64,000 nucleotides of DNA from Cellulomonas sp. KRMCY2 (GTDB lineage: Bacteria > Actinomycetota > Actinomycetes > Actinomycetales > Cellulomonadaceae), in NCBI RefSeq assembly GCF_000526515.1, contig NZ_JAGF01000001.1, positions 1,178,001 to 1,242,000 on the forward strand, given 5' to 3'. The position numbers and the translations under genes were made by a program. Shown here piece after piece: positions 1 to 64,000 of the stretch (positions are counted from its first letter, which is position 1; every line of letters begins with the position of its first letter). The notes beneath the pieces are model-generated. The model ran no database searches. It worked only from the letters and a program-made list of their open reading frames with translations, and was not told where the DNA came from.

Positions 1-1206
1 CTGTGGGGCGAGGCGACCGGTGATCGCGATGTCCGGGACGCGGGCGCCTACCTGTACGCGACCCAGGCGGCCGCGATCCAGGCCTACTGGTTCGACGGCT
101 CCGGGGCGATCCCGGACGGCTTCGGGCACTCGACCGTCGGCATGATCTGGGGCGACGGCGGCGCCTATGCCACCTGGTTCAGCGCCGAGCCGGAGATGAT
201 CCAGGGCATCAACACCCTGCCGATCACCGGCGGGCACCTGTACCTCGGGATCCGGCCGGACGACGTCCGCGCCAACTACGCCGAGCTGGTCACGGCCAAC
301 CACGGCAACCCGACGGTCTGGCAGGACATCGCGTGGTCGTACCTGGCCCTCGGCGACGGACCGGCGGCGCTCGCCGCTCTCGACGCCCAGCCGGGCTACC
401 CGGTCGAGGAGGGCGAGTCCCGGGCGCACACGTACCACTGGGTGGCCAACCTCGCGGCCCTCGGCACCCTCGACACCACCGTCACGGCCGACCACCCGCT
501 GGCCGCGGTGCTCACCCGCGACGGCGGACGCACCTACGTCGCCGCGAACGTCACGGCCGAGCCGCTCACGGTGACCTACTCGGACGGGACGACCCTGTCC
601 GTGGCACCGGGGCAGACCGCGACCACCGGCGCGCACACCTGGAGCGGCGGATCAGGCACCGGGGGGCCGGGCGAGCCGACACCGACGCCGACGTCCACAC
701 CGACTCCGACCCCGACACCCGACCCGACGACCCCACCGACCGACGCGGCCTCCCCGCTGTACCTGAGCGCGGACGGCCTGTCGTCGGCGCCCGGCTCCGG
801 GGTCGCGACCCTGCGGCCGACCAGCGGGCCGGACGCCGTCGGGGACCCGGCGACGGGCCGCTCGTTCGAGGTCGCCGACCTGGACGGGGCCTTCACCGGC
901 GGGAAGACCGGCGTGGCGATCGGCCTGGACGCCGGGACGTCGGTCGGCAACGCGACCCGGCTGCGGGTCTCGTACGACCTGACCGGCGACGGCACGTGGG
1001 ACCGGGTGGAGACCTACCGGTACTTCCCGACCGACCCCGTCGTGGGGTGGGAGGCGTACCGCGAGACCCAGGGTCTGACCTCGGCCGACGGCCTCCTGGC
1101 CGACCTCGACGGCGGGACCGTTCGGGTCGAGCTGTGGAACGTGATCGGCGCCGGCACCACCGACGTCGACCTGACCGGATCGGTGCTGCTGCTGCCCTAC
1201 CGGTGA
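1..1206 (+). CDS. GH81 endo-beta-1,3-glucanase, C-terminal part (5' truncated by window)
   Basis: The frame is open from base 1 (LWGEATGDRDVRDAGAYLYA...) to a TGA at 1204-1206, so 401 residues are visible and the start lies outside. The segments LWGEATGD..RDAGAYLYATQ and YWFDGSG, then MIWGDGGAYATWFSAEPEMIQGIN, are typical of the C-terminal catalytic region of GH81 laminarinases, which cleave internal beta-1,3-glucan bonds. A Pro-Thr linker follows at about visible residues 216-250, then a module of about 150 residues starting LYLSADGLSSAPGSG. That module looks like an accessory beta-sandwich, possibly carbohydrate-binding, but I cannot name its family. Signal peptide and catalytic acids would lie upstream. 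The linker implies an extracellular enzyme. It converges on the cellobiose phosphorylase operon. Confidence 0.85.
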   Translation: MWGEATGDRDVRDAGAYLYATQAAAIQAYWFDGSGAIPDGFGHSTVGMIWGDGGAYATWFSAEPEMIQGINTLPITGGHLYLGIRPDDVRANYAELVTANHGNPTVWQDIAWSYLALGDGPAALAALDAQPGYPVEEGESRAHTYHWVANLAALGTLDTTVTADHPLAAVLTRDGGRTYVAANVTAEPLTVTYSDGTTLSVAPGQTATTGAHTWSGGSGTGGPGEPTPTPTSTPTPTPTPDPTTPPTDAASPLYLSADGLSSAPGSGVATLRPTSGPDAVGDPATGRSFEVADLDGAFTGGKTGVAIGLDAGTSVGNATRLRVSYDLTGDGTWDRVETYRYFPTDPVVGWEAYRETQGLTSADGLLADLDGGTVRVELWNVIGAGTTDVDLTGSVLLLPYR

Positions 1207-1218
1207 CATCGCGCGGCC

Positions 1219-1253
1219 CCGCCGGCCGGTGAGGAGGAGTCACCGGCCGGCGG
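1219..1253. terminator. bidirectional terminator hairpin between GH81 gene and epimerase gene
   Basis: A perfect 14-bp inverted repeat (CCGCCGGCCGGTGA at 1219-1232, its complement at 1240-1253) with a 7-nt loop lies between two convergent genes, 13 bases after the GH81 stop and 43 bases from the epimerase stop. No clear U-run follows, as is common in high-GC actinobacteria. Confidence 0.75.
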
Positions 1254-1295
1254 ACCGTGCCTGCCCACGCACCCGCGCCGAGAGGCAGGGGCAGG

Positions 1296-2219
1296 TCAGG
1301 CGTTCTCGAGCACCTCGACGTCGAGGTGGAACTCGCCGCTGCGGGACTCCCCCGGGCTGAGCACGAAGACGCCGTGCCCGTCCACCCCTGCCGCCATCAG
1401 GTTGAAGCCGTCGTTCGCATGGGTCACGGGCTCGACGGCGAAGTACCGCTTGCGCCGCGGCACGTAGAAGACCGTGTGCGAGAACACGTCGTCGGCCCGG
1501 AGCGAGACCGCGACGCCCGACGCCGGCCACGTCAGCCGCACCGGCCGATCACCAAGCCGCCCGGTCAGGCAGACGTCGACGAACGGGCGGTCGAGCGGTC
1601 GCAGCCGGCGGTAGTCCGCGTGCGCGGGGAGCGGTCCCGGTGCCCCGACGGCCATCGCACGTTCGAGCGGGTAGCTCAGCTCGCACGGGACCTCGACCTG
1701 CACCTCGGAGACCTCGGGGTCGCGCACACCGCGCTGGAAGTACGGGTGGTGACCGAACCCGGCCGGGAACGCCTCGGTCGAGCTGTTGGCGAGCTCGGTG
1801 CGCACCGTGAAGCGCGCACCGTCCAGTGCGTAGGTGACCCGCGCGCTGAAGCCCCACGGGAAGTTGGCGCCGACCACGTCGGCCGAGCAGAAGACCAGGG
1901 TCACCGCGGTGTCGGACTGCTCGACGACCTGCCACGGGAACTCGTGCGCCGCGCCGTGCATCGCGGTGCCGTCCCCGGCGTTGCGGCGCAGCTGCCAGGT
2001 GCGGTCGCCGAACCGCAGCAGGCCGTCCCGCACCCGGTTGGAGAACGGGACGAGCACGTAGCTCGAGCACTGCGCATACCGCCGCAGGCATGCCGTGCGG
2101 GTGGGTCGCAGGACGTCGTGCCAGCGACCGTCCGCGAGCCTGGTCCGCCCGAACGCGAGCGACGCGCCGGTCCCCGGCAGGACACCGATCTGCCAGTGGT
2201 CGTTGGCGATGACGAGCAC
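1296..2219 (-). CDS. aldose 1-epimerase (mutarotase) family protein
   Basis: This 307-residue protein starts at a GTG (2219-2217), five bases after the stop of the upstream GH94 gene, with AGG just ahead, so the two are probably translationally linked. Recognisable motifs are SNRV (in VPFSNRVRDG), MHGAAHEFPW with the His-Gly of the family, FGHHPYFQRG with the second conserved His, and FAVEPVTHANDGFN with the catalytic Glu. The family interconverts alpha and beta anomers of aldoses such as glucose. In this operon it would equilibrate glucose or a related sugar released by the phosphorylases. The exact substrate cannot be read from sequence. It is the last gene of the operon, ending before a strong hairpin. 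Confidence 0.85.
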   Translation of the reverse strand: MLVIANDHWQIGVLPGTGASLAFGRTRLADGRWHDVLRPTRTACLRRYAQCSSYVLVPFSNRVRDGLLRFGDRTWQLRRNAGDGTAMHGAAHEFPWQVVEQSDTAVTLVFCSADVVGANFPWGFSARVTYALDGARFTVRTELANSSTEAFPAGFGHHPYFQRGVRDPEVSEVQVEVPCELSYPLERAMAVGAPGPLPAHADYRRLRPLDRPFVDVCLTGRLGDRPVRLTWPASGVAVSLRADDVFSHTVFYVPRRKRYFAVEPVTHANDGFNLMAAGVDGHGVFVLSPGESRSGEFHLDVEVLENA

Positions 2220-2224
2220 CGACC

Positions 2225-4633
2225 TCAGCCCATCCGGACCGAGATGACCGAGCCGTCGTGCAGCAGCTCGACGGGAGCGACGGTCCCCGCAACCGGGACG
2301 CCGTCGACCTCGAGCGACACGACCCCACGGCTCACGTGGTGCGGGTTCGTGACCGAGATCGTCACGCGCGAGCCCCGGAACAGCCGCTCGACGTCGAAGC
2401 CGTCCCACCCCGTCGGCAGGCACGGGTCCACCTCGAGGCCGGCCAGGACCGGCCGGACACCGAGGATGTACTGCGTCACGCCGATGTACGTCCAGCTCGC
2501 GGTCCCGGTCAGCCACGGGTTGCGGGACTGGCCGAACCGGGGCGACGTCGGGCCGTGCGTGAACTGGGCGTACACGTACGGCTCGACCTGGCGCACCTCG
2601 GCGGAGTCGTTGTACCGGGCCGGCAGGTAGGAGCGGTAGTACTCGTAGGCGCGGTCACCGCGGCCCAGCATCGCCTCGGCGACGATCGTCCAGGAGTTCG
2701 CGTGGCAGAAGATGCCGCCGTTCTCCTTGTGGCCGACCGGGAAGACGAGCAGGGACAGCCCGATGCCCTCCATCGGCTTGGTGTGCGGCGGGTGGCACAG
2801 GGCCACGCCGTGCTCGCTGGCCAGGTGGGTGTGCACCGAGTCCATCGCGGTGTGCGCGCGCTCGTCCGACGTCGCGCCCGAGATCACCGCCCAGACGTTG
2901 GGCTCGAGGTAGATCTGCCCCTCGTCCGCCTGGTGCGAGCCGAGGGCCGCCCCGGTGGCCGAGATGCCGCGGATGAACCACTCGCCGTCCCATGCGGCGT
3001 CGATCGCGGGCTCGAGCGCCTCGAGCTGCGCGGTCGCCCACCCGGCCGCGGCGTCCCGGCCCGACTCCCGGGCGAGCTCGCGGGTCACCCGCAGACCGTT
3101 GGCCAGCAGGAACGTCGAGAACATCGACTCGCCGGTCGTGCCGAACTGGATGCAGTCGTTCCAGTCGGCAGCCAGCCCCTGGACGAGCCCGTTGCGGCCC
3201 AGGTGCGTCAGGGAGAAGGTCATCGCCTGCACCAGGTGGTCGAAGACGGTGGCCTCGCCGTGGTCGGCGTACGGCAGGACCTGGTCCAGGTAGCCCAGGT
3301 CGCCGGTCTCGTGCACGAAGTTGGCGACCGTGATCGGCAGCCACAGCGCGTCGTCGGACCGGTACGTCTCGAGCGGCGGCGTCGCCTCGTGACCCGGCCG
3401 GTGGGTCAGCGGCTTGACCAGGGGCATCGCCCCGCCCTCGGCCGTCTGGCCGGTCAGGATCAGGTCGAGCCGCTCCTGGACGGCGTCCGGGATCGCGTGC
3501 GTGACGGCGAGCATGTCCTGGACCGTGTCGCGGTAGCCGAGACCGTCCCGGTCGCCGGCCTCGACGAGGCTCACACCGCGCGACCAGTTGAACGTCATGT
3601 GCGTCTGGTAGGCGTGCCAGACGTTGACCATCGAGTCGAGCTCGGGGTCCGGGGTGCGCACCTGGAGCGGTGCCAGGTGCGCGGCCCACTCGGCCCGGAT
3701 CGCCTCGAGCTCGGCGTCGACCCGCTCGGGTGTCGCGAAGTACGCCATCACGTCGCGGCCGGCCGGCATCGTGCCGTGCTCGTCGGACCACGGCGTGTTC
3801 GGTGCACCGATGCCGAGGCAGAAGATGACCTGCCTGGTCTGCCCCGGTGCCAGCTCGAGCCGGGTGTGCAGCGAGGCGCACGAGTTGTCCCCGACGGTCT
3901 GGCTGCCCGAGCACTCGCCGCGCTCGACAGCGATCGGGTTGGCCTGGGTGCGGTACCCGCCGAGGAAGGCGTCCCGGTCGGTGTCGAAGCTCGTGACCTC
4001 CGCGCCGGCGACGCCGAACCACAGCTCGGAGAACGCGTCCCTCGTCGAGTTCAGTCGGTGGATCATGCCGTCGGCGTAGCTTGCCCGCACCACGTACTGG
4101 CTGTACTGCAGGTTCTCGAGGTCCTGGCGGTAGTTCCACTCGTTGGCCAGCTCGGCGTAGGAGAAGACCGAGATGGTCCGCGCGGTCGGCCCCGGGTTGG
4201 TGACCTTCAGGGACCAGTACTCGAAGGCCTGGCCGGCCGGGATGAAGCAGGTCATCTCCGAGCGGATCCCGGCGTACTCGGCCTCGAAGACGGAGTAGCC
4301 CAGCCCGTGCCGGACGGTCGACGTGTACTGGTCGAGCGGCTTGCCGACCGGCTGCCAGGAGGCGGACCAGTAGTCGCCCGCCGGGACCGGGCCCGCGCCG
4401 TCGTCGTCGCGCAGGTACAGGAAGCGGCCGGGCTCGTCGACCGGGACGCCGTTGAACCGCATGCGCAGCACCCGTCCGGTGCCACCCGAACGGTAGAACG
4501 AGTAGCCACCGGCGTTCTGCGTGATGATCCCGCCGTACAGGCGCGAACCGAGGTAGTTGATCCACGACCGTGGCGTGTCCGGCCGCGTGATGACGTACTC
4601 GCGGGCGGCATCGTCGAAGTGGCCGAAGCGCAT
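2225..4633 (-). CDS. GH94 disaccharide phosphorylase (chitobiose/cellobionate-type branch)
   Basis: 802 residues, ATG at 4633, preceded by AGAGGA. The N-terminus MRFGHFDDAAREYVITRPDTP and the catalytic motif ADWNDCIQ (general acid Asp in ADWNDC) place it in GH94, inverting phosphorylases that split a beta-linked disaccharide with phosphate to a sugar 1-phosphate plus free sugar. It differs from the upstream cellobiose phosphorylase in length and in the stretch RDAFLGGYRTQANPIAVERG, which recalls the N,N'-diacetylchitobiose or cellobionate phosphorylases. [13 protein letters not shown] and WLTGTASWTY line up with the conserved sugar and phosphate sites. It is cytoplasmic with no signal peptide, and is second in the operon, 132 bp after cbp. 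Substrate is inferred, not certain. Confidence 0.85.
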   Translation of the reverse strand: MRFGHFDDAAREYVITRPDTPRSWINYLGSRLYGGIITQNAGGYSFYRSGGTGRVLRMRFNGVPVDEPGRFLYLRDDDGAGPVPAGDYWSASWQPVGKPLDQYTSTVRHGLGYSVFEAEYAGIRSEMTCFIPAGQAFEYWSLKVTNPGPTARTISVFSYAELANEWNYRQDLENLQYSQYVVRASYADGMIHRLNSTRDAFSELWFGVAGAEVTSFDTDRDAFLGGYRTQANPIAVERGECSGSQTVGDNSCASLHTRLELAPGQTRQVIFCLGIGAPNTPWSDEHGTMPAGRDVMAYFATPERVDAELEAIRAEWAAHLAPLQVRTPDPELDSMVNVWHAYQTHMTFNWSRGVSLVEAGDRDGLGYRDTVQDMLAVTHAIPDAVQERLDLILTGQTAEGGAMPLVKPLTHRPGHEATPPLETYRSDDALWLPITVANFVHETGDLGYLDQVLPYADHGEATVFDHLVQAMTFSLTHLGRNGLVQGLAADWNDCIQFGTTGESMFSTFLLANGLRVTRELARESGRDAAAGWATAQLEALEPAIDAAWDGEWFIRGISATGAALGSHQADEGQIYLEPNVWAVISGATSDERAHTAMDSVHTHLASEHGVALCHPPHTKPMEGIGLSLLVFPVGHKENGGIFCHANSWTIVAEAMLGRGDRAYEYYRSYLPARYNDSAEVRQVEPYVYAQFTHGPTSPRFGQSRNPWLTGTASWTYIGVTQYILGVRPVLAGLEVDPCLPTGWDGFDVERLFRGSRVTISVTNPHHVSRGVVSLEVDGVPVAGTVAPVELLHDGSVISVRMG

Positions 4634-4729
4634 CGTTACGGTCCTCTCACCGGACGGGGCCCGGTCTGTGGTCGTTCGAGAGCGTCGGGCAAGAGCGTCG
4701 TGCCGGAGCGTCGTGCGACAGCCGAGCGA

Positions 4730-4758
4730 CCGGGCGCCCTCCTGGAAAGGACGCCCGG
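4730..4758 (-). terminator. hairpin downstream of cbp, possibly attenuating
   Basis: CCGGGCG pairs with CGCCCGG, and the stem extends through GC and GU pairs around a TGGA-type loop. It begins 8 bases beyond the cbp stop in the gap before the second GH94 gene. It could lower downstream expression or protect the 3' end; whether it ends transcription is not clear. Confidence 0.5.
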
Positions 4759-4765
4759 CCGGGCC

Positions 4766-7234
4766 TCAGAGGCGCGCCGTGACCTGCACGACGGAGCCCG
4801 GTGGGGCATAGGGCACGGTGCTGCCCTCGATCTCGACGCCGTCGACGGTCAGCTTCGCCCGGGAGCCGTCGACCCCTGAGTTGACCACGGCGATCTCGTA
4901 CGTCGCGCCACGGGCCACCCGGGTGACGGTGAACTCCGGCACCTCGGGCCCGATCTGCGGGTCGACGACCAGGCCGTCGTAGCCCGGCCGCACGCCCAGC
5001 AGGTGCTGGCTGACGGTCACGAAGTTCCAGGCGGCGGTGCCGGTGAGCCAGGAGTTCTTGGCCTCGCCGGGCCGCACGGCCTCCTTGCCGGCGATCATCT
5101 GGGCGTACACGTACGGCTCGAGCTTGTGGACGTCGCTCAGGTCCTCGCGGTACGCGGGGTTGATCCGCTTGTAGTAGTCGAAGGCCTTGCCGCCGCGCCC
5201 CAGGATCGTCTCGCCGATGATCACCCAGGGGTTGTTGTGGCAGAAGATGCCACCGTTCTCCTTGTAGCCCGGCGGGTAGGTGCTGACCTCGCCGAGCTCG
5301 ATCCGGTAGGTCGTGTACGCCGGGTGCTGGAGCACCATGCCGTGGTCGGTCAGGAGCAGCTCCGCGACCGCGTCGAGCGCCTTGATCGCGGGCGCGTCCG
5401 TGTCGCGGGGCCCGGATCCCACGCCGATGCCGGCCATGACGGCCATCCCCTGCGGCTCGATCCAGATCTTGCCCTCGGCGGTCTCGTCGGTGCCGATCTT
5501 GTTCCCGAAGTAGTCGTAGGCGCGCAGGAACCAGCGGCCGTCCCAGCCGTCGCTCAGGACCGCAGCGCGCATCTCCTCGACGGCCGCGCGGGCACCGGCT
5601 GCGACGTCGGTCAGGCCACGCCGCGCGGCGAGCTCGGCGTACTCGGCCCCGTAGAGCACGAACTGCGCGGCGATGAAGACCGACTCCGCGACCCCGCCGG
5701 ACTGGTTCTCGGTGGTCTGGAAGGACTCGCCCGGCTCGGTGGAGAAGCAGTTGAGGTTGAGGCAGTCGTTCCAGTCGGCGCGACCGATCAGCGGCAGGCC
5801 GTGCGGGCCGCGGTTCTCGAGCGTGAACTGGAACGAGCGGGTCAGGTGCTCGAACAGCGAGTCGGCGAGGGTCTCGTCGTTGTCGAACGGCACCTGCTCG
5901 TCGAGGATCCCGTCGTCGCCGGTCTCCTTGATGTAGGCCGCGACGCCGCCGATCAGCCACAGCGGGTCGTCGTTGAAGCCGGAGCCGACGTCGAGGTTCC
6001 CGCGCTTGGTCAGCGGCTGGTACTGGTGGTAGGCCGAGCCGTCCGGGAACTGGGTCGCGGCGATGTCGAGGATCCGCTCGCGGGCGCGTCCGGGGATCAG
6101 GTGCACGAAGCCCAGCAGGTCCTGGTTGGAGTCGCGGAAGCCCATCCCCCGGCCGATGCCGGTCTCGAAGAACGAGGCCGACCGGGACATGTTGAACGTG
6201 ACCATGCACTGGTACTGGTTCCAGATGTTGACCATCCGGTCGAGCTTCTCGTCCGTCGATCGCACCGAGAACGTCGAGAGCAGGTCCGTCCAGTAGTGGC
6301 CCAGCGCCTCGAAGGCGGCGTCGGTCTGCTCGGTGGTCGCGAAGCGGGCGAGGAGCTCGTGCGCCTTGGTCTTGTTGATGACCTGGTGGGCGTCGTCGGC
6401 CCACTTCTCGTCCTGCGCGTTCTCGATGTAGCCGAGCACGAACGTGTAGGTCGCGGACGCACCGGGGGCGAGGTCGACGGCCAGCGCGTGCGAGGCGATC
6501 GGGTACCAGCCCGCCGCGACGGAGTTCGCGGCCCGGCCGGCGCGCGGCACGGCCGCCTCACCGAGGCCGTTGTACGCACCGACGAAGATGTCGCGGTCGG
6601 TGTCGAATCCGACGATCGGGGCGTTGACGCCGTACACGGCGTAGTGGTCGCGACGCTCGCGGTACTCGGTCTTGTGGTAGATCGCCGCACCGTCGGGGGC
6701 GTCGGTCTCGATCTCGACCTCACCGATCGACAGGTTGCGCTGGTAGTTCGTCTGGTCGTCCTGGGCGTTCCAGAGGCAGAACTCGGCGAACGAGAAGGCG
6801 GCCAGCGACTTGGCCGCGTCGGAGGTGTTGGTGATCGTGACCCGCTGCACCTCGGCGTTCTCGTCGACCGGCACGAAGTACAGCGACTCCACGCGCACGC
6901 CGCCACGCTCGCCGGTGATCCGGGTGTAGCCCAGGCCGTGGCGGGTCTCGAAGTGGTCGAGATCGGCCTTGACCGGCAGCCACGACGGGGTCCACACGTC
7001 GCCGCCGTCGTTGATGTAGAAGTACCGGCCACCGGCGTCGGCCGGGATGTTGTTGTAGCGGTACCGCGTCAGGCGCCGCATCTTCGCGTCGCGGAAGAAC
7101 GAGTACCCACCGGCCTGGTGCGAGATCAGCGAGAAGAACTCCTGCGAGCCCAGGTAGTTGATCCACGGGTACGGCGTGTGCGGCGTCGTGATGACGTACT
7201 CACGGGTCTCGTCGTCGAAGTGCCCGTAACGCAT
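4766..7234 (-). CDS. cbp: cellobiose phosphorylase (GH94)
   Basis: Cellobiose phosphorylase converts cellobiose plus phosphate to alpha-glucose 1-phosphate and glucose in the cytoplasm. The ATG at 7234 gives [20 protein letters not shown] and 822 residues, the same length as the well-known Cellulomonas enzyme. Although the frame is open further upstream, this start has AGAGG ahead of it and the conserved family N-terminus. Visible motifs include [35 protein letters not shown] with the catalytic Asp, [18 protein letters not shown] and [13 protein letters not shown]. It is the first gene of the operon with a second GH94 gene and an epimerase. A CebR/CelR-like palindrome lies 54-67 bases upstream of the start. 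Confidence 0.97.
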
Positions 7235-7537
7235 GGGTAAGGCCTCTCGTGGAGTTCTGTCGGCTGGCGCGAGCAGGGGCAACCGTGCGAGAGCGCTCCC
7301 ACCTGCCGTCCATGATAGCCACACGGACCGGCGTCGGAACAGGTTCGTTCGGCATCCGATGGGACCGGTTTCAGTCCCGGCGGAGCACGACCGTCCGGCG
7401 CGGGCAGCGCCGACCGGGTGACCTCCCGCCAGGGGAACGACACGCGAGGGGCCGACCACGGACGATGGTCATGCTTGCCCTGGCCGCGACCGTGACTAGC
7501 CTGCATCCAAGGGCCACTCCACCGAAGGAGATCCGTC
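7235..7537. other. 303-bp divergent control region between cbp and the EF-G-like gene
   Basis: This gap drives the cbp operon leftward and the EF-G-like gene rightward. It holds the LacI-type operator described separately and a GAAGGAG ribosome site 7 bases before the EF-G-like ATG. I see no convincing small gene: the open frames here are the upstream extension of the cbp frame and shadows. Confidence 0.6.
7288..7301. promoter_or_regulatory. CebR/CelR-type LacI-family operator (CGAGAGCGCTCCCA)
   Basis: The site CGAGAGCGCTCCCA matches 12 of 14 positions of the CebR/CelR box TGGGAGCGCTCCCA known from Streptomyces, Thermobifida and other cellulolytic actinobacteria. It sits 54 bases upstream of the cbp start. 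In that family a LacI-type repressor releases the box when cello-oligosaccharides bind. The regulator gene itself is not in the window. Confidence 0.75.
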
Positions 7538-9643
7538 ATGGACATGGCAGCGACGCCAACCATTCGCAACGTGGCCCTGGTGGGCCACAGCGGTGCCGGC
7601 AAGACCACTCTCGCCGAGTCATTGCTGTACCGAGCCGGGGTCGTGCCCCGGCCTGGCCGGATCGAGGACGGGACCACCGTCTGCGACACCGAGCCGGAGG
7701 AGACCAAGCGCGGGATCTCGTTGTCCCCGGCAGTCGCCCCCTTTCATTGGCAGGCCTCGGACGGCCAGACGTACAAGATCAACCTGATCGACACCCCGGG
7801 ATACGCCGACTTCGCCGGCGGCGTCGACGCCGCTCTGTCGGTCGCCGATCTCGCGGTGCTCGTCGTCAGCGCGGTCGACGGCGTCGAGGTGGGGACCGAG
7901 ATCGTCTGGCAGCAGTGCGCCGACGCCGGGATCCCCCGGATGATCTTCGTGACCAAGGAGGACAAGCCGCGCGCCGACTTCCACCGGGTGCTCGAGCAGC
8001 TGCGCGCGGCGTTCGGTGCCGGCATCGTGCCGATCGAGCTGCCGATCGGCGAGGAGGAGGCGTTCCACGGCGTCGCCGACGTGCTCTCCGAGCAGGGACT
8101 CGCCTACGAGCCGGACGGCTCCCGCCGCGCCCAGCCGTTGCCGGACGACGTCGCGGCCGAGGAGCACCGGCTGCACGAGGAGATCGCCGAGGAGATCGTC
8201 TCGGGCGACGACGAGCAGCTCGAGAAGTACCTGTCCGGTGAGGTCCCCTCGGCCGCCGACCTCGAGCGGGCACTGGTGCACGAGGTCCGCGACTGCCAGG
8301 AGTTCCCGGTCCTGGTCGGCTCCGCGGTGACCGGCGTCGGCGTCGACCGGCTGGCCGACTACCTCTGCGAGATCGGGCCGTCACCGGCCGACCGCCCGAT
8401 GACCGTCGTCATCGCCGACCCCAAGGGTGCCGGCGCCGAGATCTCCGTCGTCGCGGACCCGACGGGCGACACGCTGCTGCACGTCTTCCGCACCGTGGCC
8501 GACCCGTTCGTCGGTCAGGTCTCGGTCTTCAAGGTGCTGTCCGGGACGCTGCGGAACGAGGACCGCCTGACCAACTCGATGACCGGCACCGAGGAGCGCC
8601 TGCACGGCCTGTTCTACCTGCGCGGCAAGGAGCACCTGCTCACCGACCACGTCGTCGCCGGTGACATCGGTGCGATCGCCAAGCTCGCTGGTTCACCCAC
8701 CGGCTCGTCGCTGTCCAAGCGGGGCACCCCGGCCAACGTGGCCGGTCCGGCACCTCGACCGACGCCCTTCGCCCTCGCGCTCAAGCCGGTGACCCAGTCC
8801 GACGACGACAAGCTCTCCTCGGCCTTGCAGCGGCTGGTCGGCGAGGACCCGACACTGCTCATCGACCGGTCCGGCGCCACCGGTCAGACGGTGCTGCGCG
8901 GGACCGGCGACACGCACCTCGCGGTGGCGCTCGAGCGGCTCGCCCGCAAGTTCGGCGTCAACGTCTCGACCGAGGACGTCAAGATCGCCTACCGCGAGAC
9001 GATCGCCAAGCCGACCGAGGCCGAGGGCAAGCTCAAGAAGCAGTCGGGTGGCCACGGGCAGTACGCCGTCGCCAACCTGCGCGTGAGCCCGATGGGTCGC
9101 GGCGAGGGTAGTGTGTTCGTCGACTCGATCGTCGGCGGCTCGATCCCCCGCAACTACATCCCGGCCGTCGAGCGCGGGGTGCACGAGGCGATGGCCGCCG
9201 GTGGGCTGCACGGCTTCCCGGTCGTCGACGTACGGGTCGAGGCCTACGACGGCAAGTACCACTCGGTCGACTCCTCCGACATGGCCTTCCGGACCGCCGC
9301 GGCGCACGGCCTGCGCGAGGCGCTGGCCAAGGCCGGCACCGTCGTGCTCGAGCCGGTGTCGATGATCACGGTGACCGTGCCGAGCGCGCTGCAGGGCGAC
9401 GTCATGGGCGACCTCTCCGCGCGGCGCGGGCGGATCGCCGGGACGTCGGTCCTCGACGCGAGCCGGCACCAGATCCAGGCGATGGTGCCCGAGGCCGAGA
9501 TCCAGCGGTACGTGCTCGACCTGCGCTCGCTGACCGGCGGCCGCGGGACCTTCGAGGCCGTGCACGACCACTACGACGTGCTGCCACCGCACCTGGTGGA
9601 CAAGCTCGGCGTGGACAAGCTCGGCTCGGCGGACCACCGATGA
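7538..9643 (+). CDS. elongation factor G-like GTPase (FusA-like paralogue)
   Basis: 701 residues; ATG at 7538 follows GAAGGAG by 7 bases. The G domain shows GHSGAGKT (16-23), RGIS for switch I (58-61) and DTPGYADF (85 onward), then domains II-V with the EF-G-type SGGHGQYA and HSVDSSDMAFRTAA segments. It matches the actinobacterial EF-G-like family that exists beside the true EF-G. The G4 motif is TKED (139-142) rather than NKxD, so Asn is replaced by Thr at the guanine-specificity position. Function of these paralogues is not settled; candidates are ribosome recycling, tetracycline-like protection or stress translation. It stands alone, with the next gene 161 bp away. Confidence 0.85.
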   Translation: MDMAATPTIRNVALVGHSGAGKTTLAESLLYRAGVVPRPGRIEDGTTVCDTEPEETKRGISLSPAVAPFHWQASDGQTYKINLIDTPGYADFAGGVDAALSVADLAVLVVSAVDGVEVGTEIVWQQCADAGIPRMIFVTKEDKPRADFHRVLEQLRAAFGAGIVPIELPIGEEEAFHGVADVLSEQGLAYEPDGSRRAQPLPDDVAAEEHRLHEEIAEEIVSGDDEQLEKYLSGEVPSAADLERALVHEVRDCQEFPVLVGSAVTGVGVDRLADYLCEIGPSPADRPMTVVIADPKGAGAEISVVADPTGDTLLHVFRTVADPFVGQVSVFKVLSGTLRNEDRLTNSMTGTEERLHGLFYLRGKEHLLTDHVVAGDIGAIAKLAGSPTGSSLSKRGTPANVAGPAPRPTPFALALKPVTQSDDDKLSSALQRLVGEDPTLLIDRSGATGQTVLRGTGDTHLAVALERLARKFGVNVSTEDVKIAYRETIAKPTEAEGKLKKQSGGHGQYAVANLRVSPMGRGEGSVFVDSIVGGSIPRNYIPAVERGVHEAMAAGGLHGFPVVDVRVEAYDGKYHSVDSSDMAFRTAAAHGLREALAKAGTVVLEPVSMITVTVPSALQGDVMGDLSARRGRIAGTSVLDASRHQIQAMVPEAEIQRYVLDLRSLTGGRGTFEAVHDHYDVLPPHLVDKLGVDKLGSADHR

Positions 9644-9666
9644 CCGGGAGCACCCCCGGGACCTGA

Positions 9667-9694
9667 GCTGGTGCGGGTCGGCTGGTGCGGGTCG
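9667..9694. repeat. 14-bp tandem duplication after the EF-G-like gene
   Basis: GCTGGTGCGGGTCG occurs twice head to tail at 9667-9680 and 9681-9694, in the gap between two genes. It is exact, non-coding as far as I can see, and probably a local slippage duplication. Confidence 0.8.
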
Positions 9695-9804
9695 TGTGGC
9701 CCGCGGGGCCGGTGACCGGGCGCCGACGTGCTGCGGGCGCGCCCGACGAGCGTCGAGGCGCCGGCGTGGGAGCCTTGGTGCCCGTTCGCTTCTGAAGGAG
9801 AACC

Positions 9805-10380
9805 GTGCACGCACACGACCTGGCCGGCATCCAACGGTTCGCCGTCAAGCAGCGGCTGACCATGATGGTCAACCGCTACGAGATCCGGGCCCTCGGCCCG
9901 AACGGCGAGGAGGGGCCCGTCCTGGCGATGGCCCAGCAGAAGCGGATGGCCTTCAAGGAGCAGGTCACGTTCTACGCCGACGAGGCCCGCCAGGTCCCGG
10001 TGTTCTCGTTCAAGGCCCGCAAGGTGATGGACCTCGCCGCCACCTACGACGTGACGGACGCGACCGGCACCCCGATCGGCTCGTTCCGCAAGGACTTCGC
10101 CAAGTCGCTGCTGCGCTCGACCTGGCATCTCGACGCCGCGGGGGTCAGCGCCGTCGGCCAGGAGCGGAGCCTGGTCGTGGCGATCTTCCGGCGGCTGTCC
10201 GACGCCATCCCGCTGCCCTTCCACTTCGACTTCGTCGACCCGAACGGCCAGCCGGTGATGTCGTCCGAGCGGCAGTGGAGCCTGCGTGACCGGTACGTCG
10301 TCACCGTCCCCGGCGGACGGCTCGACGGGCGGGTCGCCGCGGCGATGGCCGTCGCGCTCGACGCCCTGCAGTCCCGGTAG
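9805..10380 (+). CDS. LURP-one-related (Tubby-like/scramblase fold) protein
   Basis: 191 residues from GTG 9805, which follows GAAGGAG at the right distance. The pattern FAVKQRLTMMVNRYEI, then MAFKEQVTFYADEARQVPVFSFKARKVMDLAATYDVTD and GSFRKDFAKSLLRSTWHL fits the LURP-one-related family, a 12-stranded Tubby C-terminal or scramblase-like barrel. Bacterial members are common in actinobacteria and their role is unknown. No signal peptide or membrane span is visible, so it is probably cytoplasmic. It is flanked by the EF-G-like gene and a siderophore-interacting protein with separate control regions. Confidence 0.75.
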   Translation: MHAHDLAGIQRFAVKQRLTMMVNRYEIRALGPNGEEGPVLAMAQQKRMAFKEQVTFYADEARQVPVFSFKARKVMDLAATYDVTDATGTPIGSFRKDFAKSLLRSTWHLDAAGVSAVGQERSLVVAIFRRLSDAIPLPFHFDFVDPNGQPVMSSERQWSLRDRYVVTVPGGRLDGRVAAAMAVALDALQSR

Positions 10381-10426
10381 CCCCCAGCGTCCGGCGGCCG
10401 GATCGGAGGGCGGGCGGGGCGGGGAG

Positions 10427-10442
10427 TTAGGGTTACCTTGGT
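10427..10442. promoter_or_regulatory. possible partial DtxR/IdeR iron box
   Basis: TTAGGGTTACCTTGG lies about 80 bases upstream of the siderophore-interacting protein gene and recalls a compressed DtxR/IdeR operator (consensus TTAGGTTAGGCTAACCTAA). Symmetry and spacing are imperfect, so this rests mostly on context. Confidence 0.3.
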
Positions 10443-10520
10443 GGGGCGCGAGGGCGCTGTCGTCGGCATCGGACGCCGACGGCGCCATGCCACGACCACC
10501 CCCGGACGGAGGGAGACCTG

Positions 10521-11363
10521 GTGACCACGACCCCGACTGCCCCGGCACCCGGCGTCGCGACGTCCCCGGTGCGCAAGGTGCCGCTGCCGCTGGTGGCGCG
10601 CACGCTGACGGTACGGCGCGTCGAGGACCTCTCGGACTCCCTGCGCCGCATCGTCCTGGCCGGCCCGGAGCTCGAGGGCTTCGCCTCGGACGGCCCGACC
10701 GACCACCTCAAGGTCTGCTTCCCCGCGGAGCCGGACGCTCGGCCCGTGCTGCCCACGCTCGTCGACGGCCGGTGGGCCGACGTCCCCGGCGTCGTGCAGC
10801 GCGACTACACCGTGCGCACCTTCGACCGGAGCGCCGGCGAGGTCGCCCTCGAGATGGTGTCCGGTGAGCACGGTCCGGCCGCACGGTGGGCCGCGCAGGC
10901 CCGGCCGGGTCAGGAACTCGGGCTGCTCGGCCCTCGCAGCTCCAAGATCGTGCCGCTCGACCGCGACTGGTACCTGCTCGCCGCGGACGAGGCAGGCGTG
11001 CCCGGCCTGCGGAACTGGCTCGACCGGATCCCGGCGACGGCCCGCGTCCAGGCGTTCATCGAGGTCGGCGGCCCGACCGACGAGCCGCCGCTGCCGGACC
11101 ACCCCCGGCTCGAGGTGACCTGGCTGCACCGCGGCGACGCAGCCGCCGGCAGCACGACCCTCCTGCCCGACGCCGTCGCGGCCGCCACGTTCGGCACCGA
11201 GCTCGGCGCGGGCTGGGTCTGGGCCGGCGGCGAGGCCTCGGCCGTCCGCGCGATCCGTCGGCACCTGGGTGTCGAGCGTGGACTGGACCGGGGCTCGTTC
11301 GCGATGACCGGGTACTGGCGGCTCGGCGTCGCGGCGTTCGACCACCACTCGCCGGAGGCGTAG
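10521..11363 (+). CDS. siderophore-interacting protein (FAD-dependent ferric reductase, ViuB/SIP family)
   Basis: 280 residues from GTG 10521, preceded by GGAGGGAGACCTG. The FAD-binding part carries QRDYTVRTFDR (the R-x-Y-T-x-R motif) and GPAARWAAQARPGQEL. WYLLAADEAGVPGLRNWLDRIP and WVWAGGEASAVRAIRRHL are the NAD(P)H-binding segments of the SIP family. Members reduce ferric siderophores in the cytoplasm to release iron. The next gene, a methyltransferase, follows after 5 bases and may be co-transcribed. A weak iron-box-like sequence lies upstream. Confidence 0.88.
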   Translation: MTTTPTAPAPGVATSPVRKVPLPLVARTLTVRRVEDLSDSLRRIVLAGPELEGFASDGPTDHLKVCFPAEPDARPVLPTLVDGRWADVPGVVQRDYTVRTFDRSAGEVALEMVSGEHGPAARWAAQARPGQELGLLGPRSSKIVPLDRDWYLLAADEAGVPGLRNWLDRIPATARVQAFIEVGGPTDEPPLPDHPRLEVTWLHRGDAAAGSTTLLPDAVAAATFGTELGAGWVWAGGEASAVRAIRRHLGVERGLDRGSFAMTGYWRLGVAAFDHHSPEA

Positions 11364-11368
11364 CCGCG

Positions 11369-11989
11369 ATGCGCAAGACCACCCGGTGGGAGGCCAAGAC
11401 CCAGGCCGACCCGCAGCACTCGCACTGGTACGTCGAGCGGTTCCGCCGGATGACGGCCGACGGCGCCGACCTGGCCGGCGAGGCGCGGATGGTCGACGCG
11501 ATGCTCCCGCGCGGCGGACGCGTCCTCGACGCCGGGTGCGGACCGGGCCGGGTGGGTTCGGAGCTCGCGACCCGCGGGCACACCGTGGTGGGGGTCGACG
11601 TCGACCCGGTCCTGATCGACGCCGCGCTGGCCGACCACCCTGGACCGACGTGGCTCGTCGGCGACCTGGCCGAGCTCGATCTGCCGGCCCGGGGCGTGGC
11701 CGAGCCGTTCGACGTCGTGCTGTGCGCGGGCAACGTGCTGACCTTCGTCGCCGACGGGACCGAGGTCGAGGTGCTGCGCCGACTCGGAAGGCACACCCGG
11801 CCCGACGGGCGGGTCGTCGTGGGCTTCGGTACCGACCGCGGGTACGCCGTCGACGACTTCCTCGCCGATGCCGCGTCGGCCGGGCTGCGGCTCGACGCCA
11901 CCTTCGCCACCTGGGACCTGCGACCGTTCGGCCCGTCGGCGGGGTTCGTCGTCGCGGTGCTCAGCCGGGCGGACGCCGCGCAGGACTGA
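11369..11989 (+). CDS. SAM-dependent class I methyltransferase
   Basis: 206 residues; ATG 11369 lies 5 bases after the siderophore-interacting protein stop. Motif I is VLDAGCGPGRVG with the acidic residue of motif II in VVGVDVDPVLI, then GDLAEL and a FDVVLCAGNVLTFV motif. It is a small Rossmann methyltransferase of unknown substrate. The frame is open far upstream, but that part is a shadow of the preceding gene. Its last 29 bases overlap the convergent DUF2809 gene. Confidence 0.85.
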   Translation: MRKTTRWEAKTQADPQHSHWYVERFRRMTADGADLAGEARMVDAMLPRGGRVLDAGCGPGRVGSELATRGHTVVGVDVDPVLIDAALADHPGPTWLVGDLAELDLPARGVAEPFDVVLCAGNVLTFVADGTEVEVLRRLGRHTRPDGRVVVGFGTDRGYAVDDFLADAASAGLRLDATFATWDLRPFGPSAGFVVAVLSRADAAQD

Positions 11990-12383
11990 GTCGGTCCACC
12001 ACTCCGGCACCCGCAGCGCCCACCGCGTACGCGACGAGGTCAGGGGCCGCGAACGTCGTGCCGAGCACGTACCGCAGCGGCGACCACTGCGCGACGAGGA
12101 GCGCCGGGACGCCGGTCAGCTGCGCGACCTCGACCGCCGCACACGCGCCGAAGGCCAGGGCAGCGACCAGCCACCAGCGGGCCCTCGGCGCACAGCACGC
12201 GAGCACCAGGTAGACCAGCGCCGCGTACATCGCGTCACCGGCCGGGTCGGCGAGCGCACCCGGGAGTCCGACCACGCGCGTGGCCACGGCGAGGCCGACG
12301 GCCACCACCACGACCGCCGCGGCCACCAGCCGGGCCCGACGTGCCGTGATCGACCCGCGCGACGTGATCGACATGCTCGACAT
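11961..12383 (-). CDS. DUF2809-type small membrane protein
   Basis: 140 residues with about four hydrophobic segments (AAAVVVVAVGLAVATRVV, GDAMYAALVYLVLACC, WWLVAALAFGACAAVEVAQL, DLVAYAVGAAGAGVV). The GDAMY, CAAVEVAQLTG and GTTFAAPDLVAYAVG segments fit DUF2809, a VanZ-like inner-membrane family of unknown function. ATG 12383 is used; an in-frame ATG three codons later is possible. Its 3' end overlaps the convergent methyltransferase gene by 29 bases. Confidence 0.75.
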   Translation of the reverse strand: MSSMSITSRGSITARRARLVAAAVVVVAVGLAVATRVVGLPGALADPAGDAMYAALVYLVLACCAPRARWWLVAALAFGACAAVEVAQLTGVPALLVAQWSPLRYVLGTTFAAPDLVAYAVGAAGAGVVDRLSPARRPPG

Positions 12384-12522
12384 GACCCCACGCTAGGCGG
12401 GTCGCCGGAGCCGACCGCACGCCGAGGGCGGTGGTCACGCGCAGGTCCGAAGGAGATCCTGTGCGCGGCACACCACCGCCGGCGACTGCCGGGCCGGCTC
12501 GGTCGGCTCGAGGCGGCTCGGT

Positions 12523-14631
12523 TCAGCTCGCCGGCGCGGGCGTCACGACGGTGAAGCCCGCCGCCAGCACCGAGACCGAGATCGACGTCCCGCTCGCGGT
12601 CGTCTCCCGGCACAACGTGCCCCGGCTGTCGTAGGTCCGCACGACGACGTCGCCACCGGCGGGCAGCACGAGCGTCGCCACCTCGGGCCGTGAGCCGGCG
12701 TTGCGGAGCAGCGCCGTGCTTCCGTCCGGGCCGTCCAGCACGAGGCGGGACACCCGCGGCATGAGCAGCAGGTCGTCGACCTGCGCCGGGACCGTGGGCC
12801 GTCCGCGGACGGTCACGCTCAGCGCCGTGGCGCCGGCCGGCAGCTCGCGCCGCAGGGTGACCGGCTTGAGCGCACCGGGGGCGTCGGTCACGCCCTGGTC
12901 ACCGCCGGAGCCGGAGTCCACCTGCCCCAGCGACGTGCGACCGCTCGCCCAGTCGAGCCGGGCGGAGTGGCGGTCGGGCACCAGGTTGACGACCGGCTGG
13001 ACGAATCGGGGCTGGTCGGCCGCGGGCACCGTCCATGAGGCGCGCGCGCCGGTGGACAGCTCGAGCAGGGTCCCGCTCCACAGCGACTCACCGGTCCACG
13101 CCGAGGTCGGCGTCACCACGAGTGCGCCGCCGGCCACGGTCGCCGTCTCGGCCTCGATCACCTGCACGCCGTCCTGGGTGACCAGGGACGTGGCGGACTG
13201 CGCCAGCGCCGCGATCTCGGGACGTGCGTCGAGCGCGAGCATCGAGAGCAGGCCGTGGATGGTCGACTCGGCACCGGAGTTCTGGTTGACGACACCGTCG
13301 CCGTTGAGACCGTCGAAGGTGCGTCCGGTCGCGGGGTCGTACATCGGGGTGCCGGCCCGGTTCGCACCGAAGTACCAGGACGCGGCGATCCCGGCGAGCT
13401 GGTCGAGGCCAGGCCGATCGGTCGCGTCGGCCACGGCCACCAGGGACTGCACCCGTGAGTCGACGCCGTAGGCGATCTGTGTCAGGTCGGACGGGGTGGG
13501 CAGCCACCCGTTGATCGGACCGGTCGCGGTGAGCAGGTAGGGCGTGAACACGGCCGCATCCTTGACCGCGGCGCGCAGCAGGGCGGGACTGTCGACGACC
13601 TGTGAGGCCCGGGCCAGCCCGGCGGCCATCTGCGATCCCCAGCCGTGCCACATCGACTGCGAGTGGGTCCAGGGCAGGACGGCTCCGTACGGCCAGCTCG
13701 ACGCATCGCCGGCGGACATCGCGGCGATGCCTTCGGCGTACCGGGTCAGGTCGGTCCGGGCGCGATCGGTCCGGGGTGCCGCGGGAGCGGCCCCGACGTA
13801 GGCGGCGAGGCCGATGACGGCCTCCGCCGTGGCGTCGGCGCCGTCGACGATCAGCCAGCCGGGCACGCGAGCGCCGTCGGCGACGTCCCACTGCCCGTAC
13901 CGGCTCAGCGAGTCCCGCTCGAGCGCCGTCAGCGACAGGTCCAGACGGTCGTCCAGGAAGCCGGCGAACTCCGGGTCGACCTCGGCGAAGGCCGCATAGC
14001 CCTCACCGAGCGCCCACACCGTGCGAGCCAGCCAGTACGACTCCTCGGAGTCGCTGGGGTCGGGCAGCTCGACCGGCTCGGCGCTGGGGTTGAGCGAACC
14101 GTCCGGCTGCATCCACAGGACGACGTTGCCGGCGTCCTCGCCGGTCGCGGTCTGCATGTAGGTCAGGGCGCGCAGCAGCTGGTAGGCGTGGTCGCGGCTG
14201 GCGGCGTCGTCGGTGAGCTGCCAGTGCCGCAGGTACACCACGGCGGCCCGGCTCAGGTCGTCGGCGTTGAAGGCGCCCTGGCCCCAGGTGTTCGTCCCGG
14301 CGTCGTACGCCCCGCCGCCGACCCGCTCGTAGACCCCGCCGTCGCGGCGATCGGCGTAGGTCCACAGCACGCCGAGGTCGGGCTCCTCAGCGAGCCGGTA
14401 GGTCGTGTGGCCGGCCTGCTCCGCCGGTGTGACGGTGTCACCGAGGAAGTCCAGGTGGGCCAGGTTCGTCAGCGGGTCCGGCGTCACGCTCGCATCGGTG
14501 GCTGCCCCCTGCGCGGTCACCGGCGCAGGCGCCGCGACGGCCGGGATCGCCGCCAGGGCGGGAATCGTCAGAGCCACAGCGAGTCCCAGGGAGGCGTACG
14601 TCCATCGTGAAGACCCTCGTCGTACGGTCAT
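12523..14631 (-). CDS. secreted protein with alpha/alpha-toroid (glycosidase-like) region
   Basis: 702 residues. The N-terminus MTVRRGSSRWTYASLGLAVALT with an Ala-rich cleavage region (AAIPAVAAPAP) is a Sec signal peptide, so the product is exported. The body has helical, Trp/Tyr-rich repeats (WTYADRRDGGVYERV, YWLARTVWALGEGYAAF, SWPYGAVLPWTHSQSMWHGWGSQMA, NSGAESTIHGLLSMLALD) like the (alpha/alpha)6 barrels of some glycoside hydrolases and lyases. The last 200 residues are beta-rich, starting near VIEAETATVAGG, which resembles a CBM35/CBM6-type start. I cannot assign a GH family or catalytic residues. It stands alone and divergent from the YciO-type gene. Confidence 0.7.
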   Translation of the reverse strand: MTVRRGSSRWTYASLGLAVALTIPALAAIPAVAAPAPVTAQGAATDASVTPDPLTNLAHLDFLGDTVTPAEQAGHTTYRLAEEPDLGVLWTYADRRDGGVYERVGGGAYDAGTNTWGQGAFNADDLSRAAVVYLRHWQLTDDAASRDHAYQLLRALTYMQTATGEDAGNVVLWMQPDGSLNPSAEPVELPDPSDSEESYWLARTVWALGEGYAAFAEVDPEFAGFLDDRLDLSLTALERDSLSRYGQWDVADGARVPGWLIVDGADATAEAVIGLAAYVGAAPAAPRTDRARTDLTRYAEGIAAMSAGDASSWPYGAVLPWTHSQSMWHGWGSQMAAGLARASQVVDSPALLRAAVKDAAVFTPYLLTATGPINGWLPTPSDLTQIAYGVDSRVQSLVAVADATDRPGLDQLAGIAASWYFGANRAGTPMYDPATGRTFDGLNGDGVVNQNSGAESTIHGLLSMLALDARPEIAALAQSATSLVTQDGVQVIEAETATVAGGALVVTPTSAWTGESLWSGTLLELSTGARASWTVPAADQPRFVQPVVNLVPDRHSARLDWASGRTSLGQVDSGSGGDQGVTDAPGALKPVTLRRELPAGATALSVTVRGRPTVPAQVDDLLLMPRVSRLVLDGPDGSTALLRNAGSRPEVATLVLPAGGDVVVRTYDSRGTLCRETTASGTSISVSVLAAGFTVVTPAPAS

Positions 14632-14790
14632 CTTCGACCTTCCACGTCAAGATCAGACCCCTGTGCACCGATGCGCACCCGCGGTGGTCCGTAGGCATAG
14701 CCCTGGGTCGAGGGTGCGCCCCCCACCTCCGAGCCGCGACCGGAGGGACATGTCGGTCGGCGCCCTTGCGCCCGGCCCTACGCTCGGCTC

Positions 14791-15414
14791 ATGGCGAGGC
14801 ACTTCGACGTCCACCCCCAGAACCCCCAGCCGCGCGCGATCACGCAGGTCGTGGCGATGCTGCGGGACGACGACGCCCTGATCGCCTACCCCACCGACTC
14901 GGGCTACGCGTTCGGCTGCCGCCTGGACAGCCACACCGGTGCCGACCGCATCCGCTGGATCCGGCACCTGGACGACCGGCACCACTTCACCCTGGTGTGC
15001 GCGGACTTCGCCCAGCTGGGCCAGTTCGTGCTCCTGGACAACGCCGAGTTCCGCGCGATCAAGGCGAGCACCCCGGGCCCGTACACGTTCATCCTCAAGG
15101 CCACCAAGGAGGTGCCGCGACGGCTGGCCCACCCGAAGAAGAAGACCGTCGGCGTGCGCATCCCGAACCACCCGGTGGCGATCGCCCTGGTCCGCGAGCT
15201 GGGTGAGCCTCTGCTGTCCAGCACCCTGGTGCTGCCCGGGCTCGACGAGCCGCTCACGGAGGGCTGGCAGATCAAGGAGCACCTCGACCACCAGATCGAC
15301 GCCGTGGTCGACGCCGGTGACTGCGGCTCGGAGCAGACGACGGTGGTGGACTGGTCGGACGGCTACCCCGAGGTGGTCCGGGTCGGCGCGGGCGACCCGA
15401 GCCGCTTCGAGTAG
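14791..15414 (+). CDS. Sua5/YciO/YrdC-type L-threonylcarbamoyladenylate synthase family protein
   Basis: 207 residues; ATG 14791. The stretches LIAYPTDSGYAFGC, ASTPGPYTFILKATKEVPRRL, KKTVGVRIPNHPVA and PLLSSTLVLPG are the signature of the YrdC domain, in the YciO subgroup. Family members make threonylcarbamoyl-AMP for the t6A tRNA modification, although YciO-type proteins are less active than TsaC and their role is debated. No C-terminal Sua5 domain is present. It converges on the carbohydrate-binding lipoprotein gene, 10 bases away. Confidence 0.85.
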   Translation: MARHFDVHPQNPQPRAITQVVAMLRDDDALIAYPTDSGYAFGCRLDSHTGADRIRWIRHLDDRHHFTLVCADFAQLGQFVLLDNAEFRAIKASTPGPYTFILKATKEVPRRLAHPKKKTVGVRIPNHPVAIALVRELGEPLLSSTLVLPGLDEPLTEGWQIKEHLDHQIDAVVDAGDCGSEQTTVVDWSDGYPEVVRVGAGDPSRFE

Positions 15415-15424
15415 GTGGCGGCCG

Positions 15425-17083
15425 TCACCCCGCCGTGAGGGTGCCCAGGCTCGTCGCGCCCGTCGGGTCGCTGTCCAGGCTGAGCCCGCCGACGGTCGAG
15501 CCGGTGACCGTCCCGCCGAGGAGCACCTCGTAGGTCTGGCCGGACACGACGTCCGGCGTGGACAGGACGAGCGTCTCGAAGGCCTTGCTCGACTCGAACG
15601 CGGCGAGCTCGTCGCCGGCCGACGAGACGATGTGCACGACGGTGCCGGCCGGCTCGGATGCGCCGAAGCCGATCGCCAGGGTCGCCTGGGCCGAGGACGC
15701 GTCGGGGGTCTCGGCCATGCCGGCGCTGCCCGCGGCCAGCAGCACGCCGCCGGAGATCAGGAACTCGCCGTTGACGTCGATCGCACCGTTCCCGTTGCCG
15801 GTCGGGCCGCTGACCACGACCGTGCCGCCGGTCATCGCGACACTGCCGTTGGAGTCCAGGCCGTCGCCGTCGGCGTCGATCACGACGGTGCCGCCGCTGA
15901 TGGTCAGCTCGAGCCCGGCCGACGCCGCGAACTGGTCACCACCGCCGGGGCCGCCGTCTGCGCCCATCCCCTCCTGGCCGGACCCGTCGACGCCACCGGC
16001 CACGTTGAGGCCGTCGTCGCTCGCGGTGATGTCGATGTCGCCGCCGTCGATCGTGATGACGGCGCTCTCGAGCCCTTCGTAGGACTCGGTGACGGCCACC
16101 GACCCGCCCGCGACGGTCAGCGTGGCGTCGGCGTGCACGCCGTCGTCCCCGGTGGCCAGCGTGAGGTCGCCGCCGGTGATGATCGCGTCCGTGACGGCGT
16201 CGATGCCGTCGACGCCCGCCGTGATCGCCAGCGTGCCGGCCGCGACCGAGACGTAGCCCATCGTGGCGTCCTCCTCGTTGTCCGACTTCAGGCCGTCACC
16301 GCCGGCCGTCACCGTGATGTCGCCGTCGTCGATCACGAGGTAGTCCTTGCCGCGGATGCCGTCGTCGACCGCGTCGACGGTGATCGTGCCCGAGGCGATG
16401 ACCAGGCCGTCCTTGCTGGCGATGCCGTCGTTGGCGTTCCCCTCGACGGTCAGTGCGCCGGTGCCGGTGATGGTCAGGTCGGCCGTGGAGAAGAGCGCGG
16501 CGTTGGGCTCGTCGGTCTCGGCGTCGGGGTACACGTACGTGGCCGCGTCGCTCAGGTGGTTCTGCGAGCCGTCGGCCAGCACGACGACGACCTCGTCGGC
16601 GTCGGTCACCACGAGCGGGGCGCTGGTCGAGCTGGTGATGTCGACACCGTCCAGGATCAGTCGCACGATGCCGTCGGCGCCCGAGGTGACGAGCACCTGG
16701 CCGTCGTCGAGCGTGCCCGACAGGCGGTAGGTGCCCGGGGCGCCGATCGTGACGGTGCTGCCCTCGATGCCGACCGCGACCATGCTCTCGCTCGTCGCGG
16801 AGTCGCCGTCGAGCGTGATGTCGACGACGTCCGCCTCGTCCCACTCGTGGTCGGCGGGGTCGTCGTGGTCCGGTGCGTTCTCGGCTGTCGCCGCGACGGT
16901 CGCCGTGGAGCCGGCCGTGGCCTCGTCCGTGGTGGTGTCGGCGGCCGTGGAGGTCTGCACGGTCTGGCTGCCGGACGTCGTGCCCGCGTCGGCCGAGGTG
17001 GTGGTGCCGCAGGCGGTGAGCATCGCCAGGGCGACGGCCATCGGGAGGGCGGCGGTGCGGGTCGAGCGGAGGCGCAAGGTCAT
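15425..17083 (-). CDS. lipoprotein with DUF4353-type carbohydrate-binding/beta-helix region
   Basis: 552 residues from ATG 17083 with GGAG upstream; a more upstream in-frame ATG lacks a ribosome site. The N-terminus has a signal peptide ending in the lipobox LTAC, so it should be anchored to the membrane outer face. A Thr/Ala-rich spacer follows, then many short repeats of the type GTITVDAVDDGIRGKDYLVIDDGDITVTAGGDGLKSDN, as in the DUF4353 domain found with spore-coat and glycan-binding proteins. The Asp-Gly-rich turns suggest a right-handed beta-helix that may bind calcium. Function unknown. Confidence 0.75.
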   Translation of the reverse strand: MTLRLRSTRTAALPMAVALAMLTACGTTTSADAGTTSGSQTVQTSTAADTTTDEATAGSTATVAATAENAPDHDDPADHEWDEADVVDITLDGDSATSESMVAVGIEGSTVTIGAPGTYRLSGTLDDGQVLVTSGADGIVRLILDGVDITSSTSAPLVVTDADEVVVVLADGSQNHLSDAATYVYPDAETDEPNAALFSTADLTITGTGALTVEGNANDGIASKDGLVIASGTITVDAVDDGIRGKDYLVIDDGDITVTAGGDGLKSDNEEDATMGYVSVAAGTLAITAGVDGIDAVTDAIITGGDLTLATGDDGVHADATLTVAGGSVAVTESYEGLESAVITIDGGDIDITASDDGLNVAGGVDGSGQEGMGADGGPGGGDQFAASAGLELTISGGTVVIDADGDGLDSNGSVAMTGGTVVVSGPTGNGNGAIDVNGEFLISGGVLLAAGSAGMAETPDASSAQATLAIGFGASEPAGTVVHIVSSAGDELAAFESSKAFETLVLSTPDVVSGQTYEVLLGGTVTGSTVGGLSLDSDPTGATSLGTLTAG

Positions 17084-17288
17084 CGGGGGCTCCAGGGTCG
17101 GTGTCGTTGACCCCATGAGTACGGGGCCGGGCTGGGGGGCTGCCGTGAACCTGCTGTGCGGCGACTGTGCGACGACCGGCCGCCTCCGTTGCGCGGGGGC
17201 GTAACGTTTCGGCAGGATCGTCGACGGCGTCGTCCGACCGGACAGCGCAGCGCCGGGACGAGGGCCCTGGGGAACGAGGTGGTCGGCG

Positions 17289-18113
17289 ATGATCGAGCTG
17301 CCGGAGGCCGTGACACTGGCCGGGCAGATCCAGCGGGTGCTCACCGGGCGCCGCATCGACGAGGTCGAGGTCAACCACACGCCGCACGGGATGACCGGGT
17401 TCCACGGCGACCCGGCCGCCTACCCGGCGCTGCTGACGGGCCGCCACGTGACGCGGGCGACGTCGTGGGGCGGGCTGGTCGAGATCACCGCCGACGACCA
17501 ACGGATCGTGCTGGGCGACGGCGCCACCCCGCGCCTGTACGCGCAGGGCGAGGCGCTGCCGGCCAAGCACCAGCTGCGCCTGACCCTCGACGACGGCGCA
17601 TCCCTGGTGGTGGGCGTCCAGATGTACGGCGGCATCCAGGTGTTCGCCGACAGCCAGGACGACAACCCGTACTACCGGGTCGCCGTGGCCGCACCGTCGC
17701 CGCTGACCGAGGCGTTCGACGCCGTGTACTTCGACCAGCTGATCGCCGGACCGGCGGTGCGCACGCACTCGGCGAAGGCCCTGCTCGCGACCGAGCAACG
17801 CATCCCCGGCCTCGGCAACGGCACGCTCCAGGACATCCTGTGGAACGCGCAGATCCTGCCGACGCGCCCGGTCGGCTCCCTGTCCGACGACGAGGTGGCG
17901 GCCCTGTTCGACTCGGTTCGCGGGACGCTCGCCGCGATGACCACCGACGGCGGCCGGGACACCGAGCGCGACCTGTTCGGCGAGCCGGGCGGGTACGCGG
18001 CGGTCATGGGACGGCGCACCCTTGAGCTGCCCTGCCCGCGGTGCCGTGGCGTCGTGGTCAAGCGGGCCTATCTCGGCGGAGCCGTCTACTTCTGCCCCGG
18101 CTGCCAGCGGTAG
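17289..18113 (+). CDS. Fpg/Nei-family protein lacking the catalytic Pro2
   Basis: 274 residues. The fold markers are present: N-terminal ELPEA, the helix-two-turn-helix region with [21 protein letters not shown], and a C-terminal zinc finger (CPRC...CPGC). But the protein starts MIELPEA, not MPELPE, so the N-terminal Pro that acts as nucleophile in Fpg and Nei is replaced by Ile; Glu3 is kept. A known subset of bacterial homologues starts MIEIPE/MIELPE. Glycosylase/lyase activity of the classic kind is therefore doubtful, while DNA or RNA binding is plausible. ATG 17289 lies after a 205-bp gap that is divergent from the lipoprotein gene. Confidence 0.85.
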
Positions 18114-18153
18114 CCGGTTCCGGTTCCGGTCCCGGTCCCGCCACGGCGCGGCC
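18114..18153. repeat. short hexamer-type tandem repeat after the Nei-like gene
   Basis: CCGGTTCCGGTTCCGGTCCCGGTC runs as four CCGGTT/CCGGTC-like hexamers just after the stop, within the 86-bp gap to the next gene. It could help form a terminator stem with the CCCGGGAC sequence downstream, but the pairing is not clean. Confidence 0.4.
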
Positions 18154-18199
18154 CGGGACGGTGGGGAATGCGCCACCGTCGCTCGCGGTTCGCACGGAC

Positions 18200-18640
18200 A
18201 TGCCTCTGACCGGTGAGTACGCCCCGAGCACGACCGCCCACGCGCGCAAGCAGGTCGAGGACTTCGAGCGGTCGGACGGCGCCAAGGCGAACACGATGCG
18301 CGGTGTCCCGATCATCGTCCTGACGTCGGTCGGGGCGAAGAGCGGCAAGCTCCGCAAGACGCCCCTGATGCGCGTCGAGCACGACGGCCGGTACGCCGTC
18401 GTCGCCTCGCTGGGTGGCGCCCCCCAGCACCCCGTCTGGTACCACAACCTGGTCGCCCACCCGCATGTCGAGCTGCAGGACGGCGCCGTCAAGCGGGACT
18501 ACCTCGCCCGGGAGCTCACCGGCGCCGAGCGCGACGCCTGGTGGGGGCGCGCCGTCGCCGTCTGGCCGGACTACGAGAGCTACCAGAAGAAGACCGAACG
18601 GCTCATCCCGCTGTTCGAGCTCACGCCGATCGAGGGCTGA
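18200..18640 (+). CDS. F420H2-dependent nitroreductase-family (DDN-like) protein
   Basis: 146 residues; ATG 18200. The segments [57 protein letters not shown] and [17 protein letters not shown] are typical of the deazaflavin-dependent nitroreductase family (split beta-barrel). Members bind coenzyme F420, found in actinobacteria, and reduce diverse substrates. Natural substrate unknown. A second family member lies at 35080-35526; the two share the CxxKTxRxIP-like C-terminal layout. It converges on the TPR-SDR gene. Confidence 0.88.
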
Positions 18641-18666
18641 GCGCGACCGTCCGTACGCCGCCGGCG

Positions 18667-20322
18667 CTACCGTTCGCCCTCGCCGGGGCGCCCGTCCACC
18701 GGCGCGGCGTCCTGCGGGGAGTAGCCCAGCAACCGCCGCGTCTGCCCGAGGCCCCAGATCTGTCGCGGGTTGTCCGAGGTGCCGACCACGACCGCCCAGG
18801 GCACGTCGGTCGCGTCGATGCAGCGCGCGAACAGCCGGCAGCAGTCCTGGTGGCTGAGCCACTTGGCGCGCATCCGCGGGTATCGCTCGTCGGCCGACAG
18901 CCGGGCCGACCGGCCGCGGCCCGGCACGTCCGACCGCGGGTCGTCGTCGGCCAGCACGGTGCCGAGCCGCACGCAGATCACGCGCAGACCGTGCGCGTCG
19001 GCGTAGTAGCGACCCAGGGCCTCGCCGAAGATCTTGCCGACCGCGTAGAGCGAGTCGGGGCGCAGGTCGGTGTCGTCCAGCACGCGCGGGTCGTCGAGGT
19101 CGTACAGCGACGACCCGGCCTCCTCCTCCGCCCCACCGAGCACGTGGCCGGACGACGCCAGCACGACGCTCCGGACCCCTGCCACGCGCGCGGCCTCCAT
19201 GACGTTACGCGTGCCCACGATGCTGCTGGCGAGCACATCCGGCCAGCCGGCGTCGAGGCTCGCAGCGTTGGCCAGGTGCACGACCGTGTCGATGCCGCCG
19301 AACGCCGCGACGAGCGCGTCGAGGTCCTCGATGTCCGCCACGACGCTCGGGTGGTCCTGGGGTGAGCGGGTCAGGGCGACGATGTCGTGGGTGGCCGCGA
19401 GCCCGCGCCGTAGCACCGACCCGACCAGGCCCTCGGCGCCCGTGATGAGAACCCGCCTGCGCGCCCCACCGGCGAGCAGGTCGTGCTCCTCCCGGACGTA
19501 GGGGTCGTCCGGTCGCTCCGCCAGGAGCACACGCTGCATCGCCAGGGCTTCCGCGTCGCGGCCGAGGGACCGCAGGCACCGGGCGATCGCCCATCGGGCG
19601 AGCTGCTCCTGCTCGACAGTGCCCACCTCGACCGCGGCCGCACGCGCGAGCTCGAGCTGCTCGAGGGCCGGCTCCAGGTCGCCCGCGTCGTGCAGGTGCC
19701 AGCCGAGGTTGTTGTGAAGTGCGACCAGCCACCGCCGGGTCTCGGGGTCGGTCGAGGTGCCGGCGATCGCGAGCGCCCGCTCGGTCCACGCGCGGGCGCG
19801 CTCCGGCTCGGCGAGGGCGAGCATGTGCAGGGCGTCGACCGCCAGGTGCTCCTGGCCCGGCAGGACCGCTGCCGCATCGAGGGCTGCCTGGAAGTGCAGG
19901 ACCGCCGCCGCGGGGTCGCCCGCCGAGTTCCGCAGTCGGCCGCGTTCGAGCAGCACGCGCACCTGCACGACGTCGGCCGGTGCGGCGAGCGAATCGTCGG
20001 CGGGCGCGGCGAGCGCGGCGTCGGCCGGTGCGGCGAACGCGTCGAGCACAGCCTCGGCCTCGGCGAACCTCCCCTGCAGCCCGAGGGCGCGAGCCTGCTG
20101 GGTGGCCAGCTCGGCGCGGTGCCCTGGTGGGCGGGTCAGGTCGGCGGCTGCGTCGGCGAAACGCCGCGCGGATGCGACCGGATCGTCGACGTCCCACAGG
20201 TCGCGGATCGCCACGGGGGCACACGGTGCGTCGGCTGCCGGATCGCTCACGCGGGGATCGTCGCACCTGCCGGCCAGGGCGTCGACCTGCGGCGCCGGTC
20301 GGCCGGCAGGCGGAACCGTCAC
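18667..20322 (-). CDS. TPR domain fused to NAD-dependent epimerase/uronate dehydrogenase-like SDR
   Basis: 551 residues. Residues about 50-280 are Ala/Leu-rich helices with TPR character (ALEQLELARAAAVEVG, EQEQLARWAIARCLRSLGRDAEALAMQR). From about 290 an extended SDR begins: RVLITGAEGLVGSVLRRGL is the NAD-binding Gly motif, VVLASSGHVLGG supplies the Ser and YAVGK the YxxxK pair. The SDR part resembles uronate dehydrogenases and related epimerases. GTG 20322 is chosen because GGAG precedes it by 5 bases; an in-frame GTG at 20250 lacks that. The TPR fusion is unusual for this enzyme family. Substrate unknown. Confidence 0.8.
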   Translation of the reverse strand: MTVPPAGRPAPQVDALAGRCDDPRVSDPAADAPCAPVAIRDLWDVDDPVASARRFADAAADLTRPPGHRAELATQQARALGLQGRFAEAEAVLDAFAAPADAALAAPADDSLAAPADVVQVRVLLERGRLRNSAGDPAAAVLHFQAALDAAAVLPGQEHLAVDALHMLALAEPERARAWTERALAIAGTSTDPETRRWLVALHNNLGWHLHDAGDLEPALEQLELARAAAVEVGTVEQEQLARWAIARCLRSLGRDAEALAMQRVLLAERPDDPYVREEHDLLAGGARRRVLITGAEGLVGSVLRRGLAATHDIVALTRSPQDHPSVVADIEDLDALVAAFGGIDTVVHLANAASLDAGWPDVLASSIVGTRNVMEAARVAGVRSVVLASSGHVLGGAEEEAGSSLYDLDDPRVLDDTDLRPDSLYAVGKIFGEALGRYYADAHGLRVICVRLGTVLADDDPRSDVPGRGRSARLSADERYPRMRAKWLSHQDCCRLFARCIDATDVPWAVVVGTSDNPRQIWGLGQTRRLLGYSPQDAAPVDGRPGEGER

Positions 20323-20409
20323 GAGATCTCCGCACCGATCGCCGTACGGCTGCGGGCAGCGGCTCCTACCGTCGAAGGCAGGACCGCTGCTGCCACCGGA
20401 GGAGATCGC

Positions 20410-21072
20410 ATGACACCCGATCCGCAGGACGTCCGACTGCCGTCGCGCCTCGAGGCGTCGTCAGCGCCGCTGTCGCGATTCGACCGGGTGTTCCTGGGCC
20501 TGGCCTACGGCGCCGTCGTCCCGGTCGTCGGCTTCCTCGCGGGCTGGTGGCTCAGCGTCCCGGTCGTGCCGGAACGGTGGGTGTTCGCCGTCGGTGTGGC
20601 TGGTCTGGTGCTGGGGCTCGCGATCGACGTGCCGCTGCACCGGTGGTGGGTCCGGCGGGGGTACGGCCTCGACGGCCTCGCGCTGGTCGCCCTGTGCGGC
20701 TTCTACACGGTGCTCGCCCTCGGCTTCTTCATGGGCGTGCCCGTCCCGATCCTGGCGGTCGGCGTGGCGGTCGGGGTCTTCGCCGCGCGTGGCGGCGCTG
20801 ACGTCCGCTCGGCGGCCCGGGTCACCGCCGCGTGGATGGCGCTGGCCTGCGTCGCCTCGGCGTCGTTCGCGCTGGCCAGCCCGTCGACCCCGGACGACCT
20901 CGAGGGCATGCTCGCCCTGCCGTTCACCGTGACGGTGCCGATGATCGTCGCCCTGATCTGCGTCGGCGGCGTCGCTCTGGTCGCGGCCCAGTACTGGCTG
21001 ACGACGGCGACGGCACGCTGGTGGACGCGACTCGACAGTGCGGCGCCGAGAACCGTCCATCTGACGGGCTGA
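20410..21072 (+). CDS. multi-pass membrane protein of unknown function
   Basis: 220 residues; ATG 20410 follows GGAGGAG. Six or so hydrophobic helices are visible (AYGAVVPVVGFLAGWWLSV, WVFAVGVAGLVLGLAIDV, ALVALCGFYTVLALGFFMGV, ILAVGVAVGVFAA, VTAAWMALACVASASFALA, MIVALICVGGVALVAAQYWL). No family recognised. It is divergent from the TPR-SDR gene and ends 13 bases before the 23-bp repeat array. Confidence 0.7.
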   Translation: MTPDPQDVRLPSRLEASSAPLSRFDRVFLGLAYGAVVPVVGFLAGWWLSVPVVPERWVFAVGVAGLVLGLAIDVPLHRWWVRRGYGLDGLALVALCGFYTVLALGFFMGVPVPILAVGVAVGVFAARGGADVRSAARVTAAWMALACVASASFALASPSTPDDLEGMLALPFTVTVPMIVALICVGGVALVAAQYWLTTATARWWTRLDSAAPRTVHLTG

Positions 21073-21085
21073 CCCCCTTTCCTCT

Positions 21086-21200
21086 CGACAATCTGCTCAA
21101 CGCGGTGCCTCCGTTTTGATCAGCGGATGACCTACAATCTGCTCAGTGGACGGCCTACAATTTGATCAGCAGATCGCCTACGATCTGCTCAACGCACGGC
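21086..21200. repeat. five 23-bp tandem repeats (iteron-like array)
   Basis: Units start at 21086, 21109, 21132, 21155 and 21178. Their 14-bp cores are CGACAATCTGCTCA, CTCCGTTTTGATCA, CTACAATCTGCTCA, CTACAATTTGATCA and CTACGATCTGCTCA, each followed by a 9-bp spacer such as gcggatgac or gtggacggc. The core alternates between a CTGCTCA and a TTGATCA ending. The period of 23 is not a multiple of three, so selection is at DNA level. The array is AT-richer than its surroundings and ends 18 bases before the chosen ATG of the DUF4143 ATPase gene. Confidence 0.9.
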
Positions 21201-21217
21201 CGTCGAGGAGCCCGAGC

Positions 21218-22468
21218 ATGGAGTACCGCCCCCGGCTGGTCGACGCCGAGCTGACTCGCCTGCTCGCTGCGGTCGGCGCTGTCGTCATCGAGGGTCCGAG
21301 AGCCTGCGGCAAGACGGAGACCGCTCGTCGCGTCGCGGCGAGCGAGCTCCGCGTCGACACCGACGCGCGTGTCGCCCCGGCGATGGCCGTGGACCCCTCA
21401 CTGCTGCTCGACGGACGGCCCCCGCAGCTCCTTGACGAGTGGCAGGTCCAGCCGGAGCTGTGGAACCACGTACGACGGGCCGTGGACGACCGCCATCAGC
21501 CGGGCCAGTTCATCCTGACCGGCTCCGCCACTCCCGACGACGACGCACGACGGCACTCCGGGGCAGGCCGCTTTGCCCGGATCCGCATGCGTCCGATGTC
21601 GCTCTTCGAGACCGGGCACTCCACCGGTGCGCTCCGCCTCGGCGACCTGCTCGCCGGGAATCGGGTGGCGGCTTCGGGCCCGGACCTCGCTCTCGCAGAC
21701 ATCATCGAGCGGCTGCTCATCGGCGGCTGGCCGGGCCTGCAGGGTGCCGCGCCCGCAGAGGCCACCCGCGTTCTCCGGGACTACCTCACCACGATCCGCG
21801 AGGTCGACATCGATCGCGTCGTCAGAGGGCGGCGGGATCCGCGACGGGTGGGGCGCGTGATCGCCTCCCTGGCCCGGAACACCGCGACCGAGGCGTCCCT
21901 GGCCACACTGACCCGGGACAGCGGCCAGGACGGCGAGCCGCTCGCTCGCAACACGGTCGACGAGTACCTCGACGTGCTCCAGCGCCTCATGGTCGTCGAG
22001 GACCAGCCGGCCTGGTCGACGCACCTGCGCTCGTCGGCGACCCTGCGCAAGACCCCGAAGCGTCACTTCGTCGACCCGTCGCTGGCAGCCGCGGCGCTCG
22101 GCGCGACCTCAGAACGGCTGCTCGCCGACCTCAACAGCCTCGGCCTGCTCTTCGAGTCGCTCGTCGTGCGGGACCTGCGTGTCTACGCACAGGCCCACGG
22201 GGGCGAGGTCCTGCACTACCGCGACAGCACCGGCCTCGAGGTCGACGCCATCGTCTCGACCGACGACGGTCGCTGGGGGGCCGCCGAGGTCAAGCTCGGG
22301 GCGGGACAGATCGAGGATGCGGCCCGGAACCTTCTGCGGTTCCGAGATCGCATCGACACGAGCAGGTCCGGTACCCCGGCCTTCCTGGCTGTGATCACGC
22401 CCTCGGGTCTTGGCTACACCCGACCGGACGGTGTCAGCGTGGTCCCGCTCGGGGCCCTCGGTCCCTAG
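21218..22468 (+). CDS. AAA-type ATPase with DUF4143 C-terminal domain
   Basis: 416 residues from ATG 21218, which has GAGGAG 8 bases upstream; an ATG-free extension into the repeat array is open but would translate the repeats. N-terminal ATPase: VVIEGPRACGKTETARR is Walker A, LLLDGRPPQLLDEWQVQPELW is the Walker B region, FILTGSATP a sensor. DUF4143 follows with FESLVVRDLRVYAQAHGGEVLHYRDSTGLEVDAIVSTDDGRWGAAEVKLG, an endonuclease-like fold with E-x-K. The family is widespread, often tied to mobile or toxin-like contexts, and its role is unknown. The iteron-like array directly upstream suggests tight transcriptional control, perhaps by the protein itself. Confidence 0.88.
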   Translation: MEYRPRLVDAELTRLLAAVGAVVIEGPRACGKTETARRVAASELRVDTDARVAPAMAVDPSLLLDGRPPQLLDEWQVQPELWNHVRRAVDDRHQPGQFILTGSATPDDDARRHSGAGRFARIRMRPMSLFETGHSTGALRLGDLLAGNRVAASGPDLALADIIERLLIGGWPGLQGAAPAEATRVLRDYLTTIREVDIDRVVRGRRDPRRVGRVIASLARNTATEASLATLTRDSGQDGEPLARNTVDEYLDVLQRLMVVEDQPAWSTHLRSSATLRKTPKRHFVDPSLAAAALGATSERLLADLNSLGLLFESLVVRDLRVYAQAHGGEVLHYRDSTGLEVDAIVSTDDGRWGAAEVKLGAGQIEDAARNLLRFRDRIDTSRSGTPAFLAVITPSGLGYTRPDGVSVVPLGALGP

Positions 22469-22553
22469 GGCCAAGCGGACTGGTCCGCTCGCACCAGACG
22501 GCCGGCACCCCACGGTCCGCACAGACTGTGACGCAGGTCACACTCGTTGCTCC

Positions 22554-22581
22554 TCAAGGATGTCCGGTTTGTCGCCGATAG
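22554..22581 (+). promoter_or_regulatory. sigma28 (FliA/WhiG-type) promoter candidate
   Basis: TCAA at 22554-22557, a 16-base spacer, then GCCGATAG at 22574-22581. This closely matches the sigma28/WhiG consensus TAAA-N15-GCCGATAA. It points rightward to the riboswitch and the BldC-family gene, with a start site expected near 22588-22592. Confidence 0.65.
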
Positions 22582-22622
22582 GTCATTTGAGGTAGCGCCG
22601 AGATGATCGGGACGCACCTCAC

Positions 22623-22711
22623 GTCAGCGACAAGGGCAAACCCGCCGGAATGCGGGGACGCAAAGCCAGGGGCCCAGACGGGCCGCCCAGCTACCGAACG
22701 ATGGGATTGAC
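22623..22711 (+). ncRNA. cyclic di-GMP-I (GEMM-I) riboswitch
   Basis: The RNA has the conserved GEMM-I blocks in order: GACAAGGGCAAACC, a short hairpin, GGGGACGCAAAGCC, then a GC-rich second stem ending CAGCTACCGAACGATGG, which corresponds to the GGTTACCGATGG end of the Vibrio Vc2 aptamer. GTCA at 22623-22626 can pair with TGAC at 22708-22711 to close P1. The aptamer runs to two bases before the ATG of the BldC-family gene, so binding of c-di-GMP could directly control access to the start. I see no separate intrinsic terminator, which favours translational control. Confidence 0.88.
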
Positions 22712-22712
22712 C

Positions 22713-22913
22713 ATGCAGACCGCACCCTGGACGACGAGGTCCCTGTTGACTCCGGGCGAGGTGGCGACCCTGTTCCGGGTGGACCCCAAGACCGTGACCC
22801 GGTGGGCGAACAGCGGCAAGATCACCTCGGTGCGGACCTTGGGCGGGCACCGCCGGTACATCGAGTCCGAGGTCCGCGGCCTCCTGGGTGCGGTTCCCGC
22901 GCAGCCGCGCTGA
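22713..22913 (+). CDS. BldC-family MerR-like DNA-binding protein
   Basis: 66 residues from ATG 22713 (an ATG at 22701 lies inside the aptamer). The sequence LLTPGEVATLFRVDPKTVTRWANSGK with IRTLGGHRRY-like TLGGHRRYIESEVRGLL is nearly identical to BldC of Streptomyces, a small winged HTH that binds DNA direct repeats in a head-to-tail series. BldC paralogues are frequent in actinobacteria. This one is unusual for its context: a sigma28-type promoter and a c-di-GMP riboswitch in its leader, which tie it to motility or lifestyle switching. Confidence 0.92.
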   Translation: MQTAPWTTRSLLTPGEVATLFRVDPKTVTRWANSGKITSVRTLGGHRRYIESEVRGLLGAVPAQPR

Positions 22914-22993
22914 GCCCTTGGCTGAGGCACCGGAGCCGCGCTGGTGCATGTTCTGCCGGCGCGCTGATGCACCTTCTGCCGGCAGATCCGGGG

Positions 22994-23878
22994 TCAGGAG
23001 CCGAGATCGTCGGCGACCAGGTGGGCGTGCGCCTCGAAGACCTGGGCGGTGAACGGCACTGATGTCGTCGCGGCCGTGCCGGCCACCGGGTACCAGGGCC
23101 CGGCACCGTTGACCTGGTACTGACCCTGCCACGTGGTGACCAGCTGCACGGCGAACTCCCCGGCCTGCCGGTACGGGTAGCTCACGGTGTGGTTCGGGTA
23201 GGGCGCACCGGGGTCGGTCGTGACCAGCGGTTCCGACCCGTCACCGAAGTCCCACGCGAACGCCACCGGCGTCGCGCGGACCGCGACCGGGACGCCGAGG
23301 ACCGTGGTGGCCAGGGTCTGCGGGGCCGGGTCGGCGTACACGATCAGGTCCTTGTTGACCAGGCCGCGACCGTCGTCCGGCTGGTACTGCGGGGTCGAGG
23401 CGGTCAGCGGCAGACGCCGGAACTCCTCGACCGACAGGACGACCAGATCGGTCCCGTCCTGGCAGCCACCAGGATCGACCCGGCTCCACGGGCTGAGCCC
23501 GGCACCGGTGACCGGGTCGACCTCCCGGCGCTGCAGGGGCGCCAGCGGCACGCTGCCGTCCGCGCACACCTGTGCCACACCAAGGTCATCGATGCACTGG
23601 CGGTCGACAGCCAGCGGGTCCAGCTCACCACACCGGGGCAGCGGGACACGGCGGTACTCGTAGGTGATCGCCACACTGGCTTGGGTGGTTGTCCCGGGTT
23701 CCTCCGAGCCCGAGGTCTGCGAGTCGGTGACGACAACGCTCGACCCGTCAGCCCTCGAGGTGAGGCCTCCCGGCTCGTCGCCGTCCGTACTCGCCCACGC
23801 CATCGTGTTGGGTACCACGCAGGCGAAGGCGACGATGGCAGCGACCCGAACGCGGCGACCAGTGGTTCCCATGCTCAC
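22994..23878 (-). CDS. secreted protein with PKD-like domain
   Basis: About 294 residues, starting at GTG 23878 or the ATG two codons on. It has a signal peptide (RVRVAAIVAFACVVPNTMAWAS), a variable Ser/Thr-rich region and a C-terminal PKD-like domain (VAFAWDFGDGSEPLVTTDPGAPYPNHTVSYPYRQAGEFAVQLVTTWQG). Cys residues at about 82, 95 and 105 may form disulfides. The start overlaps the stop of the upstream lipoprotein gene by GTGA, so the two are translationally coupled. This pair of genes occurs together in many actinobacteria. Role unknown; probably cell-surface. Confidence 0.82.
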   Translation of the reverse strand: MSMGTTGRRVRVAAIVAFACVVPNTMAWASTDGDEPGGLTSRADGSSVVVTDSQTSGSEEPGTTTQASVAITYEYRRVPLPRCGELDPLAVDRQCIDDLGVAQVCADGSVPLAPLQRREVDPVTGAGLSPWSRVDPGGCQDGTDLVVLSVEEFRRLPLTASTPQYQPDDGRGLVNKDLIVYADPAPQTLATTVLGVPVAVRATPVAFAWDFGDGSEPLVTTDPGAPYPNHTVSYPYRQAGEFAVQLVTTWQGQYQVNGAGPWYPVAGTAATTSVPFTAQVFEAHAHLVADDLGS

Positions 23879-24480
23879 ATCACCGACTCATCGCGGGCGT
23901 CACCAGTCAGGAGCACCCACCCCTCGGCCGCGGGCAGGACATCGAGGATGAGGAAGCCGGACTCTGCCGGGATCTCGCGGACCACCGAACCATCGCTCCC
24001 TACCTGGGTGCTGGCCGCGACGGAGAACTCGAACTCGACGGCGTAGACGCCCAGGGTCTCCTCGTAGCCAACGACCCGCGCGGTCGAGCTGCTGAGCTCT
24101 CCTCCCGCGTAGTGGCCGCCTGCGGCATAGACCGCCGTGACGTCGGAACGGACGTTGATGCAGAAGCTGCAGTCCTGGGCGGAGACGGCATCCCACTCGG
24201 TGAGGTCACCCGACGTCAGCGCGTACTGGTAGAGGCTCAGGAAGTAGTCCGCTGCGGCAGCCGCACCGATCTCATCGACGCGCTCCATCTCCGCCGGCCG
24301 TTCGGGGACCGACGCAGCCTCGACGGCAGGATCTGGTGTCGGCTCAGTCGAGGGGGTCGCGGGGGCAGTCGATGCCGGTGGTACTGGCGAGGGCGCCGGA
24401 TCCGCCGCGCAGCCCCCGACGAACGCGATCATCACCACAACAGATGCCGACAAACCTGCGCACTTCGCCCCCCGCGTCAT
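23875..24480 (-). CDS. DUF6318-type lipoprotein
   Basis: 201 residues from ATG 24480. The signal peptide ends in VGGCAADP (lipobox G-G-C), followed by a Pro/Thr/Ser-rich tether and a compact domain (AADYFLSLYQYALTSGDLTEWDAVSAQDCSFCINVRSDV...GGHYAGGELSS) with a CSFC pair, as in DUF6318. It is the first gene of a two-gene operon with the PKD protein. Function unknown. The longer open frame upstream lacks a signal sequence context. Confidence 0.8.
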   Translation of the reverse strand: MTRGAKCAGLSASVVVMIAFVGGCAADPAPSPVPPASTAPATPSTEPTPDPAVEAASVPERPAEMERVDEIGAAAAADYFLSLYQYALTSGDLTEWDAVSAQDCSFCINVRSDVTAVYAAGGHYAGGELSSSTARVVGYEETLGVYAVEFEFSVAASTQVGSDGSVVREIPAESGFLILDVLPAAEGWVLLTGDARDESVM

Positions 24481-24562
24481 GGTCACGCACCGTACAACGC
24501 ACGGCCCGCTCACGGGACCGGAACGCCGATTCTGTGGACAACCGACGCACCGCCCGAGCCCC

Positions 24563-25108
24563 TCAGCCAGCCGGACGGCCACTCTCGTCATCGGCCACGC
24601 CAACCACGCCAGGAACGCCGGGCACGTCAGCGACCTCGGTCACCACCACCGTCGGCGCCTCGTGCCGCGCCCCACCGAACCGGTCCCACAGCGGGAACAT
24701 CGCGCTGCTCGCGGCCACGGCCAGGAGCGCGACGAGCACCCTGCGCTCGAACCCCAGCGCCCCACCGGCATCGCCGACGTCGAGCGCCTCGACGAGCAAC
24801 GTCAGTCCAACGACGACCGTGGCCGCGGCCGCCATGGTGAGTCCGACGGCGCCGCCGCGACGTCCGCGCGGGAACTGGCGCCGGGCCGCGACGACCAGGC
24901 CGATCACCCACACGACGACGCCGACCACCGCGCCGACCATCAGGCCGAGGACGACTCCGGCGAGGTCGCCCCACGGCGAGTCGTCCCGCGTCAGTCCGAC
25001 GAGCACCGCGACGGCCGCCCAACCGGCGAGCACCCCGACGAACAGCCCGGCGACGACGGCGAGGAACGGGCCGGCCAGCAGTCGGACGGTCCGAGGTGCG
25101 GCAGCCAC
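24563..25108 (-). CDS. multi-pass membrane protein of unknown function
   Basis: 181 residues with four hydrophobic helices (LAGPFLAVVAGLFVGVLAGWAAVAVLVGL, LAGVVLGLMVGAVVGVVVWVIGLVVAA, AVGLTMAAAATVVVGLTLLVEAL, VLVALLAVAASSAMFPLW) and a charged, Val/Pro-rich cytoplasmic tail. No family recognised. It is divergent from the MFS gene across a 166-bp gap in which I see no other feature. Confidence 0.72.
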   Translation of the reverse strand: MAAAPRTVRLLAGPFLAVVAGLFVGVLAGWAAVAVLVGLTRDDSPWGDLAGVVLGLMVGAVVGVVVWVIGLVVAARRQFPRGRRGGAVGLTMAAAATVVVGLTLLVEALDVGDAGGALGFERRVLVALLAVAASSAMFPLWDRFGGARHEAPTVVVTEVADVPGVPGVVGVADDESGRPAG

Positions 25109-25274
25109 GTCATCTCCTTGCGTCCAGCGGCCCCACCTGCGGAGACCGTCGAGAGATCATCACACCGCGCCGTCGGCTCGCGACACCACCGGCTGCACGA
25201 CGTCGGCACGCGCCGAGCGTTCCACTCCCTGGGATGCCGGGAATGTCCGACCCCCGTGGTGTGGTTCGTCCGAC

Positions 25275-26762
25275 ATGAACCAGTCGGCATCCGCCCTCCG
25301 CGAGGGCAGCAGAAGCACCACCCTCGAGGGCGGCGAGCACCCCACCGGCCAGGCACCCCGCGCTGCGCGCATCAGCGCCTCGTTCGTCCTGCTCGTCTCG
25401 GCGCTGGTCGCCATCGGGCCGCTGACCATCGACCTGTACCTGGCCGCGTTCCCGCAGATCACCGCCGAGCTCGCCACGAGCCCGGCCCGCGTGCAGCTGA
25501 CGATCACCGCGACCCTGGCCGGCCTGGCGCTGGGTCAGCTCCTCATCGGCTCGGTGTCCGACGCGTTCGGCCGTCGTGCGCCGCTCGCCGTCGCGCTGGG
25601 CGTCTACGTCCTGGCGTCGCTGGCGATCATCGCGACGCCCTCGGTCGAGGTGCTCGCCGTCCTGCGGTTCGTCCAGGGCTTCTCGGCCGCGGCCGGCATG
25701 GTCGTGTCGATGGCGATCGTCCGCGACACGTACGACGGCGTGTCCATGGGCAAGGTCATCGCGCGGCTGATGCTCGTCGTCGGCGTGGCACCGATCATCG
25801 CGCCGACGCTCGGCGCCCAGCTGCTGATGGTCGGCTCATGGCGGCTGATGTTCGCCTTCCTCGCCGGGTTCGGCGTGCTGCTGCTGGCCCTGGTCCTGTT
25901 CGTCCTGCCCGAGTCGCTGCCCGTCGAGCGGCGTCGGGTCGGTGGCACCCGCGCGGCCGTGCGGTCCTACGTCGGCCTGCTGACCGACCGCGGCTTCATG
26001 CTGCTCGCGCTCGTGTCGAGCTTCTACTTCGCCGCCCTGTTCACCTACGTCGCGTCCTCGACGTTCGTGTTCCAGGACGGGTTCGCGCTCAGTGCGCAGG
26101 AGTTCGGGCTGGTGTTCGGCGGCGGCGCGCTCGCGGTCACCGCGGGCAGCCAGGTCAACGGTGCCCTGATCGGCCGGATCTCGCCCGAGCGGATCCTCGT
26201 CGTCGCGGTCGACGCCGGGGTGGTGCTGGCCGGTGGGCTGCTCGCCGTCGCCCTGGCCGGCGGCGGACTCGTGCCGCTGGTGATCTTCCTGATGGCGACG
26301 CTCCTGACCGTCGGCTTCGTCTTCCCGGCCGTCCCGGCGATCGCGCTCGCCGCCAACGGGCACCGCGCCGGCAGTGCGGCGGCCCTGCTCGGCTCCCTGC
26401 AGTTCGGCGTCGGGGCGGCCGTCGCACCGATCACCGGCCTGTTCGGGCAGACGGCGGTGTCGATGGCGGGCGTGATGCTCGCCATGGTCCTGGTGTCCGC
26501 CGGGCTGCTGCTCGTGGTCTCGCGGATGTGGCGGACCGCCGGAGGCGCGATCCCGATCGAGATGGACGACGTCGAGCCTGCGGTTGCGGAGCCCCGTCTG
26601 ACACTCGCGCGGCGTCGTATACGCGTCGTATACTTGCTCTGTGACCATGACCACCATCAAGCTCGACTCGGCGATCCGCGACCGGCTCAACGCCGAGGCG
26701 CGACGCCGGGGCATCACGGCCGGAAGCTTCGTCGAGCAGCTGTTCGAGACCTGGCTGCGTGA
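25275..26762 (+). CDS. MFS drug exporter, Bcr/CflA type, with unusual C-terminal tail
   Basis: From ATG 25275 the protein has 12 transmembrane helices and the Bcr/CflA features: LTIDLYLAAFPQITAEL, the loop motif GQLLIGSVSDAFGRRAPL and VLRFVQGFSAAAGMVVSMAIVRD. It should export drugs or metabolites with proton motive force. After the last helix, near WRTAGGAIPIEMDDVEP, the frame has no stop and runs 122 bases into the next gene in a different frame, adding a tail of about 60 residues rich in Arg/His. The tail looks like lost-stop or junction sequence rather than a domain. An alternative is translation ending here by other means. Confidence 0.85.
   Translation: MNQSASALREGSRSTTLEGGEHPTGQAPRAARISASFVLLVSALVAIGPLTIDLYLAAFPQITAELATSPARVQLTITATLAGLALGQLLIGSVSDAFGRRAPLAVALGVYVLASLAIIATPSVEVLAVLRFVQGFSAAAGMVVSMAIVRDTYDGVSMGKVIARLMLVVGVAPIIAPTLGAQLLMVGSWRLMFAFLAGFGVLLLALVLFVLPESLPVERRRVGGTRAAVRSYVGLLTDRGFMLLALVSSFYFAALFTYVASSTFVFQDGFALSAQEFGLVFGGGALAVTAGSQVNGALIGRISPERILVVAVDAGVVLAGGLLAVALAGGGLVPLVIFLMATLLTVGFVFPAVPAIALAANGHRAGSAAALLGSLQFGVGAAVAPITGLFGQTAVSMAGVMLAMVLVSAGLLLVVSRMWRTAGGAIPIEMDDVEPAVAEPRLTLARRRIRVVYLLCDHDHHQARLGDPRPAQRRGATPGHHGRKLRRAAVRDLAA
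26612..26640 (+). promoter_or_regulatory. leaderless promoter with tandem operator of the MazEF-like module
   Basis: GCGTCGTATAC occurs twice, back to back, at 26612-26622 and 26623-26633. Each contains the palindrome GTATAC. The second copy overlaps a good -10 hexamer (TATACT), 7 bases before the GTG at 26641, so the transcript probably begins at or next to the start codon. Autoregulation by the antitoxin is the likely use. Confidence 0.75.
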
Positions 26763-26913
26763 GCAGCGCCTCGCCGCCGTCCGCGAGGCGATGGCGCGCA
26801 GCATCCCTGAGCACCTGGCCACCTTCGCGGAAGAAGCGGCCGCGTTCGACGAGCTGGACCTCCGGACCTGGCCCGGCGACGGAGTCGACGACCCCACGAC
26901 GCCCCGCGCCTGA
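26641..26913 (+). CDS. ribbon-helix-helix antitoxin (MazE-like)
   Basis: 90 residues from GTG 26641 (an ATG lies two codons on). The N-terminus TIKLDSAIRDRLNAEARRRGITAGSFVEQLFETW is an RHH-type DNA-binding segment, and the acidic C-terminus (EEAAAFDELDLRTWPGDGVDD) fits a toxin-binding tail. It ends with TGA overlapping the toxin ATG (TGATG). Its 5' part lies under the overrun tail of the MFS gene. Confidence 0.82.
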   Translation: MTMTTIKLDSAIRDRLNAEARRRGITAGSFVEQLFETWLREQRLAAVREAMARSIPEHLATFAEEAAAFDELDLRTWPGDGVDDPTTPRA

Positions 26914-27260
26914 TGGCGGACGACCGGCGGCTCTGGCGCGGATCGGTCGCCTGGGCAGGCCTGAGCCCGACGCGCGGACGCGAGCAGACCGGACGGCGTC
27001 CCGTCCTCGTCGTCGCGTCCGAGGGCTACCTCGACGCCGTGACGTCGCTGGTCGTGGTCCTGCCGGTCACGATGGTGGGGCGTGGCTGGCCGAACCACGT
27101 GGCGCTGCGTGGGGCGCACGGACTCGACCGACCGAGCTGGGCGATGACCGAACAGGTGCGCACGATCGCCCGGGACCGGCTCGTCGGTGTGGCAGGACTG
27201 GTCGACGACGCGACGCTGGCCGACATCGACGTGTACCTGCGGGACTTCCTCGGGCTGTGA
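26913..27260 (+). CDS. MazF/PemK-type endoribonuclease toxin
   Basis: 115 residues, ATG 26913 overlapping the antitoxin stop by one base. RGSVAWAGLSPTRGREQTGRRPVLVVASEG is the MazF/PemK N-terminal barrel with the conserved Arg and GREQxGxRP block, followed by VVVLPVTMVGRGWPNHVAL and MTEQVRTIARDRLVG. The fold cleaves RNA at short sequences; Arg in GRRP and Thr in VLPVT are the usual catalytic positions. Partner of the RHH antitoxin; a complete type II system. Confidence 0.9.
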   Translation: MADDRRLWRGSVAWAGLSPTRGREQTGRRPVLVVASEGYLDAVTSLVVVLPVTMVGRGWPNHVALRGAHGLDRPSWAMTEQVRTIARDRLVGVAGLVDDATLADIDVYLRDFLGL

Positions 27261-27375
27261 GCCGCGCACCGTCGTGGTCGCCGCGTCCTCCTCGTCGGCG
27301 TGCACTGCTATGGTCCCGAGCGGCCCTGGGCCCGTCGAGACAGAAGCTCACGACGTGACCTGGAGGGTCGTCCCG

Positions 27376-28476
27376 ATGAAGTCAGCTCCTGCCCGTTCTC
27401 CGTTGATGCGCGTCGGGACACTGGCTGTCGCCGGTGTGCTGCTGGTCGGCGTCGGTCAGGCCGCCGCAGGGACCGACGACCGCGAGTCGGTGCCCCGAGG
27501 GCAGGTCATGGTCGACGGGCAGGAGACGCCGATCCTGGGCAGCTTCGTCTACCACCAGTTCATGGACGACACGAACCAGGAGATCCGGGGCTTCGTGCAC
27601 GGGGTGCGCCGGATCGACGGCGGCACCGTCCTGTACTACTCCGTCGGCGGCGCAGGTGGAGCGGACGTGTCGACGTTCCGGGGCTCGATGGCCTTCCCGA
27701 ACTCGTCGTTCCCCTACAAGACCAACACGGGCGTCGACCTGCGGCTGATCGACGCCGATGGGCTGGCGGCGTACTGGCCGCTGTTCGACGCCGAGACCAC
27801 CTTCGCGTCGTCGACGCCGGACCTCGACGGCAACGTCGGTGACCTGCGGGTGGGCTACGCGATCTTCCCGGAGCTGCCGCCGGAGGTCACGACCGTGCAG
27901 GTCGTGATGCCCTGGGGCACTGCCGTCGGCGACATCCCGGTCGAGGAGGGTCCGCTCGAGCCGGTGGGCGACGAGCCCGGACCGCTCCTCGGCGAGGGCT
28001 GGCCCGCGATCCCGTCGGCGGCGGACCTGGCCGGCGCCGACCGGCTCTCGCGCACCTTCACGCTGGTGCGCCGCTCCGGCGACGCAGAGGGAACCTCGGT
28101 GACGGAGGAGTCGCCCGAACAGGTCGCCACGACGCTGGACGCGAACGTTCTCTTCGCGACCGGCTCCGCCGAGCTCTCCCCTGCCGCCCAGGATGTCCTG
28201 GCGGGTGTCGCGGCTGACATCGCCGCCCGCGGGGAGGGCGAGGTCGTCGTGACCGGCCACACCGACTCCGACGGTTCCGACGCGTCGAACCAGACGCTCT
28301 CGGAGCAGCGCGCCGCCTCCGTGACGGCGGTCCTGCAGCAGACGGGCGGGGCTGCGGTGACCTTCACCGCGATCGGCGAGGGCGAGAACGAACCGGGCGC
28401 CGACAACGGCACCGACGAGGGCAAGCAGCAGAACCGCCGCGTCACCGTGGTGTACAGCGTCCAGGGGGACTCGTGA
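27376..28476 (+). CDS. secreted OmpA-C-terminal-domain protein
   Basis: 366 residues from ATG 27376, with GGAGG 9 bases ahead. A signal peptide (MRVGTLAVAGVLLVGVGQAAAG) leads to a beta-rich domain of unknown type (VYHQFMDDTNQEIRGFVHGVRRIDGGTVLYYSVGG) and then an OmpA-like peptidoglycan-binding domain (LDANVLFATGSAELSPAAQDVL...GHTDSDGSDASNQTLSEQRAASV...GEGENEPGADNGTDEGKQQNRRVTV). It should bind peptidoglycan on the outer face. The stop overlaps the next start (GTGA), so the two are coupled. Confidence 0.85.
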   Translation: MKSAPARSPLMRVGTLAVAGVLLVGVGQAAAGTDDRESVPRGQVMVDGQETPILGSFVYHQFMDDTNQEIRGFVHGVRRIDGGTVLYYSVGGAGGADVSTFRGSMAFPNSSFPYKTNTGVDLRLIDADGLAAYWPLFDAETTFASSTPDLDGNVGDLRVGYAIFPELPPEVTTVQVVMPWGTAVGDIPVEEGPLEPVGDEPGPLLGEGWPAIPSAADLAGADRLSRTFTLVRRSGDAEGTSVTEESPEQVATTLDANVLFATGSAELSPAAQDVLAGVAADIAARGEGEVVVTGHTDSDGSDASNQTLSEQRAASVTAVLQQTGGAAVTFTAIGEGENEPGADNGTDEGKQQNRRVTVVYSVQGDS

Positions 28477-29114
28477 AGAAGCTGGTCGCAGCCACGGTCG
28501 TCGTCACTGTCGTCGTCCTGGGCCTGGTCGCCTTCCTGCTGACCCGAGGAGACGAGCCGTCGACCCCCGACCCGTCCGGGGCCGCCGGGCCGACGGGCTC
28601 GGCGACCCCAGAGGCTGAGCCCGAGGACTGGACCAGGGCCGAGATCGCCCAGGCGCTCTTCACGGGCGACGTCGGGACCACCGAGGTGCTCGGGTCCGCC
28701 ACGGGCGCAGTGCGCGACCCGGCCCACCCGTTCCCGGCGTCGATCGAGGTCACCGACGTCCACGCAGGGCAGGCCAGCACCGTCGTGCGCTTCACCCTCA
28801 CGAACGTCGACGACTCGGACCCGCTGATCTCGCTCTTCGCGTTCAACAGCCTGAGCCCGCTGACCCGGGACGTCCGCGACGTCGCGCTCGTCGTCCCGCA
28901 GGAGGACGCCCGCCTTCAGCCGTTCCTGGCCGTGCCGGTCGACCCGGACAAGGACGGCTCCTTCTGCACCTGCTCCGCGGCGCCCCTGCAGATGTCGCGG
29001 GAGGGCCAGCTGCTCTCGGCGACCTTCCTGCCGCTCGGGGAGGGCACGACGACGGTGTCGCTCGAGGTCCCCGGGTTCCCCCTGGTCGAGAACCTGCCGG
29101 TCACGCGCGACTGA
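28473..29114 (+). CDS. membrane-anchored extracytoplasmic protein
   Basis: 213 residues from GTG 28473, overlapping the OmpA-domain stop by GTGA. One N-terminal membrane anchor (LVAATVVVTVVVLGLVAFLL) is followed by a Pro/Gly/Ser linker and a domain (IEVTDVHAGQASTVVRFTLTNVDDSDPLIS) that looks like an immunoglobulin-type or DUF4352-like fold. A CTCSAAP motif at about residue 168 holds two Cys. Function unknown; likely works with the OmpA-domain partner at the cell surface. Confidence 0.78.
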   Translation: MKKLVAATVVVTVVVLGLVAFLLTRGDEPSTPDPSGAAGPTGSATPEAEPEDWTRAEIAQALFTGDVGTTEVLGSATGAVRDPAHPFPASIEVTDVHAGQASTVVRFTLTNVDDSDPLISLFAFNSLSPLTRDVRDVALVVPQEDARLQPFLAVPVDPDKDGSFCTCSAAPLQMSREGQLLSATFLPLGEGTTTVSLEVPGFPLVENLPVTRD

Positions 29115-29151
29115 CCGGACGGGGCTCGGGCGCCGGCTCCGACCGGGGCAG

Positions 29152-29703
29152 TCAGGCGGCCTCGGCGCGCAGGGCTTCGACGGCGGAACGGAACGCGGCG
29201 GGGTCAACACCGGCGCGCGCCAGGATGCTCGGCCGCTCGTCCCGGTCGACCCGCTCGATCGCGAGCAGGATGTGCCCGACGTCGATGGTCTTGTCGCCGA
29301 GCCGGATCGCCTCGCGCAGGGCGAGCTCGAGGGTCTTCTTCGCGGGCTTGGTGAACGGGATGTGCCCGCGGGCGCGGCCGTGGCGACGGGCCGGGTCGGC
29401 GGGTGCTGCGGCGTCGAACGCACCGGCTCCGAAGACCCGATCCGCTTGCTCCCGGACGGTGTCGAGGTCGATGCCGACGGCAGCGAGCGCGTCGGGGTCG
29501 AGATCGTCGCCCGGCCGCAGCGCGGCCTCGATGTGCTCCGGCACGATGCCGATGTCGCGCAGGAGTCGGCCGTGCGGACCGTCGGACCGTGCGACGGCGA
29601 GGAGCAGGTGCTCGTACCCGATCGCGCCGGTCTGGAGCCGCCGAGCCTCCACCTGTGCTCCGACGACGACGCCGCGGGCCTCCCTGCTGAACCTCTCGAA
29701 CAT
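29152..29703 (-). CDS. stand-alone Clp N-terminal domain protein
   Basis: 183 residues. It has two Clp-N (double R) repeats: MFERFSREARGVVVGAQVEARRLQTGAIGYEHLLLAVARSDG and PFTKPAKKTLELALREAIRLGDKTIDVGHILLAIERVD. It has no ATPase domain, so it is not a ClpC but resembles stand-alone ClpN proteins that may act as adaptor or sensor. ATG 29703 lies one base after the stop of the HTH gene, with GGGAGG ahead, so it is co-transcribed. Confidence 0.88.
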   Translation of the reverse strand: MFERFSREARGVVVGAQVEARRLQTGAIGYEHLLLAVARSDGPHGRLLRDIGIVPEHIEAALRPGDDLDPDALAAVGIDLDTVREQADRVFGAGAFDAAAPADPARRHGRARGHIPFTKPAKKTLELALREAIRLGDKTIDVGHILLAIERVDRDERPSILARAGVDPAAFRSAVEALRAEAA

Positions 29704-29704
29704 G

Positions 29705-29947
29705 TCAATCCCTCCCGGGTGATGTGCGGCCGTGGTGCTTCTGGTGGACTGCCTGCCTGGACACCCCGAGCGCGTCGGCGATCTGCTGCCACGACCAGCC
29801 GAGCTCGCGGGCTCGGGCGACGTGCAGCGTCTCGAACCGGTCGCTCAGCGCTCGCAGCGAGCGGACCGCGCGCAGGCCGGCGGTCGGATCGTCCCCGACC
29901 GCCGGGTCGAGCAGCGAGGCGACCGAGCTGCGCTCTGAGGTACCCAT
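29705..29947 (-). CDS. helix-turn-helix regulator paired with ClpN protein
   Basis: 80 residues from ATG 29947. The HTH is ARELGWSWQQIADALGVSRQAVHQKH, close to the short HTH proteins that precede Clp-N genes in actinobacteria. Two palindromes with GTCAAG/CTTGAC arms lie in its promoter, so autorepression is likely. The start codon is 4 bases after the promoter-proximal palindrome, so the mRNA is probably leaderless. Confidence 0.88.
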   Translation of the reverse strand: MGTSERSSVASLLDPAVGDDPTAGLRAVRSLRALSDRFETLHVARARELGWSWQQIADALGVSRQAVHQKHHGRTSPGRD

Positions 29948-29950
29948 GCC

Positions 29951-29995
29951 GTCAAGATAACTTGACTGCTTCTCGCTCGTCAAGATGTCTTGACG
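29951..29995 (-). promoter_or_regulatory. promoter with two palindromic operators for the HTH/ClpN operon
   Basis: On the minus strand, TTGACG and TTATCT are spaced by 17 bases as -35 and -10. Two palindromes overlap them: GTCAAGATAACTTGAC (29951-29966) over the -10, and CGTCAAGATGTCTTGACG (29978-29995, perfect 8-bp arms) over the -35. The centres are 28 bases apart. The layout is typical of a repressor that blocks polymerase at both elements. Confidence 0.85.
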
Positions 29996-30046
29996 GGCGG
30001 CCGGCCGCCGGCGCGCGGGCGAGAGGCTGGTGGCGCGTCCGACCAG

Positions 30047-30532
30047 CTAGCCAACCGGCAGCGAGGCCTCGATCAGCTGCACGATCTCCGGGGCATCGGG
30101 CTCGGTCTTCGGCCGGAAGCGGTGCACCGTGCCCTCGGGCGTGACCAGGAACTTCTCGAAGTTCCAGGTGACCTTGCCCGCCTTGCCGTGGGCGTCCGGC
30201 GTCTTGGTCAGCTCGGCGTAGAGCGGGTGCTGCGAGCGCCCGTTGACCTTGACCTTCTCGAACATCGGGAACGTCACCCCGTAGGTGAGCGAGCAGAACT
30301 CCTTGATCGCCTCGGCGCTGCTCAGCTCCTGGAGGAACTGGTTGCTCGGGAAGCCCAGCACCGTGAAGCCGCGCTCGCCGTAGGTCCGCTGCAGCTCCTC
30401 GAGCTTCGTGTACTGCGGGGCGAGCCCGCAGCGGGAGGCCACGTTCACGATCAGCTTGACCTGGTCGGCGTAGGCGGCGAGCGAGGTGGGCTCGCCGTCG
30501 ATGGTGGTCAGGGGGATGTCGTCGAGGTTCAT
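30047..30532 (-). CDS. glutathione peroxidase-family protein (Cys type)
   Basis: 161 residues from ATG 30532. The peroxidatic Cys is in NVASRCGLAPQYTKLEEL, with GFPSNQF and WNFEKFLV (catalytic Gln and Trp). No resolving glutathione system is expected in actinobacteria, so the enzyme probably uses thioredoxin or mycothiol to reduce hydroperoxides. It is divergent from the WXG100 gene. Longer frames upstream are shadows. Confidence 0.92.
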   Translation of the reverse strand: MNLDDIPLTTIDGEPTSLAAYADQVKLIVNVASRCGLAPQYTKLEELQRTYGERGFTVLGFPSNQFLQELSSAEAIKEFCSLTYGVTFPMFEKVKVNGRSQHPLYAELTKTPDAHGKAGKVTWNFEKFLVTPEGTVHRFRPKTEPDAPEIVQLIEASLPVG

Positions 30533-30707
30533 CTCGGGGGAACACCGCGGGCGGCGCGGGTAGTCCCGGCGCTGGTAGTCCCGGTGCGGGTCGTCGACCT
30601 CGCGGTGGGTCGCCGGGATGGCGGTTGTCCACAGGCAGGGTCGAGTCCCGGCGTTCTCCGTCGTCGCAATGGTAGGAATGTCCCGGTTTGCAACGCAAGG
30701 GGGCGAC

Positions 30708-31016
30708 ATGGGGGCTGATGGCAGCCTGTTCGAGGTCGACACCGACGACCTGAGGGCGACGGGCAGTGCGTTGCTCGGTGTGGGCGATGGCGTCGAGGCG
30801 TCCGGGCGCCGTGAGGTGCTCGGTGCGCGGGACCGCTGGGGCCATGGCGGTCTGACCGGTGCGGGCGGGCGGTTCGCCGACCGGTTCGGATACCTGGTCG
30901 AGGGCCTGGGCCAGGAGGTCGTCACCACCGGGCAGTCGCTGCGCGGCAAGGCCGACGGCTACGAGGAGTGCGACTGGGCTGCCTCGGTCAACCTCGCACC
31001 CCCGGGTGACTGGTGA
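30708..31016 (+). CDS. WXG100/ESX-like small protein upstream of polymorphic toxin
   Basis: 102 residues from ATG 30708, preceded by AAGGGGG. It is helical, with a central W-G pair (DRWGHGGLTGAG) and no signal peptide, like WXG100-type partners encoded before LXG/WXG polymorphic toxins. Its stop overlaps the toxin start (TGA within GTGATCG). It is probably a chaperone or co-secretion partner for type VII export. Confidence 0.68.
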   Translation: MGADGSLFEVDTDDLRATGSALLGVGDGVEASGRREVLGARDRWGHGGLTGAGGRFADRFGYLVEGLGQEVVTTGQSLRGKADGYEECDWAASVNLAPPGDW

Positions 31017-32386
31017 TCGGGGGCTTGGGCAGCACCTGCGACCCGACCGTGCTCGTCTCCGGGTCGCTCGCGGCGCTGCGTGGTGACGCCGACGAGCTCG
31101 AGGCGCGCGCCGGCGCGCTGGAGGACGCCGCCGCCGACGTCGAGCACCGGATCGTCGAGGCGTGGATCGGGGACGCCGCCGACGCGTACGCCGCCCGCCG
31201 GCAGACCCTGACCGAGGGTCTGCGCGGGGTGGCGCAGGTCTACGCGATCGCCGTGGCCGTCCTGCGCGTCCACGCCGATCGCCTGGAGTGGGGCCAGAGC
31301 CGTGCCCAGGTCGCCATCGACCTGTGGGACCGCGGTTGCGCCGCGACCACCGCCGCACCACGCCGCATCGGCGCGCCGACCCTCGGGGTCCGCGCGAGCC
31401 AACGGCCCCTGGGCACCTCTGCTGTGGCGATCATGACCCGGCCGTCGGTCGCCGACCCGGTCCCTGACCCGATCGCCGGCGCCGCGACCAAGGTGCGTGC
31501 CGAGCAGATCCTGACGGGCGCCCGCAACGAGGTCACAGCCTCCGCGCACGCGGCCCAGGAGATCCTCGACGAGCTGTCCGCGGGGCTGCCCGACGGTCGG
31601 TGGCACGCCGACCAGTTCCTCGGCGGGCTCGGAGACTGGGTCAGCGGGATCCCCGGACTCGTGGCGACGTTCAACGCCTACCGTGCGTTCGTCGACCCGG
31701 TCGGGTACGCCACCGACGCCCGGGAGATGGCCGCCGCCATGTACGCCATCCCGGGCCAGCTCGTCGACGACCCCGTCGGCACCGCCGAGACGCTGCTGGA
31801 CGTACGGACCCTGCGGGACAACCCCGGTCGGTGGTGGGGGCGGATGGCGCCCGACATCGCGATGAGTGTGGCGACTGCCGGCGTCGGGCTCGCGGCGAAG
31901 TCGGGCAGGCTCGGCGTCGCGGCCACGCGGGTGGTTGATGAGGTCGCGGAAACGGCCGACATGGTTGGTGTCGCCTCGGCAGCCGATGCGCCTGCCATGG
32001 CCGCGCTCAGGTTCGAGGGACTCCTCGTGCATGAGGCGGCCGGAGGGCACACCCTGTCCAAGCATGTGGGCCTCACGGCCGAGGACCTGGCTGACCGATT
32101 GGCGACCTCGCGTGTGCCCGCGGTCTCGTCATTCACCAACCGCGAGATTGCGGACGCGGCCATAGCAAAGGTCCTCGAGGCCAATCGGCCCGCGATCTCA
32201 GCCTGGCTGGCTCGTGGCGCCGCGCCGACGGATTCGGTCTTCACCGGAATCGACGCCAACCCTGTCGGTACAGTGCTCAGGCCGGGTGCGACCGTGCCAG
32301 TGGTGAGTCATGCGGTGCGCGTGATACTTCGTGCCGAACCCGGATTTCCCGGTGGGATCCGGATCCAGACAGCCTACCCGGAGTGA
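31013..32386 (+). CDS. WXG100-type polymorphic toxin with CdiA-type RNase A (RNAse_A_bac) domain
   Basis: 457 residues from GTG 31013. The N-terminal third is a helical WXG-like segment (ADELEARAGALEDAAADVEHRIVEAWIGDAADAYAARRQTL) and the middle holds more helical/hydrophobic segments. The C-terminal about 120 residues start LLVHEAAGGHTLSKHVGLTAEDLADRLAT and end FPGGIRIQTAYPE. GGHTLxxHVG, the SSFTNRE segment and the TAYP end match the bacterial RNase A domain first seen in CdiA-CT effectors, which cleaves RNA in target cells. The putative immunity gene follows at once. It should be exported by a type VII system, none of which is in the window. Confidence 0.85.
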   Translation: MIGGLGSTCDPTVLVSGSLAALRGDADELEARAGALEDAAADVEHRIVEAWIGDAADAYAARRQTLTEGLRGVAQVYAIAVAVLRVHADRLEWGQSRAQVAIDLWDRGCAATTAAPRRIGAPTLGVRASQRPLGTSAVAIMTRPSVADPVPDPIAGAATKVRAEQILTGARNEVTASAHAAQEILDELSAGLPDGRWHADQFLGGLGDWVSGIPGLVATFNAYRAFVDPVGYATDAREMAAAMYAIPGQLVDDPVGTAETLLDVRTLRDNPGRWWGRMAPDIAMSVATAGVGLAAKSGRLGVAATRVVDEVAETADMVGVASAADAPAMAALRFEGLLVHEAAGGHTLSKHVGLTAEDLADRLATSRVPAVSSFTNREIADAAIAKVLEANRPAISAWLARGAAPTDSVFTGIDANPVGTVLRPGATVPVVSHAVRVILRAEPGFPGGIRIQTAYPE

Positions 32387-32388
32387 TC

Positions 32389-32709
32389 ATGATGAGCGAG
32401 AGCCTGGCTTTTGAGGGATTCCTCGGTGGGTGCCTGCACCAGGATTGGGAACTCGACGCTGAGGGCGGGGACGAGATGTCGCTCGTGCGCCAGTTCGGGG
32501 CTGAGGGACGCCTCGGCCGAGTCTTCGAGGGCATCGGGCAAATCGTCGTCCTGGAAGCACTTCGCCTGTCCGACGTCGAGCTTGAGAACTGGCTCATCCG
32601 CCACGGGAGCTACTTCGTCCCAACAGGGTCCGGAGCTGCTCGGAGTTGGCTGGTCCAGGTCCGCGAAGCGCTGGTCACGCTGGCTGCCGCTCGAATGGGC
32701 CGAGACTGA
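32389..32709 (+). CDS. CdiI-type immunity protein
   Basis: 106 residues from ATG 32389, with GGAG 5 bases ahead; a GTG at 32383 overlapping the toxin stop is an alternative. EGFLGGCLHQDWELDAEGGDEMSLVRQF matches the immunity proteins that pair with CdiA-CT toxins (FLGAYFHQDW-type start). It should bind the RNase A domain of the preceding protein and protect the producer. Confidence 0.82.
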   Translation: MMSESLAFEGFLGGCLHQDWELDAEGGDEMSLVRQFGAEGRLGRVFEGIGQIVVLEALRLSDVELENWLIRHGSYFVPTGSGAARSWLVQVREALVTLAAARMGRD

Positions 32710-32716
32710 GCTTTGA

Positions 32717-32760
32717 GGGCTCATCACAGATGAGGGTGTAGCGCCGGCCATGTGATCTTC
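32717..32760. mobile_element. solo ISL3-type element end
   Basis: GGGCTCATCACAGATGAGGG followed by TGTAGCGCCGGCCATGTGATCTT is nearly the same as the left end of the intact ISL3 element at 35656 (GGGCTCATCGCAGTCTGAGGG...CATGTGATCTT). No transposase follows it; it is a remnant 8 bases after the immunity gene stop. Confidence 0.8.
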
Positions 32761-32827
32761 TTCGACGCGACCGCAAAGGATTCCTGACGGGACGGCATCC
32801 TGCCGATCACGCTGCCGATCTCACGAC

Positions 32828-33965
32828 TCAACGCAGCATTTGCCGCACCTGCGCGGCTTTACGGGTGAGGTGGTCGCGCTCGGGGACGCTGGTGGCGGCG
32901 CGGGAGGCTTCGGCGTACAGCGCGGCGGCGCGTTCAAGGTCGCCGGCACGTTCGTGCAGGTATGCCGTCACCGCCGCGTAACGGGGCAGGTCGGGGCTCA
33001 CCTCGACCAGCGCCGCCAGGCCTGCCCGCGGTCCGTGGGCCTCCCCGACCGCCACGGCGCGGTTGAGCCGCACCACCGGGCTGGCGGTGAGCAGCAACAG
33101 TTCGTCGTACCACTCCACGATCTGCACCCAGTCGGTCTCGGCTCCGGGCGTCCGCGTGCAGGGCGGCGATCGCGGCCTGCGCTTGGTACTCGCCCAGCTG
33201 GTCGCGGGCCAGCGCGGTCTGAAGGATCTCCACGCCCTCGGCGATCAGGCCGGTGTCCCAGCACGTTCGGTCCTGCTCGCCGAGCGGCACGAGGCGACCT
33301 CCCGGGCCGGTGCGAGAAGCGCGACGCGCATGGTGCAGCAGCATGAGCGCGAGCAGCCCCGCGACCTCGGGCTCGTCGGTCAGGGCGACGAGCTGGCGGG
33401 TGAGGCGGATCGCCTCGGACGCCAGGTCGACGTCTCCGCCGTATCCCTCGTTGAAGACGAGGTAGAGCACCCGCAGCACCGTCCCGAGATCGCCGGCCCG
33501 GTCGACCTGGAGGCCCTCGATCCGCCGTTTGGCTCGGCTGATCCGTTGGGCCATCGTCGCCTCGGGGACGAGGTAGGCCGTCGCGATCTGCCGCGTGGTC
33601 AGGCCACCGACCGCGCGCAGCGTTAGCGCGACGGCCGAGTTGCGGGGCAGGGTCGGGTGCGTGCACAGGAAGTAGAGCCGCAACGTGTCGTCCACCGCGG
33701 GCACTGCACCGGCAGGAGGCTCGATCTCCGCGGCGCGTTCTCGCTCTCGCCGGGACGCCTCGGAACGGGTTGCGTCGAGGAACTTGCGCCACGCGACCGT
33801 GACCAACCATGCCTTGGGGTCGCGGGGCGGGTCGTCCGGCCAGGCCTCCAGCGCCCGGATGAGGGCCTCCTGCACGGCGTCCTCCGCCGACGCGAAGTCG
33901 GCTCCGCGCCGGCGGAGGACACCGATCACAGCGGGCACGAGCTCCCGCAGCAGTGGCTCGGTCAC
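32828..33965 (-). pseudogene. ECF42-like sigma factor with TPR-type C-terminus, frameshifted
   Basis: From GTG 33965 the first part encodes LRRRGADFASAEDAVQEALIRALEAWP, sigma-2, and LTTRQIATAYLVPEATMAQRISRAKRRI, sigma-4, then the DUF6596-type extension up to AIAALHADA. At about 33140 the reading frame is lost; the rest (TDWVQIVEWYDELLLLTASPVVRLNRAVAVGEAHGP...RQMLR) continues in another frame to a TGA at 32828. One base gained or two lost around GCCCGGAGCC explains it. The start overlaps the DGPF gene stop by GTGA, the arrangement known for ECF42 sigma factors, which pair with DGPF (YCII-like) proteins. It could be a true null, or a sequencing error. Confidence 0.85.
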
Positions 33966-34369
33966 TCGGTGACCGTGGGCGACTCGGCGTAGAAGGGTCG
34001 GACCTCGAGCCACTCGTGGATCGGCTTCCCGCCGGGCCCGGGAGCGGCGGAGAGCTCCGCGGCCAGTTGGACCGCGCGGTCCCAGGACTCCACGTCGATG
34101 ACGTACCAGCCGGCGATGAGGTCCTTGGTCTCGGCGAATGGCCCGTCGGTCACCGGTGGGCGCCCCTCGCCGTCGGAGCGCACGAACGTGCCCTCGGCCG
34201 CCAAGGCCTGGGTGTCGACGAACTCACCCGTCACCTGCAGCCGTGCCGCGAAGTCGTGCATGAACTGCACGTGCGCGTCGACCTCCTCCGGCGTCCACCG
34301 ATCCATCGGCGGGAAGTCGACGGCGGGGGTCGGACCACCTCGGTAGTGCTTGAGCAGCAGGTACTTCAT
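33962..34369 (-). CDS. YCII-related/DGPF-domain protein, ECF42 partner
   Basis: 135 residues from ATG 34369, with AGGAGATCGAC ahead. MKYLLLKHYRGGP, TDGPFAETKDLIAGWYVIDVESWDRAVQLAAELS (D-G-P-F) are family signatures. Such proteins are encoded next to ECF42 sigma factors and are believed to be linked to their regulation or to small-molecule metabolism. Its stop overlaps the sigma start. Confidence 0.9.
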   Translation of the reverse strand: MKYLLLKHYRGGPTPAVDFPPMDRWTPEEVDAHVQFMHDFAARLQVTGEFVDTQALAAEGTFVRSDGEGRPPVTDGPFAETKDLIAGWYVIDVESWDRAVQLAAELSAAPGPGGKPIHEWLEVRPFYAESPTVTE

Positions 34370-34577
34370 GTCGATCTCCTTCGTCGTCAGCGCGGCTCGT
34401 CGCGGCCGCTCGTGGTGCTGGGACGGAGCCGACCCCACATTCTCGACACTTCGCGGCGCACCTGATTCTCGAACCTCGTTGCGGTCGGCACCCCACGGGT
34501 GTCGAGAACGGGGCACCGGATCCGTCCTAGGTGTACGAGCGGCCATGACAGGTCGCGCAGGGAGACGGAGAACCACG

Positions 34578-35018
34578 ATGTCAATTCAGCGGATGGACCA
34601 CGTGGGCGTCGTCGTCGACGACCTTGAGGCGGCCAAGACGTTCTTCGTCGACCTCGGTATGGAACTCGAGGGCCAGGCGCCGGTCCAGGGGAAGTGGGTG
34701 GACCGGGTCAACGGGCTCGACGGCGTCCGGGTCGACATTGCGATGATGCGGACCCCGGACGGCCACGGCCGGCTCGAGCTGACGAAGTTCCACACCCCGA
34801 CGGTGATCAGTGCCGAGCCGGCGGACGCACTGGGCAACACCCTGGGCCTGCGTAGCATCATGTTCGCCGTCGACGACATCGACGCCACGGTCGCGGGCCT
34901 GCGGGCCCGTGGCGCCGAACTTGTCGGAGAAGTGGCGCAGTACGAGGACAGCTACCGGCTCTGCTACGTCCGCGGACCCGAGGGCATCATCGTTGCGTTG
35001 GCCGAGAAGCTCGGCTGA
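34578..35018 (+). CDS. VOC-family (glyoxalase/bleomycin-resistance-like) protein
   Basis: 146 residues from ATG 34578, following GGAG. MSIQRMDHVGVVVDDLEAAKTFFVDLGMELEG is the first beta-alpha-beta-beta-beta unit; MFAVDDIDATVAGLRARGAELVGEVAQYEDSYRLCYVRGPEGIIVALAEKL is the second. A metal ligand set (His8, Glu in LELTKF, Glu in EGIIVAL) is visible. Substrate unknown. It may be co-transcribed with the next gene, 61 bases on. Confidence 0.88.
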   Translation: MSIQRMDHVGVVVDDLEAAKTFFVDLGMELEGQAPVQGKWVDRVNGLDGVRVDIAMMRTPDGHGRLELTKFHTPTVISAEPADALGNTLGLRSIMFAVDDIDATVAGLRARGAELVGEVAQYEDSYRLCYVRGPEGIIVALAEKLG

Positions 35019-35079
35019 GGCGACACGATCCTGGTTCGCAGTCGACCACTACCACCCGCACCCCGAAAGGACCGCCGCC

Positions 35080-35526
35080 ATGGCCGTCGCCGACGATCTC
35101 GACCATGCAACCGACTCGACGTGGGACTGGGTCGCCCAGCAGACCCGCACGTATCTCGCCTCGGGCGGAACCGAGGGACACGAGTCGAACGGCGTATACA
35201 CGCTCGTGCTCGCCGCGACAGGACGCAGGACCGGCCAGCCACGCCGCACCTGTCTGATCTACGGCACCTCAGGGGACGACTTCGTCGTCGTCGCCTCCAA
35301 GGGCGGCGCCGACCAGGACCCGGACTGGTTCAAGAACCTGCAGGCGGACCCGAGCGCCGGGGTTCAGGTCGGCACTCGACGGTTCACCGCCCGAGCCCGT
35401 ATCGCGTCCTTGGACGAGCGCGAGGCCCTCTGGCCCCAGATGGCGCGCATGTTCCCGCTGTACGACGAGTACGCGCAGAAGACCGACCGCGTGATCCCGA
35501 TCGTCCTGCTCACTCCCCAGGACTGA
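35080..35526 (+). CDS. F420H2-dependent nitroreductase-family (DDN-like) protein
   Basis: 148 residues from ATG 35080, with GAAAGG ahead. LVLAATGRRTGQPRRTCLIYGTSGDDFVVVASKGGADQDPDWFKNLQADPSAGVQVG and EYAQKTDRVIPIVLLTPQ fit the DDN-like split-barrel family. It shares its layout with 18200-18640 but is not a close copy. The IS element begins 130 bases downstream. Confidence 0.88.
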   Translation: MAVADDLDHATDSTWDWVAQQTRTYLASGGTEGHESNGVYTLVLAATGRRTGQPRRTCLIYGTSGDDFVVVASKGGADQDPDWFKNLQADPSAGVQVGTRRFTARARIASLDEREALWPQMARMFPLYDEYAQKTDRVIPIVLLTPQD

Positions 35527-35655
35527 CCCGACCCTGCGCCGCTCTCCTGTGCCTTGCGTCAAGAAGTTCGCAGGCGGTGGTCCCGCGAGCCGATCGCGAT
35601 TCGGGAACCCTCGGATTCGACTGAGGAGAGCATCTGGGTGCCGCAGGCGCACTAC

Positions 35656-37115
35656 GGGCTCATCGCAGTCTGAGGGTGTCGCACCTGTCATGTGATCTTG
35701 GACTGGGTGATCGACGCGCGTGGGCGTGGCGATCCGCGGGTAGAGGTCGAGGACTTCCGATGATGAGGGTTCCTACGCCGCTCACCTGGAAGACCTCGAC
35801 GTGCTTGACGCTACCTTCGCTCGCCCGGACCTGACCACCTTCGCCCGCTTGGACGAGCTTGGACTGCAAGTGGTCGGGCAGCGCTTGGAGCCCGAACGGG
35901 CGGTACTGGCCTGCCGGGTCGTCGAGGCGGACCGGTGGTGCCGGCGCTGCGGCTGCCAGGGCAGGGCCCGGGACAGTGTGGTGCGACGGCTGGCGCACGA
36001 GCCGCTGGGCTGGCGACCCACGGTGCTGGAGGTCGCGGTCCGCCGCTACCGGTGCAGCGGCTGCGGGCACGTGTGGCGTCAGGACACCAGCCGAGCGGCC
36101 GAGCCGCGCTCGAAGTTGTCCCGGCGCGGGCTGCGGTGGGCGCTGGAAGGGATCGTGGTGCAGCACCTGACCGTGGCCCGGGTGGCCGAGGGTCTGGCGG
36201 TGTCGTGGAACACCGCCAACGACGCGGTGCTGGCCGAGGGCCAGCGGGTCCTGATCGACGACCCGGCCCGCTACGACGGCGTGCTGGTGCTCGGTGTGGA
36301 TGAGCACTGCTGGCGGCACACCCGCCGCGGCGACAAGTACGTCACCGTGATCATCGACCTGACCGATGTGCGGGCCGGAATCGGGCCCGCGCGGCTGCTG
36401 GACATGGTCGAGGGTCGCTCGAAGCGGGTGTTCATGACTTGGCTGGCCGAGCGGCCACAGGCCTGGCGCGACGCGATCGAGGTGGTGGCGATGGACGGGT
36501 TCACCGGGTTCAAGACCGCCACCACCGAAGAGCTGCCCGACGCTGTCACGGTGATGGATCCCTTCCATGTCGTGCGGCTCGCCGGCGACGTGCTGGACCG
36601 GTGCCGTCGCCGCGTCCAGAACGACATCCACGGCCAGCGCGGCCGCAAGAACGACCCGCTCTACCGAGCTCGGCGGACCCTGCACACCGGAGCGGACCTG
36701 TTGACCGACGAGCAGTCCGCACGCCTGAACAATCTGTTCACCGACGAGCAGCACGTTCAGGTGGAGGCCACGTGGGGTGTCTACCAGCAGATGATCGCTG
36801 CCTACCGAGATCCCGACCGGACCCGAGGCCGGACGCTGATGACCAGATTGATCGACTCGCTCAGCCATGGCGTCCCCGGCGCGTTGTGCGAAGTCATCAC
36901 CCTCGGGCGGACCCTGAATAGGCGCGCCGCCGACGTGCTGGCGTACTTCGACCGCCCGGGCACCAGCAACGGCCCCACCGAGGCCGTCAACGGCCGCCTG
37001 GAACACCTGCGCGGCTCCGCCCTCGGCTTCCGCAACTTGACCAACTACATCGCCCGATCCCTGCTGGAGACGGGCGGCTTCAGACCCCGACTACACCCTC
37101 GATTGTGAAGAGCCC
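35656..37115 (+). mobile_element. ISL3-family insertion sequence, 1460 bp
   Basis: The terminal inverted repeats are GGGCTCATCGCAGTCTGAGG (left, 35656 on) and, read inward from the right end, GGGCTCTTCACAATCGAGGG. They match at about 20 of 25 positions with one gap. A single intact transposase lies inside. The 8 bases on either side (CGCACTAC and CCAAGTCA) do not match, so no target duplication is visible. It may have recombined with the related solo end at 32717. Confidence 0.88.
35801..37108 (+). CDS. ISL3-family transposase
   Basis: 435 residues from GTG 35801. The N-terminal zinc-ribbon region (WCRRCGCQG...YRCSGCGHVWRQDT) is followed by an HTH segment (VARVAEGLAVSWNTANDAVL) and the DDE catalytic core: GVDEHCWRH, VVAMDGFTGF with the second Asp, VMDPFHVVRLAGDVLDRCRR, and NGPTEAVNGRLEHLRGSALGF with the Glu. 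The frame is intact and ends 7 bases before the right repeat's outer edge, so the element may be active. Confidence 0.95.
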   Translation: MLDATFARPDLTTFARLDELGLQVVGQRLEPERAVLACRVVEADRWCRRCGCQGRARDSVVRRLAHEPLGWRPTVLEVAVRRYRCSGCGHVWRQDTSRAAEPRSKLSRRGLRWALEGIVVQHLTVARVAEGLAVSWNTANDAVLAEGQRVLIDDPARYDGVLVLGVDEHCWRHTRRGDKYVTVIIDLTDVRAGIGPARLLDMVEGRSKRVFMTWLAERPQAWRDAIEVVAMDGFTGFKTATTEELPDAVTVMDPFHVVRLAGDVLDRCRRRVQNDIHGQRGRKNDPLYRARRTLHTGADLLTDEQSARLNNLFTDEQHVQVEATWGVYQQMIAAYRDPDRTRGRTLMTRLIDSLSHGVPGALCEVITLGRTLNRRAADVLAYFDRPGTSNGPTEAVNGRLEHLRGSALGFRNLTNYIARSLLETGGFRPRLHPRL

Positions 37116-37224
37116 CCAAGTCAGGACGGACGACGGCCATGTCGTCCGTGATGGTGCATAACTCCCTCGACAAGCCCCAAGGGCGCCGCCCAATCGGCCT
37201 GTTGCCCCTGCTCATCGAACCACG

Positions 37225-38178
37225 TCAGGCACCTGGGGTTGAGACTGCGTCGGCAAGTACCGACCGCACTACAGCGAGCCTGCTGGCGCATCGAACCGTC
37301 ATGGTGCTCCAGTAGTACGGAAAGGTCCCCAGGGCCAACGAGAGCGCCCACGCCCGTCCCCGCAGCCACGTCGTTTCGTCAACCCCGACGGCACGACGGA
37401 ACACATCGCGCGAGGCAGGGTCAAGAACGTCCCACGCAACGATGAGGTCGACCGTCGGATCGCCAACCGCCAGTGCTCCAAAGTCCAACACCGCGGCGAG
37501 GCGACCACCGCGCACCAGCAGGTTCTCGGCCACCAAGTCCCCGTGGTACCACCGCGGCTCCGACCATGAAACCGGCTCGGGAAGCGCTATTGCCTCTTCC
37601 CATACCTGGAGTGCGGCTTCGAGGTCCAAGTCCAGACCCGAGATGCCCCGGCATTCCGCAATATATCGACGGGTTGTGACATCCATGGACTCGAGCGGGG
37701 CGCCGCGGTACCAGCGAAGCTGCGGATCAGCGACAGCGCTCTGAGGCACGTCGATGTCGTGCAACGCAGTGACCACAGCGGCAAGGTCGCGCGCCAGGCC
37801 AAGGCGCATTGGGCCGACGTGCGACGCGGATTCGGCAACCGCGGGGACATCGCCATCGAGCCAGCGCACAACGGACCACCGCTCGGGATAGCCCAGACCC
37901 GGCTCGCCTACGGCGACAACCTCAGGCACCGATACTGGAAGCAGTGGCCCTATGAGCGGCAGCCAACGCGCTTCCTTCTCGATGCTCGCGGATCCACCAG
38001 GCTGTCGAGGAAGTCGGATGAGGAGTCCATCGCCGAGTCGAAAGAGCGCATTGCTTGAACCCGAAGCACCCAGCCGACTCAGCGGTAGTGATGCGTATTC
38101 GGGTAGGGCACGGTCAACGAGAGCCCGGACGAGATTCAGGTCGATCAGCAACTCGTCATCGTGCAGCGGACCAGTCAC
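37225..38178 (-). CDS. aminoglycoside phosphotransferase-family kinase
   Basis: 317 residues from GTG 38178. The Brenner-type motif WYHGDLVAENLLVRGGRLAAVLDFGALAVGDPTVDL has the HGD and DFG residues of the catalytic loop and metal site, and FRLGDGLLIRLPRQPGGSASIEKEARWL the nucleotide-binding Lys-like region. Substrate may be an antibiotic or a metabolite; the family name does not prove resistance. It sits between the ISL3 element and transposase debris, so it was probably gained with them. The frame is open further upstream but that part is a shadow. Confidence 0.85.
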   Translation of the reverse strand: MTGPLHDDELLIDLNLVRALVDRALPEYASLPLSRLGASGSSNALFRLGDGLLIRLPRQPGGSASIEKEARWLPLIGPLLPVSVPEVVAVGEPGLGYPERWSVVRWLDGDVPAVAESASHVGPMRLGLARDLAAVVTALHDIDVPQSAVADPQLRWYRGAPLESMDVTTRRYIAECRGISGLDLDLEAALQVWEEAIALPEPVSWSEPRWYHGDLVAENLLVRGGRLAAVLDFGALAVGDPTVDLIVAWDVLDPASRDVFRRAVGVDETTWLRGRAWALSLALGTFPYYWSTMTVRCASRLAVVRSVLADAVSTPGA

Positions 38179-38259
38179 GGTGCCGATTCCATCAGCACGC
38201 GGGGTAGGTGTCGACCGAAATACTCGGTCAGCAGGGCCGCGTCGGCGGGCGGTGGCGGC

Positions 38260-38575
38260 GCCGACGGTGCTGCGCACGTCCTCCCGGTTGCTGTTCGACA
38301 CCCTCGCGGGGGTCTTCGACGATCTCGGCTTCGACGTCGTGGGCGATGACTGCTTCCGGGACCTGGTGATCGCCCGGGTCGTGGAGCCGACCTCGCTACT
38401 GGACGTCGACCGGGTGCTGGCCGACCTGGGGCGGGTCTCGGCGAGCCTGTCGACTCGCAAACGCACCCTGCGCCGCGCCCACCAGGGCCAGTACCGGGAC
38501 CAGATCGCGACCGCCTGCTTCGCCCACGCCGCCACCAGCGGGGACGTCTCGCTGGTGCTGTATGACGTGACGGTG
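38260..38575 (+). pseudogene. IS1634/IS4-like transposase remnant
   Basis: The translation LFDTLAGVFDDLGFDVVGDDCFRDLVIARVVEPTSLLDVDRVLADLGRV ends in LVLYDVT. It resembles the N-terminal third of IS1634-type transposases. Upstream and downstream parts are missing. The surrounding gap, 38179-38800, holds no intact gene; a LTANGFQE stretch near 38661-38690 may be another piece of the same gene. Confidence 0.65.
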
Positions 38576-38800
38576 CGCCATGAGGCGCTTGTTGTTCGGA
38601 TGGAGGTGAGAGGCCACCATCGCGGCCGCTGCCGTAGCGGGGGCCGTGGAGCTGGGGTCAGCCTGACCGCCAACGGCTTCCAGGAACGACACCGAAGTGG
38701 AAACGCCGGGCGCACCGGCGAACACCGCGCGCCACTACACCCGGTCACGCACGAAACCCGGACCGCAGCCCCTCACGAACCCACCCCGGCGGATCCGGGC

Positions 38801-39697
38801 TCAGGGTGTCCAAGCAACGAGCGGGAACGTGAAGTCCGTCCAGGCGAGCTCGACCGGGTCCGCCAGCAGCGACACGTCACCGTCCGGTTGGGCCGGCGAA
38901 CGATAGGAGTCGATCGCAACCACGAACGGCACTGGGCCCCACGTGTCGCTCTCCCATGACGGGTTCAAGATGTAGCCACCGAAGTTGAGCCCGTCGCACT
39001 CCGCCCCGGACGAGAACTCGAACCCGAGCGCCGAGCTAGGCCCGCGCGTGAACTGGTAGGACACCGCGTCAGCAGCAAACCCGACCGTGTTGTTCACGAC
39101 CGTCATCGTTCCGAACGCGTACCCAGCCGTCTCGGTCTTGATGACGTAGTTCGTCACGCCGTCGTTCGCAGGGTTCACGTCCGCGCACGGGTTGCCACCC
39201 ACGCCTCCAACCGACGCCCACTCGGACGCCAATTGAGGAGCTCTGTCCGACGGTATTACTGGCCCGACCATGACGGTCAGCGTCTGCGAGTAGCCATCGG
39301 CACCGATGGTCGTCGCCGAGTACGTCTCATGCTTGAGCGACGCAGCCAGGTCCGCCTCCGCGGCCGCCTGGCGGGCCGCGGAACGCGCCTGTGGCTCAGC
39401 GACGGAGATTGGGGAGGTGCTGTTCGCTGCGCACCAATCACCGAGCGTGGCCCACTCCGAATCCTCCACCGGCTCGCCCCCGTGGAAGGCGACAACGACA
39501 GCGCGCTGCTCCTCGAGCCCCAAGGTCAGGAAGTCCGAGCACAACGTGCCCGCAGCCACATCCCACGCTGACAGCGGAGTAGAAGCGCTCACGTCAGCGC
39601 CGGAGTCCATCGGCGCAGGACCCGACGGCGAGCACGCCCCCAGGGCAAGGGCAACGAGGGCCAGGGAAGCAAACGGCAGGGCACGGCGCGTTGTCAC
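38801..39697 (-). CDS. lipoprotein of unknown function
   Basis: 298 residues from ATG 39697. The signal peptide ends in ALGACSPSG (lipobox LGAC), so it is a lipoprotein. The mature protein starts with a Ser/Ala-rich linker, then a helical region (LCSDFLTLGLEEQRAVVVAFHGG) and a C-terminal beta-rich part (TNYVIKTETAGYAFGTMTVVNNTVGFAADAVSYQF) with Cys pairs. No family recognised. It is divergent from the HNH remnant. Confidence 0.72.
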   Translation of the reverse strand: MTTRRALPFASLALVALALGACSPSGPAPMDSGADVSASTPLSAWDVAAGTLCSDFLTLGLEEQRAVVVAFHGGEPVEDSEWATLGDWCAANSTSPISVAEPQARSAARQAAAEADLAASLKHETYSATTIGADGYSQTLTVMVGPVIPSDRAPQLASEWASVGGVGGNPCADVNPANDGVTNYVIKTETAGYAFGTMTVVNNTVGFAADAVSYQFTRGPSSALGFEFSSGAECDGLNFGGYILNPSWESDTWGPVPFVVAIDSYRSPAQPDGDVSLLADPVELAWTDFTFPLVAWTP

Positions 39698-39801
39698 GCA
39701 GCAGAACGTATCAGCAGATCAGAACACATCTGAGAGGTTCGCAGGCCGCTTCACCCAGGTGCGCCCCACGGTGGGGCTTTTCGGCGCAGCCGCAACCTGT
39801 G

Positions 39802-40215
39802 CGAGCCCGGGACCTCTTCGGAAACGGTTGGGTCGACGTCGACCGGAACGGGTGCGACCCCCGCAACGACATGCTCGAGAGGGACCTGGAACCACAGACC
39901 TTCAAGCCCGGCACACACGACTGCGTCGTCCTGACCGGCGTGCTCAACGACCCGTACTCGGCGACGACCATCCAGTTCACCAGGGTGCAGGACACCAGCA
40001 ACGACGTACAGATCGACCACGTCGTCGCCCTCTCCGACGCGTGGCAGAAGGGCGCCCAGCAGGATGCCACGATCGACATACTCGCGGCCGACCTGATGCT
40101 CGACTCGGTGGGGGATCGGCCGTCAGACCTCGCCGTCTGGGACGACTGGATCAGTTGCGTCGCGAAGGTCAAGGCGGGTGGAGGCACGCCGCTCCGCTGG
40201 TCCGCGGTTGAGTAG
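39802..40215 (+). pseudogene. truncated DUF1524/HNH-type nuclease
   Basis: RARDLFGNGWVDVDRNGCDPRNDMLERDL, KPGTHDCVVLTGVLNDPYSATTIQF and VQIDHVVALSDAWQKGAQQ match secreted HNH-like nucleases of actinobacteria with the catalytic D-H. After GAQQ the sequence departs from the family and stops early, and the N-terminus with signal peptide is missing. It is therefore probably a remnant. Where translation might start is unclear. Confidence 0.65.
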
Positions 40216-40387
40216 TCGGTCGACCCTGCGGCCGGGGCGGTGGGCAACTCGTCGTCCTTCACCACGTGCCACGCACAGAGGACGCCCAGCCCCGGATCGC
40301 TCGAAGTGGTTCAGTTCAGCTCCGCCCCACCACCAGCCCACGCGACACTCCTGCCCGCCGACGCCACGACCTGGGTACCGTGCCTGG

Positions 40388-41338
40388 GTGACTCGCCTCG
40401 CACGACCCGGATGGCTCGCGTGGACCTGCACGGCGCTCGTCGCGGCGCTCGCAGGATGCACGTCGACCGCCGCGCCGACACCTGCGGAGTCGCGGACGGT
40501 CGCGCCGACCCCCCGGATCGCTGCGCCGGCCCCGTCGGGCACCTCGACAGAGCCGCCGGAACCGTCACCCACGGCCGACGCCGCCACATCGACCCCCACC
40601 GACGTGCGCGCGGACCTCCCGACGACCGGGACCGTCGACTACCAGCTCGGCGGTGCGTACCCACCACCGGCCGGCGTCAGCGTCGTCGCGCGCGACTCGA
40701 CCGACTCCCCCGCACCCGGCACCTACGGGATCTGCTACATCAACGCCTTCCAGACCCAACCCGGGCAGTCCGAGCGCTGGCTCTCCCAGGGCGTCGTCCT
40801 GCTCGATGGCGGGGGCGGTCCCGTCGCGGACCCCGGCTGGCCCGACGAGATGCTGCTCGACCCCTCGACCCCCGAGCAGCGCGCCATCATCGTGCATGAG
40901 CTGACCACGGAGCTCACGCGGTGCGCGACGGCGGGGTTCGCCGCCGTCGAGCTCGACAACCTGGACTCGTGGACGCGGTCGGACGGGCGGCTGACCAGCG
41001 AGAACACGGTCCTGCTCGCGACAGACCTGGTCCAGGTCGCACACGACCTCGGCCTCGCCGTCGCCCAGAAGAACACCGCGGAACTCGGAACGATCGGGCG
41101 CGACGTCGTCGGTTTCGACTTGGCCGTTGCCGAAGAGTGCGTCCGGTGGGACGAGTGCTCGGCCTACACCGACGTGTACGGCGAGCGGGTCATCGACATC
41201 GAGTACACGGACGACCCCAGCGGGTCGGTGGCGGAGGTGTGCGCGACGGCGGGGCGCCCGACCTTGCTGGTCGTTCGGGATCGGGACCTGGTTGCTGCCG
41301 GGCGGGCGGGGTACTCGTACGAGGCGTGTGGCCGCTGA
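40388..41338 (+). CDS. GH114-type (endo-alpha-1,4-polygalactosaminidase) lipoprotein
   Basis: 316 residues from GTG 40388. The signal peptide ends in ALAGCTST (lipobox), followed by a Pro/Thr linker and a TIM-barrel domain: DYQLGGAYPPPAGVSVVARDSTDSPAPGTYGICYINAFQTQPGQ, GFAAVELDNLDSW (the family DNxD motif) and GLAVAQKNTAELG. GH114 enzymes cleave galactosamine-rich exopolysaccharides, so it may break down or remodel biofilm glycans. The last 149 bases overlap the convergent CdiI-like frame. Confidence 0.85.
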   Translation: MTRLARPGWLAWTCTALVAALAGCTSTAAPTPAESRTVAPTPRIAAPAPSGTSTEPPEPSPTADAATSTPTDVRADLPTTGTVDYQLGGAYPPPAGVSVVARDSTDSPAPGTYGICYINAFQTQPGQSERWLSQGVVLLDGGGGPVADPGWPDEMLLDPSTPEQRAIIVHELTTELTRCATAGFAAVELDNLDSWTRSDGRLTSENTVLLATDLVQVAHDLGLAVAQKNTAELGTIGRDVVGFDLAVAEECVRWDECSAYTDVYGERVIDIEYTDDPSGSVAEVCATAGRPTLLVVRDRDLVAAGRAGYSYEACGR

Positions 41339-41753
41339 CTGCCGCCGCCGCCGCCATCCGCTCGACCAGATCCGCCAATCGCGCATCTCCGGTGCCGACC
41401 GTCCGCAAGAGACTCCGCAGTCGTTCGCGCAGGTCCGGCCGGTCGGCCCAAGCCTGAGGATCGACCCTGAGGACCGACTCGAGCAGGTCGCCCGCGTAGA
41501 AGTCACCCCCGGCAAGAGGGTCAGCCTCGAGGGCGACCAGTGCGCATGGTAGGAGGACGCCGAGCCCGATCCCCTGGCTGATGAGGGTCCGGAGCCCCTC
41601 GATGTCGAGCTCGTCGATGGGGACCCGCCGTAGGGCGTGGACTCGACGGATCAACGAGGTGCTCTCGGCCGGCGGGTCGCCCCAGTCCACGCCGTCGATC
41701 TCCTGCAGCGAGCGGTGGCCGTCGGCGGGCTGCTGGGACGCGAGAGTGCGCAC
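41190..41753 (-). CDS. orphan CdiI-like immunity protein
   Basis: 187 residues from GTG 41753 (another GTG at 41816 is possible). SLQEIDGVDWGDPPAESTSLIRRVHALRRVPIDELDIEGLRTLISQGIGLGVLLPCALVALEADPLAGGDFYAGDLLESVL matches a CdiI immunity family (SLEELEG..WG.PP...T.L....HALRR.PL). The C-terminal 50 or so residues are Pro/Arg-rich and lie under the 3' end of the GH114 gene, so the natural stop was probably lost. No matching toxin is adjacent. Confidence 0.75.
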   Translation of the reverse strand: MRTLASQQPADGHRSLQEIDGVDWGDPPAESTSLIRRVHALRRVPIDELDIEGLRTLISQGIGLGVLLPCALVALEADPLAGGDFYAGDLLESVLRVDPQAWADRPDLRERLRSLLRTVGTGDARLADLVERMAAAAAVSGHTPRTSTPPARQQPGPDPERPARSGAPPSRTPPPPTRWGRPCTRCR

Positions 41754-41973
41754 GTCAGGCCCGTTCGTCGCCGCGCGCACGACGAGCCGGCGGTACGAAA
41801 TCGCTCCTCCAACCACGCCCCGTCGCCCGAACCTGCGCCATGTCTAGCAGTGGCGATGGCGGCCATCGAGGTTGTCCACAACCCAACCCCGGCGTGCTCC
41901 GGACATGCGCCATGCGGCAGCGCCCACCGCGGGGACCCTTGCCCCAGACACTCCGAGCTGATCAGCTTCGGAC

Positions 41974-42864
41974 ATGGACAACGCCGTCGAAGCCGCCCTC
42001 CGGGTCGCGGTCATGGACTGGATCCGCGAGCGCGCGGGGGCCAATGGCGGGTTCCTCCACCGGCACGAGCTCCTGAGCTTCCGGATCGGCGGACGCGAGC
42101 TGCCGCTGATCGACTTCTCGCGGGGCATCCGCAATCCGCAGGGCTTCTCGTCGACCCTGTCGATCGTCGCCTCGGCGAGCGGTCCGTACGACGACACCGA
42201 GAGCGACGACGGTCTGCTCCACTACGCCTACCGCAAGGGCGACCCGTTCGGCGGCGACAACCGCAAGCTGCGCACTGCGATGGAGACCGGGATGCCGCTC
42301 ATCCTGTTCCGCAAGGAGGCGCCCAACTACTACACGCCGGTCATGCCGGTCTACGTGGTGGACGACTACCCGGAGGAGAGCTCGTTCATCATCGCGCTGG
42401 ACGAGTCGTTCCGATTCATGGGTGATGTCCGCGAGCTCGCCGAGCCCCAGCGCGAGTACGCCCGACGCCTCGCCAAGCAGCGCCTGCACCAGCCGGCGTT
42501 CCGCACGCGGGTGCTTCTGGCCTACGAGACCCGCTGCGCCATCTGCTCGCTGCGCCACGGCTCGCTGCTCGACGCCGCGCACATCGTCCCGGACACCGAG
42601 GAACGCGGTCTGCCGACGACGCCGAACGGGCTCGCCCTGTGCAAGATCCACCACGCCGCCTACGACCAGAACATGCTCGGCGTGAGTCCCGACTACCGGG
42701 TGTCGATCAACCGCGAGGTGCTCGAGGAGATCGACGGGCCGATGCTCAAGCACGGGATCCAGGAGATGCACGGGCGGATGCTCGAGGTGCCGGTGCGGGT
42801 CGCCGATCGGCCTGATCGGGAGCTGTTGGCGTGGCGGTGGGAGCGGTTCTCGACGACCGCGTGA
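41974..42864 (+). CDS. SRA-like/HNH restriction endonuclease (type IV-like)
   Basis: 296 residues from ATG 41974. The N-terminal part (FLHRHELLSFRIGGRELPLIDFSRGIRNPQGFSSTLSIVAS...GLLHYAYRKGDPFGGDNRKLR...GMPLILFRK) resembles the SRA-like DNA-binding domain of actinobacterial McrA-type enzymes. The C-terminus is an HNH nuclease with zinc Cys pairs: CAICSLRHGSLLDAAHIVPDTEERGLPTTPNGLALCKIHHAAYDQNMLGV. Such proteins cut modified DNA. It converges on the DUF2075 gene, 22 bases away. Confidence 0.83.
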   Translation: MDNAVEAALRVAVMDWIRERAGANGGFLHRHELLSFRIGGRELPLIDFSRGIRNPQGFSSTLSIVASASGPYDDTESDDGLLHYAYRKGDPFGGDNRKLRTAMETGMPLILFRKEAPNYYTPVMPVYVVDDYPEESSFIIALDESFRFMGDVRELAEPQREYARRLAKQRLHQPAFRTRVLLAYETRCAICSLRHGSLLDAAHIVPDTEERGLPTTPNGLALCKIHHAAYDQNMLGVSPDYRVSINREVLEEIDGPMLKHGIQEMHGRMLEVPVRVADRPDRELLAWRWERFSTTA

Positions 42865-42886
42865 CGCTGTGCGGAGCCGTGCGCCG

Positions 42887-44767
42887 TCACCCCGGATTCA
42901 CAACCCCCCGCAGCATCTCCCGCGTCTCCCGATCCGGCGAGTACACCAGCGTCCCGATCATCCCGCGCGTCAGGAGCACCTTGTACACGTGCCGCACCAG
43001 CCGGTCGAACGTCGCGTCGTCCACCGTCGTGCGGCTGCGGAAGTCCGGGTCCTTGGTGAACTGTCGCTGCGCCACCCACCGATCGTCACGCCACACCAGG
43101 TCGTGCCCGAGGATGACGCCGTTCCAGTCGTACTCGAAGCCCTGGGCCGTGTAGACGCAGCCGACCTGTCCGAAGCCGGCCGGGTCCGTCGCCCACAGGG
43201 ACGAGGGCGGCGCACCGCCGACCGACCGCTCGCTCTTGAGGTTCCAGGGCCGCGACCAGTCCCCGATCGTCACGTCCGGGACCAGCGAGCCGTCGGAGCG
43301 GGGATCGCTCCACGGCCAGCAGTACCCCGCCGTCATGCGCGCGCCGTAGCCGCGGTTGAGCACCGACGTCAGCCGCGACTCCAGCTCCGTCGGGGAGTCG
43401 ACGACGTCGACGGTGAAGTCCGGCTCGTCGCGCCAGGCCACCGGGCCGTCGCCGCGCAGGCCGAGCAGGCGGAGCACCCAGTCCAGGTACGCCTCGCTGC
43501 CGCCGGAGCGGTACTGCGCGTTGAGGTCGACGTGCCGGACGGTCAGATCCCGCGCAGACGCATGCGCCTCGATGTCGGAGACGCTGCCCATCTCGCCGGG
43601 CCGCACGACCTGGAACTGGTCGAGCAGGAAGACGGGCACGCGCGCGGCGTCGATCAGCTCCTCGATCTGCGGCCGGGCGCGCTCCCGCACCACCTTCGCG
43701 GTGTACCGGTTCACCGACGTCGAGCGCAGCCGGTGCGCCTCATCCATGATCAGGACTTCGAGGCTGTTCGGCTCGGCGGTCATGAAGCTGTTGAAGTACT
43801 TGAACAGCGACTTGACCTCGGCCGATCCCTTGCCTGCCACCTGTCGCAGGGTGTGCGTGAACGACTTCGAGCCCGTCGCGTGCAGCACTGTGCGTCCCTG
43901 CCGGGCGAGCTCGCCGAGCAGGGACAGGGCGATCACGCTCTTGCCGCTGCCCGGCCCGCCGGCCACGACGACGACCGTCTTGTGGTCGGAGCGCCGGGCC
44001 TGCTCGACCGCCGCGAGGACCAGCTCGTACGCGACGCGCTGCTCGTCCAGGAGGACGAACTGCTCGCGATCCTGGATCTCCTTCGCGGCGACCCTGAGCA
44101 GCTGCTTCGACGGTGCGATCGCCGAGGAGAGCAGTCGATCGGCTGCCACGACGCCGGACTCGGGCGCGAGCCGCGAGCGCAGGTACTCCTGGAGGTCGCC
44201 TCGCCGTTGACCGGTGAACATCCGGGCCTCGGCCACGGCAGGCCCGTCACGCAGCTCGCCGACGCCGTGCTCGGTGGCGTTGTGCAGGTAGGCGACACCG
44301 GTGATCGCATCCGGCTGCTCGGCGAGGACCGAGACGAAGTCCCGCATGTACTGCGCGTAGCCGGCGACCTGCAGCGACGGGTGCAGCACCGGCCGGTACG
44401 GGGCGCCGTCGACGTCGACCAGGGTCTCGCTGTCTTCCCAGCGGTGCGCGGTGCTCCACTGCTTGAGCTCGACGACGACGTACGAGGGGTGGCCGGTCTT
44501 CGGGTGGACGCCCGCCAGCACGACGTCGGCCCGCTTGCTGCTCAGCGGCAACCGGTGCTCGACGAGCACCTCGACACCACTCAGCCCGGCGTCGCGCAGG
44601 TCGCGCGCCAGCACCGGGAGGCTGTTGCGCCACGACCGTCGCTCGCTCAGGCCGGGACGACCCTGCCCGTTGCTCACGAGGTGCTCGGCGATCTGACGCT
44701 CGAGCTCCGTGGCATCGCCGTCGCAGAGGATGGCAAGCGACTGACCGCTCCATCGAATGGAATGCAC
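42887..44767 (-). CDS. DUF2075 ATPase/helicase-like protein with N-terminal nuclease-like region
   Basis: 626 residues from GTG 44767. The N-terminal region holds HPSYVVVELKQW with an E-x-K, like PD-(D/E)xK nucleases. Then come Walker A GGPGSGKSVIALSLL (near 270), Walker B VLIMDEAHRL, RVPVFLLDQFQVV, and the DUF2075 C-terminal VGCVYTAQGFEYDWNGVILG and LLTRGMIGTLVY motifs that resemble superfamily 1 helicase motif V/VI. DUF2075 proteins are frequent in defence islands. It is divergent from the MazG gene. Confidence 0.88.
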   Translation of the reverse strand: MHSIRWSGQSLAILCDGDATELERQIAEHLVSNGQGRPGLSERRSWRNSLPVLARDLRDAGLSGVEVLVEHRLPLSSKRADVVLAGVHPKTGHPSYVVVELKQWSTAHRWEDSETLVDVDGAPYRPVLHPSLQVAGYAQYMRDFVSVLAEQPDAITGVAYLHNATEHGVGELRDGPAVAEARMFTGQRRGDLQEYLRSRLAPESGVVAADRLLSSAIAPSKQLLRVAAKEIQDREQFVLLDEQRVAYELVLAAVEQARRSDHKTVVVVAGGPGSGKSVIALSLLGELARQGRTVLHATGSKSFTHTLRQVAGKGSAEVKSLFKYFNSFMTAEPNSLEVLIMDEAHRLRSTSVNRYTAKVVRERARPQIEELIDAARVPVFLLDQFQVVRPGEMGSVSDIEAHASARDLTVRHVDLNAQYRSGGSEAYLDWVLRLLGLRGDGPVAWRDEPDFTVDVVDSPTELESRLTSVLNRGYGARMTAGYCWPWSDPRSDGSLVPDVTIGDWSRPWNLKSERSVGGAPPSSLWATDPAGFGQVGCVYTAQGFEYDWNGVILGHDLVWRDDRWVAQRQFTKDPDFRSRTTVDDATFDRLVRHVYKVLLTRGMIGTLVYSPDRETREMLRGVVNPG

Positions 44768-44949
44768 CGACGTCGTCCCTTGGGCAGCACGAATGAATCG
44801 TGCGGAGGGGACGTGTCTGCCGCGCCGTCGTCAGGCGACGCCGGCGGCAGAAGTCCGTCGAACCGCTGTCCCGAGGACAGTAGCGCGGCGCTGATCGGGC
44901 TCGGCCGGCGGAGCCGCGGAGTGTCCGGGCGGTGTGCCATGGTGGCGCC

Positions 44950-45312
44950 GTGGCCCAGACCCCCGAACCCCAGCTCGACGAGCTCACCCGCCTGATGCGC
45001 GAGTTCACCCACGCGCGCGACTGGGCTCAGTTCCAGGACCCGAAGTCGCTGGTCCTCGCCCTGGTCGGCGAGGTGGGTGAGCTCGCCGAGCTCTTCCAGT
45101 GGATCCCGGCCGACGGCGCCGTCGCGCACTTCGCCGACCCGGCGCGTCGCGCGCGGGCCGGCGAGGAGATCGCTGACGTGCTGCTCTACCTGCTGCGGCT
45201 GGCCGACGTGCTCGGCATCGACGTCATGGACGCGGCGCGGGCGAAGCAGGCCGCTGCGCGGGAGAGGTTCCCGGTGGATCAGGTGCGTGGGGCGGCGCCG
45301 GAGAAGGCCTGA
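44950..45312 (+). CDS. MazG-like nucleotide pyrophosphohydrolase
   Basis: 120 residues from GTG 44950. DPKSLVLALVGEVGELAELFQWIP carries the E-x-x-E metal site, and GEEIADVLLYLLRLADVLGIDV the second (E-x-x-D). The short all-alpha MazG fold hydrolyses NTPs or dNTPs. It is divergent from the DUF2075 gene with a 182-bp control region, an arrangement repeated in other bacteria. May act in nucleotide clean-up or as a nucleotide-depletion defence. Confidence 0.9.
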   Translation: MAQTPEPQLDELTRLMREFTHARDWAQFQDPKSLVLALVGEVGELAELFQWIPADGAVAHFADPARRARAGEEIADVLLYLLRLADVLGIDVMDAARAKQAAARERFPVDQVRGAAPEKA

Positions 45313-45410
45313 AGCGTCGACTCACCGGGTGCACAGTCCACACCCCTTGACGCCCCCCAACCCCGGTGCGAGGCTTGCTATGCATCATTGCTACGTACCG
45401 GAGCCCACTC

Positions 45411-45613
45411 ATGCCGCGCACCAAGATCTTCTCGACGAGGCCACGATCCGTCGGGTCGGCGCAAGCCTGGTGATCGAGGCGGTCACCGTGGACTGGGCCT
45501 GGATCGACCGGCTGCGGGCCCAGGGCGGCGTCGACCTGGAGGTCATCGAGGCGGCCCTGGAGCCGACGGCAATGCCTGACCACTCGCCCGGCGAGGATCT
45601 GTTCCCCCGATGA
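45411..45613 (+). pseudogene. vapB: VapB-like AbrB-type antitoxin, frameshifted
   Basis: ATG 45411, with GGAG 8 bases upstream, encodes MPRTKIFST in the expected AbrB-type N-terminus, but the expected GNSQAVRIP-like segment is absent and the frame soon meets a stop. The rest of the antitoxin (DEATIRRVGASLVIEAVTVDWAWIDRLRAQGG...EPTAMPDHSPGEDLFPR) continues in another frame to 45613. A short deletion with frameshift near 45438 explains this. The stop overlaps the toxin start as ATGA. TTGCTA repeats at 45375 and 45388 may be operator half-sites. Confidence 0.78.
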
Positions 45614-46005
45614 AGTATCTGCTGGACACCAACGCGCTGGTCGACGTCCTCCGGGCTCCCGGCTCAGCTGTCGAGGCCCGGCTCCGGGAGTGCGACCCGC
45701 AGGACGTCGGTCTCTCGGCCGTTGTGCTCCACGAGCTCTACTACGGTGCCCACCGCAGCCACCGGGCGGAGCACAACGCCGCCCTGATCGACGAGATCGC
45801 CCTGCCCGTGGTCGACCTGACCCGCGAGGACGCCCGTGGGGCCGGCCGCATCCGCGCGCACCTCGCCCGCGAGGGCCGGCCGATCGGACCGTTCGACGTC
45901 CTGATCGCCGGCCAGGCCGTCGCGCGGGGCCTCGTCCTCGTCACGCACAAGACCGCCGAGTTCTCGCGAGTCCCGGGCCTGACCCTGGCGGACTGGACAC
46001 GCTGA
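45610..46005 (+). CDS. vapC: VapC-type PIN-domain toxin
   Basis: 131 residues from ATG 45610, overlapping the antitoxin stop by ATGA. MKYLLDTNALVDVLR with the first Asp, VVLHELYYGAHRS with Glu, and FDVLIAGQAVARGLVLVTHKTAEF with the other acidic residues give the metal-binding PIN site. It cleaves RNA (tRNA or rRNA in known cases). It appears intact although its antitoxin gene is broken. Confidence 0.92.
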   Translation: MKYLLDTNALVDVLRAPGSAVEARLRECDPQDVGLSAVVLHELYYGAHRSHRAEHNAALIDEIALPVVDLTREDARGAGRIRAHLAREGRPIGPFDVLIAGQAVARGLVLVTHKTAEFSRVPGLTLADWTR

Positions 46006-46080
46006 GCGACCCTCCGTTCGGCCTCGCAGTGCCAGGGCAGGTGACTCCCAGCCGGGCACCCGACTCCTCACCCGACCCCC

Positions 46081-46544
46081 TCACCCCGCCAGCTCCCCCA
46101 GCACGAACCCCCCATACCCCGTCGCCTCCCGCATCCCCTCCCCGAACATCGCCGGCCGCCAGTCGTCGTCCCACCAGCACGCCACCCACCCGGCACCCAG
46201 GTCGTCGAGCCGGTCCAGGAGCGGTCGTCCGTACCCCTCGGCGGTCCCGACGAGGTAGCCGTCCCCCGGGTCACGGCTCTCCTCCAGGTATCCCCACTCG
46301 GTGATGAGGACCGGGTACCGCACCGCGACGTCGCCGAACCAGGTGCCTGGTTGCCGTCGGTGGTCAGCGCGGGCAGGTCGATGCCGGTCGCGTCGAACGA
46401 CTCCGTGTGCGGGACGGGCACCAGGAGCCGCCCGCCCCCGCCGAGCACCAGCGCGAGCACGACCGCGGTGACCACCAGAGCACCGACGACCGTGCCGAGC
46501 ACGAGCACCACCCGGGGCACCGCACTGCGCGCCATGCCACTCAT
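46081..46544 (-). pseudogene. remnant of a membrane-anchored glycoside hydrolase (GH5-like)
   Basis: The first part from ATG 46544 has a membrane anchor (VPRVVLVLGTVVGALVVTAVVLALVLG) and then a short extracytoplasmic stretch ending near LPALTTDGNQ. After a frameshift the sequence is GTWFGDVAVRYPVLITEWGYLEE..GDGYLVGTAEGYGRPLLDRLDDLGAGWVACWWDDDWRPAMF, the C-terminus of a GH5-like enzyme with nucleophile Glu in TEWGY. The middle, with the acid/base Glu, is missing; the expected length would be about 350 residues. So a large internal deletion inactivated the gene. Confidence 0.7.
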
Positions 46545-46693
46545 CACACTCGCGCCCGCCGTTCCAGCGTCCGACCTTCGTCCCGGGACGCGCCGTCCGC
46601 CGTCCGTCCGCCGGACGCCATCCGTCCGTATCGTCTCGGCCAGCGATCCGACCCCCGGCAATTCGGGCCATTTCGACCCCCCGGGCGCTCGGC

Positions 46694-46712
46694 CGTCGGT
46701 ACTCTACCGACG
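46694..46712. promoter_or_regulatory. perfect palindrome upstream of the ESX-like pair
   Basis: CGTCGGTA (46694-46701), a 3-base loop, and TACCGACG (46705-46712) form a perfect inverted repeat. It lies in the 348-bp gap 46545-46892, which otherwise holds no gene I can support. Candidate operator for the divergent or rightward genes; as RNA it would be a strong hairpin. Confidence 0.6.
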
Positions 46713-46892
46713 ACGCCGAAACGGGGGGACCGGGTCGGGTTCGTACGTCAGTCACGGCACTGTGCGCACCACAGCAGAGCAGCCGACGGATCTCGTGGCC
46801 CAGGTGCCACCCGCGACGAGCCACGCGAGATCCCACCTCGACATCGGCTCCGATGCCGCCTGCAGATGCCGCCTACAGCTGAGGGACACCTG

Positions 46893-47696
46893 GTGCAGAT
46901 CGACGACGGGGGCGCCGCCTGGCACGCCTCAGCCACTGTCACGCCGACCTCGTCGGCCGCCCGAGAACCGGTGCCAGACCTCGCCGAGCAGGTCAACCGG
47001 CTCCGGGAGCTGGTCGCAGGCTCGGACGGGATGCGCTGCGCGGTCGAGCAGATCTGCGGCCTCGACTCCTTCGCCTGGCTCACCGGACTGGTCGCCGGTA
47101 GCTGGCAGGACGTCTCGGCCGCGGGTGAGGCGATGGACCAGCTCGGCGAGTGGGCGCACGTCACGCGGGCCGAGCTGGACGGCGTCCTGACCTCCTCGGC
47201 GTCGGCCCGCGAGGGGGATGGCGAACCGGTCCGCGACGGCGATCCGGTGATGCTCGCCCTTGCCGGCATCGGCCAGGCGCTGATGGCCGTCGAGGCGGCC
47301 GCCGCGGGGCTCGCGCTCGACCTCCGGGCCACAGCGCACAGGGTCTACGTCGCCGGGGACGTGGCGGTCAGCCTCCTCGGCGAGCTCTGCGACTACCTCG
47401 TCGCCCTGGCCATCGACCTCATCGCGACCACTACGGCCGGGCCGGCGGATGCCGAGCACCTCCTCGGCGGCGCCTCCTCGGCCTACCTCACGTGGGAGGC
47501 GTTCCAGGTCTGGGAGGGCGTCCAGACCTGGTCCGACCGCGCGGCCACCCACGCCGACGACCTCGCCGGGCTGTGCGCCAAGACGTCGACCCTGCTCGAC
47601 GGCGTCGCCGGCCTCGAGGTGCCCTGCTTCACCGTCGACCTCGCGAGGACCGGATCAGTCGCGCGGACCGGATCGATCGCGAGGACCGGATCATGA
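46893..47696 (+). CDS. ESX-like helical protein with C-terminal ARTGS repeats
   Basis: 267 residues from GTG 46893, which has GAGGG ahead. It is mainly helical with Trp-Gly pairs and Ala/Leu-rich segments (WLTGLVAGSWQDVSAAGEAMDQLGEWAHVTRAEL, YLVALAIDLIATTTAG), like WXG100/ESX-associated proteins. The C-terminus has three six-residue repeats (ARTGSV, ARTGSI, ARTGS) from 18-bp tandem DNA repeats at 47643-47696. The longer open frame upstream is not supported. Its stop overlaps the next start by ATGA. Confidence 0.7.
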   Translation: MQIDDGGAAWHASATVTPTSSAAREPVPDLAEQVNRLRELVAGSDGMRCAVEQICGLDSFAWLTGLVAGSWQDVSAAGEAMDQLGEWAHVTRAELDGVLTSSASAREGDGEPVRDGDPVMLALAGIGQALMAVEAAAAGLALDLRATAHRVYVAGDVAVSLLGELCDYLVALAIDLIATTTAGPADAEHLLGGASSAYLTWEAFQVWEGVQTWSDRAATHADDLAGLCAKTSTLLDGVAGLEVPCFTVDLARTGSVARTGSIARTGS

Positions 47697-48022
47697 GCGG
47701 TCCGGCCGGCGACGACATCACCGAGCGCCTCACCGAGCAGAGCGGCGGCATCCGAGGTCGAGGGGTCCGGATCCGGCGGTCGATCGAGCTCCTGAGGCAG
47801 TCGGACGACCCGGCGCTGCGTCGTCTCGCCGACGACGTCCTCGCCGGACGGCGGACCGTCCGCAGCGTGCTTCAGGAGCCGGCGTTCACCGCGGCCCTCA
47901 GCACGCTCATGCCGCGGTTCTTCCGCCAGTTCGACGATCTCGAGGCCACGGCGTGGGACCGCCTCGTCGCCGAAGGGCGCGACCAGCGCAGGCGTGACCT
48001 CAGAGGTGACCCCGCAGTCTGA
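47693..48022 (+). CDS. small protein coupled to the ESX-like gene
   Basis: 109 residues from ATG 47693, in ATGA overlap with the preceding stop. It is charged and helical (RIRRSIELLRQSDDPALRRLADDVLAGRRTVRSVLQEPAF) with no signal peptide or membrane span. Unknown family; the layout suggests a partner of the upstream protein. Confidence 0.7.
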   Translation: MSGPAGDDITERLTEQSGGIRGRGVRIRRSIELLRQSDDPALRRLADDVLAGRRTVRSVLQEPAFTAALSTLMPRFFRQFDDLEATAWDRLVAEGRDQRRRDLRGDPAV

Positions 48023-48041
48023 CCGTGCGGACCGGCCAGGA

Positions 48042-48911
48042 CTACGCCGGCTCCCCCATCGGGATCCCCAGCACCGCGGCGATCGTCCGGACGACACCGT
48101 TCTCGTCGTTGCCCGGCGCGAGGTAGCGGGCGGCCGCCCGGACGTCCGGGTGCGCGTTCGCCATCGCGAACGACCAGTCGGCCTCGGCGAGCATCTCGAT
48201 GTCGTTGTGGTAGTCCCCGAACACCATCGTCTGGGCGCTCGTGATGCCGAGCGCGGCCTGGATCCGGGCGAGCGCCGCACCCTTGTGCGCCGAGGGGTTC
48301 ATGACGTCGACCCAGTGCTCGCCCGACACGACGACCTGGTGCGTGTGCGAGAACTCCTCGAGGCCCGGGACCGTCGTCTCCTGCGCGGACCCGAAGTCGT
48401 ACACGGCGACCTTGATCACCTCGTCCTGCACCGTCGTCAGGTCGTCGACGTGCTCGAGCAGCGCGTAGTACCGGTCGCACTGGGCCAGGAACGCGTCGTC
48501 CCGGCGCTCCACGTAGGCCGAGCGCTTGCCGCACACGACGGCGCCGACGTCGGCCCCCGAGGCGCCGAGCGTGCGCACCGCCTCGACGATGCGCACGACG
48601 ACGTCCCGCTCGACGACGTCCGAGCTCAGCTCGACCCCGCGGCGCACGACGTACGCACCGTTCTCCGCGATGAACACGAACCGCTCGGCGACCGCCCCGA
48701 ACTGCCGCGCGAGGGTCGCGTACTGGCGTCCGCTCGCGGGGCAGAACGCCACACCGCGCCGCTCGAGCTCGTCCAGCAGCGGCCACAGCGCCGCGTCGAT
48801 CCGGTGCCCCGGGTCGAGCAGCGTGCCGTCCATGTCGACGGCGATCAGCCGGATGTCCGGGACCTGCGCGAACGTCGGCAGCTCGACGGGGTCAGGTGGG
48901 GAGGTCGACAC
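48042..48911 (-). CDS. Cof-type HAD-IIB hydrolase
   Basis: 289 residues from ATG 48911. LIAVDMDGTLLD is motif I (DxD), FCPASGRQYATL motif II, VIKVAVY... with Lys motif III region and VFGDYHNDIEMLAEADWSFAMANA motif IV (GDxxND). Members dephosphorylate sugar phosphates, FMN or PLP. Cytoplasmic. It is divergent from the PadR gene. Confidence 0.93.
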   Translation of the reverse strand: MSTSPPDPVELPTFAQVPDIRLIAVDMDGTLLDPGHRIDAALWPLLDELERRGVAFCPASGRQYATLARQFGAVAERFVFIAENGAYVVRRGVELSSDVVERDVVVRIVEAVRTLGASGADVGAVVCGKRSAYVERRDDAFLAQCDRYYALLEHVDDLTTVQDEVIKVAVYDFGSAQETTVPGLEEFSHTHQVVVSGEHWVDVMNPSAHKGAALARIQAALGITSAQTMVFGDYHNDIEMLAEADWSFAMANAHPDVRAAARYLAPGNDENGVVRTIAAVLGIPMGEPA

Positions 48912-48986
48912 CCGTCGATTGTCTCAGGCGCCGGCGCCGCGTGCGGGAGTCGGGGCGCGCACGGCACTTGCGGTACCGACCCATCT

Positions 48987-48996
48987 CGATATATCG
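48987..48996. promoter_or_regulatory. perfect palindrome CGATATATCG ahead of the PadR gene
   Basis: CGATATATCG lies 26 bases before the ATG of the PadR-type regulator. TATATC can serve as a -10, so binding would block polymerase. It is AT-rich in a GC-rich background and fits the autoregulatory sites known for PadR proteins. Confidence 0.65.
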
Positions 48997-49021
48997 TGAG
49001 CGTGTCGAGAGAGGACACCTC

Positions 49022-49675
49022 ATGAACCACCACGATCATCACCACCACACCCCCGCCAACCGCCCCACCCCACCGGACCGCGGCGAGCGCAACTTCCTGC
49101 CCGAGTGGCCCGACGGCGACGGCGCACCACCGTTCGGCCGCGGCCGGGGCGGCCCACGTGGTCACCGCGGTGGGCCCGGACCCGACGGTCCCTGGGGCGG
49201 CGGCCGACGCGGTCGCGGCCCGCGAGCGCGCGGCGACGTCCGGGCCGCGATCCTGCTGCTGCTCGAGGAGCAGCCGCGGCACGGCTACGAGCTGATCCAG
49301 GAGATCGCCGAGCGCAGCTCGGGTGCCTGGTCGCCGAGCCCCGGCTCGATCTACCCGACGCTCCAGGTGCTCGAGGACGAGGGCCTGGTCACGATCGAGT
49401 CCGTCGAGGGTCGCCGGACCGCCTCGCTGACCACCGAAGGGGCCGCATACGTCAGCGAGAACCGTGAACGGCTCGGCACGCCGTGGACCTCGCCGCAGGG
49501 CGACCACGGCCCCGCCCTCGCCCTGCGCCAGGAGATCATGGCCCTGAAGGATGCGGCCGTCCAGATGGCCCGCGTCGGCACCGCCGCCCAGCACACGGCC
49601 GCCGCCGCCGTCCTGGTCACCGCCCGCAAGGAGCTGTACCGCATCCTCGCCGAGGACACCCAGCCGCGACCGTGA
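49022..49675 (+). CDS. PadR-family regulator with His-rich N-terminus
   Basis: 217 residues from ATG 49022, preceded by GAGAGAGGA. The winged HTH is RGDVRAAILLLLEEQPRHGYELIQEIAERSSGAWSPSPGSIYPTLQVLEDEGLVTIESVEGRRTASLTTEG. The N-terminus MNHHDHHHHTPANRP and a Gly/Arg-rich stretch (FGRGRGGPRGHRGGPGP) precede it. The His cluster may bind metal, the Gly/Arg tail nucleic acid. The palindrome at 48987 is the likely operator. Confidence 0.92.
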   Translation: MNHHDHHHHTPANRPTPPDRGERNFLPEWPDGDGAPPFGRGRGGPRGHRGGPGPDGPWGGGRRGRGPRARGDVRAAILLLLEEQPRHGYELIQEIAERSSGAWSPSPGSIYPTLQVLEDEGLVTIESVEGRRTASLTTEGAAYVSENRERLGTPWTSPQGDHGPALALRQEIMALKDAAVQMARVGTAAQHTAAAAVLVTARKELYRILAEDTQPRP

Positions 49676-49709
49676 GTCGGCGCCGGGCCGGCGGCGGACA
49701 ATGGCGGGC

Positions 49710-50009
49710 ATGACGATCACGCTCCAGTACTTCGACGGCTGCCCGAGCTGGCGTGTCACGGACGCGCGACTGCACGAGGCGCTGGCCGCGGTGGGCCGTC
49801 CCGACACCGAGATCGAGCACGTCCTGGTGTCCACACCGGAGGAGGCCGAGGCCATCCAGTTCCGCGGCTCCCCGACCGTCCTGGTGGACGGCCGGGACCC
49901 GTTCGCCGATGCAGACGCCCTGGTCGGTCTCGCATGCCGGCTGTACCGGACCGCGCAGGGCCTGGCGGGTTCGCCCACCGTGGAGCAGCTGGTGGCCGTG
50001 CTGCGGTGA
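49710..50009 (+). CDS. thioredoxin-like-fold protein (alkylmercury lyase-related type)
   Basis: 99 residues from ATG 49710 (ATG 49701 is an alternative). MTITLQYFDGCPSWRVTDARLHEAL has the single-Cys CPSW motif, and FRGSPTVLVDGRDPF the cis-Pro loop of the thioredoxin fold. The family occurs next to mercury or redox genes; no partner is evident here. 36 bases after the PadR gene, so possibly in its operon. Confidence 0.82.
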   Translation: MTITLQYFDGCPSWRVTDARLHEALAAVGRPDTEIEHVLVSTPEEAEAIQFRGSPTVLVDGRDPFADADALVGLACRLYRTAQGLAGSPTVEQLVAVLR

Positions 50010-50102
50010 CGCCTCCGCAGCGAGAACGCCCAGAACGCCCCGAGGAGCCGGGCATCCAGGCACGGACGGAACATCCCCAGCCCCCGACCGGTTGCGCCGA
50101 GC

Positions 50103-51026
50103 ATGAGAGCCATCGCCTACACCCGCTTCGGCGGCCCCGACGTCCTGCAGCTCGTGGAGCTGCCCACCCCCAAGGTCGGTCCTGACTCCGTCCTGGTCCG
50201 GGTCCGCGCGGCCTCGGTCAACCCGGTCGACTGGATGGTGCGCCAGGGGTATCTCGATCCGCTGATGGACGTCGTCTTCCCGGTGGTGCCGGGCTGGGAC
50301 GTCGCGGGGGTCGTCGAGCAGGTCGGCCTGGACGCACCCGAGCTCGCCGTCGGTGACGAGGTCATCGGCTACGTGCGCAGGGACGTCGTGCACGGCGGCA
50401 CGACGGCGGAGCTCGTCGCCGCGCCGGTGCGGACCCTCGCCCGCAAGCCGGCATCACTGTCCTGGGAGCAGGCGGCCGCCCTGCCGCTCGCCGGGCTGAC
50501 GGCGTACCAGACGCTGCGGCGGCTCGGCGTCCATGAGGGCGACACGGTGCTCGTGCACAACGCCGCCGGTGGCGTCGGGAGCTTCGCCGTGCAGATCGCC
50601 CGGGCCTTCGGCGCGCGCGTCATCGGCACGGCCTCGGCGGGCAGGCACGAGTACGTGCGCGGGCTCGGCGGGGAGCCGGTGCCCTACGGCGACGCGATGG
50701 TGGCCGCGGTCCGAGCACTCGCACCCGCCGGGGTCGACGTCGTGCTCGACCTCGCCGGCGGCGGCGTCGTCGCGACCACCCCCGACGTGGGGACGGCCGA
50801 TGTGCGGCTCGGATCCGTGGCCGACGGAGACGTTGCGCAGTACGGCGGCACGTACCTATGGGTCCGGCCCGACGCGGCCGACCTCGCGGCGCTTGGCGAC
50901 CTCGTCGAGCGGGGCCTGCTCCGGGTCGAGCTGGCCAGGACCTTCCCGCTCGAGGAGACCGCTGCCGCGCACGAGCTCGTCGCGTCGGGGCACGTCCAGG
51001 GGAAGGTCGTCATCCGGGTGTCCTGA
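50103..51026 (+). CDS. zinc-free NADP-dependent oxidoreductase (quinone oxidoreductase-type MDR)
   Basis: 307 residues from ATG 50103. MRAIAYTRFGGPDVLQLVELPTPKVG is the N-terminal domain start, and VLVHNAAGGVGSFAVQIARAFGARVIGTAS is the nucleotide-binding GxGGxGxxAxQ segment. No zinc Cys are present. Members reduce quinones or enones with NADPH. Stand-alone, cytoplasmic. Confidence 0.92.
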   Translation: MRAIAYTRFGGPDVLQLVELPTPKVGPDSVLVRVRAASVNPVDWMVRQGYLDPLMDVVFPVVPGWDVAGVVEQVGLDAPELAVGDEVIGYVRRDVVHGGTTAELVAAPVRTLARKPASLSWEQAAALPLAGLTAYQTLRRLGVHEGDTVLVHNAAGGVGSFAVQIARAFGARVIGTASAGRHEYVRGLGGEPVPYGDAMVAAVRALAPAGVDVVLDLAGGGVVATTPDVGTADVRLGSVADGDVAQYGGTYLWVRPDAADLAALGDLVERGLLRVELARTFPLEETAAAHELVASGHVQGKVVIRVS

Positions 51027-51186
51027 CGGTCCGGCGGGCTCAGCCTTCCTGAGCAGCCCGCCCATGATCACGGCTCGTCCGGTAACGTCACCGCACGACG
51101 AGCGCACGCCCCGGTACCCGAGACGACCGCCGCGCTCGGGAGGGGGCAGCTGTGATCCCGAAGGACGTCCCGCCCGTCCTCTGCGG

Positions 51187-52017
51187 ATGAGCGACGCACC
51201 GGCCCGCCCACCTGCACCACCCCGCGCTCCCGGTCGCGGCGGCGACCTGATCCGGTGGACCGACCGTGGCCGGCGCAGGCTCCAGCTCGCGGGACTCGTC
51301 GTGCTCCTGGCCTTCGGCGCCCTCGCGCTGTGGGCGGGCGGCGACGTGGCCCCGGCGATCCGCATCTTCGGCGGCGGATGCGTCGCCCTCGGCCTCGTGC
51401 TGGGGGTCGGTGTCGCACTGCGGGCGCGCCGAACCGGGCCGCCCGCTCCGGCGCTGGTGACCGTCGACGGGGTCACGGCGACCGCCATCATGCGTGACCG
51501 GACCGACTTCACCGTGGGCCTGGTGGCGATGCTGGTCATGGCGCTCACCTGCGTGGCCTGGGCCGCGCTCGCCGCGAGCTCCGGGAGCAGCGGCGGTGCG
51601 TCGGTGCTGACCGCCGCAGCCCTGTGGCTGACGATCCCGGCCCTGCTGAGCGCGCTCGGCCGATACGTCGCCGGCGGCGTGATGCTCACCGCCGATCGAC
51701 TGACGTACCGCTCCCGCGGGCTCGAGACCACGATCGCGTGGGACGAGGTCGCCCTGGTGGTCGACGACGTGCCGCGCGGCCACGTGGCGTTCCGGTCGGT
51801 CGACGGCGTCCCGGTGCACCACCGGTTCCGGGCCGGCCCATGGCGGGGCGAGCGGGTGGCCGGCGCTGACATCGGCATCCTGCGGACCGAGGGTCTTGCG
51901 CTCGGCCCGGCGGCGTTGGCACGCGTGCTCGACCACTACGCGCGGCAGCCGGCCGCGCGCGTCGAGCTCGGCGACCCGACGAGCCTTCTGACGGTCGCGA
52001 GCCTCAGCCGGCCGTAG
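51187..52017 (+). CDS. membrane protein with PH-like C-terminal region
   Basis: 276 residues from ATG 51187. Four hydrophobic helices are visible (LQLAGLVVLLAFGALALWAG, FGGGCVALGLVLGVGVAL, FTVGLVAMLVMALTCVAWAALAA, VLTAAALWLTIPALLSAL) followed by a soluble part (LTADRLTYRSRGLETTIAWDEVALVVDD) that resembles the beta-rich PH-like domains of actinobacterial membrane proteins. Function unknown. Confidence 0.72.
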   Translation: MSDAPARPPAPPRAPGRGGDLIRWTDRGRRRLQLAGLVVLLAFGALALWAGGDVAPAIRIFGGGCVALGLVLGVGVALRARRTGPPAPALVTVDGVTATAIMRDRTDFTVGLVAMLVMALTCVAWAALAASSGSSGGASVLTAAALWLTIPALLSALGRYVAGGVMLTADRLTYRSRGLETTIAWDEVALVVDDVPRGHVAFRSVDGVPVHHRFRAGPWRGERVAGADIGILRTEGLALGPAALARVLDHYARQPAARVELGDPTSLLTVASLSRP

Positions 52018-52138
52018 CGCGGATCGATCCGTCTGCTGTACTTCGACCTGATGCGATTCGACGCGTACCCGAGCCGGCGCCGCAGAGGTGGGCCGGCCGT
52101 TCACCGTGAGGGGTTCTGATGCAGACCGAGCAGGCGCG

Positions 52139-53155
52139 ATGACGATCGTCGACAACGCGGTGTACGTGAAGGGCCGGCGCACGGCGAACCCGGCCAGCCT
52201 CGAGGAGACCTACGAGGTGCTGCGCGAGCGGCAGGGCATGGCCTGGATCGGGCTGTACCGCCCCGAGGTGGCCGAGCTGCGGTCGGTGGCGCAAGAGTTC
52301 GACCTGCACCACCTGTCCGTCGAGGATGCGATCGCCGCCCACCAGCGGCCCAAGCTCGACCGCTACGGCACCACCCTGTTCGCGGTGCTGCGCCCTGCGC
52401 GCTACCTGGACGCCGTCGAGAAGGTGGAGTTCGGCGAGCTGCACGTGTTCGTCGGACCCGACTTCGTCGTCACGGTCCGGCACGCCGAGGCCCCGGACCT
52501 CGTCCGGGTGCGCCAACGGCTGGAGGAGCGGCCGGCGCTGCTGGCCCTGGGCCCGGAGGCCGTGCTGTATGCGATCTTCGACGAGGTCGTCGACGAGTAC
52601 GAGCCGGTCGTCATGGGCCTCGAGAACGACATCGACGAGATCGAGGACCAGCTGTTCGACGGCGATCCGGCGGTGTCACGGCGCATCTACGAGCTCTCGC
52701 GCGAGGTGATCGAGCTCCAGCGGGCGACCCATCCGCTGATCCCGATGCTCGAGGCGCTGCAGCACGGCTTCGACAAGTACGAGGTCGGTCTGGAGCTGCA
52801 GCGCTCGTTGCGCGACGTCCACGACCACGCCATCCGGATCGTCGATCGGGTGGACTCGTTCCGGTCGCTGCTGCAGAACGCCCTGACCGTCCAGACCGCA
52901 CTGATCGCGCAGCGGCAGAACGAGGAGACCCGCCTGCTCACCGAGGCCAGCCTCGTGCAGAACGAGGAGGTCAAGAAGATCTCCTCGTGGGCGGCGATCC
53001 TGTTCGCGCCGACCCTGGTCGGGACCGTCTACGGCATGAACTTCGACCACATGCCGGAGCTGCACTGGCTGCTCGGGTATCCCCTGGCGCTGAGCCTGAT
53101 GCTCGCCATGTCCGTCACGTTGTACACGGTGTTCAAGCGACGCGGCTGGCTGTAG
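52139..53155 (+). CDS. corA: CorA-type magnesium channel
   Basis: 338 residues from ATG 52139; a longer frame upstream adds no recognised sequence. The cytoplasmic funnel domain runs to about residue 270, with the helix LLTEASLVQNEEVKKISSWAAILFAPTLVGTVYGMNFDHMPEL giving TM1 and the signature YGMNF. TM2 is YPLALSLMLAMSVTLYTVFKRRGWL. The protein carries Mg2+ or other divalent ions inward as a homopentamer. Confidence 0.95.
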   Translation: MTIVDNAVYVKGRRTANPASLEETYEVLRERQGMAWIGLYRPEVAELRSVAQEFDLHHLSVEDAIAAHQRPKLDRYGTTLFAVLRPARYLDAVEKVEFGELHVFVGPDFVVTVRHAEAPDLVRVRQRLEERPALLALGPEAVLYAIFDEVVDEYEPVVMGLENDIDEIEDQLFDGDPAVSRRIYELSREVIELQRATHPLIPMLEALQHGFDKYEVGLELQRSLRDVHDHAIRIVDRVDSFRSLLQNALTVQTALIAQRQNEETRLLTEASLVQNEEVKKISSWAAILFAPTLVGTVYGMNFDHMPELHWLLGYPLALSLMLAMSVTLYTVFKRRGWL

Positions 53156-53191
53156 CGGCCGCCGCCGGCGCCCTGCGCAGGTGAGTCCGGG

Positions 53192-54754
53192 CTACTGGCG
53201 CGCGACGGGGACCGACAGCCGCACCGTGGTTCCTTCACCAGGCCGGCTCTCGATCAGCAGCGCTCCCCGGAGCAGCTTGGTCCGCTCGTACATGCCACGA
53301 AGCCCGAGTCCGTGGTCCGGCCTCGTGTCGGGCTGACCGATCGAGATCGAACCCCGACCATTGTCCGCAACCTCGGCGACGAGCCGGTCGCCGAGGAAGT
53401 GGAGAGCGACCTGAACCCGGGTCGCGCGGGCGTGGCGCTCCACGTTGTGCAGCGCCTCCTGCACGATGCGGAAGACCAGGAGCTCGTCCCGGCTGCTGAG
53501 GCGGCTCCGGGGCTCGTGGACATCGAGCGCGATGGTCGTGCCCACCCGTGACTGGAGATCGCTCACGAGCCAGTCGACGGCATCGACCAGACCGAGGTCG
53601 TCGATCAGGGAGGGGCGCAGGTCCCGGCAGAACCGACGGACGTTGTCCAGCGTCTCGGCGAGGATGCCCTGCGCAGATGCAAGGCCGGCCCGCGCCTCGT
53701 CGGGCAGGTCGGATGTCATGGCCGTGTCGATCTGCGCGAGCGTGAGGACGAGGGACTGCATCGTGTCGTCATGGAGCTCGCGTGAGAGCCGCTTCCGCTC
53801 TTCTTCCTGCGCCTCGGTGGCCAGCTCGATGTAGGTCTCGAGGTCCTCGTTGGCGATCGACAAGGCGACGAGCGCCTCGCGGGTGCTCGCGTGGTGACGG
53901 ATGTTGCTGAGCGCCGTGCCCAGCTGAGTGGCGACCGCCTCGAGCACGCGGTACTCGTCCGGCGGGATCGGCTCGTTCAGGTACGTCACTCCCAGGGCTC
54001 CGACGACGGTCCCGTCGGAGATCAGCGGGGCGGCAGCACTTCTGGCGGCGAGACCCGGGACGGACACCCGCTCCACCTGCCCGCTGACGCACGCGGCCGA
54101 CGTCAGTGCGCTCTGGACCGGCTCGAGCTCGCTGGGCACCGCGACCTGGCTGGCCGCGATGACCGTGACCTCCGGTGAGTCCCGGCCCGGCAGCAGCCGG
54201 ATCCACGTGACCTGACGCGTCGAGCGATCAAGCTTGGCCCGCAACGTCTCGTTCAGGACCCGGTCGAGGTCGAGCGAGTGCGTCACCGCCGACGCGGTCG
54301 CGTTGATTCGGGACAGCCGCGCATTGGCCCGTTCCGTCGCCCCGGCCGCAGCCCGTTCCCGATCCGTGCGCAGACCGACGATGAACGCGATCATGAAGAC
54401 GATCGCGAACTGGACCAAGATCCCGACTCGCGTCTCGGTGCGGTGCCCGTAGATCTCCGGCGCGGACAGCATCAGTGCCCAGATCGTGGTCGGGAGGGCT
54501 CCTCTGACCCCGAACCTCATGCCGGCGTACACCACTGGCGCCAGGAGGATCGAGACCGACAGCAGGTAGAACTGGGACTCCGCTGCCAGGTGCGGCTCAC
54601 GTTCCAGCAGGAGATGGGTCGCGACGATGCTCAGCACGAGCACCTGGATCAGCCAGAATCGGCGATCTCGTACGGGGATCCGCACCCGCCCGAGCAGGCC
54701 CACAACCGCTGGAGGTCGCCGGCTCCGCAGCTCGGCCCGGGCGCTACGAGCCAT
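53192..54754 (-). CDS. membrane sensor histidine kinase, GAF-linked, NarX/DesK type
   Basis: 520 residues from ATG 54754. N-terminal transmembrane helices (FWLIQVLVLSIVATHLLLE, FYLLSVSILLAPVVYAGMRFGVRGALPTTIWALML, VGILVQFAIVFMIAFIVGL), then a GAF-like domain (LDRVLNETLRAKLDRSTRQVTWIRLLPG...GTVVGALGVTYLNEPIPPDEYRVLEAVATQLGTALSNI) and a HisKA_3 dimerisation helix: EEERKRLSRELHDDTMQSLVL, the phospho-His near residue 325. The HATPase region has VADNGRG and GLGLRGMYERTKLLRG. It is translationally coupled to the response regulator gene (11-base overlap). The stimulus is unknown. Confidence 0.93.
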   Translation of the reverse strand: MARSARAELRSRRPPAVVGLLGRVRIPVRDRRFWLIQVLVLSIVATHLLLEREPHLAAESQFYLLSVSILLAPVVYAGMRFGVRGALPTTIWALMLSAPEIYGHRTETRVGILVQFAIVFMIAFIVGLRTDRERAAAGATERANARLSRINATASAVTHSLDLDRVLNETLRAKLDRSTRQVTWIRLLPGRDSPEVTVIAASQVAVPSELEPVQSALTSAACVSGQVERVSVPGLAARSAAAPLISDGTVVGALGVTYLNEPIPPDEYRVLEAVATQLGTALSNIRHHASTREALVALSIANEDLETYIELATEAQEEERKRLSRELHDDTMQSLVLTLAQIDTAMTSDLPDEARAGLASAQGILAETLDNVRRFCRDLRPSLIDDLGLVDAVDWLVSDLQSRVGTTIALDVHEPRSRLSSRDELLVFRIVQEALHNVERHARATRVQVALHFLGDRLVAEVADNGRGSISIGQPDTRPDHGLGLRGMYERTKLLRGALLIESRPGEGTTVRLSVPVARQ

Positions 54755-55415
54755 CGGGGAGTCGGATCGAGTGCGTCCGAAGGGCGAGTGTCACGGCTTC
54801 GGTCCTGGACGTGACGTCCAGCTTGTCGAAGATGTTGCGCATGTGCGCTTCGACCGTGCGGGTGCTGAGCAGGAGCTGCTTGGCGATGGCCTTGTTGGCG
54901 GCACCTTGCGCAACGAGCTCCAGCACCTCACGTTCGCGCTCGGTCAGGGTCACCGCCTGCTGCCGGCTTCCGGACATGTGCCCGAGCACCGTCCGCATGA
55001 CGGAGGGCGACAGGGCAGACCCGCCCCGGGCCACGCGTCCGATCGACGCCCGCAGCTCGGCAGCTTCGACCGTCTTGAGGAGGTAGCCGCGGGCGCCTGC
55101 CTTCACGGCGGCCTGCACGTACTGGTCATCGTCGTAGACAGACAAGATGATCACGGCGACCTCCGGCCATGATCCGGCGATGATCCGGGTCGCCTCGATC
55201 CCGTTCATGCCGGGCATGGCGATGTCCATGAGCACGACCGCTGGTTGCGACGCATCGATCTTCTCGCACGCCTCCTGCCCGCTGCCGGCCTCGCCGACCA
55301 CGACGATGAAGTCGTCGACGGACTGGATCCGGTCGCAGATCCCAGCCCTGAACAGCGGATGGTCGTCGACCACGAGCACCGCAATCTGGTCTTCGCGCAC
55401 CACGACTGTGATCAC
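54744..55415 (-). CDS. NarL/LuxR-family response regulator
   Basis: 223 residues from GTG 55415. The receiver domain has VLVVDDHPLFRAG, PAVVLMDIAMPGMNG with the phospho-Asp, and the conserved Lys in ARGYLLKTVEA. The C-terminal LuxR-type HTH is LTEREREVLELVAQGAANKAIAKQLLLSTRTVEAHMRNIFDKLDVTSRTEAV. Pairs with the following histidine kinase. Its own promoter region may contain the AGGTG palindromes at 55521. Confidence 0.94.
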   Translation of the reverse strand: MITVVVREDQIAVLVVDDHPLFRAGICDRIQSVDDFIVVVGEAGSGQEACEKIDASQPAVVLMDIAMPGMNGIEATRIIAGSWPEVAVIILSVYDDDQYVQAAVKAGARGYLLKTVEAAELRASIGRVARGGSALSPSVMRTVLGHMSGSRQQAVTLTEREREVLELVAQGAANKAIAKQLLLSTRTVEAHMRNIFDKLDVTSRTEAVTLALRTHSIRLPDGS

Positions 55416-55520
55416 CTGTCATCCGGCTCGCGCGGCTCTCGGCGACCCACGTCGACGGTGTCGCGCTCTGAGGGTACGCCGCCCCCGCACGCGATCGCGG
55501 AGCAGCCCGTTCGTCGACGT

Positions 55521-55562
55521 CTAGGTGATTCCACCTACCGCGCGGGCGGTGAGAGCACCTAG
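55521..55562. promoter_or_regulatory. AGGTG/CACCT inverted repeats between TCS and membrane genes
   Basis: TAGGTGATTCCACCTA (55522-55537) is an inverted repeat with 6-bp arms and a 4-base spacer. A further CACCTAG at 55556-55562 pairs with CTAGGTG at 55521-55527 in a longer dyad. The site lies between the divergent response regulator and membrane-protein genes and is a candidate for binding of the NarL-type regulator. Confidence 0.6.
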
Positions 55563-55753
55563 CCGGTGCGTGGAAAGTGCCGATGTGCGCGGACGCCGCC
55601 GCGACGATGCTGGAAGCAGATCGGAGTCGCCAGGCGCTTCGTCACGGGCGCGCGACCGCTCACCTCCGCCCTGGACGCTTGACAAGGCAGCACGCACAGG
55701 CAGTCGTCGCCTGGGCGTCGCCGTCGTCGCAACTATCGAAAGGTGGTGGGAAC

Positions 55754-56266
55754 GTGACACTCACGAATCGTGAGTTCTGGACGCTGGTCCACGGCATGGT
55801 CTTCGGGGTCGTCTTCCTGCTGGGATTTGCCGGCGGACTCGAGGGTCTCTACAGCCTCCGGCCGCAGCTCCTCACCGCGAAAGGCGTGCGCGATCGTGTC
55901 CTGCGCCTCAAGGCGGGCGTCGTGGCGATGGCCGTGGCCGCCTGGGGCACCGTCATCACGGGTACCTGGATCATCTACCCGTGGTACCGGTCCAAGGATC
56001 CGGAGAGCGCCAAGTCGATCCTGACGGCCGACCCGGCGACCGAGCAGTGGCACTCCTTCGGCATGGAGTGGAAGGAGCACATCGCCTGGATCAGCCCGAT
56101 CCTCGCCACCGTCGCTGCATTCATCGTCGTCTACTACGGCGTGCGGCTCATCAAGCACGAGCGCGCACGGAACGCCGCACTGGTGCTCTTCGTCCTGGCA
56201 TTCGCCTTCGCCGCTGTCGCCGGCGGCCTCGGGGCACTGATCACCAAGACCTCACCGGTCCTGTAA
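55754..56266 (+). CDS. four-helix membrane protein, unknown
   Basis: 170 residues from GTG 55754. Four transmembrane helices are visible: FWTLVHGMVFGVVFLLGFAGGLEGLYSL, LKAGVVAMAVAAWGTVITGTWIIYP, HIAWISPILATVAAFIVVYYGVRLI and ALVLFVLAFAFAAVAGGLGALI. Conserved-looking His residues (His15 in LVHG, His in EQWHSFGMEWKEHIAW) could bind a cofactor such as heme. I do not recognise a family. Coupled in an operon with the next gene, 11 bases on, and facing the two-component system. Confidence 0.75.
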   Translation: MTLTNREFWTLVHGMVFGVVFLLGFAGGLEGLYSLRPQLLTAKGVRDRVLRLKAGVVAMAVAAWGTVITGTWIIYPWYRSKDPESAKSILTADPATEQWHSFGMEWKEHIAWISPILATVAAFIVVYYGVRLIKHERARNAALVLFVLAFAFAAVAGGLGALITKTSPVL

Positions 56267-56277
56267 GGGAGACTGAC

Positions 56278-56652
56278 ATGACAACGAACGTGGCAGACGA
56301 AACCACAGGCCTCGAACAGCTCGACGTCCAGGACAAGGGCGAAGGACCTGTCGCCGCGGCGATCATCGCCGGCGGGATCGGTGCGTTCGCCCTCGGCCTC
56401 TTCACGATCCTCGCCGAGGCGAGTGCGAGCTTCAAGACCTTCGCCACCCTGAACGAAGGGGTCGGGGGCCTGTCCGGCAAGGCCGTCTTCACGGTGGTCG
56501 TGTGGCTCGCGTCGTGGGCTGCCCTGCACCTCGCGCTCCGGACGAAGACGTTCGACGTCCGCAAGGCGATGACGATCGCGCTGGTCCTGGTCGCCGTCGG
56601 GGTGCTGGCCACCATCCCGCCGATCTTCACGATGTTCGCAGCCGCCGAGTAG
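56278..56652 (+). CDS. three-helix membrane protein, unknown
   Basis: 124 residues from ATG 56278, after a GGGAGACTGAC ribosome site. Hydrophobic helices: VAAAIIAGGIGAFALGLFTILAEA, AVFTVVVWLASWAALHLAL, MTIALVLVAVGVLATIPPIFTMF. Second gene of the membrane pair; it ends just before a strong terminator. The pair could be a small electron-transfer or sensory complex, but nothing in the sequence proves it. Confidence 0.75.
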   Translation: MTTNVADETTGLEQLDVQDKGEGPVAAAIIAGGIGAFALGLFTILAEASASFKTFATLNEGVGGLSGKAVFTVVVWLASWAALHLALRTKTFDVRKAMTIALVLVAVGVLATIPPIFTMFAAAE

Positions 56653-56660
56653 GTCCCCCG

Positions 56661-56708
56661 GACGGCCGGTTCGCCGACGACCCTCGAGGTCGCGGCGAGC
56701 CGGCCGTC
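56661..56708. terminator. bidirectional terminator between convergent genes
   Basis: GACGGCCGGTTCGCCG (56661-56676) and CGGCGAGCCGGCCGTC (56693-56708) pair at 15 of 16 positions with a 16-base loop, 9 bases after the membrane-protein stop and 13 bases from the permease stop. Confidence 0.8.
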
Positions 56709-56720
56709 ACCGTGCGGGGC

Positions 56721-58259
56721 TCAGCCCCGCGACAGCTCCTCGAGCCTCCCGGCCGGCGCTGACCCGGACGTGGCCGGATCGTCGAGGAGCCGACCCGGCG
56801 TCCCCATCCCGCCGCCGAGCGCGTACTCCTCCTCGGGGGACAGGATCAGACGCTTGCGCCCCCACAGGGCGAACAGCGCGAGCCCACCGACGAACACCAC
56901 GGCGATCGCAGTGATCGCCGGCCGGTAGTCGGGGTTGAGCATGACGCCGACGAACACCATGAGCGCGAGCAGCCCGGCCACCACGGCACCCGGGACGCCC
57001 ACCGGGCTCACATAGGGCCGTGCCGCGTCGGGGTGCTTGCGACGCAGCACGACGAAGGACGCCATCTGCAGCAGGTACGCGACGACCGCACCCCACACGG
57101 CGATGTTCAGCACGATGCTGCCCGCCGACGCCGCGCCGTAGTCGACCAGCAGGAGCGCGAGGAACCCGATCAGCCCGCCGACGAGCAGGGCGACCCAGGG
57201 CGTCTTGGCGGCGCCGGTCAGGGACAGCGCCTTGGGGTAGTACCCGGCCCGGGAGAGCGAGTAGATGTTGCGGCCGTAGGCGAACATGATGCCCTGGGTC
57301 GAGGCGAGCAGGCCCACCAGGGCGAACCCCGAGAGGACCGCCGCGATGTCGCTGTCCGGCAGCATGGTGCGGAACCCGTCGAGGAGCGGCTCGCCGGACC
57401 CGCCGAGCGCCGCGGAGCCCATCACTGCCGGGTTGAGCACCACGACGATCGCCGCGGTGACGACCAGTGTGACCATGCCCCACAGACCCGCCCGCGGGAT
57501 GTCCTTGGCCGGGGTGTGCGCCTCCTCGGCGGCCAGCGGGAGCTCCTCGATGCCGAGGAACAGCCACATCGCGAAGGGCATCGCGAAGAACACCGCACCG
57601 ATCCCGTGCGGCAGGAAGGTCGTCTGCCCTGGATCCGGCACGATGTCGAAGAGCGCGCCGAGGTCCAGCGAGCTCGAGGCGATCGCCATCCCGGCGAAGA
57701 TCACCAGGACGAGCAGGGAGATGATCGAGACGACGATCGCGAACGTGAAGGAGATCGCGGCACCGACGGTGTTCAGGGCGAGGAAGACCCCGTAGATGAT
57801 CAGCCACCACACCCATGCGGGCAGTGACACCTCGAACAGGGCCGTGGTGATCGAGTCCGCGTACTGACCCGAGAAGTAGACGACGACCGCGGTCGTCATG
57901 ACGTACTCGACCGTCTCGGCCAGGCCCGTGACGAAGCCTCCCCACGGACCCATCGCCGCCCGGGCGAAGGAGTAGGCGCCGCCGGTGTGCGGCATCGCGG
58001 CGGACATCTCGCCGATGCTGAACAGCATGCCGAAGTACATGACGGTGACCAGCCCCGTCGCGACGAGGAACCCGCCCCAGCCGGCCGTGCCGATGCCGAA
58101 GTTCCAGCCGGAGAAGTCGCCGGAGATGACCGCGGCGATCCCGATGCCCCACAGGCCCCAGAAGCCCGCCGATCGTTTGAGGCCGCGCTTGTCGAAGTAC
58201 GACTGGTCGGCGCTGACGTACGTCACGCCCGAGGCGCTGATCGTGCTGGGTGCGGTCAT
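56721..58259 (-). CDS. APC-family ethanolamine permease
   Basis: 512 residues from ATG 58259. DQSYFDKRGLKRSAGFWGLWGIGIAAVISGDFSGWNFGIGTAGWGG, MPHTGGAYSFARAAMGPWGGFVTGLAETVEYVMT and FLGIEELPLAAEEAHTPAKDIPRAGLWG are characteristic of ethanolamine permeases of the APC family. Twelve hydrophobic helices are present. Together with the kinase and phospholyase-like genes it supports uptake of ethanolamine. Its start overlaps the GntR stop by ATGA. Confidence 0.92.
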   Translation of the reverse strand: MTAPSTISASGVTYVSADQSYFDKRGLKRSAGFWGLWGIGIAAVISGDFSGWNFGIGTAGWGGFLVATGLVTVMYFGMLFSIGEMSAAMPHTGGAYSFARAAMGPWGGFVTGLAETVEYVMTTAVVVYFSGQYADSITTALFEVSLPAWVWWLIIYGVFLALNTVGAAISFTFAIVVSIISLLVLVIFAGMAIASSSLDLGALFDIVPDPGQTTFLPHGIGAVFFAMPFAMWLFLGIEELPLAAEEAHTPAKDIPRAGLWGMVTLVVTAAIVVVLNPAVMGSAALGGSGEPLLDGFRTMLPDSDIAAVLSGFALVGLLASTQGIMFAYGRNIYSLSRAGYYPKALSLTGAAKTPWVALLVGGLIGFLALLLVDYGAASAGSIVLNIAVWGAVVAYLLQMASFVVLRRKHPDAARPYVSPVGVPGAVVAGLLALMVFVGVMLNPDYRPAITAIAVVFVGGLALFALWGRKRLILSPEEEYALGGGMGTPGRLLDDPATSGSAPAGRLEELSRG

Positions 58260-59038
58260 TCGTGTCCTCCGTGGTGTGCGGATGTGAGCTCGTCGGGTGC
58301 GGATGTGAGCTCGTGGCGGTCGGATCTGACGTGGCCGTACTTGCGCAGGTGGAACCGCATGCGGTCCCCGACGAACAGCTCGTCGGCGATCTCGATCGGT
58401 CGTCCGGTCGAGCACGTGGCCGTGCGGCGGATGTGGATGAGCGGCGTGCCCGGCGCGACCTGCAGGTGATCGCCCTGGACGGCGTCGGCGACCGCGAGCT
58501 CGAGCGTCTCGTCGCTGTAGACCGGGGTGACGTCGTAGACGGCGTGCAGGGTGCGGTACAGCGAGCGGAGGTCCTGGGTCCCGAGACCGGGGAAGAGGTC
58601 GGCCGGTAGCTCGGACGTCTCCAGCGACAGCGGTCGACCGTCCGCGAACCGCAGCCGGATGATCCGGTGCACCGCGGCGCCGTCGGGCAGCTGCAGCAGG
58701 CGCTGCTCACGGGCGCCGGCACCGGTGAGCTCGACCCGCAGCAGCCGGGTCTCCAGGTGCACCCCCTGGTACCGGGCGATGTCCGGCAGACCCTCGACGG
58801 TGTTGAGGTTCCGTTCCACGCGGCCGTCGGCGACCACGACGCCACCCGCACGCCCGATCGTGCGGCGGATCGTCCCGTCCCCCTCGAGCCGTTCGAGCGC
58901 CCGGCGCAGCTGGGTCCGTGGCACCCCGAGCGCCACGGCGAGGCTGCGCTCGTCGCCGAGCCGGTCGCCCGGACGCATGTCCTGCCGGGCGACCATGGCC
59001 CGCAGGCGGGCCAGCAGGACGTCGTCGGAGCTGCTCAT
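58256..59038 (-). CDS. GntR-family regulator (HutC/UTRA type)
   Basis: 260 residues from ATG 59038. The HTH is LGDERSLAVALGVPRTQLRRALERLEGDGTIRRTIGRAGGVVVADGR, followed by a UTRA ligand domain (VHRIIRLRFADGRPLSLETSELPADLFPGL...TPLIHIRRTATCSTGRPIEIADELFVGDRMRFH). It overlaps the aminotransferase stop and the permease start, so all three are one operon. Probably senses the transported amine or its phosphate. Confidence 0.92.
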   Translation of the reverse strand: MSSSDDVLLARLRAMVARQDMRPGDRLGDERSLAVALGVPRTQLRRALERLEGDGTIRRTIGRAGGVVVADGRVERNLNTVEGLPDIARYQGVHLETRLLRVELTGAGAREQRLLQLPDGAAVHRIIRLRFADGRPLSLETSELPADLFPGLGTQDLRSLYRTLHAVYDVTPVYSDETLELAVADAVQGDHLQVAPGTPLIHIRRTATCSTGRPIEIADELFVGDRMRFHLRKYGHVRSDRHELTSAPDELTSAHHGGHE

Positions 59039-60351
59039 GGCCGCAACGTCCGCAGCACGTCGTCGAGCCCGGTCACCAGACGGTCGGCGTCGGTGTCCGA
59101 GAAGACGAGCGGGGGTCGCAGCTTGAGCACGTTGCCGCCCGCGCCGCACACCGACGTCAGGATGCGCCGCTGCCGCAGCCCCTCGGTCACCTCGAGCGCG
59201 ACCCCGCTGTCCGGTCGGCCGGAGGACGGGTCGACGACCTCGAGCCCCAGGTACAGACCGGCGCCGCGCACGTCCCCGACCACCTCGTGGTCGGCGGCGA
59301 GCCCGGTCAGCTCGGCGAGCAGCCGCGCGCCCACCCGGTCGCTGTGCAGCTGGAGGTCCTCGTCGCGGATCACGTCGAGCACCGCCTGGGCAGCGGCGAT
59401 GGACACCGGGTTGCCGCCGAAGGTGTTGAAGTACGGGATCGTCTCGCCGAACGCGGCGAGCACGTCGCTGCGCGCCGCCATCGCCGAGACCGGGATGCCG
59501 TTGCCCATCGGCTTGCCCATCGTGACCAGGTCCGGCACGACCCCGTGCCGTGCGAAGCCCCAGAACTCCTGACCGGTACGAGCGAACCCGGGCTGCACCT
59601 CGTCGGCGATGAGCACGCCACCGGCACGGTGCACGACGTCGACCGCCGGCGCCAGGTAGCCGGCCGGGTCGGGGTGCACGCCGTCGGAGGAGAAGATCGA
59701 GTCGACGAGCAGAGCCGCGAGGCGGATGCCGTGCCGTTCCAGGTCGGCGATCTGCCGGGCGACCTGCGCGGCGAACCACAGCCCGAGGTCCGGGGCGCCG
59801 ACCCGGTAGGCGTCAGGTGCGGGCACCGTCCGGACGGCCAGGCCCAGGTCCTGCGCGGTGCCCAGTGCGGGCGACAGCTGCGAGGTCAGCATCGAGTTGC
59901 CGTGATAGGCCTCGGCGCTGACGATCACCCCCGTCCCGCCGGTGTGGGCCTGGGCGACCCGCACGGCGAGGTCGTTGGCCTCCGAGCCGGTGCACATGAA
60001 CATGACCCGGTCGATCTCCGCCGGCAGCGTGGAGAGCAGGTCCTCGGCGTAGGACACGACGGCGTCGTGCAGGTAGCGGGTGTGCGTGTTGAGCGCGGCG
60101 GCCTGAGCCTGGACCGCACCGACCACGCGCGGGTGGCAGTGGCCGACCGAGGCCACGTTGTTGTAGACGTCCAGGTACTCGTCGCCCTCGGCGTCGTACA
60201 GGTGGGCGCCCTGACCGCGCACGAGGTGCACGGGATGGCGGTAGAAGAGCCGGTAGGACGGACCGAGGACGCGCTCACGCCGCGCGATCAGCTCGTGCGT
60301 CGCCGGCGGCAGGGCAGCCGCGGCCTCCGACCGGAAGCTGTTCGTGTCCAT
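59035..60351 (-). CDS. class III aminotransferase-fold enzyme (ethanolamine-phosphate phospho-lyase-like)
   Basis: 438 residues from ATG 60351. Fold and PLP site are clear: MCTGSEANDLAVRVAQ, VLIADEVQPGFARTGQEFWGF (Asp), VTMGKPMGNGIPVSA (the PLP Lys). VYNNVASVGHCHPRVV and RRERVLGPSYRLFYRHPVHLVRG fit the AGXT2L-type phospho-lyases, which split ethanolamine phosphate to acetaldehyde, ammonia and phosphate, rather than transaminases. With permease and kinase this gives an ethanolamine route. First gene of the leftward operon. Confidence 0.9.
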   Translation of the reverse strand: MDTNSFRSEAAAALPPATHELIARRERVLGPSYRLFYRHPVHLVRGQGAHLYDAEGDEYLDVYNNVASVGHCHPRVVGAVQAQAAALNTHTRYLHDAVVSYAEDLLSTLPAEIDRVMFMCTGSEANDLAVRVAQAHTGGTGVIVSAEAYHGNSMLTSQLSPALGTAQDLGLAVRTVPAPDAYRVGAPDLGLWFAAQVARQIADLERHGIRLAALLVDSIFSSDGVHPDPAGYLAPAVDVVHRAGGVLIADEVQPGFARTGQEFWGFARHGVVPDLVTMGKPMGNGIPVSAMAARSDVLAAFGETIPYFNTFGGNPVSIAAAQAVLDVIRDEDLQLHSDRVGARLLAELTGLAADHEVVGDVRGAGLYLGLEVVDPSSGRPDSGVALEVTEGLRQRRILTSVCGAGGNVLKLRPPLVFSDTDADRLVTGLDDVLRTLRP

Positions 60352-60662
60352 GATTGTCGAGCGCGTCGGCACAGCCGGTTCCCCTGTCCGCGATGGTGAA
60401 GAGTGACATTCACGCCGTACGGGCCGCCCGGCCCCGGTGTGGATGCATTCATCGTCGCCCGGTCGCGGAACGTACGTCGGGCCCGCAGGTAAGTTCTGCG
60501 TTACCGCAGCGCCCGCTGTGTAAATGGCTCATTAACAGACCCGGCTGCTGTTTCGAGCCGGTGAATTCTCGTCCCGGGGTCTGGCTCCGCCACCGGTGTC
60601 GCCCCTACCGTGGCTGCTGCCGCCCGGCCCGCATCCGACAACCCGTCGATGGGGGCAGTGCC
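60352..60662. other. 311-bp divergent control region of the ethanolamine-type cluster
   Basis: Drives the leftward phospho-lyase/GntR/permease operon and the rightward small-protein/kinase/phosphatase operon. It is locally AT-richer than its neighbours. GGTAA (60488-60492) and TTACC (60501-60505) form an inverted repeat that might be the GntR operator, and TAAATGGCTCATTAAC follows. No gene or RNA is evident. Confidence 0.5.
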
Positions 60663-60857
60663 ATGACGATCGACCACACGCTCGACCTTGCGCAGGTCAC
60701 GGGGATCGCAGACTCCGCTGTGCTCGAGGACGCCGCGAGGTCCGCGGGTCCCGCGGCGAGCATCCACACGTTCGACTCCCTGAGCAAGGGCGCGCCGGCG
60801 CCGACCTGGCTGCACGACGGCATCGTGGACGCGTGGGGGCTCGACACCGTCCGGTGA
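60663..60857 (+). CDS. 64-residue protein of unknown function
   Basis: ATG 60663; the stop overlaps the kinase start by GTGA. The sequence includes ADSAVLEDAARSAG and HTFDSLSKGAPAPTWLHDGIVDAWGLDTVR. It has no signal peptide, membrane span or Cys. The tight coupling suggests it is translated and functionally tied to the kinase. Family not recognised; it could be a small regulatory or carrier protein. Confidence 0.7.
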   Translation: MTIDHTLDLAQVTGIADSAVLEDAARSAGPAASIHTFDSLSKGAPAPTWLHDGIVDAWGLDTVR

Positions 60858-61771
60858 GCCTGATCGCCGTCTCGGAGAACGCCACCTTCCTGATCCGGGA
60901 GGCCGGTCGGCCGGTGGCCGTGACCCGGGTCGCACGTCCCGGGTACCTGACCGACGCGGCAGCCTTCGAGTCGGAGGTCGCCTGGGTCACCGCACTGTCC
61001 GACGCCGGCGTCGTCCGCGTCCCGCAGGGCGTCGCCACCACTGCCGGACCGGCCGTCGCCGTCATCCAGGACGACCGCGGCGTGCGCTGGTCGTGCGTGA
61101 CGTACTCCTACGCAACCGGCGACATCCTCGAGGACATCACCGACCCGGTGCCCTACTACCGGCAGATCGGCCGCACCACGGCGATGCTGCACGACCACGC
61201 CGTCGTCTGGTCGCGACCCGGCTGGTTCCGTCGGCACAGCTGGGAGCTGAGCGACATGGTCGGGCCGACGTGCCGCTGGGGGCGTTGGGAGGAGGCGGGC
61301 CTCGGCCGCGCCGAACGCACGGTGCTCGCGGCCGCGCAGACCGCAGCCCTGGATGCGATGGCCGAGGCACCGCGCTCGGCCCAGGACTGGGGCCTGATCC
61401 ACGCCGACCTGCGCCCGTCGAACATCCTCGTCGACGAGGACGACCAGCTCACGGTGATCGACTTCGACGACTGCGGCTCGACGTGGTTCCTCTACGACTT
61501 CGCCTCGGCGCTGACCTTCATGGAGCACACCGATGACGCCCCCACCATGGCCAAGGAGTGGGTCGACGGGTACGCCGAGGTCCGGCCGCTCTCCCGTGCC
61601 GACGAGCGGCTCGGCTGCGCGCTGTCGATGATCCGTCGGCTGCAGATGCTCGGCTGGACGACGACCCACCGCGAGGACGCGCTGCCCCCCGCCCTGTGGC
61701 TGGCGCAGCGCGAGGGGACCGTCGCCGTCGCCCAGAGCTACCTGCGCTCGGCGACATGGCTGCTGGACTGA
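60854..61771 (+). CDS. APH/choline-ethanolamine kinase-type phosphotransferase
   Basis: 305 residues from GTG 60854. WGLIHADLRPSNILVDEDDQLTVIDFDDCGSTWFLYDFA holds the catalytic H-x-D-x-x-x-x-N loop and the metal-binding D-F-D. The N-terminal lobe is SENATFLIREAGRPVAVTRVARPGYLT. The kinase would phosphorylate a small alcohol such as ethanolamine, giving the substrate for the phospho-lyase-like enzyme. Starts in GTGA overlap with the small protein gene. Confidence 0.85.
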   Translation: MSLIAVSENATFLIREAGRPVAVTRVARPGYLTDAAAFESEVAWVTALSDAGVVRVPQGVATTAGPAVAVIQDDRGVRWSCVTYSYATGDILEDITDPVPYYRQIGRTTAMLHDHAVVWSRPGWFRRHSWELSDMVGPTCRWGRWEEAGLGRAERTVLAAAQTAALDAMAEAPRSAQDWGLIHADLRPSNILVDEDDQLTVIDFDDCGSTWFLYDFASALTFMEHTDDAPTMAKEWVDGYAEVRPLSRADERLGCALSMIRRLQMLGWTTTHREDALPPALWLAQREGTVAVAQSYLRSATWLLD

Positions 61772-62505
61772 CCCCGCGGACCGGACTCGACCCGCGCACC
61801 GGAGGCGTGCTGCCCGACCGGCACCAGCTGCCCACCGGACGCTCGGCGCGACGGCCCGCCGCCGTCCTGGTCGACCTCGACGGCACCCTGATCGACTCCG
61901 AGCCGTTGTGGTCCGCGGCTGCCGGCGCGATCGCCGTGGCGCACGGCGGACCCTGGTCGACGGCCGACGACGACCTCGTGGTGGGCTGGTCGGTGCCGGC
62001 CGTCGCCGCCTACCTGCGCGGACGCGGGGTCCGGCAGAGCACCGGCGCGATCGTCGCGGCACTGCACGAGGGTGTCGCTGCGGGCCTGTCGGGAGCGGTC
62101 CCCTGGCGACCCGGGGCGCTGGACCTGCTCAGGACCCTGCGCGAGACGGGTGTGCCGTGCGCCCTGGTGACCATGACCTACCGGTCCCTGGCCTCCCTGG
62201 TGCTCCGGGCCGCGCCCACCGGCTCGTTCGCGGTCGTCGTGGCCGGGGACGACGTCGACCGTCCGAAGCCCGATCCGCAGGCGTACCTGAGGGCGGCGGG
62301 GCTCCTCCGCGTCGCACCGGACGACTGCTGGGCGGTGGAGGACTCCCCGACCGGGACGGCTGCCGCGCTCGCCTCGGGCGCGCTGACCTTCGCCGTCGAC
62401 CCCGCGCAGAGGCTGCCGGCCGCACTGACGGCCGATCCGGGTCTTCGAGTCGTGGCCGGCCTCGAACCGGTCATCCGATCCCTCGCCGTCGGTCAGGGTC
62501 GCTGA
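61756..62505 (+). CDS. HAD-family phosphatase (beta-phosphoglucomutase-like)
   Basis: 249 residues from ATG 61756, overlapping the kinase by 16 bases. AAVLVDLDGTLIDSEPLW is motif I, CALVTMTYRSLASL motif II, VDRPKPDPQAYLRAAG motif III and VEDSPTGTAAALASGA motif IV. Substrate unknown; in this operon it might recycle a phosphorylated intermediate. Its 3' end overlaps the convergent VapC gene by 13 bases. Confidence 0.9.
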   Translation: MAAGLTPRTGLDPRTGGVLPDRHQLPTGRSARRPAAVLVDLDGTLIDSEPLWSAAAGAIAVAHGGPWSTADDDLVVGWSVPAVAAYLRGRGVRQSTGAIVAALHEGVAAGLSGAVPWRPGALDLLRTLRETGVPCALVTMTYRSLASLVLRAAPTGSFAVVVAGDDVDRPKPDPQAYLRAAGLLRVAPDDCWAVEDSPTGTAAALASGALTFAVDPAQRLPAALTADPGLRVVAGLEPVIRSLAVGQGR

Positions 62506-62915
62506 TCGTCGAACGGGTTGACCATCGTCACGTCGACGCCCGCCAGGTCGCGGACGTTCCGGGTCGCGAGCACCGCTCCGTGCTCGATGGCGGTCGCGGC
62601 GATCAGGCTGTCGATGACCGGAAGCGGGCGCACGGCGTTGAGCTCGGCCCACCGTCGGGCCACTGCCACCGTCACCGGCAGGATCCGGTCGGAGTAGCCG
62701 CGCTCGAGCCGACCGAGCCAGTCGGCGAGGACCGCTGCCTGATCCGGGTCACGACGACCGAGCCGCACGATGCCCTGGTGGATCTCGCCGAGTGTCACGG
62801 CGCTCAGGACGACGTCGGCCCGGCCGATGCCCTCGAACCACGCCTCGACCGCCGGACGGGGCCGCGACCGTCGCAGCTCGGAGATGACGTTGGTGTCCAG
62901 CAGGTAGCGCGTCAC
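62493..62915 (-). CDS. VapC-type PIN-domain toxin without visible antitoxin
   Basis: 140 residues from GTG 62915. MTRYLLDTNVISELRR, VTLGEIHQGI and VIDSLIAATAIEHGAVLATRNVRDLAGVDV give the PIN acidic residues. An upstream frame that ends GTGA-overlapped (ARAVDLGDEPGPA) recalls the toxin-binding end of Phd-type antitoxins, but the rest of that gene is absent, replaced by the divergent Nudix gene. So it is an orphan toxin or its antitoxin is heavily degraded. Confidence 0.85.
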   Translation of the reverse strand: MTRYLLDTNVISELRRSRPRPAVEAWFEGIGRADVVLSAVTLGEIHQGIVRLGRRDPDQAAVLADWLGRLERGYSDRILPVTVAVARRWAELNAVRPLPVIDSLIAATAIEHGAVLATRNVRDLAGVDVTMVNPFDDQRP

Positions 62916-63046
62916 GCCGGCCCCGGTTCGTCACCGAGGTCGACGGCTCGGGCTTCGCACCAGGGTCGTGCCCCGGATCGGACCCATGCTGACGACCGGC
63001 GGTCGCCGACCACGATGCTCCGCCTCGCACCAGCTACGGTCGGGCG

Positions 63047-63577
63047 ATGGAGTGGCAGACGTTCGGTGAGCGCACCGTCTATGACAGCCCGTGGATGCGG
63101 GTCGCGCTCGTCGACGTGGACGTGCCCGGTCACGGACGCTTCGAGCACCACGTGCTGCGGATGCCGGCACAGGCTGCGGGGACCGTGGTCCACGACCCGG
63201 AGCGCGGGCTGCTGCTCCTGAGACGGCACCGATTCATCACGGACACCTGGGGCTGGGAGATCCCGGCCGGCCGGATCGAGCCGGGTGAGACGCCGATGGA
63301 CGCCGCCACGCGGGAGACGCTCGAGGAGACCGGCTGGCGACCCGGTCCGCTGCAACCGCTGTGCACGTTCCACCCGTCCAACGGCACGAGCGACCAGACG
63401 TTCCACGTCTTCGTCGCGCACGGCGCCACGCTGGTCGGCGACCCGTCGGACCCCGCCGAGGCGGAGAGCATCGCCTGGGTACCCGTCGCCGACCTGCGGC
63501 TGCTGGTACGCGATGGCGGGTTCTCGAACGGGCTCTCGCTCACTGCGGTGCTCAGGTTCCTGCTCGACCTCGGCTGA
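63047..63577 (+). CDS. Nudix hydrolase (ADP-ribose pyrophosphatase type)
   Basis: 176 residues from ATG 63047. The Nudix box is GRIEPGETPMDAATRETLEE followed by TGW, a complete GX5EX7REUXEEXGU match, inside WGWEIPAGRIEPGE. VYDSPWMRVALVDVDVPG is the N-terminal beta sheet typical of ADP-ribose pyrophosphatases. Cytoplasmic, stand-alone. Confidence 0.93.
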   Translation: MEWQTFGERTVYDSPWMRVALVDVDVPGHGRFEHHVLRMPAQAAGTVVHDPERGLLLLRRHRFITDTWGWEIPAGRIEPGETPMDAATRETLEETGWRPGPLQPLCTFHPSNGTSDQTFHVFVAHGATLVGDPSDPAEAESIAWVPVADLRLLVRDGGFSNGLSLTAVLRFLLDLG

Positions 63578-63621
63578 ACATCGTTGCCGACCACGCGGCG
63601 ACGCACGAAGGTCACCCCCCG

Positions 63622-63678
63622 TTGACAACCCATCACCTCCGGGACAATGATGAACACCCGTTCATGAACGCTCGTTCA
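63622..63678 (+). promoter_or_regulatory. sigma-A-type promoter with two adjacent 14-bp palindromic operators
   Basis: TTGACA at 63622-63627 and AATGAT at 63646-63651 (18-base spacer, or CAATGA with 17) form a near-consensus promoter. TGAACACCCGTTCA (63651-63664) and TGAACGCTCGTTCA (63665-63678) follow directly, each TGAAC-N4-GTTCA. They span the -10 edge and start site, so binding should repress the ABC gene. A TetR- or GntR-type repressor is likely, not in the window. Confidence 0.85.
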
Positions 63679-63693
63679 TATAGGAGGAAGCTT

Positions 63694-64000
63694 GTGACCG
63701 ACATCCAGCTCCGAGCGCTGACCAAGAGATACGGACCGATCACCGCGGTCGAGGACCTGACCTTCACGGCCCGGGCCGGGACCGTGACCGGGTTCCTCGG
63801 CCCGAACGGTGCGGGCAAGACGACGGCGCTGCGCGCCCTGCTCGGCCTCGCCCGCCCCACCTCCGGGACCGCACTCATCGGCGGCCGGCCCTACGCCGAG
63901 ATCCCCGATCCCACCCGGACGGTCGGCGCCGTCCTCGGCCCCGACGCCTTCCACACCGGACGCACCGGGCGTGCGCACCTCGAGGTGCTCGCCATCGCGG
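63694..64000 (+). CDS. ABC transporter ATP-binding protein (3' truncated by window)
   Basis: GTG 63694 follows TAGGAGGAAG by 3 to 4 bases. 102 residues are visible: IQLRALTKRYGPITAVEDLTFTARAGTVTGFLGPNGAGKTTALRALLGLARPTSGTALIGGRPY. Walker A is GPNGAGKT. It resembles ATPases of multidrug/antibiotic-type ABC-2 exporters. Signature and Walker B lie outside the window. Controlled by the tandem operators just upstream. Confidence 0.92.
   Translation, partial: MTDIQLRALTKRYGPITAVEDLTFTARAGTVTGFLGPNGAGKTTALRALLGLARPTSGTALIGGRPYAEIPDPTRTVGAVLGPDAFHTGRTGRAHLEVLAIA

Follow-up and report, generated by a model that had tools for sequence, protein, structure and literature searches.

Can one short leader join a flagellar-type promoter, an RNA sensor of a second messenger and the gene of a small DNA-binding regulator? 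This question is raised by a locus of Cellulomonas sp. KRMCY2, for which the original prediction described a sigma28-type promoter, a c-di-GMP-I riboswitch and a BldC-like gene in direct succession. BldC is a developmental regulator of Streptomyces. Here, we examined the locus within a stretch of 64 kb (the window), in the remainder of the genome and in related bacteria.

The leader carries a full-length c-di-GMP-I aptamer

The three ordered GEMM-I blocks from which the riboswitch had been proposed turned out to be parts of one full-length match to the c-di-GMP-I family (GEMM-I, RF01051) at 22625-22698 of the forward strand. The covariance check that had been asked for gave 54.6 bits (E 6.4e-8) against a gathering score of 35, and this was the sole RNA-family match above gathering score in the 64-kb window. 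The aptamer is real. G20, A47 and C92 (Vc2 numbering), which we take to be the ligand-contact residues, are all kept in it, and the RNA is predicted to bind c-di-GMP. Among the 58 aptamers found in the family (see below), G20 occurs in 54, A47 in 57 and C92 in all 58.

Two variant classes were considered for the window aptamer and rejected. The first is c-di-GMP-I-GGC (RF03167), where GGC presumably denotes a G at position 47; the window aptamer (L007) has its best score within the clan as RF01051 and carries A47. The second is the cGAMP type, for which we assume A20 to be the characteristic base change, and it is out since the window carries G20. The accessible text of PMC9481103 speaks of such a pocket change in cGAMP-type variants, with the base left unnamed. 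In other loci, an A at position 20 was seen in the aptamers L050 and L054, and RF03167 is the top-scoring family for L005 and L079, yet both read GACGCA in the position-47 region. The L079 stretch also holds a ZMP-ZTP riboswitch match (3053-3155, 45.3 bits).

The aptamer is followed by a BldC-family gene

Behind the aptamer lies a forward-strand gene (22713-22913) whose product of 66 residues, read from 22713-22910, matches the Pfam families HTH_17 and MerR. Comparison with PDB chains gave 88.7 bits for 6ama_A, with identity at 41 of 56 aligned positions (a hand count), and a match to 6amk as well. We take both structures to be Streptomyces BldC, 6ama being named in the PDB table only as a 'putative DNA-binding protein'. 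The product has the make-up of the BldC family, namely a MerR-like winged helix-turn-helix of about 70 amino acids without an effector domain, and the predicted 66-residue BldC-like gene is thereby borne out. Its position was misjudged in the original prediction, which put it two bases after the aptamer: an ATG does lie there, at 22701, but it gives 70 residues, and the 66-residue gene begins at 22713, 15 nt after the aptamer, in agreement with the MQ[ST]AP starts of its relatives. The next downstream reading frame taken as a gene is on the opposite strand.

The start codon is preceded at 6 nt by a weak Shine-Dalgarno-like (SD) GGGA (22703-22706, forward strand); in many relatives a stronger AGGAG is found at a similar position. 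In the 78 public stretches described below, the distance from CCGAA to the start is 14-22 nt for 70 of the 77 called genes. The protein may act as a DNA-packing regulator, as was originally supposed.

The arrangement recurs within one bacterial family

The genome of the strain, a single contig of 4.495 Mb, contains nine RF01051 matches above gathering score and five BldC-like genes. Four of the nine aptamers (L004, L005, L007, which is that of the window, and L009) stand directly 5' of BldC-family genes. The others precede a small secreted-looking protein (L002), a large protein resembling DUF4214 by eye (L006) and short reading frames (L001 and L003). The remaining aptamer, L008 (at 3710820), has a C at position 47, is preceded by a sigma28-like box with the spacing of fliC, and lies before a protein which ends, judged by position, in a GGDEF domain; feedback on c-di-GMP synthesis is possible at this locus. 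The genome has 31 GGDEF matches.

A search of 61 genomes of the family, with filters that could miss weak matches, gave 58 RF01051 matches in 19 genomes, and in 22 of the 58 cases a BldC gene directly follows. In a public pattern scan of named genomes we found 78 stretches with an aptamer and a BldC gene, some of them from one genome, and 68 of these are labelled Cellulomonas or Actinotalea. Thus, the proposed placement of the aptamer before a BldC paralogue holds well beyond the window. The scope of the original account was narrower: the eight other aptamers and the coexisting plain BldC are absent from it.

In wider searches, 155 of 396 phylum genomes and 26 of 248 order genomes had RF01051 matches, our genome being counted in both sets. 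No BldC gene followed the aptamer in any of the 13 readable phylum loci, out of 30 for which the longest reading frame per locus was taken (16 proved unplaceable, and the placement of L164 was wrong). Among 15 loci from the order, with one or two longest frames each, BldC was found only at L189, which belongs to the same family. Since this is the only case among the readable loci, the link between aptamer and BldC looks lineage-specific in this partial sample.

A small reading frame of 46-66 amino acids follows a number of aptamers (L003, L016-L019, L021, L023, L024, L029, L037, L040, L042, L044, L046, L047, L051 and L052), many of these frames having a P[AST]Q-like tail.

The promoter box resembles flagellar promoters

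The sequence TCAA-N16-GCCGATAG is present as described, with the -35-like TCAA at 22554-22557, 16 bases, and the -10-like GCCGATAG at 22574-22581, all on the forward strand; transcription is predicted to start near 22588. The pattern TCAA-N15..17-GCCGATA has four occurrences in the genome and none in the reversed-pattern control. As about 1.2 would be expected by base composition (a hand estimate), the box alone is no more than mildly surprising. A looser form, TCA-N15..17-[GC][CT]CGAT, stands at most 160 nt upstream of five of the nine aptamers of this genome, against a mean of 0.06 in shuffled sequences, which is well beyond chance. Boxes with exact fliC spacing (N16) precede L002, L006 and L008 (shuffled mean 0.01).

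We compared the box with 21 flagellin upstream regions, our own genome included. TCA-N16-[GC]CCGAT is found in 10 of them, 94-102 nt 5' of the flagellin domain; of the other eleven, two carry similar forms and nine gave no match to the pattern. A similar motif is thus found at flagellar genes, where the original prediction had proposed to look for it, with the difference that their spacer is N16 and that of the window, counted after TCA, is N17. The -10 part of the window, GCCGATAG, is of the GCCGAT type expected for sigma28. For flagellar and WhiG promoters, the part of PMC8325347 available to us gives TAAA as the -35 and GCCGATAA as the -10 element. Two FliA/WhiG-family sigma factors are encoded in the genome, one at 4281244 (266 bits, over the curated cut-off) and one at 1363473, adjoining flagellin (152 bits, under the cut-off), and there are two flagellin-domain matches. 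The sigma28 claim thus stands as to the class of the -10 element, which is kept in six of seven leaders of the same class (see below), and as to the presence of suitable sigma factors, and fails as to the spacer, which is one base longer. It seems plausible, from these sequence comparisons, that the box is of the sigma28 type.

This promoter type is not general to the wiring of riboswitch and bldC, since a sigma28-like box is missing by pattern in 93 of 100 such leaders (some loci being counted twice and a few having a short upstream part). Within the family sample, flagellin occurs in 15 of the 19 genomes with aptamers versus 12 of the 42 others, which is an association and no rule, and the genomes G001, G026 and G041 have an aptamer with BldC and no flagellin match. 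A link of the window leader to motility may be supposed.

An alternative is that another sigma factor, aided by the CRP-type site described below and by a TGTCC element, reads this promoter, so that motility plays no part. The spacer exceeding that of flagellin promoters by one base and the aptamer genomes devoid of flagellin are in its favour, as is a TTG-spacer-ATAG pair near the aptamer in 50 of the 100 leaders, often accompanied by the TGTCC element. It is countered by the conservation of CCGATR in six of seven related leaders, by the fliC-spaced boxes at three other aptamers of this genome, and by our finding no sigma70-like site in 22460-23000. We regard this explanation as possible, though rather doubtful.

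A CRP-type palindrome defines a separate class of leaders

The promoter box, aptamer and gene of the original prediction are all in place, and a further element was overlooked. TGTGA-N6-TCACA is the CRP consensus, and it occurs exactly at 22527-22542 (forward strand), a putative site at which the cAMP receptor protein may bind. Leaders composed like that of the window (CRP-type palindrome, sigma28-like box, aptamer, gene) are referred to as class B. They make up seven of the 136 leaders examined (L005, L007, L061, L077, L079, L102 and L146); L106 and L053 are similar and were left out of the count as they do not have the exact boxes. In all seven the palindrome lies exactly 27 nt 5' of the -35-like element, which is TCAA, or TAAA in L102; the -10 element contains CCGATR in six and reads TCGATG in L005. 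The exact palindrome was found upstream of two of the nine aptamers of our genome (shuffled mean 0.00) and five of the 58 of the family (0.02), two of the latter five, L026 and L042, being outside class B.

We also compared the class-B loci with 36 reading frames of the window (12-34 kb, high third-position GC) at E 1e-8. Only two frames matched and both overlap the BldC gene itself. Since the neighbouring frames have no match, the leader and gene form a conserved unit.

The commoner class looks different. In the 100 riboswitch-bldC leaders (78 named and 22 from the family sample, some loci twice), an ATAG -10-like element stands just 5' of the aptamer in 56, with TTG at a fitting distance in 50. 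The spacer of the window promoter contains the element TGTCCGGTTT (22561-22570, forward strand), also present in many promoters of this commoner class. TGTCC[AG][GA][AT] was found upstream of 21 of the 58 family aptamers (shuffled mean 1.67) and upstream of four of 61 plain bldC genes. As a TGTCC[AG]G-like element is seen in the spacers of both classes, at a similar distance from the -10 element by eye, this suggests that their promoters may be of common ancestry.

In the 160 nt upstream of the family aptamers, CGGGTGAA or its complement occurs in 27 of 58 cases (shuffled mean 0.55), e.g., L001, L003 and L009, and it is found in eight of 61 plain bldC upstream regions, which were longer stretches. 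It is a putative binding site.

The class includes a close twin of the window locus in the same genome, L005 (at 1537444), whose leader is 84% identical over 186 nt and whose BldC-like product has lost the stretch RTLGGHRR. The window locus could then be a drifting duplicate of the same kind, in which the switch is no longer relevant, and the weak SD of its gene would fit. We find this improbable, given that the BldC core of the window protein is intact and that the leaders and proteins of the class are conserved in Actinotalea.

The riboswitch sits on an additional BldC copy

All 61 genomes of the family sample encode BldC. A riboswitch-linked copy was found in 18 of them and only plain copies in the other 43; in this count, four loci with no core match (L304, L306, L307 and L308) were dropped and L299, situated at a contig end, was taken as plain. 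Since 17 of the 18 genomes also keep an aptamer-free copy (in G050 only the riboswitch-linked one was found), it is an extra paralogue that carries the switch. Most simply, the plain gene would be the ordinary BldC, with the riboswitch placed on additional copies. In a poorly resolved BldC tree (54 columns, 33 of 69 inner branches left open, root placed on the long L005 branch), Streptomyces BldC is grouped with the plain copies. The riboswitch-linked copies do not form one clade (fewest changes, 6) and neither do those of class B (3).

The P1 helix ends at the ribosome-binding region

The P1 helix of the window is drawn between CGUC (22622-22625) and GAUG (22700-22703), both on the forward strand, with its 3' strand abutting the ribosome-binding region. 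In an alignment of 32 leaders (A1, columns 10-13 with 95-98), 77.3% of the cells of these four pairs were paired, against 66.6 (sd 2.3) in shuffled alignments. Covariation was 0.346 versus 0.173 after shuffling, and none of 500 shuffles was as high; the best slid version reached 0.198. Covariation in the 32 leaders thus marks P1 as the closing helix, which in the window has just four pairs. The measure of pairs changed on both sides was no better than in shuffles (195 of 500), and RNAalifold, used unaided, did not predict P1.

Drawn at its longest, P1 has a 3' strand which ends 3-10 nt after CCGAA (4-7 nt in 71 of 86 distinct BldC leaders), that is, where the SD begins. The mean unpaired value of the SD over these 86 leaders was 0.29 when P1 was imposed and 0.49 when its 5' strand was blocked; accessibility was lower with P1 in 67 leaders and not lower in 19. 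For the window leader the difference was small (0.20 with P1, 0.28 without it), and the aptamer is missing from its minimum-energy fold when no constraint is applied. When whole strands were compared with cognate and non-cognate partners, the means of -13.7 and -13.4 kcal/mol indicated no clear advantage.

No intrinsic-terminator-like site was found in 22460-23000. Termination was thus rejected as the expression platform, and this result is in keeping with translational control. It is known from structural work that c-di-GMP stabilises P1. Since P1 covaries and its 3' strand lies at or overlaps the ribosome-binding site, translational repression by c-di-GMP is favoured, the folding evidence for the window itself being weak.

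The opposite direction was also considered. Without ligand, a hairpin of AUGG (22701-22704) with CCAU (22711-22714) would mask the start, and c-di-GMP would free it. In the unconstrained fold of the window, a hairpin of this kind does take up both the SD and the start region, but its letters are, by eye, not common to the six other aligned class-B leaders, whereas a P1 reaching the ribosome-binding region is common to leaders. We therefore consider an ON switch unlikely.

A model for the leader

Our preferred reading, which we hold with slightly better than even confidence, is a leader of an extra BldC gene with a sigma28-type promoter and a CRP-type site, an aptamer and a translational OFF switch. 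The aptamer, the gene, their geometry, the conserved promoter elements and the coexisting plain BldC are observed; ligand binding, the sigma factor, CRP binding, the direction of the switch and the function of the protein are what we infer. In this model, the extra regulator gene of the BldC family would be transcribed, leader included, from a FliA/WhiG-like (sigma28-type) promoter with the CRP-type site 27 nt 5' of its -35-like element. The leader RNA would fold into a c-di-GMP-I aptamer, with P1 reaching to the ribosome-binding site. At high c-di-GMP, the ligand would keep P1 shut and hinder ribosome binding, so that little of the paralogue is made; at low c-di-GMP and with an active sigma28-type factor, it would be produced. 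Having the BldC DNA-binding core, the paralogue probably joins plain BldC, competes with it or modifies its binding.

Comparison with known systems

The known control of actinobacterial development by c-di-GMP is exerted via proteins, namely BldD and RsiG, and to our knowledge the bacteria carrying the wiring described here are not known for sporulation. Repetition of the same wiring on spare BldC copies in relatives suggests that c-di-GMP may control a BldC-type regulator directly through RNA. What appears new is a recurrent BldC-family target for a known riboswitch class and, in Actinotalea, a composite of a CRP-type site with a sigma28-like promoter. Tentatively, and with considerable doubt, one may picture a duplication of bldC in Cellulomonas and Actinotalea after which the second gene came under riboswitch control; c-di-GMP would then adjust the composition of cooperative BldC complexes on DNA. 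In Actinotalea, yet another copy would have gained a site for the cAMP receptor and a promoter of the flagellar type. If this were true, one short Actinotalea leader would respond to three inputs, namely cAMP, c-di-GMP and a sigma factor of motility. The arrangement would offer a natural case in which c-di-GMP sets how much is made of one of the two BldC proteins sharing a cell, and the role of BldC outside Streptomyces would become testable.

The window leader shares with known c-di-GMP-I riboswitches the full aptamer, P2, P3 and the ligand-contact residues, and differs from them in its target, a BldC-family regulator. We found no description of a c-di-GMP riboswitch on BldC in the titles and abstract beginnings covered, a set to which most subscription journals do not belong. 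Streptomyces BldC, in the available parts of PMC5859096 and PMC6428758, is likewise a small MerR-like DNA-binding protein without an effector domain; unlike the window protein, it groups with the plain copies in our poorly resolved tree. In the sigma/anti-sigma system, as far as the accessible text describes it, c-di-GMP is likewise tied in actinobacteria to a promoter class with -35 TAAA and -10 GCCGATAA, but there it acts on the anti-sigma protein, while here it is proposed to act on RNA after the start of transcription. Similarly, in the accessible part of PMC4151990, c-di-GMP controls the developmental regulator BldD by acting on the protein, whereas at the present locus it would act on the RNA.
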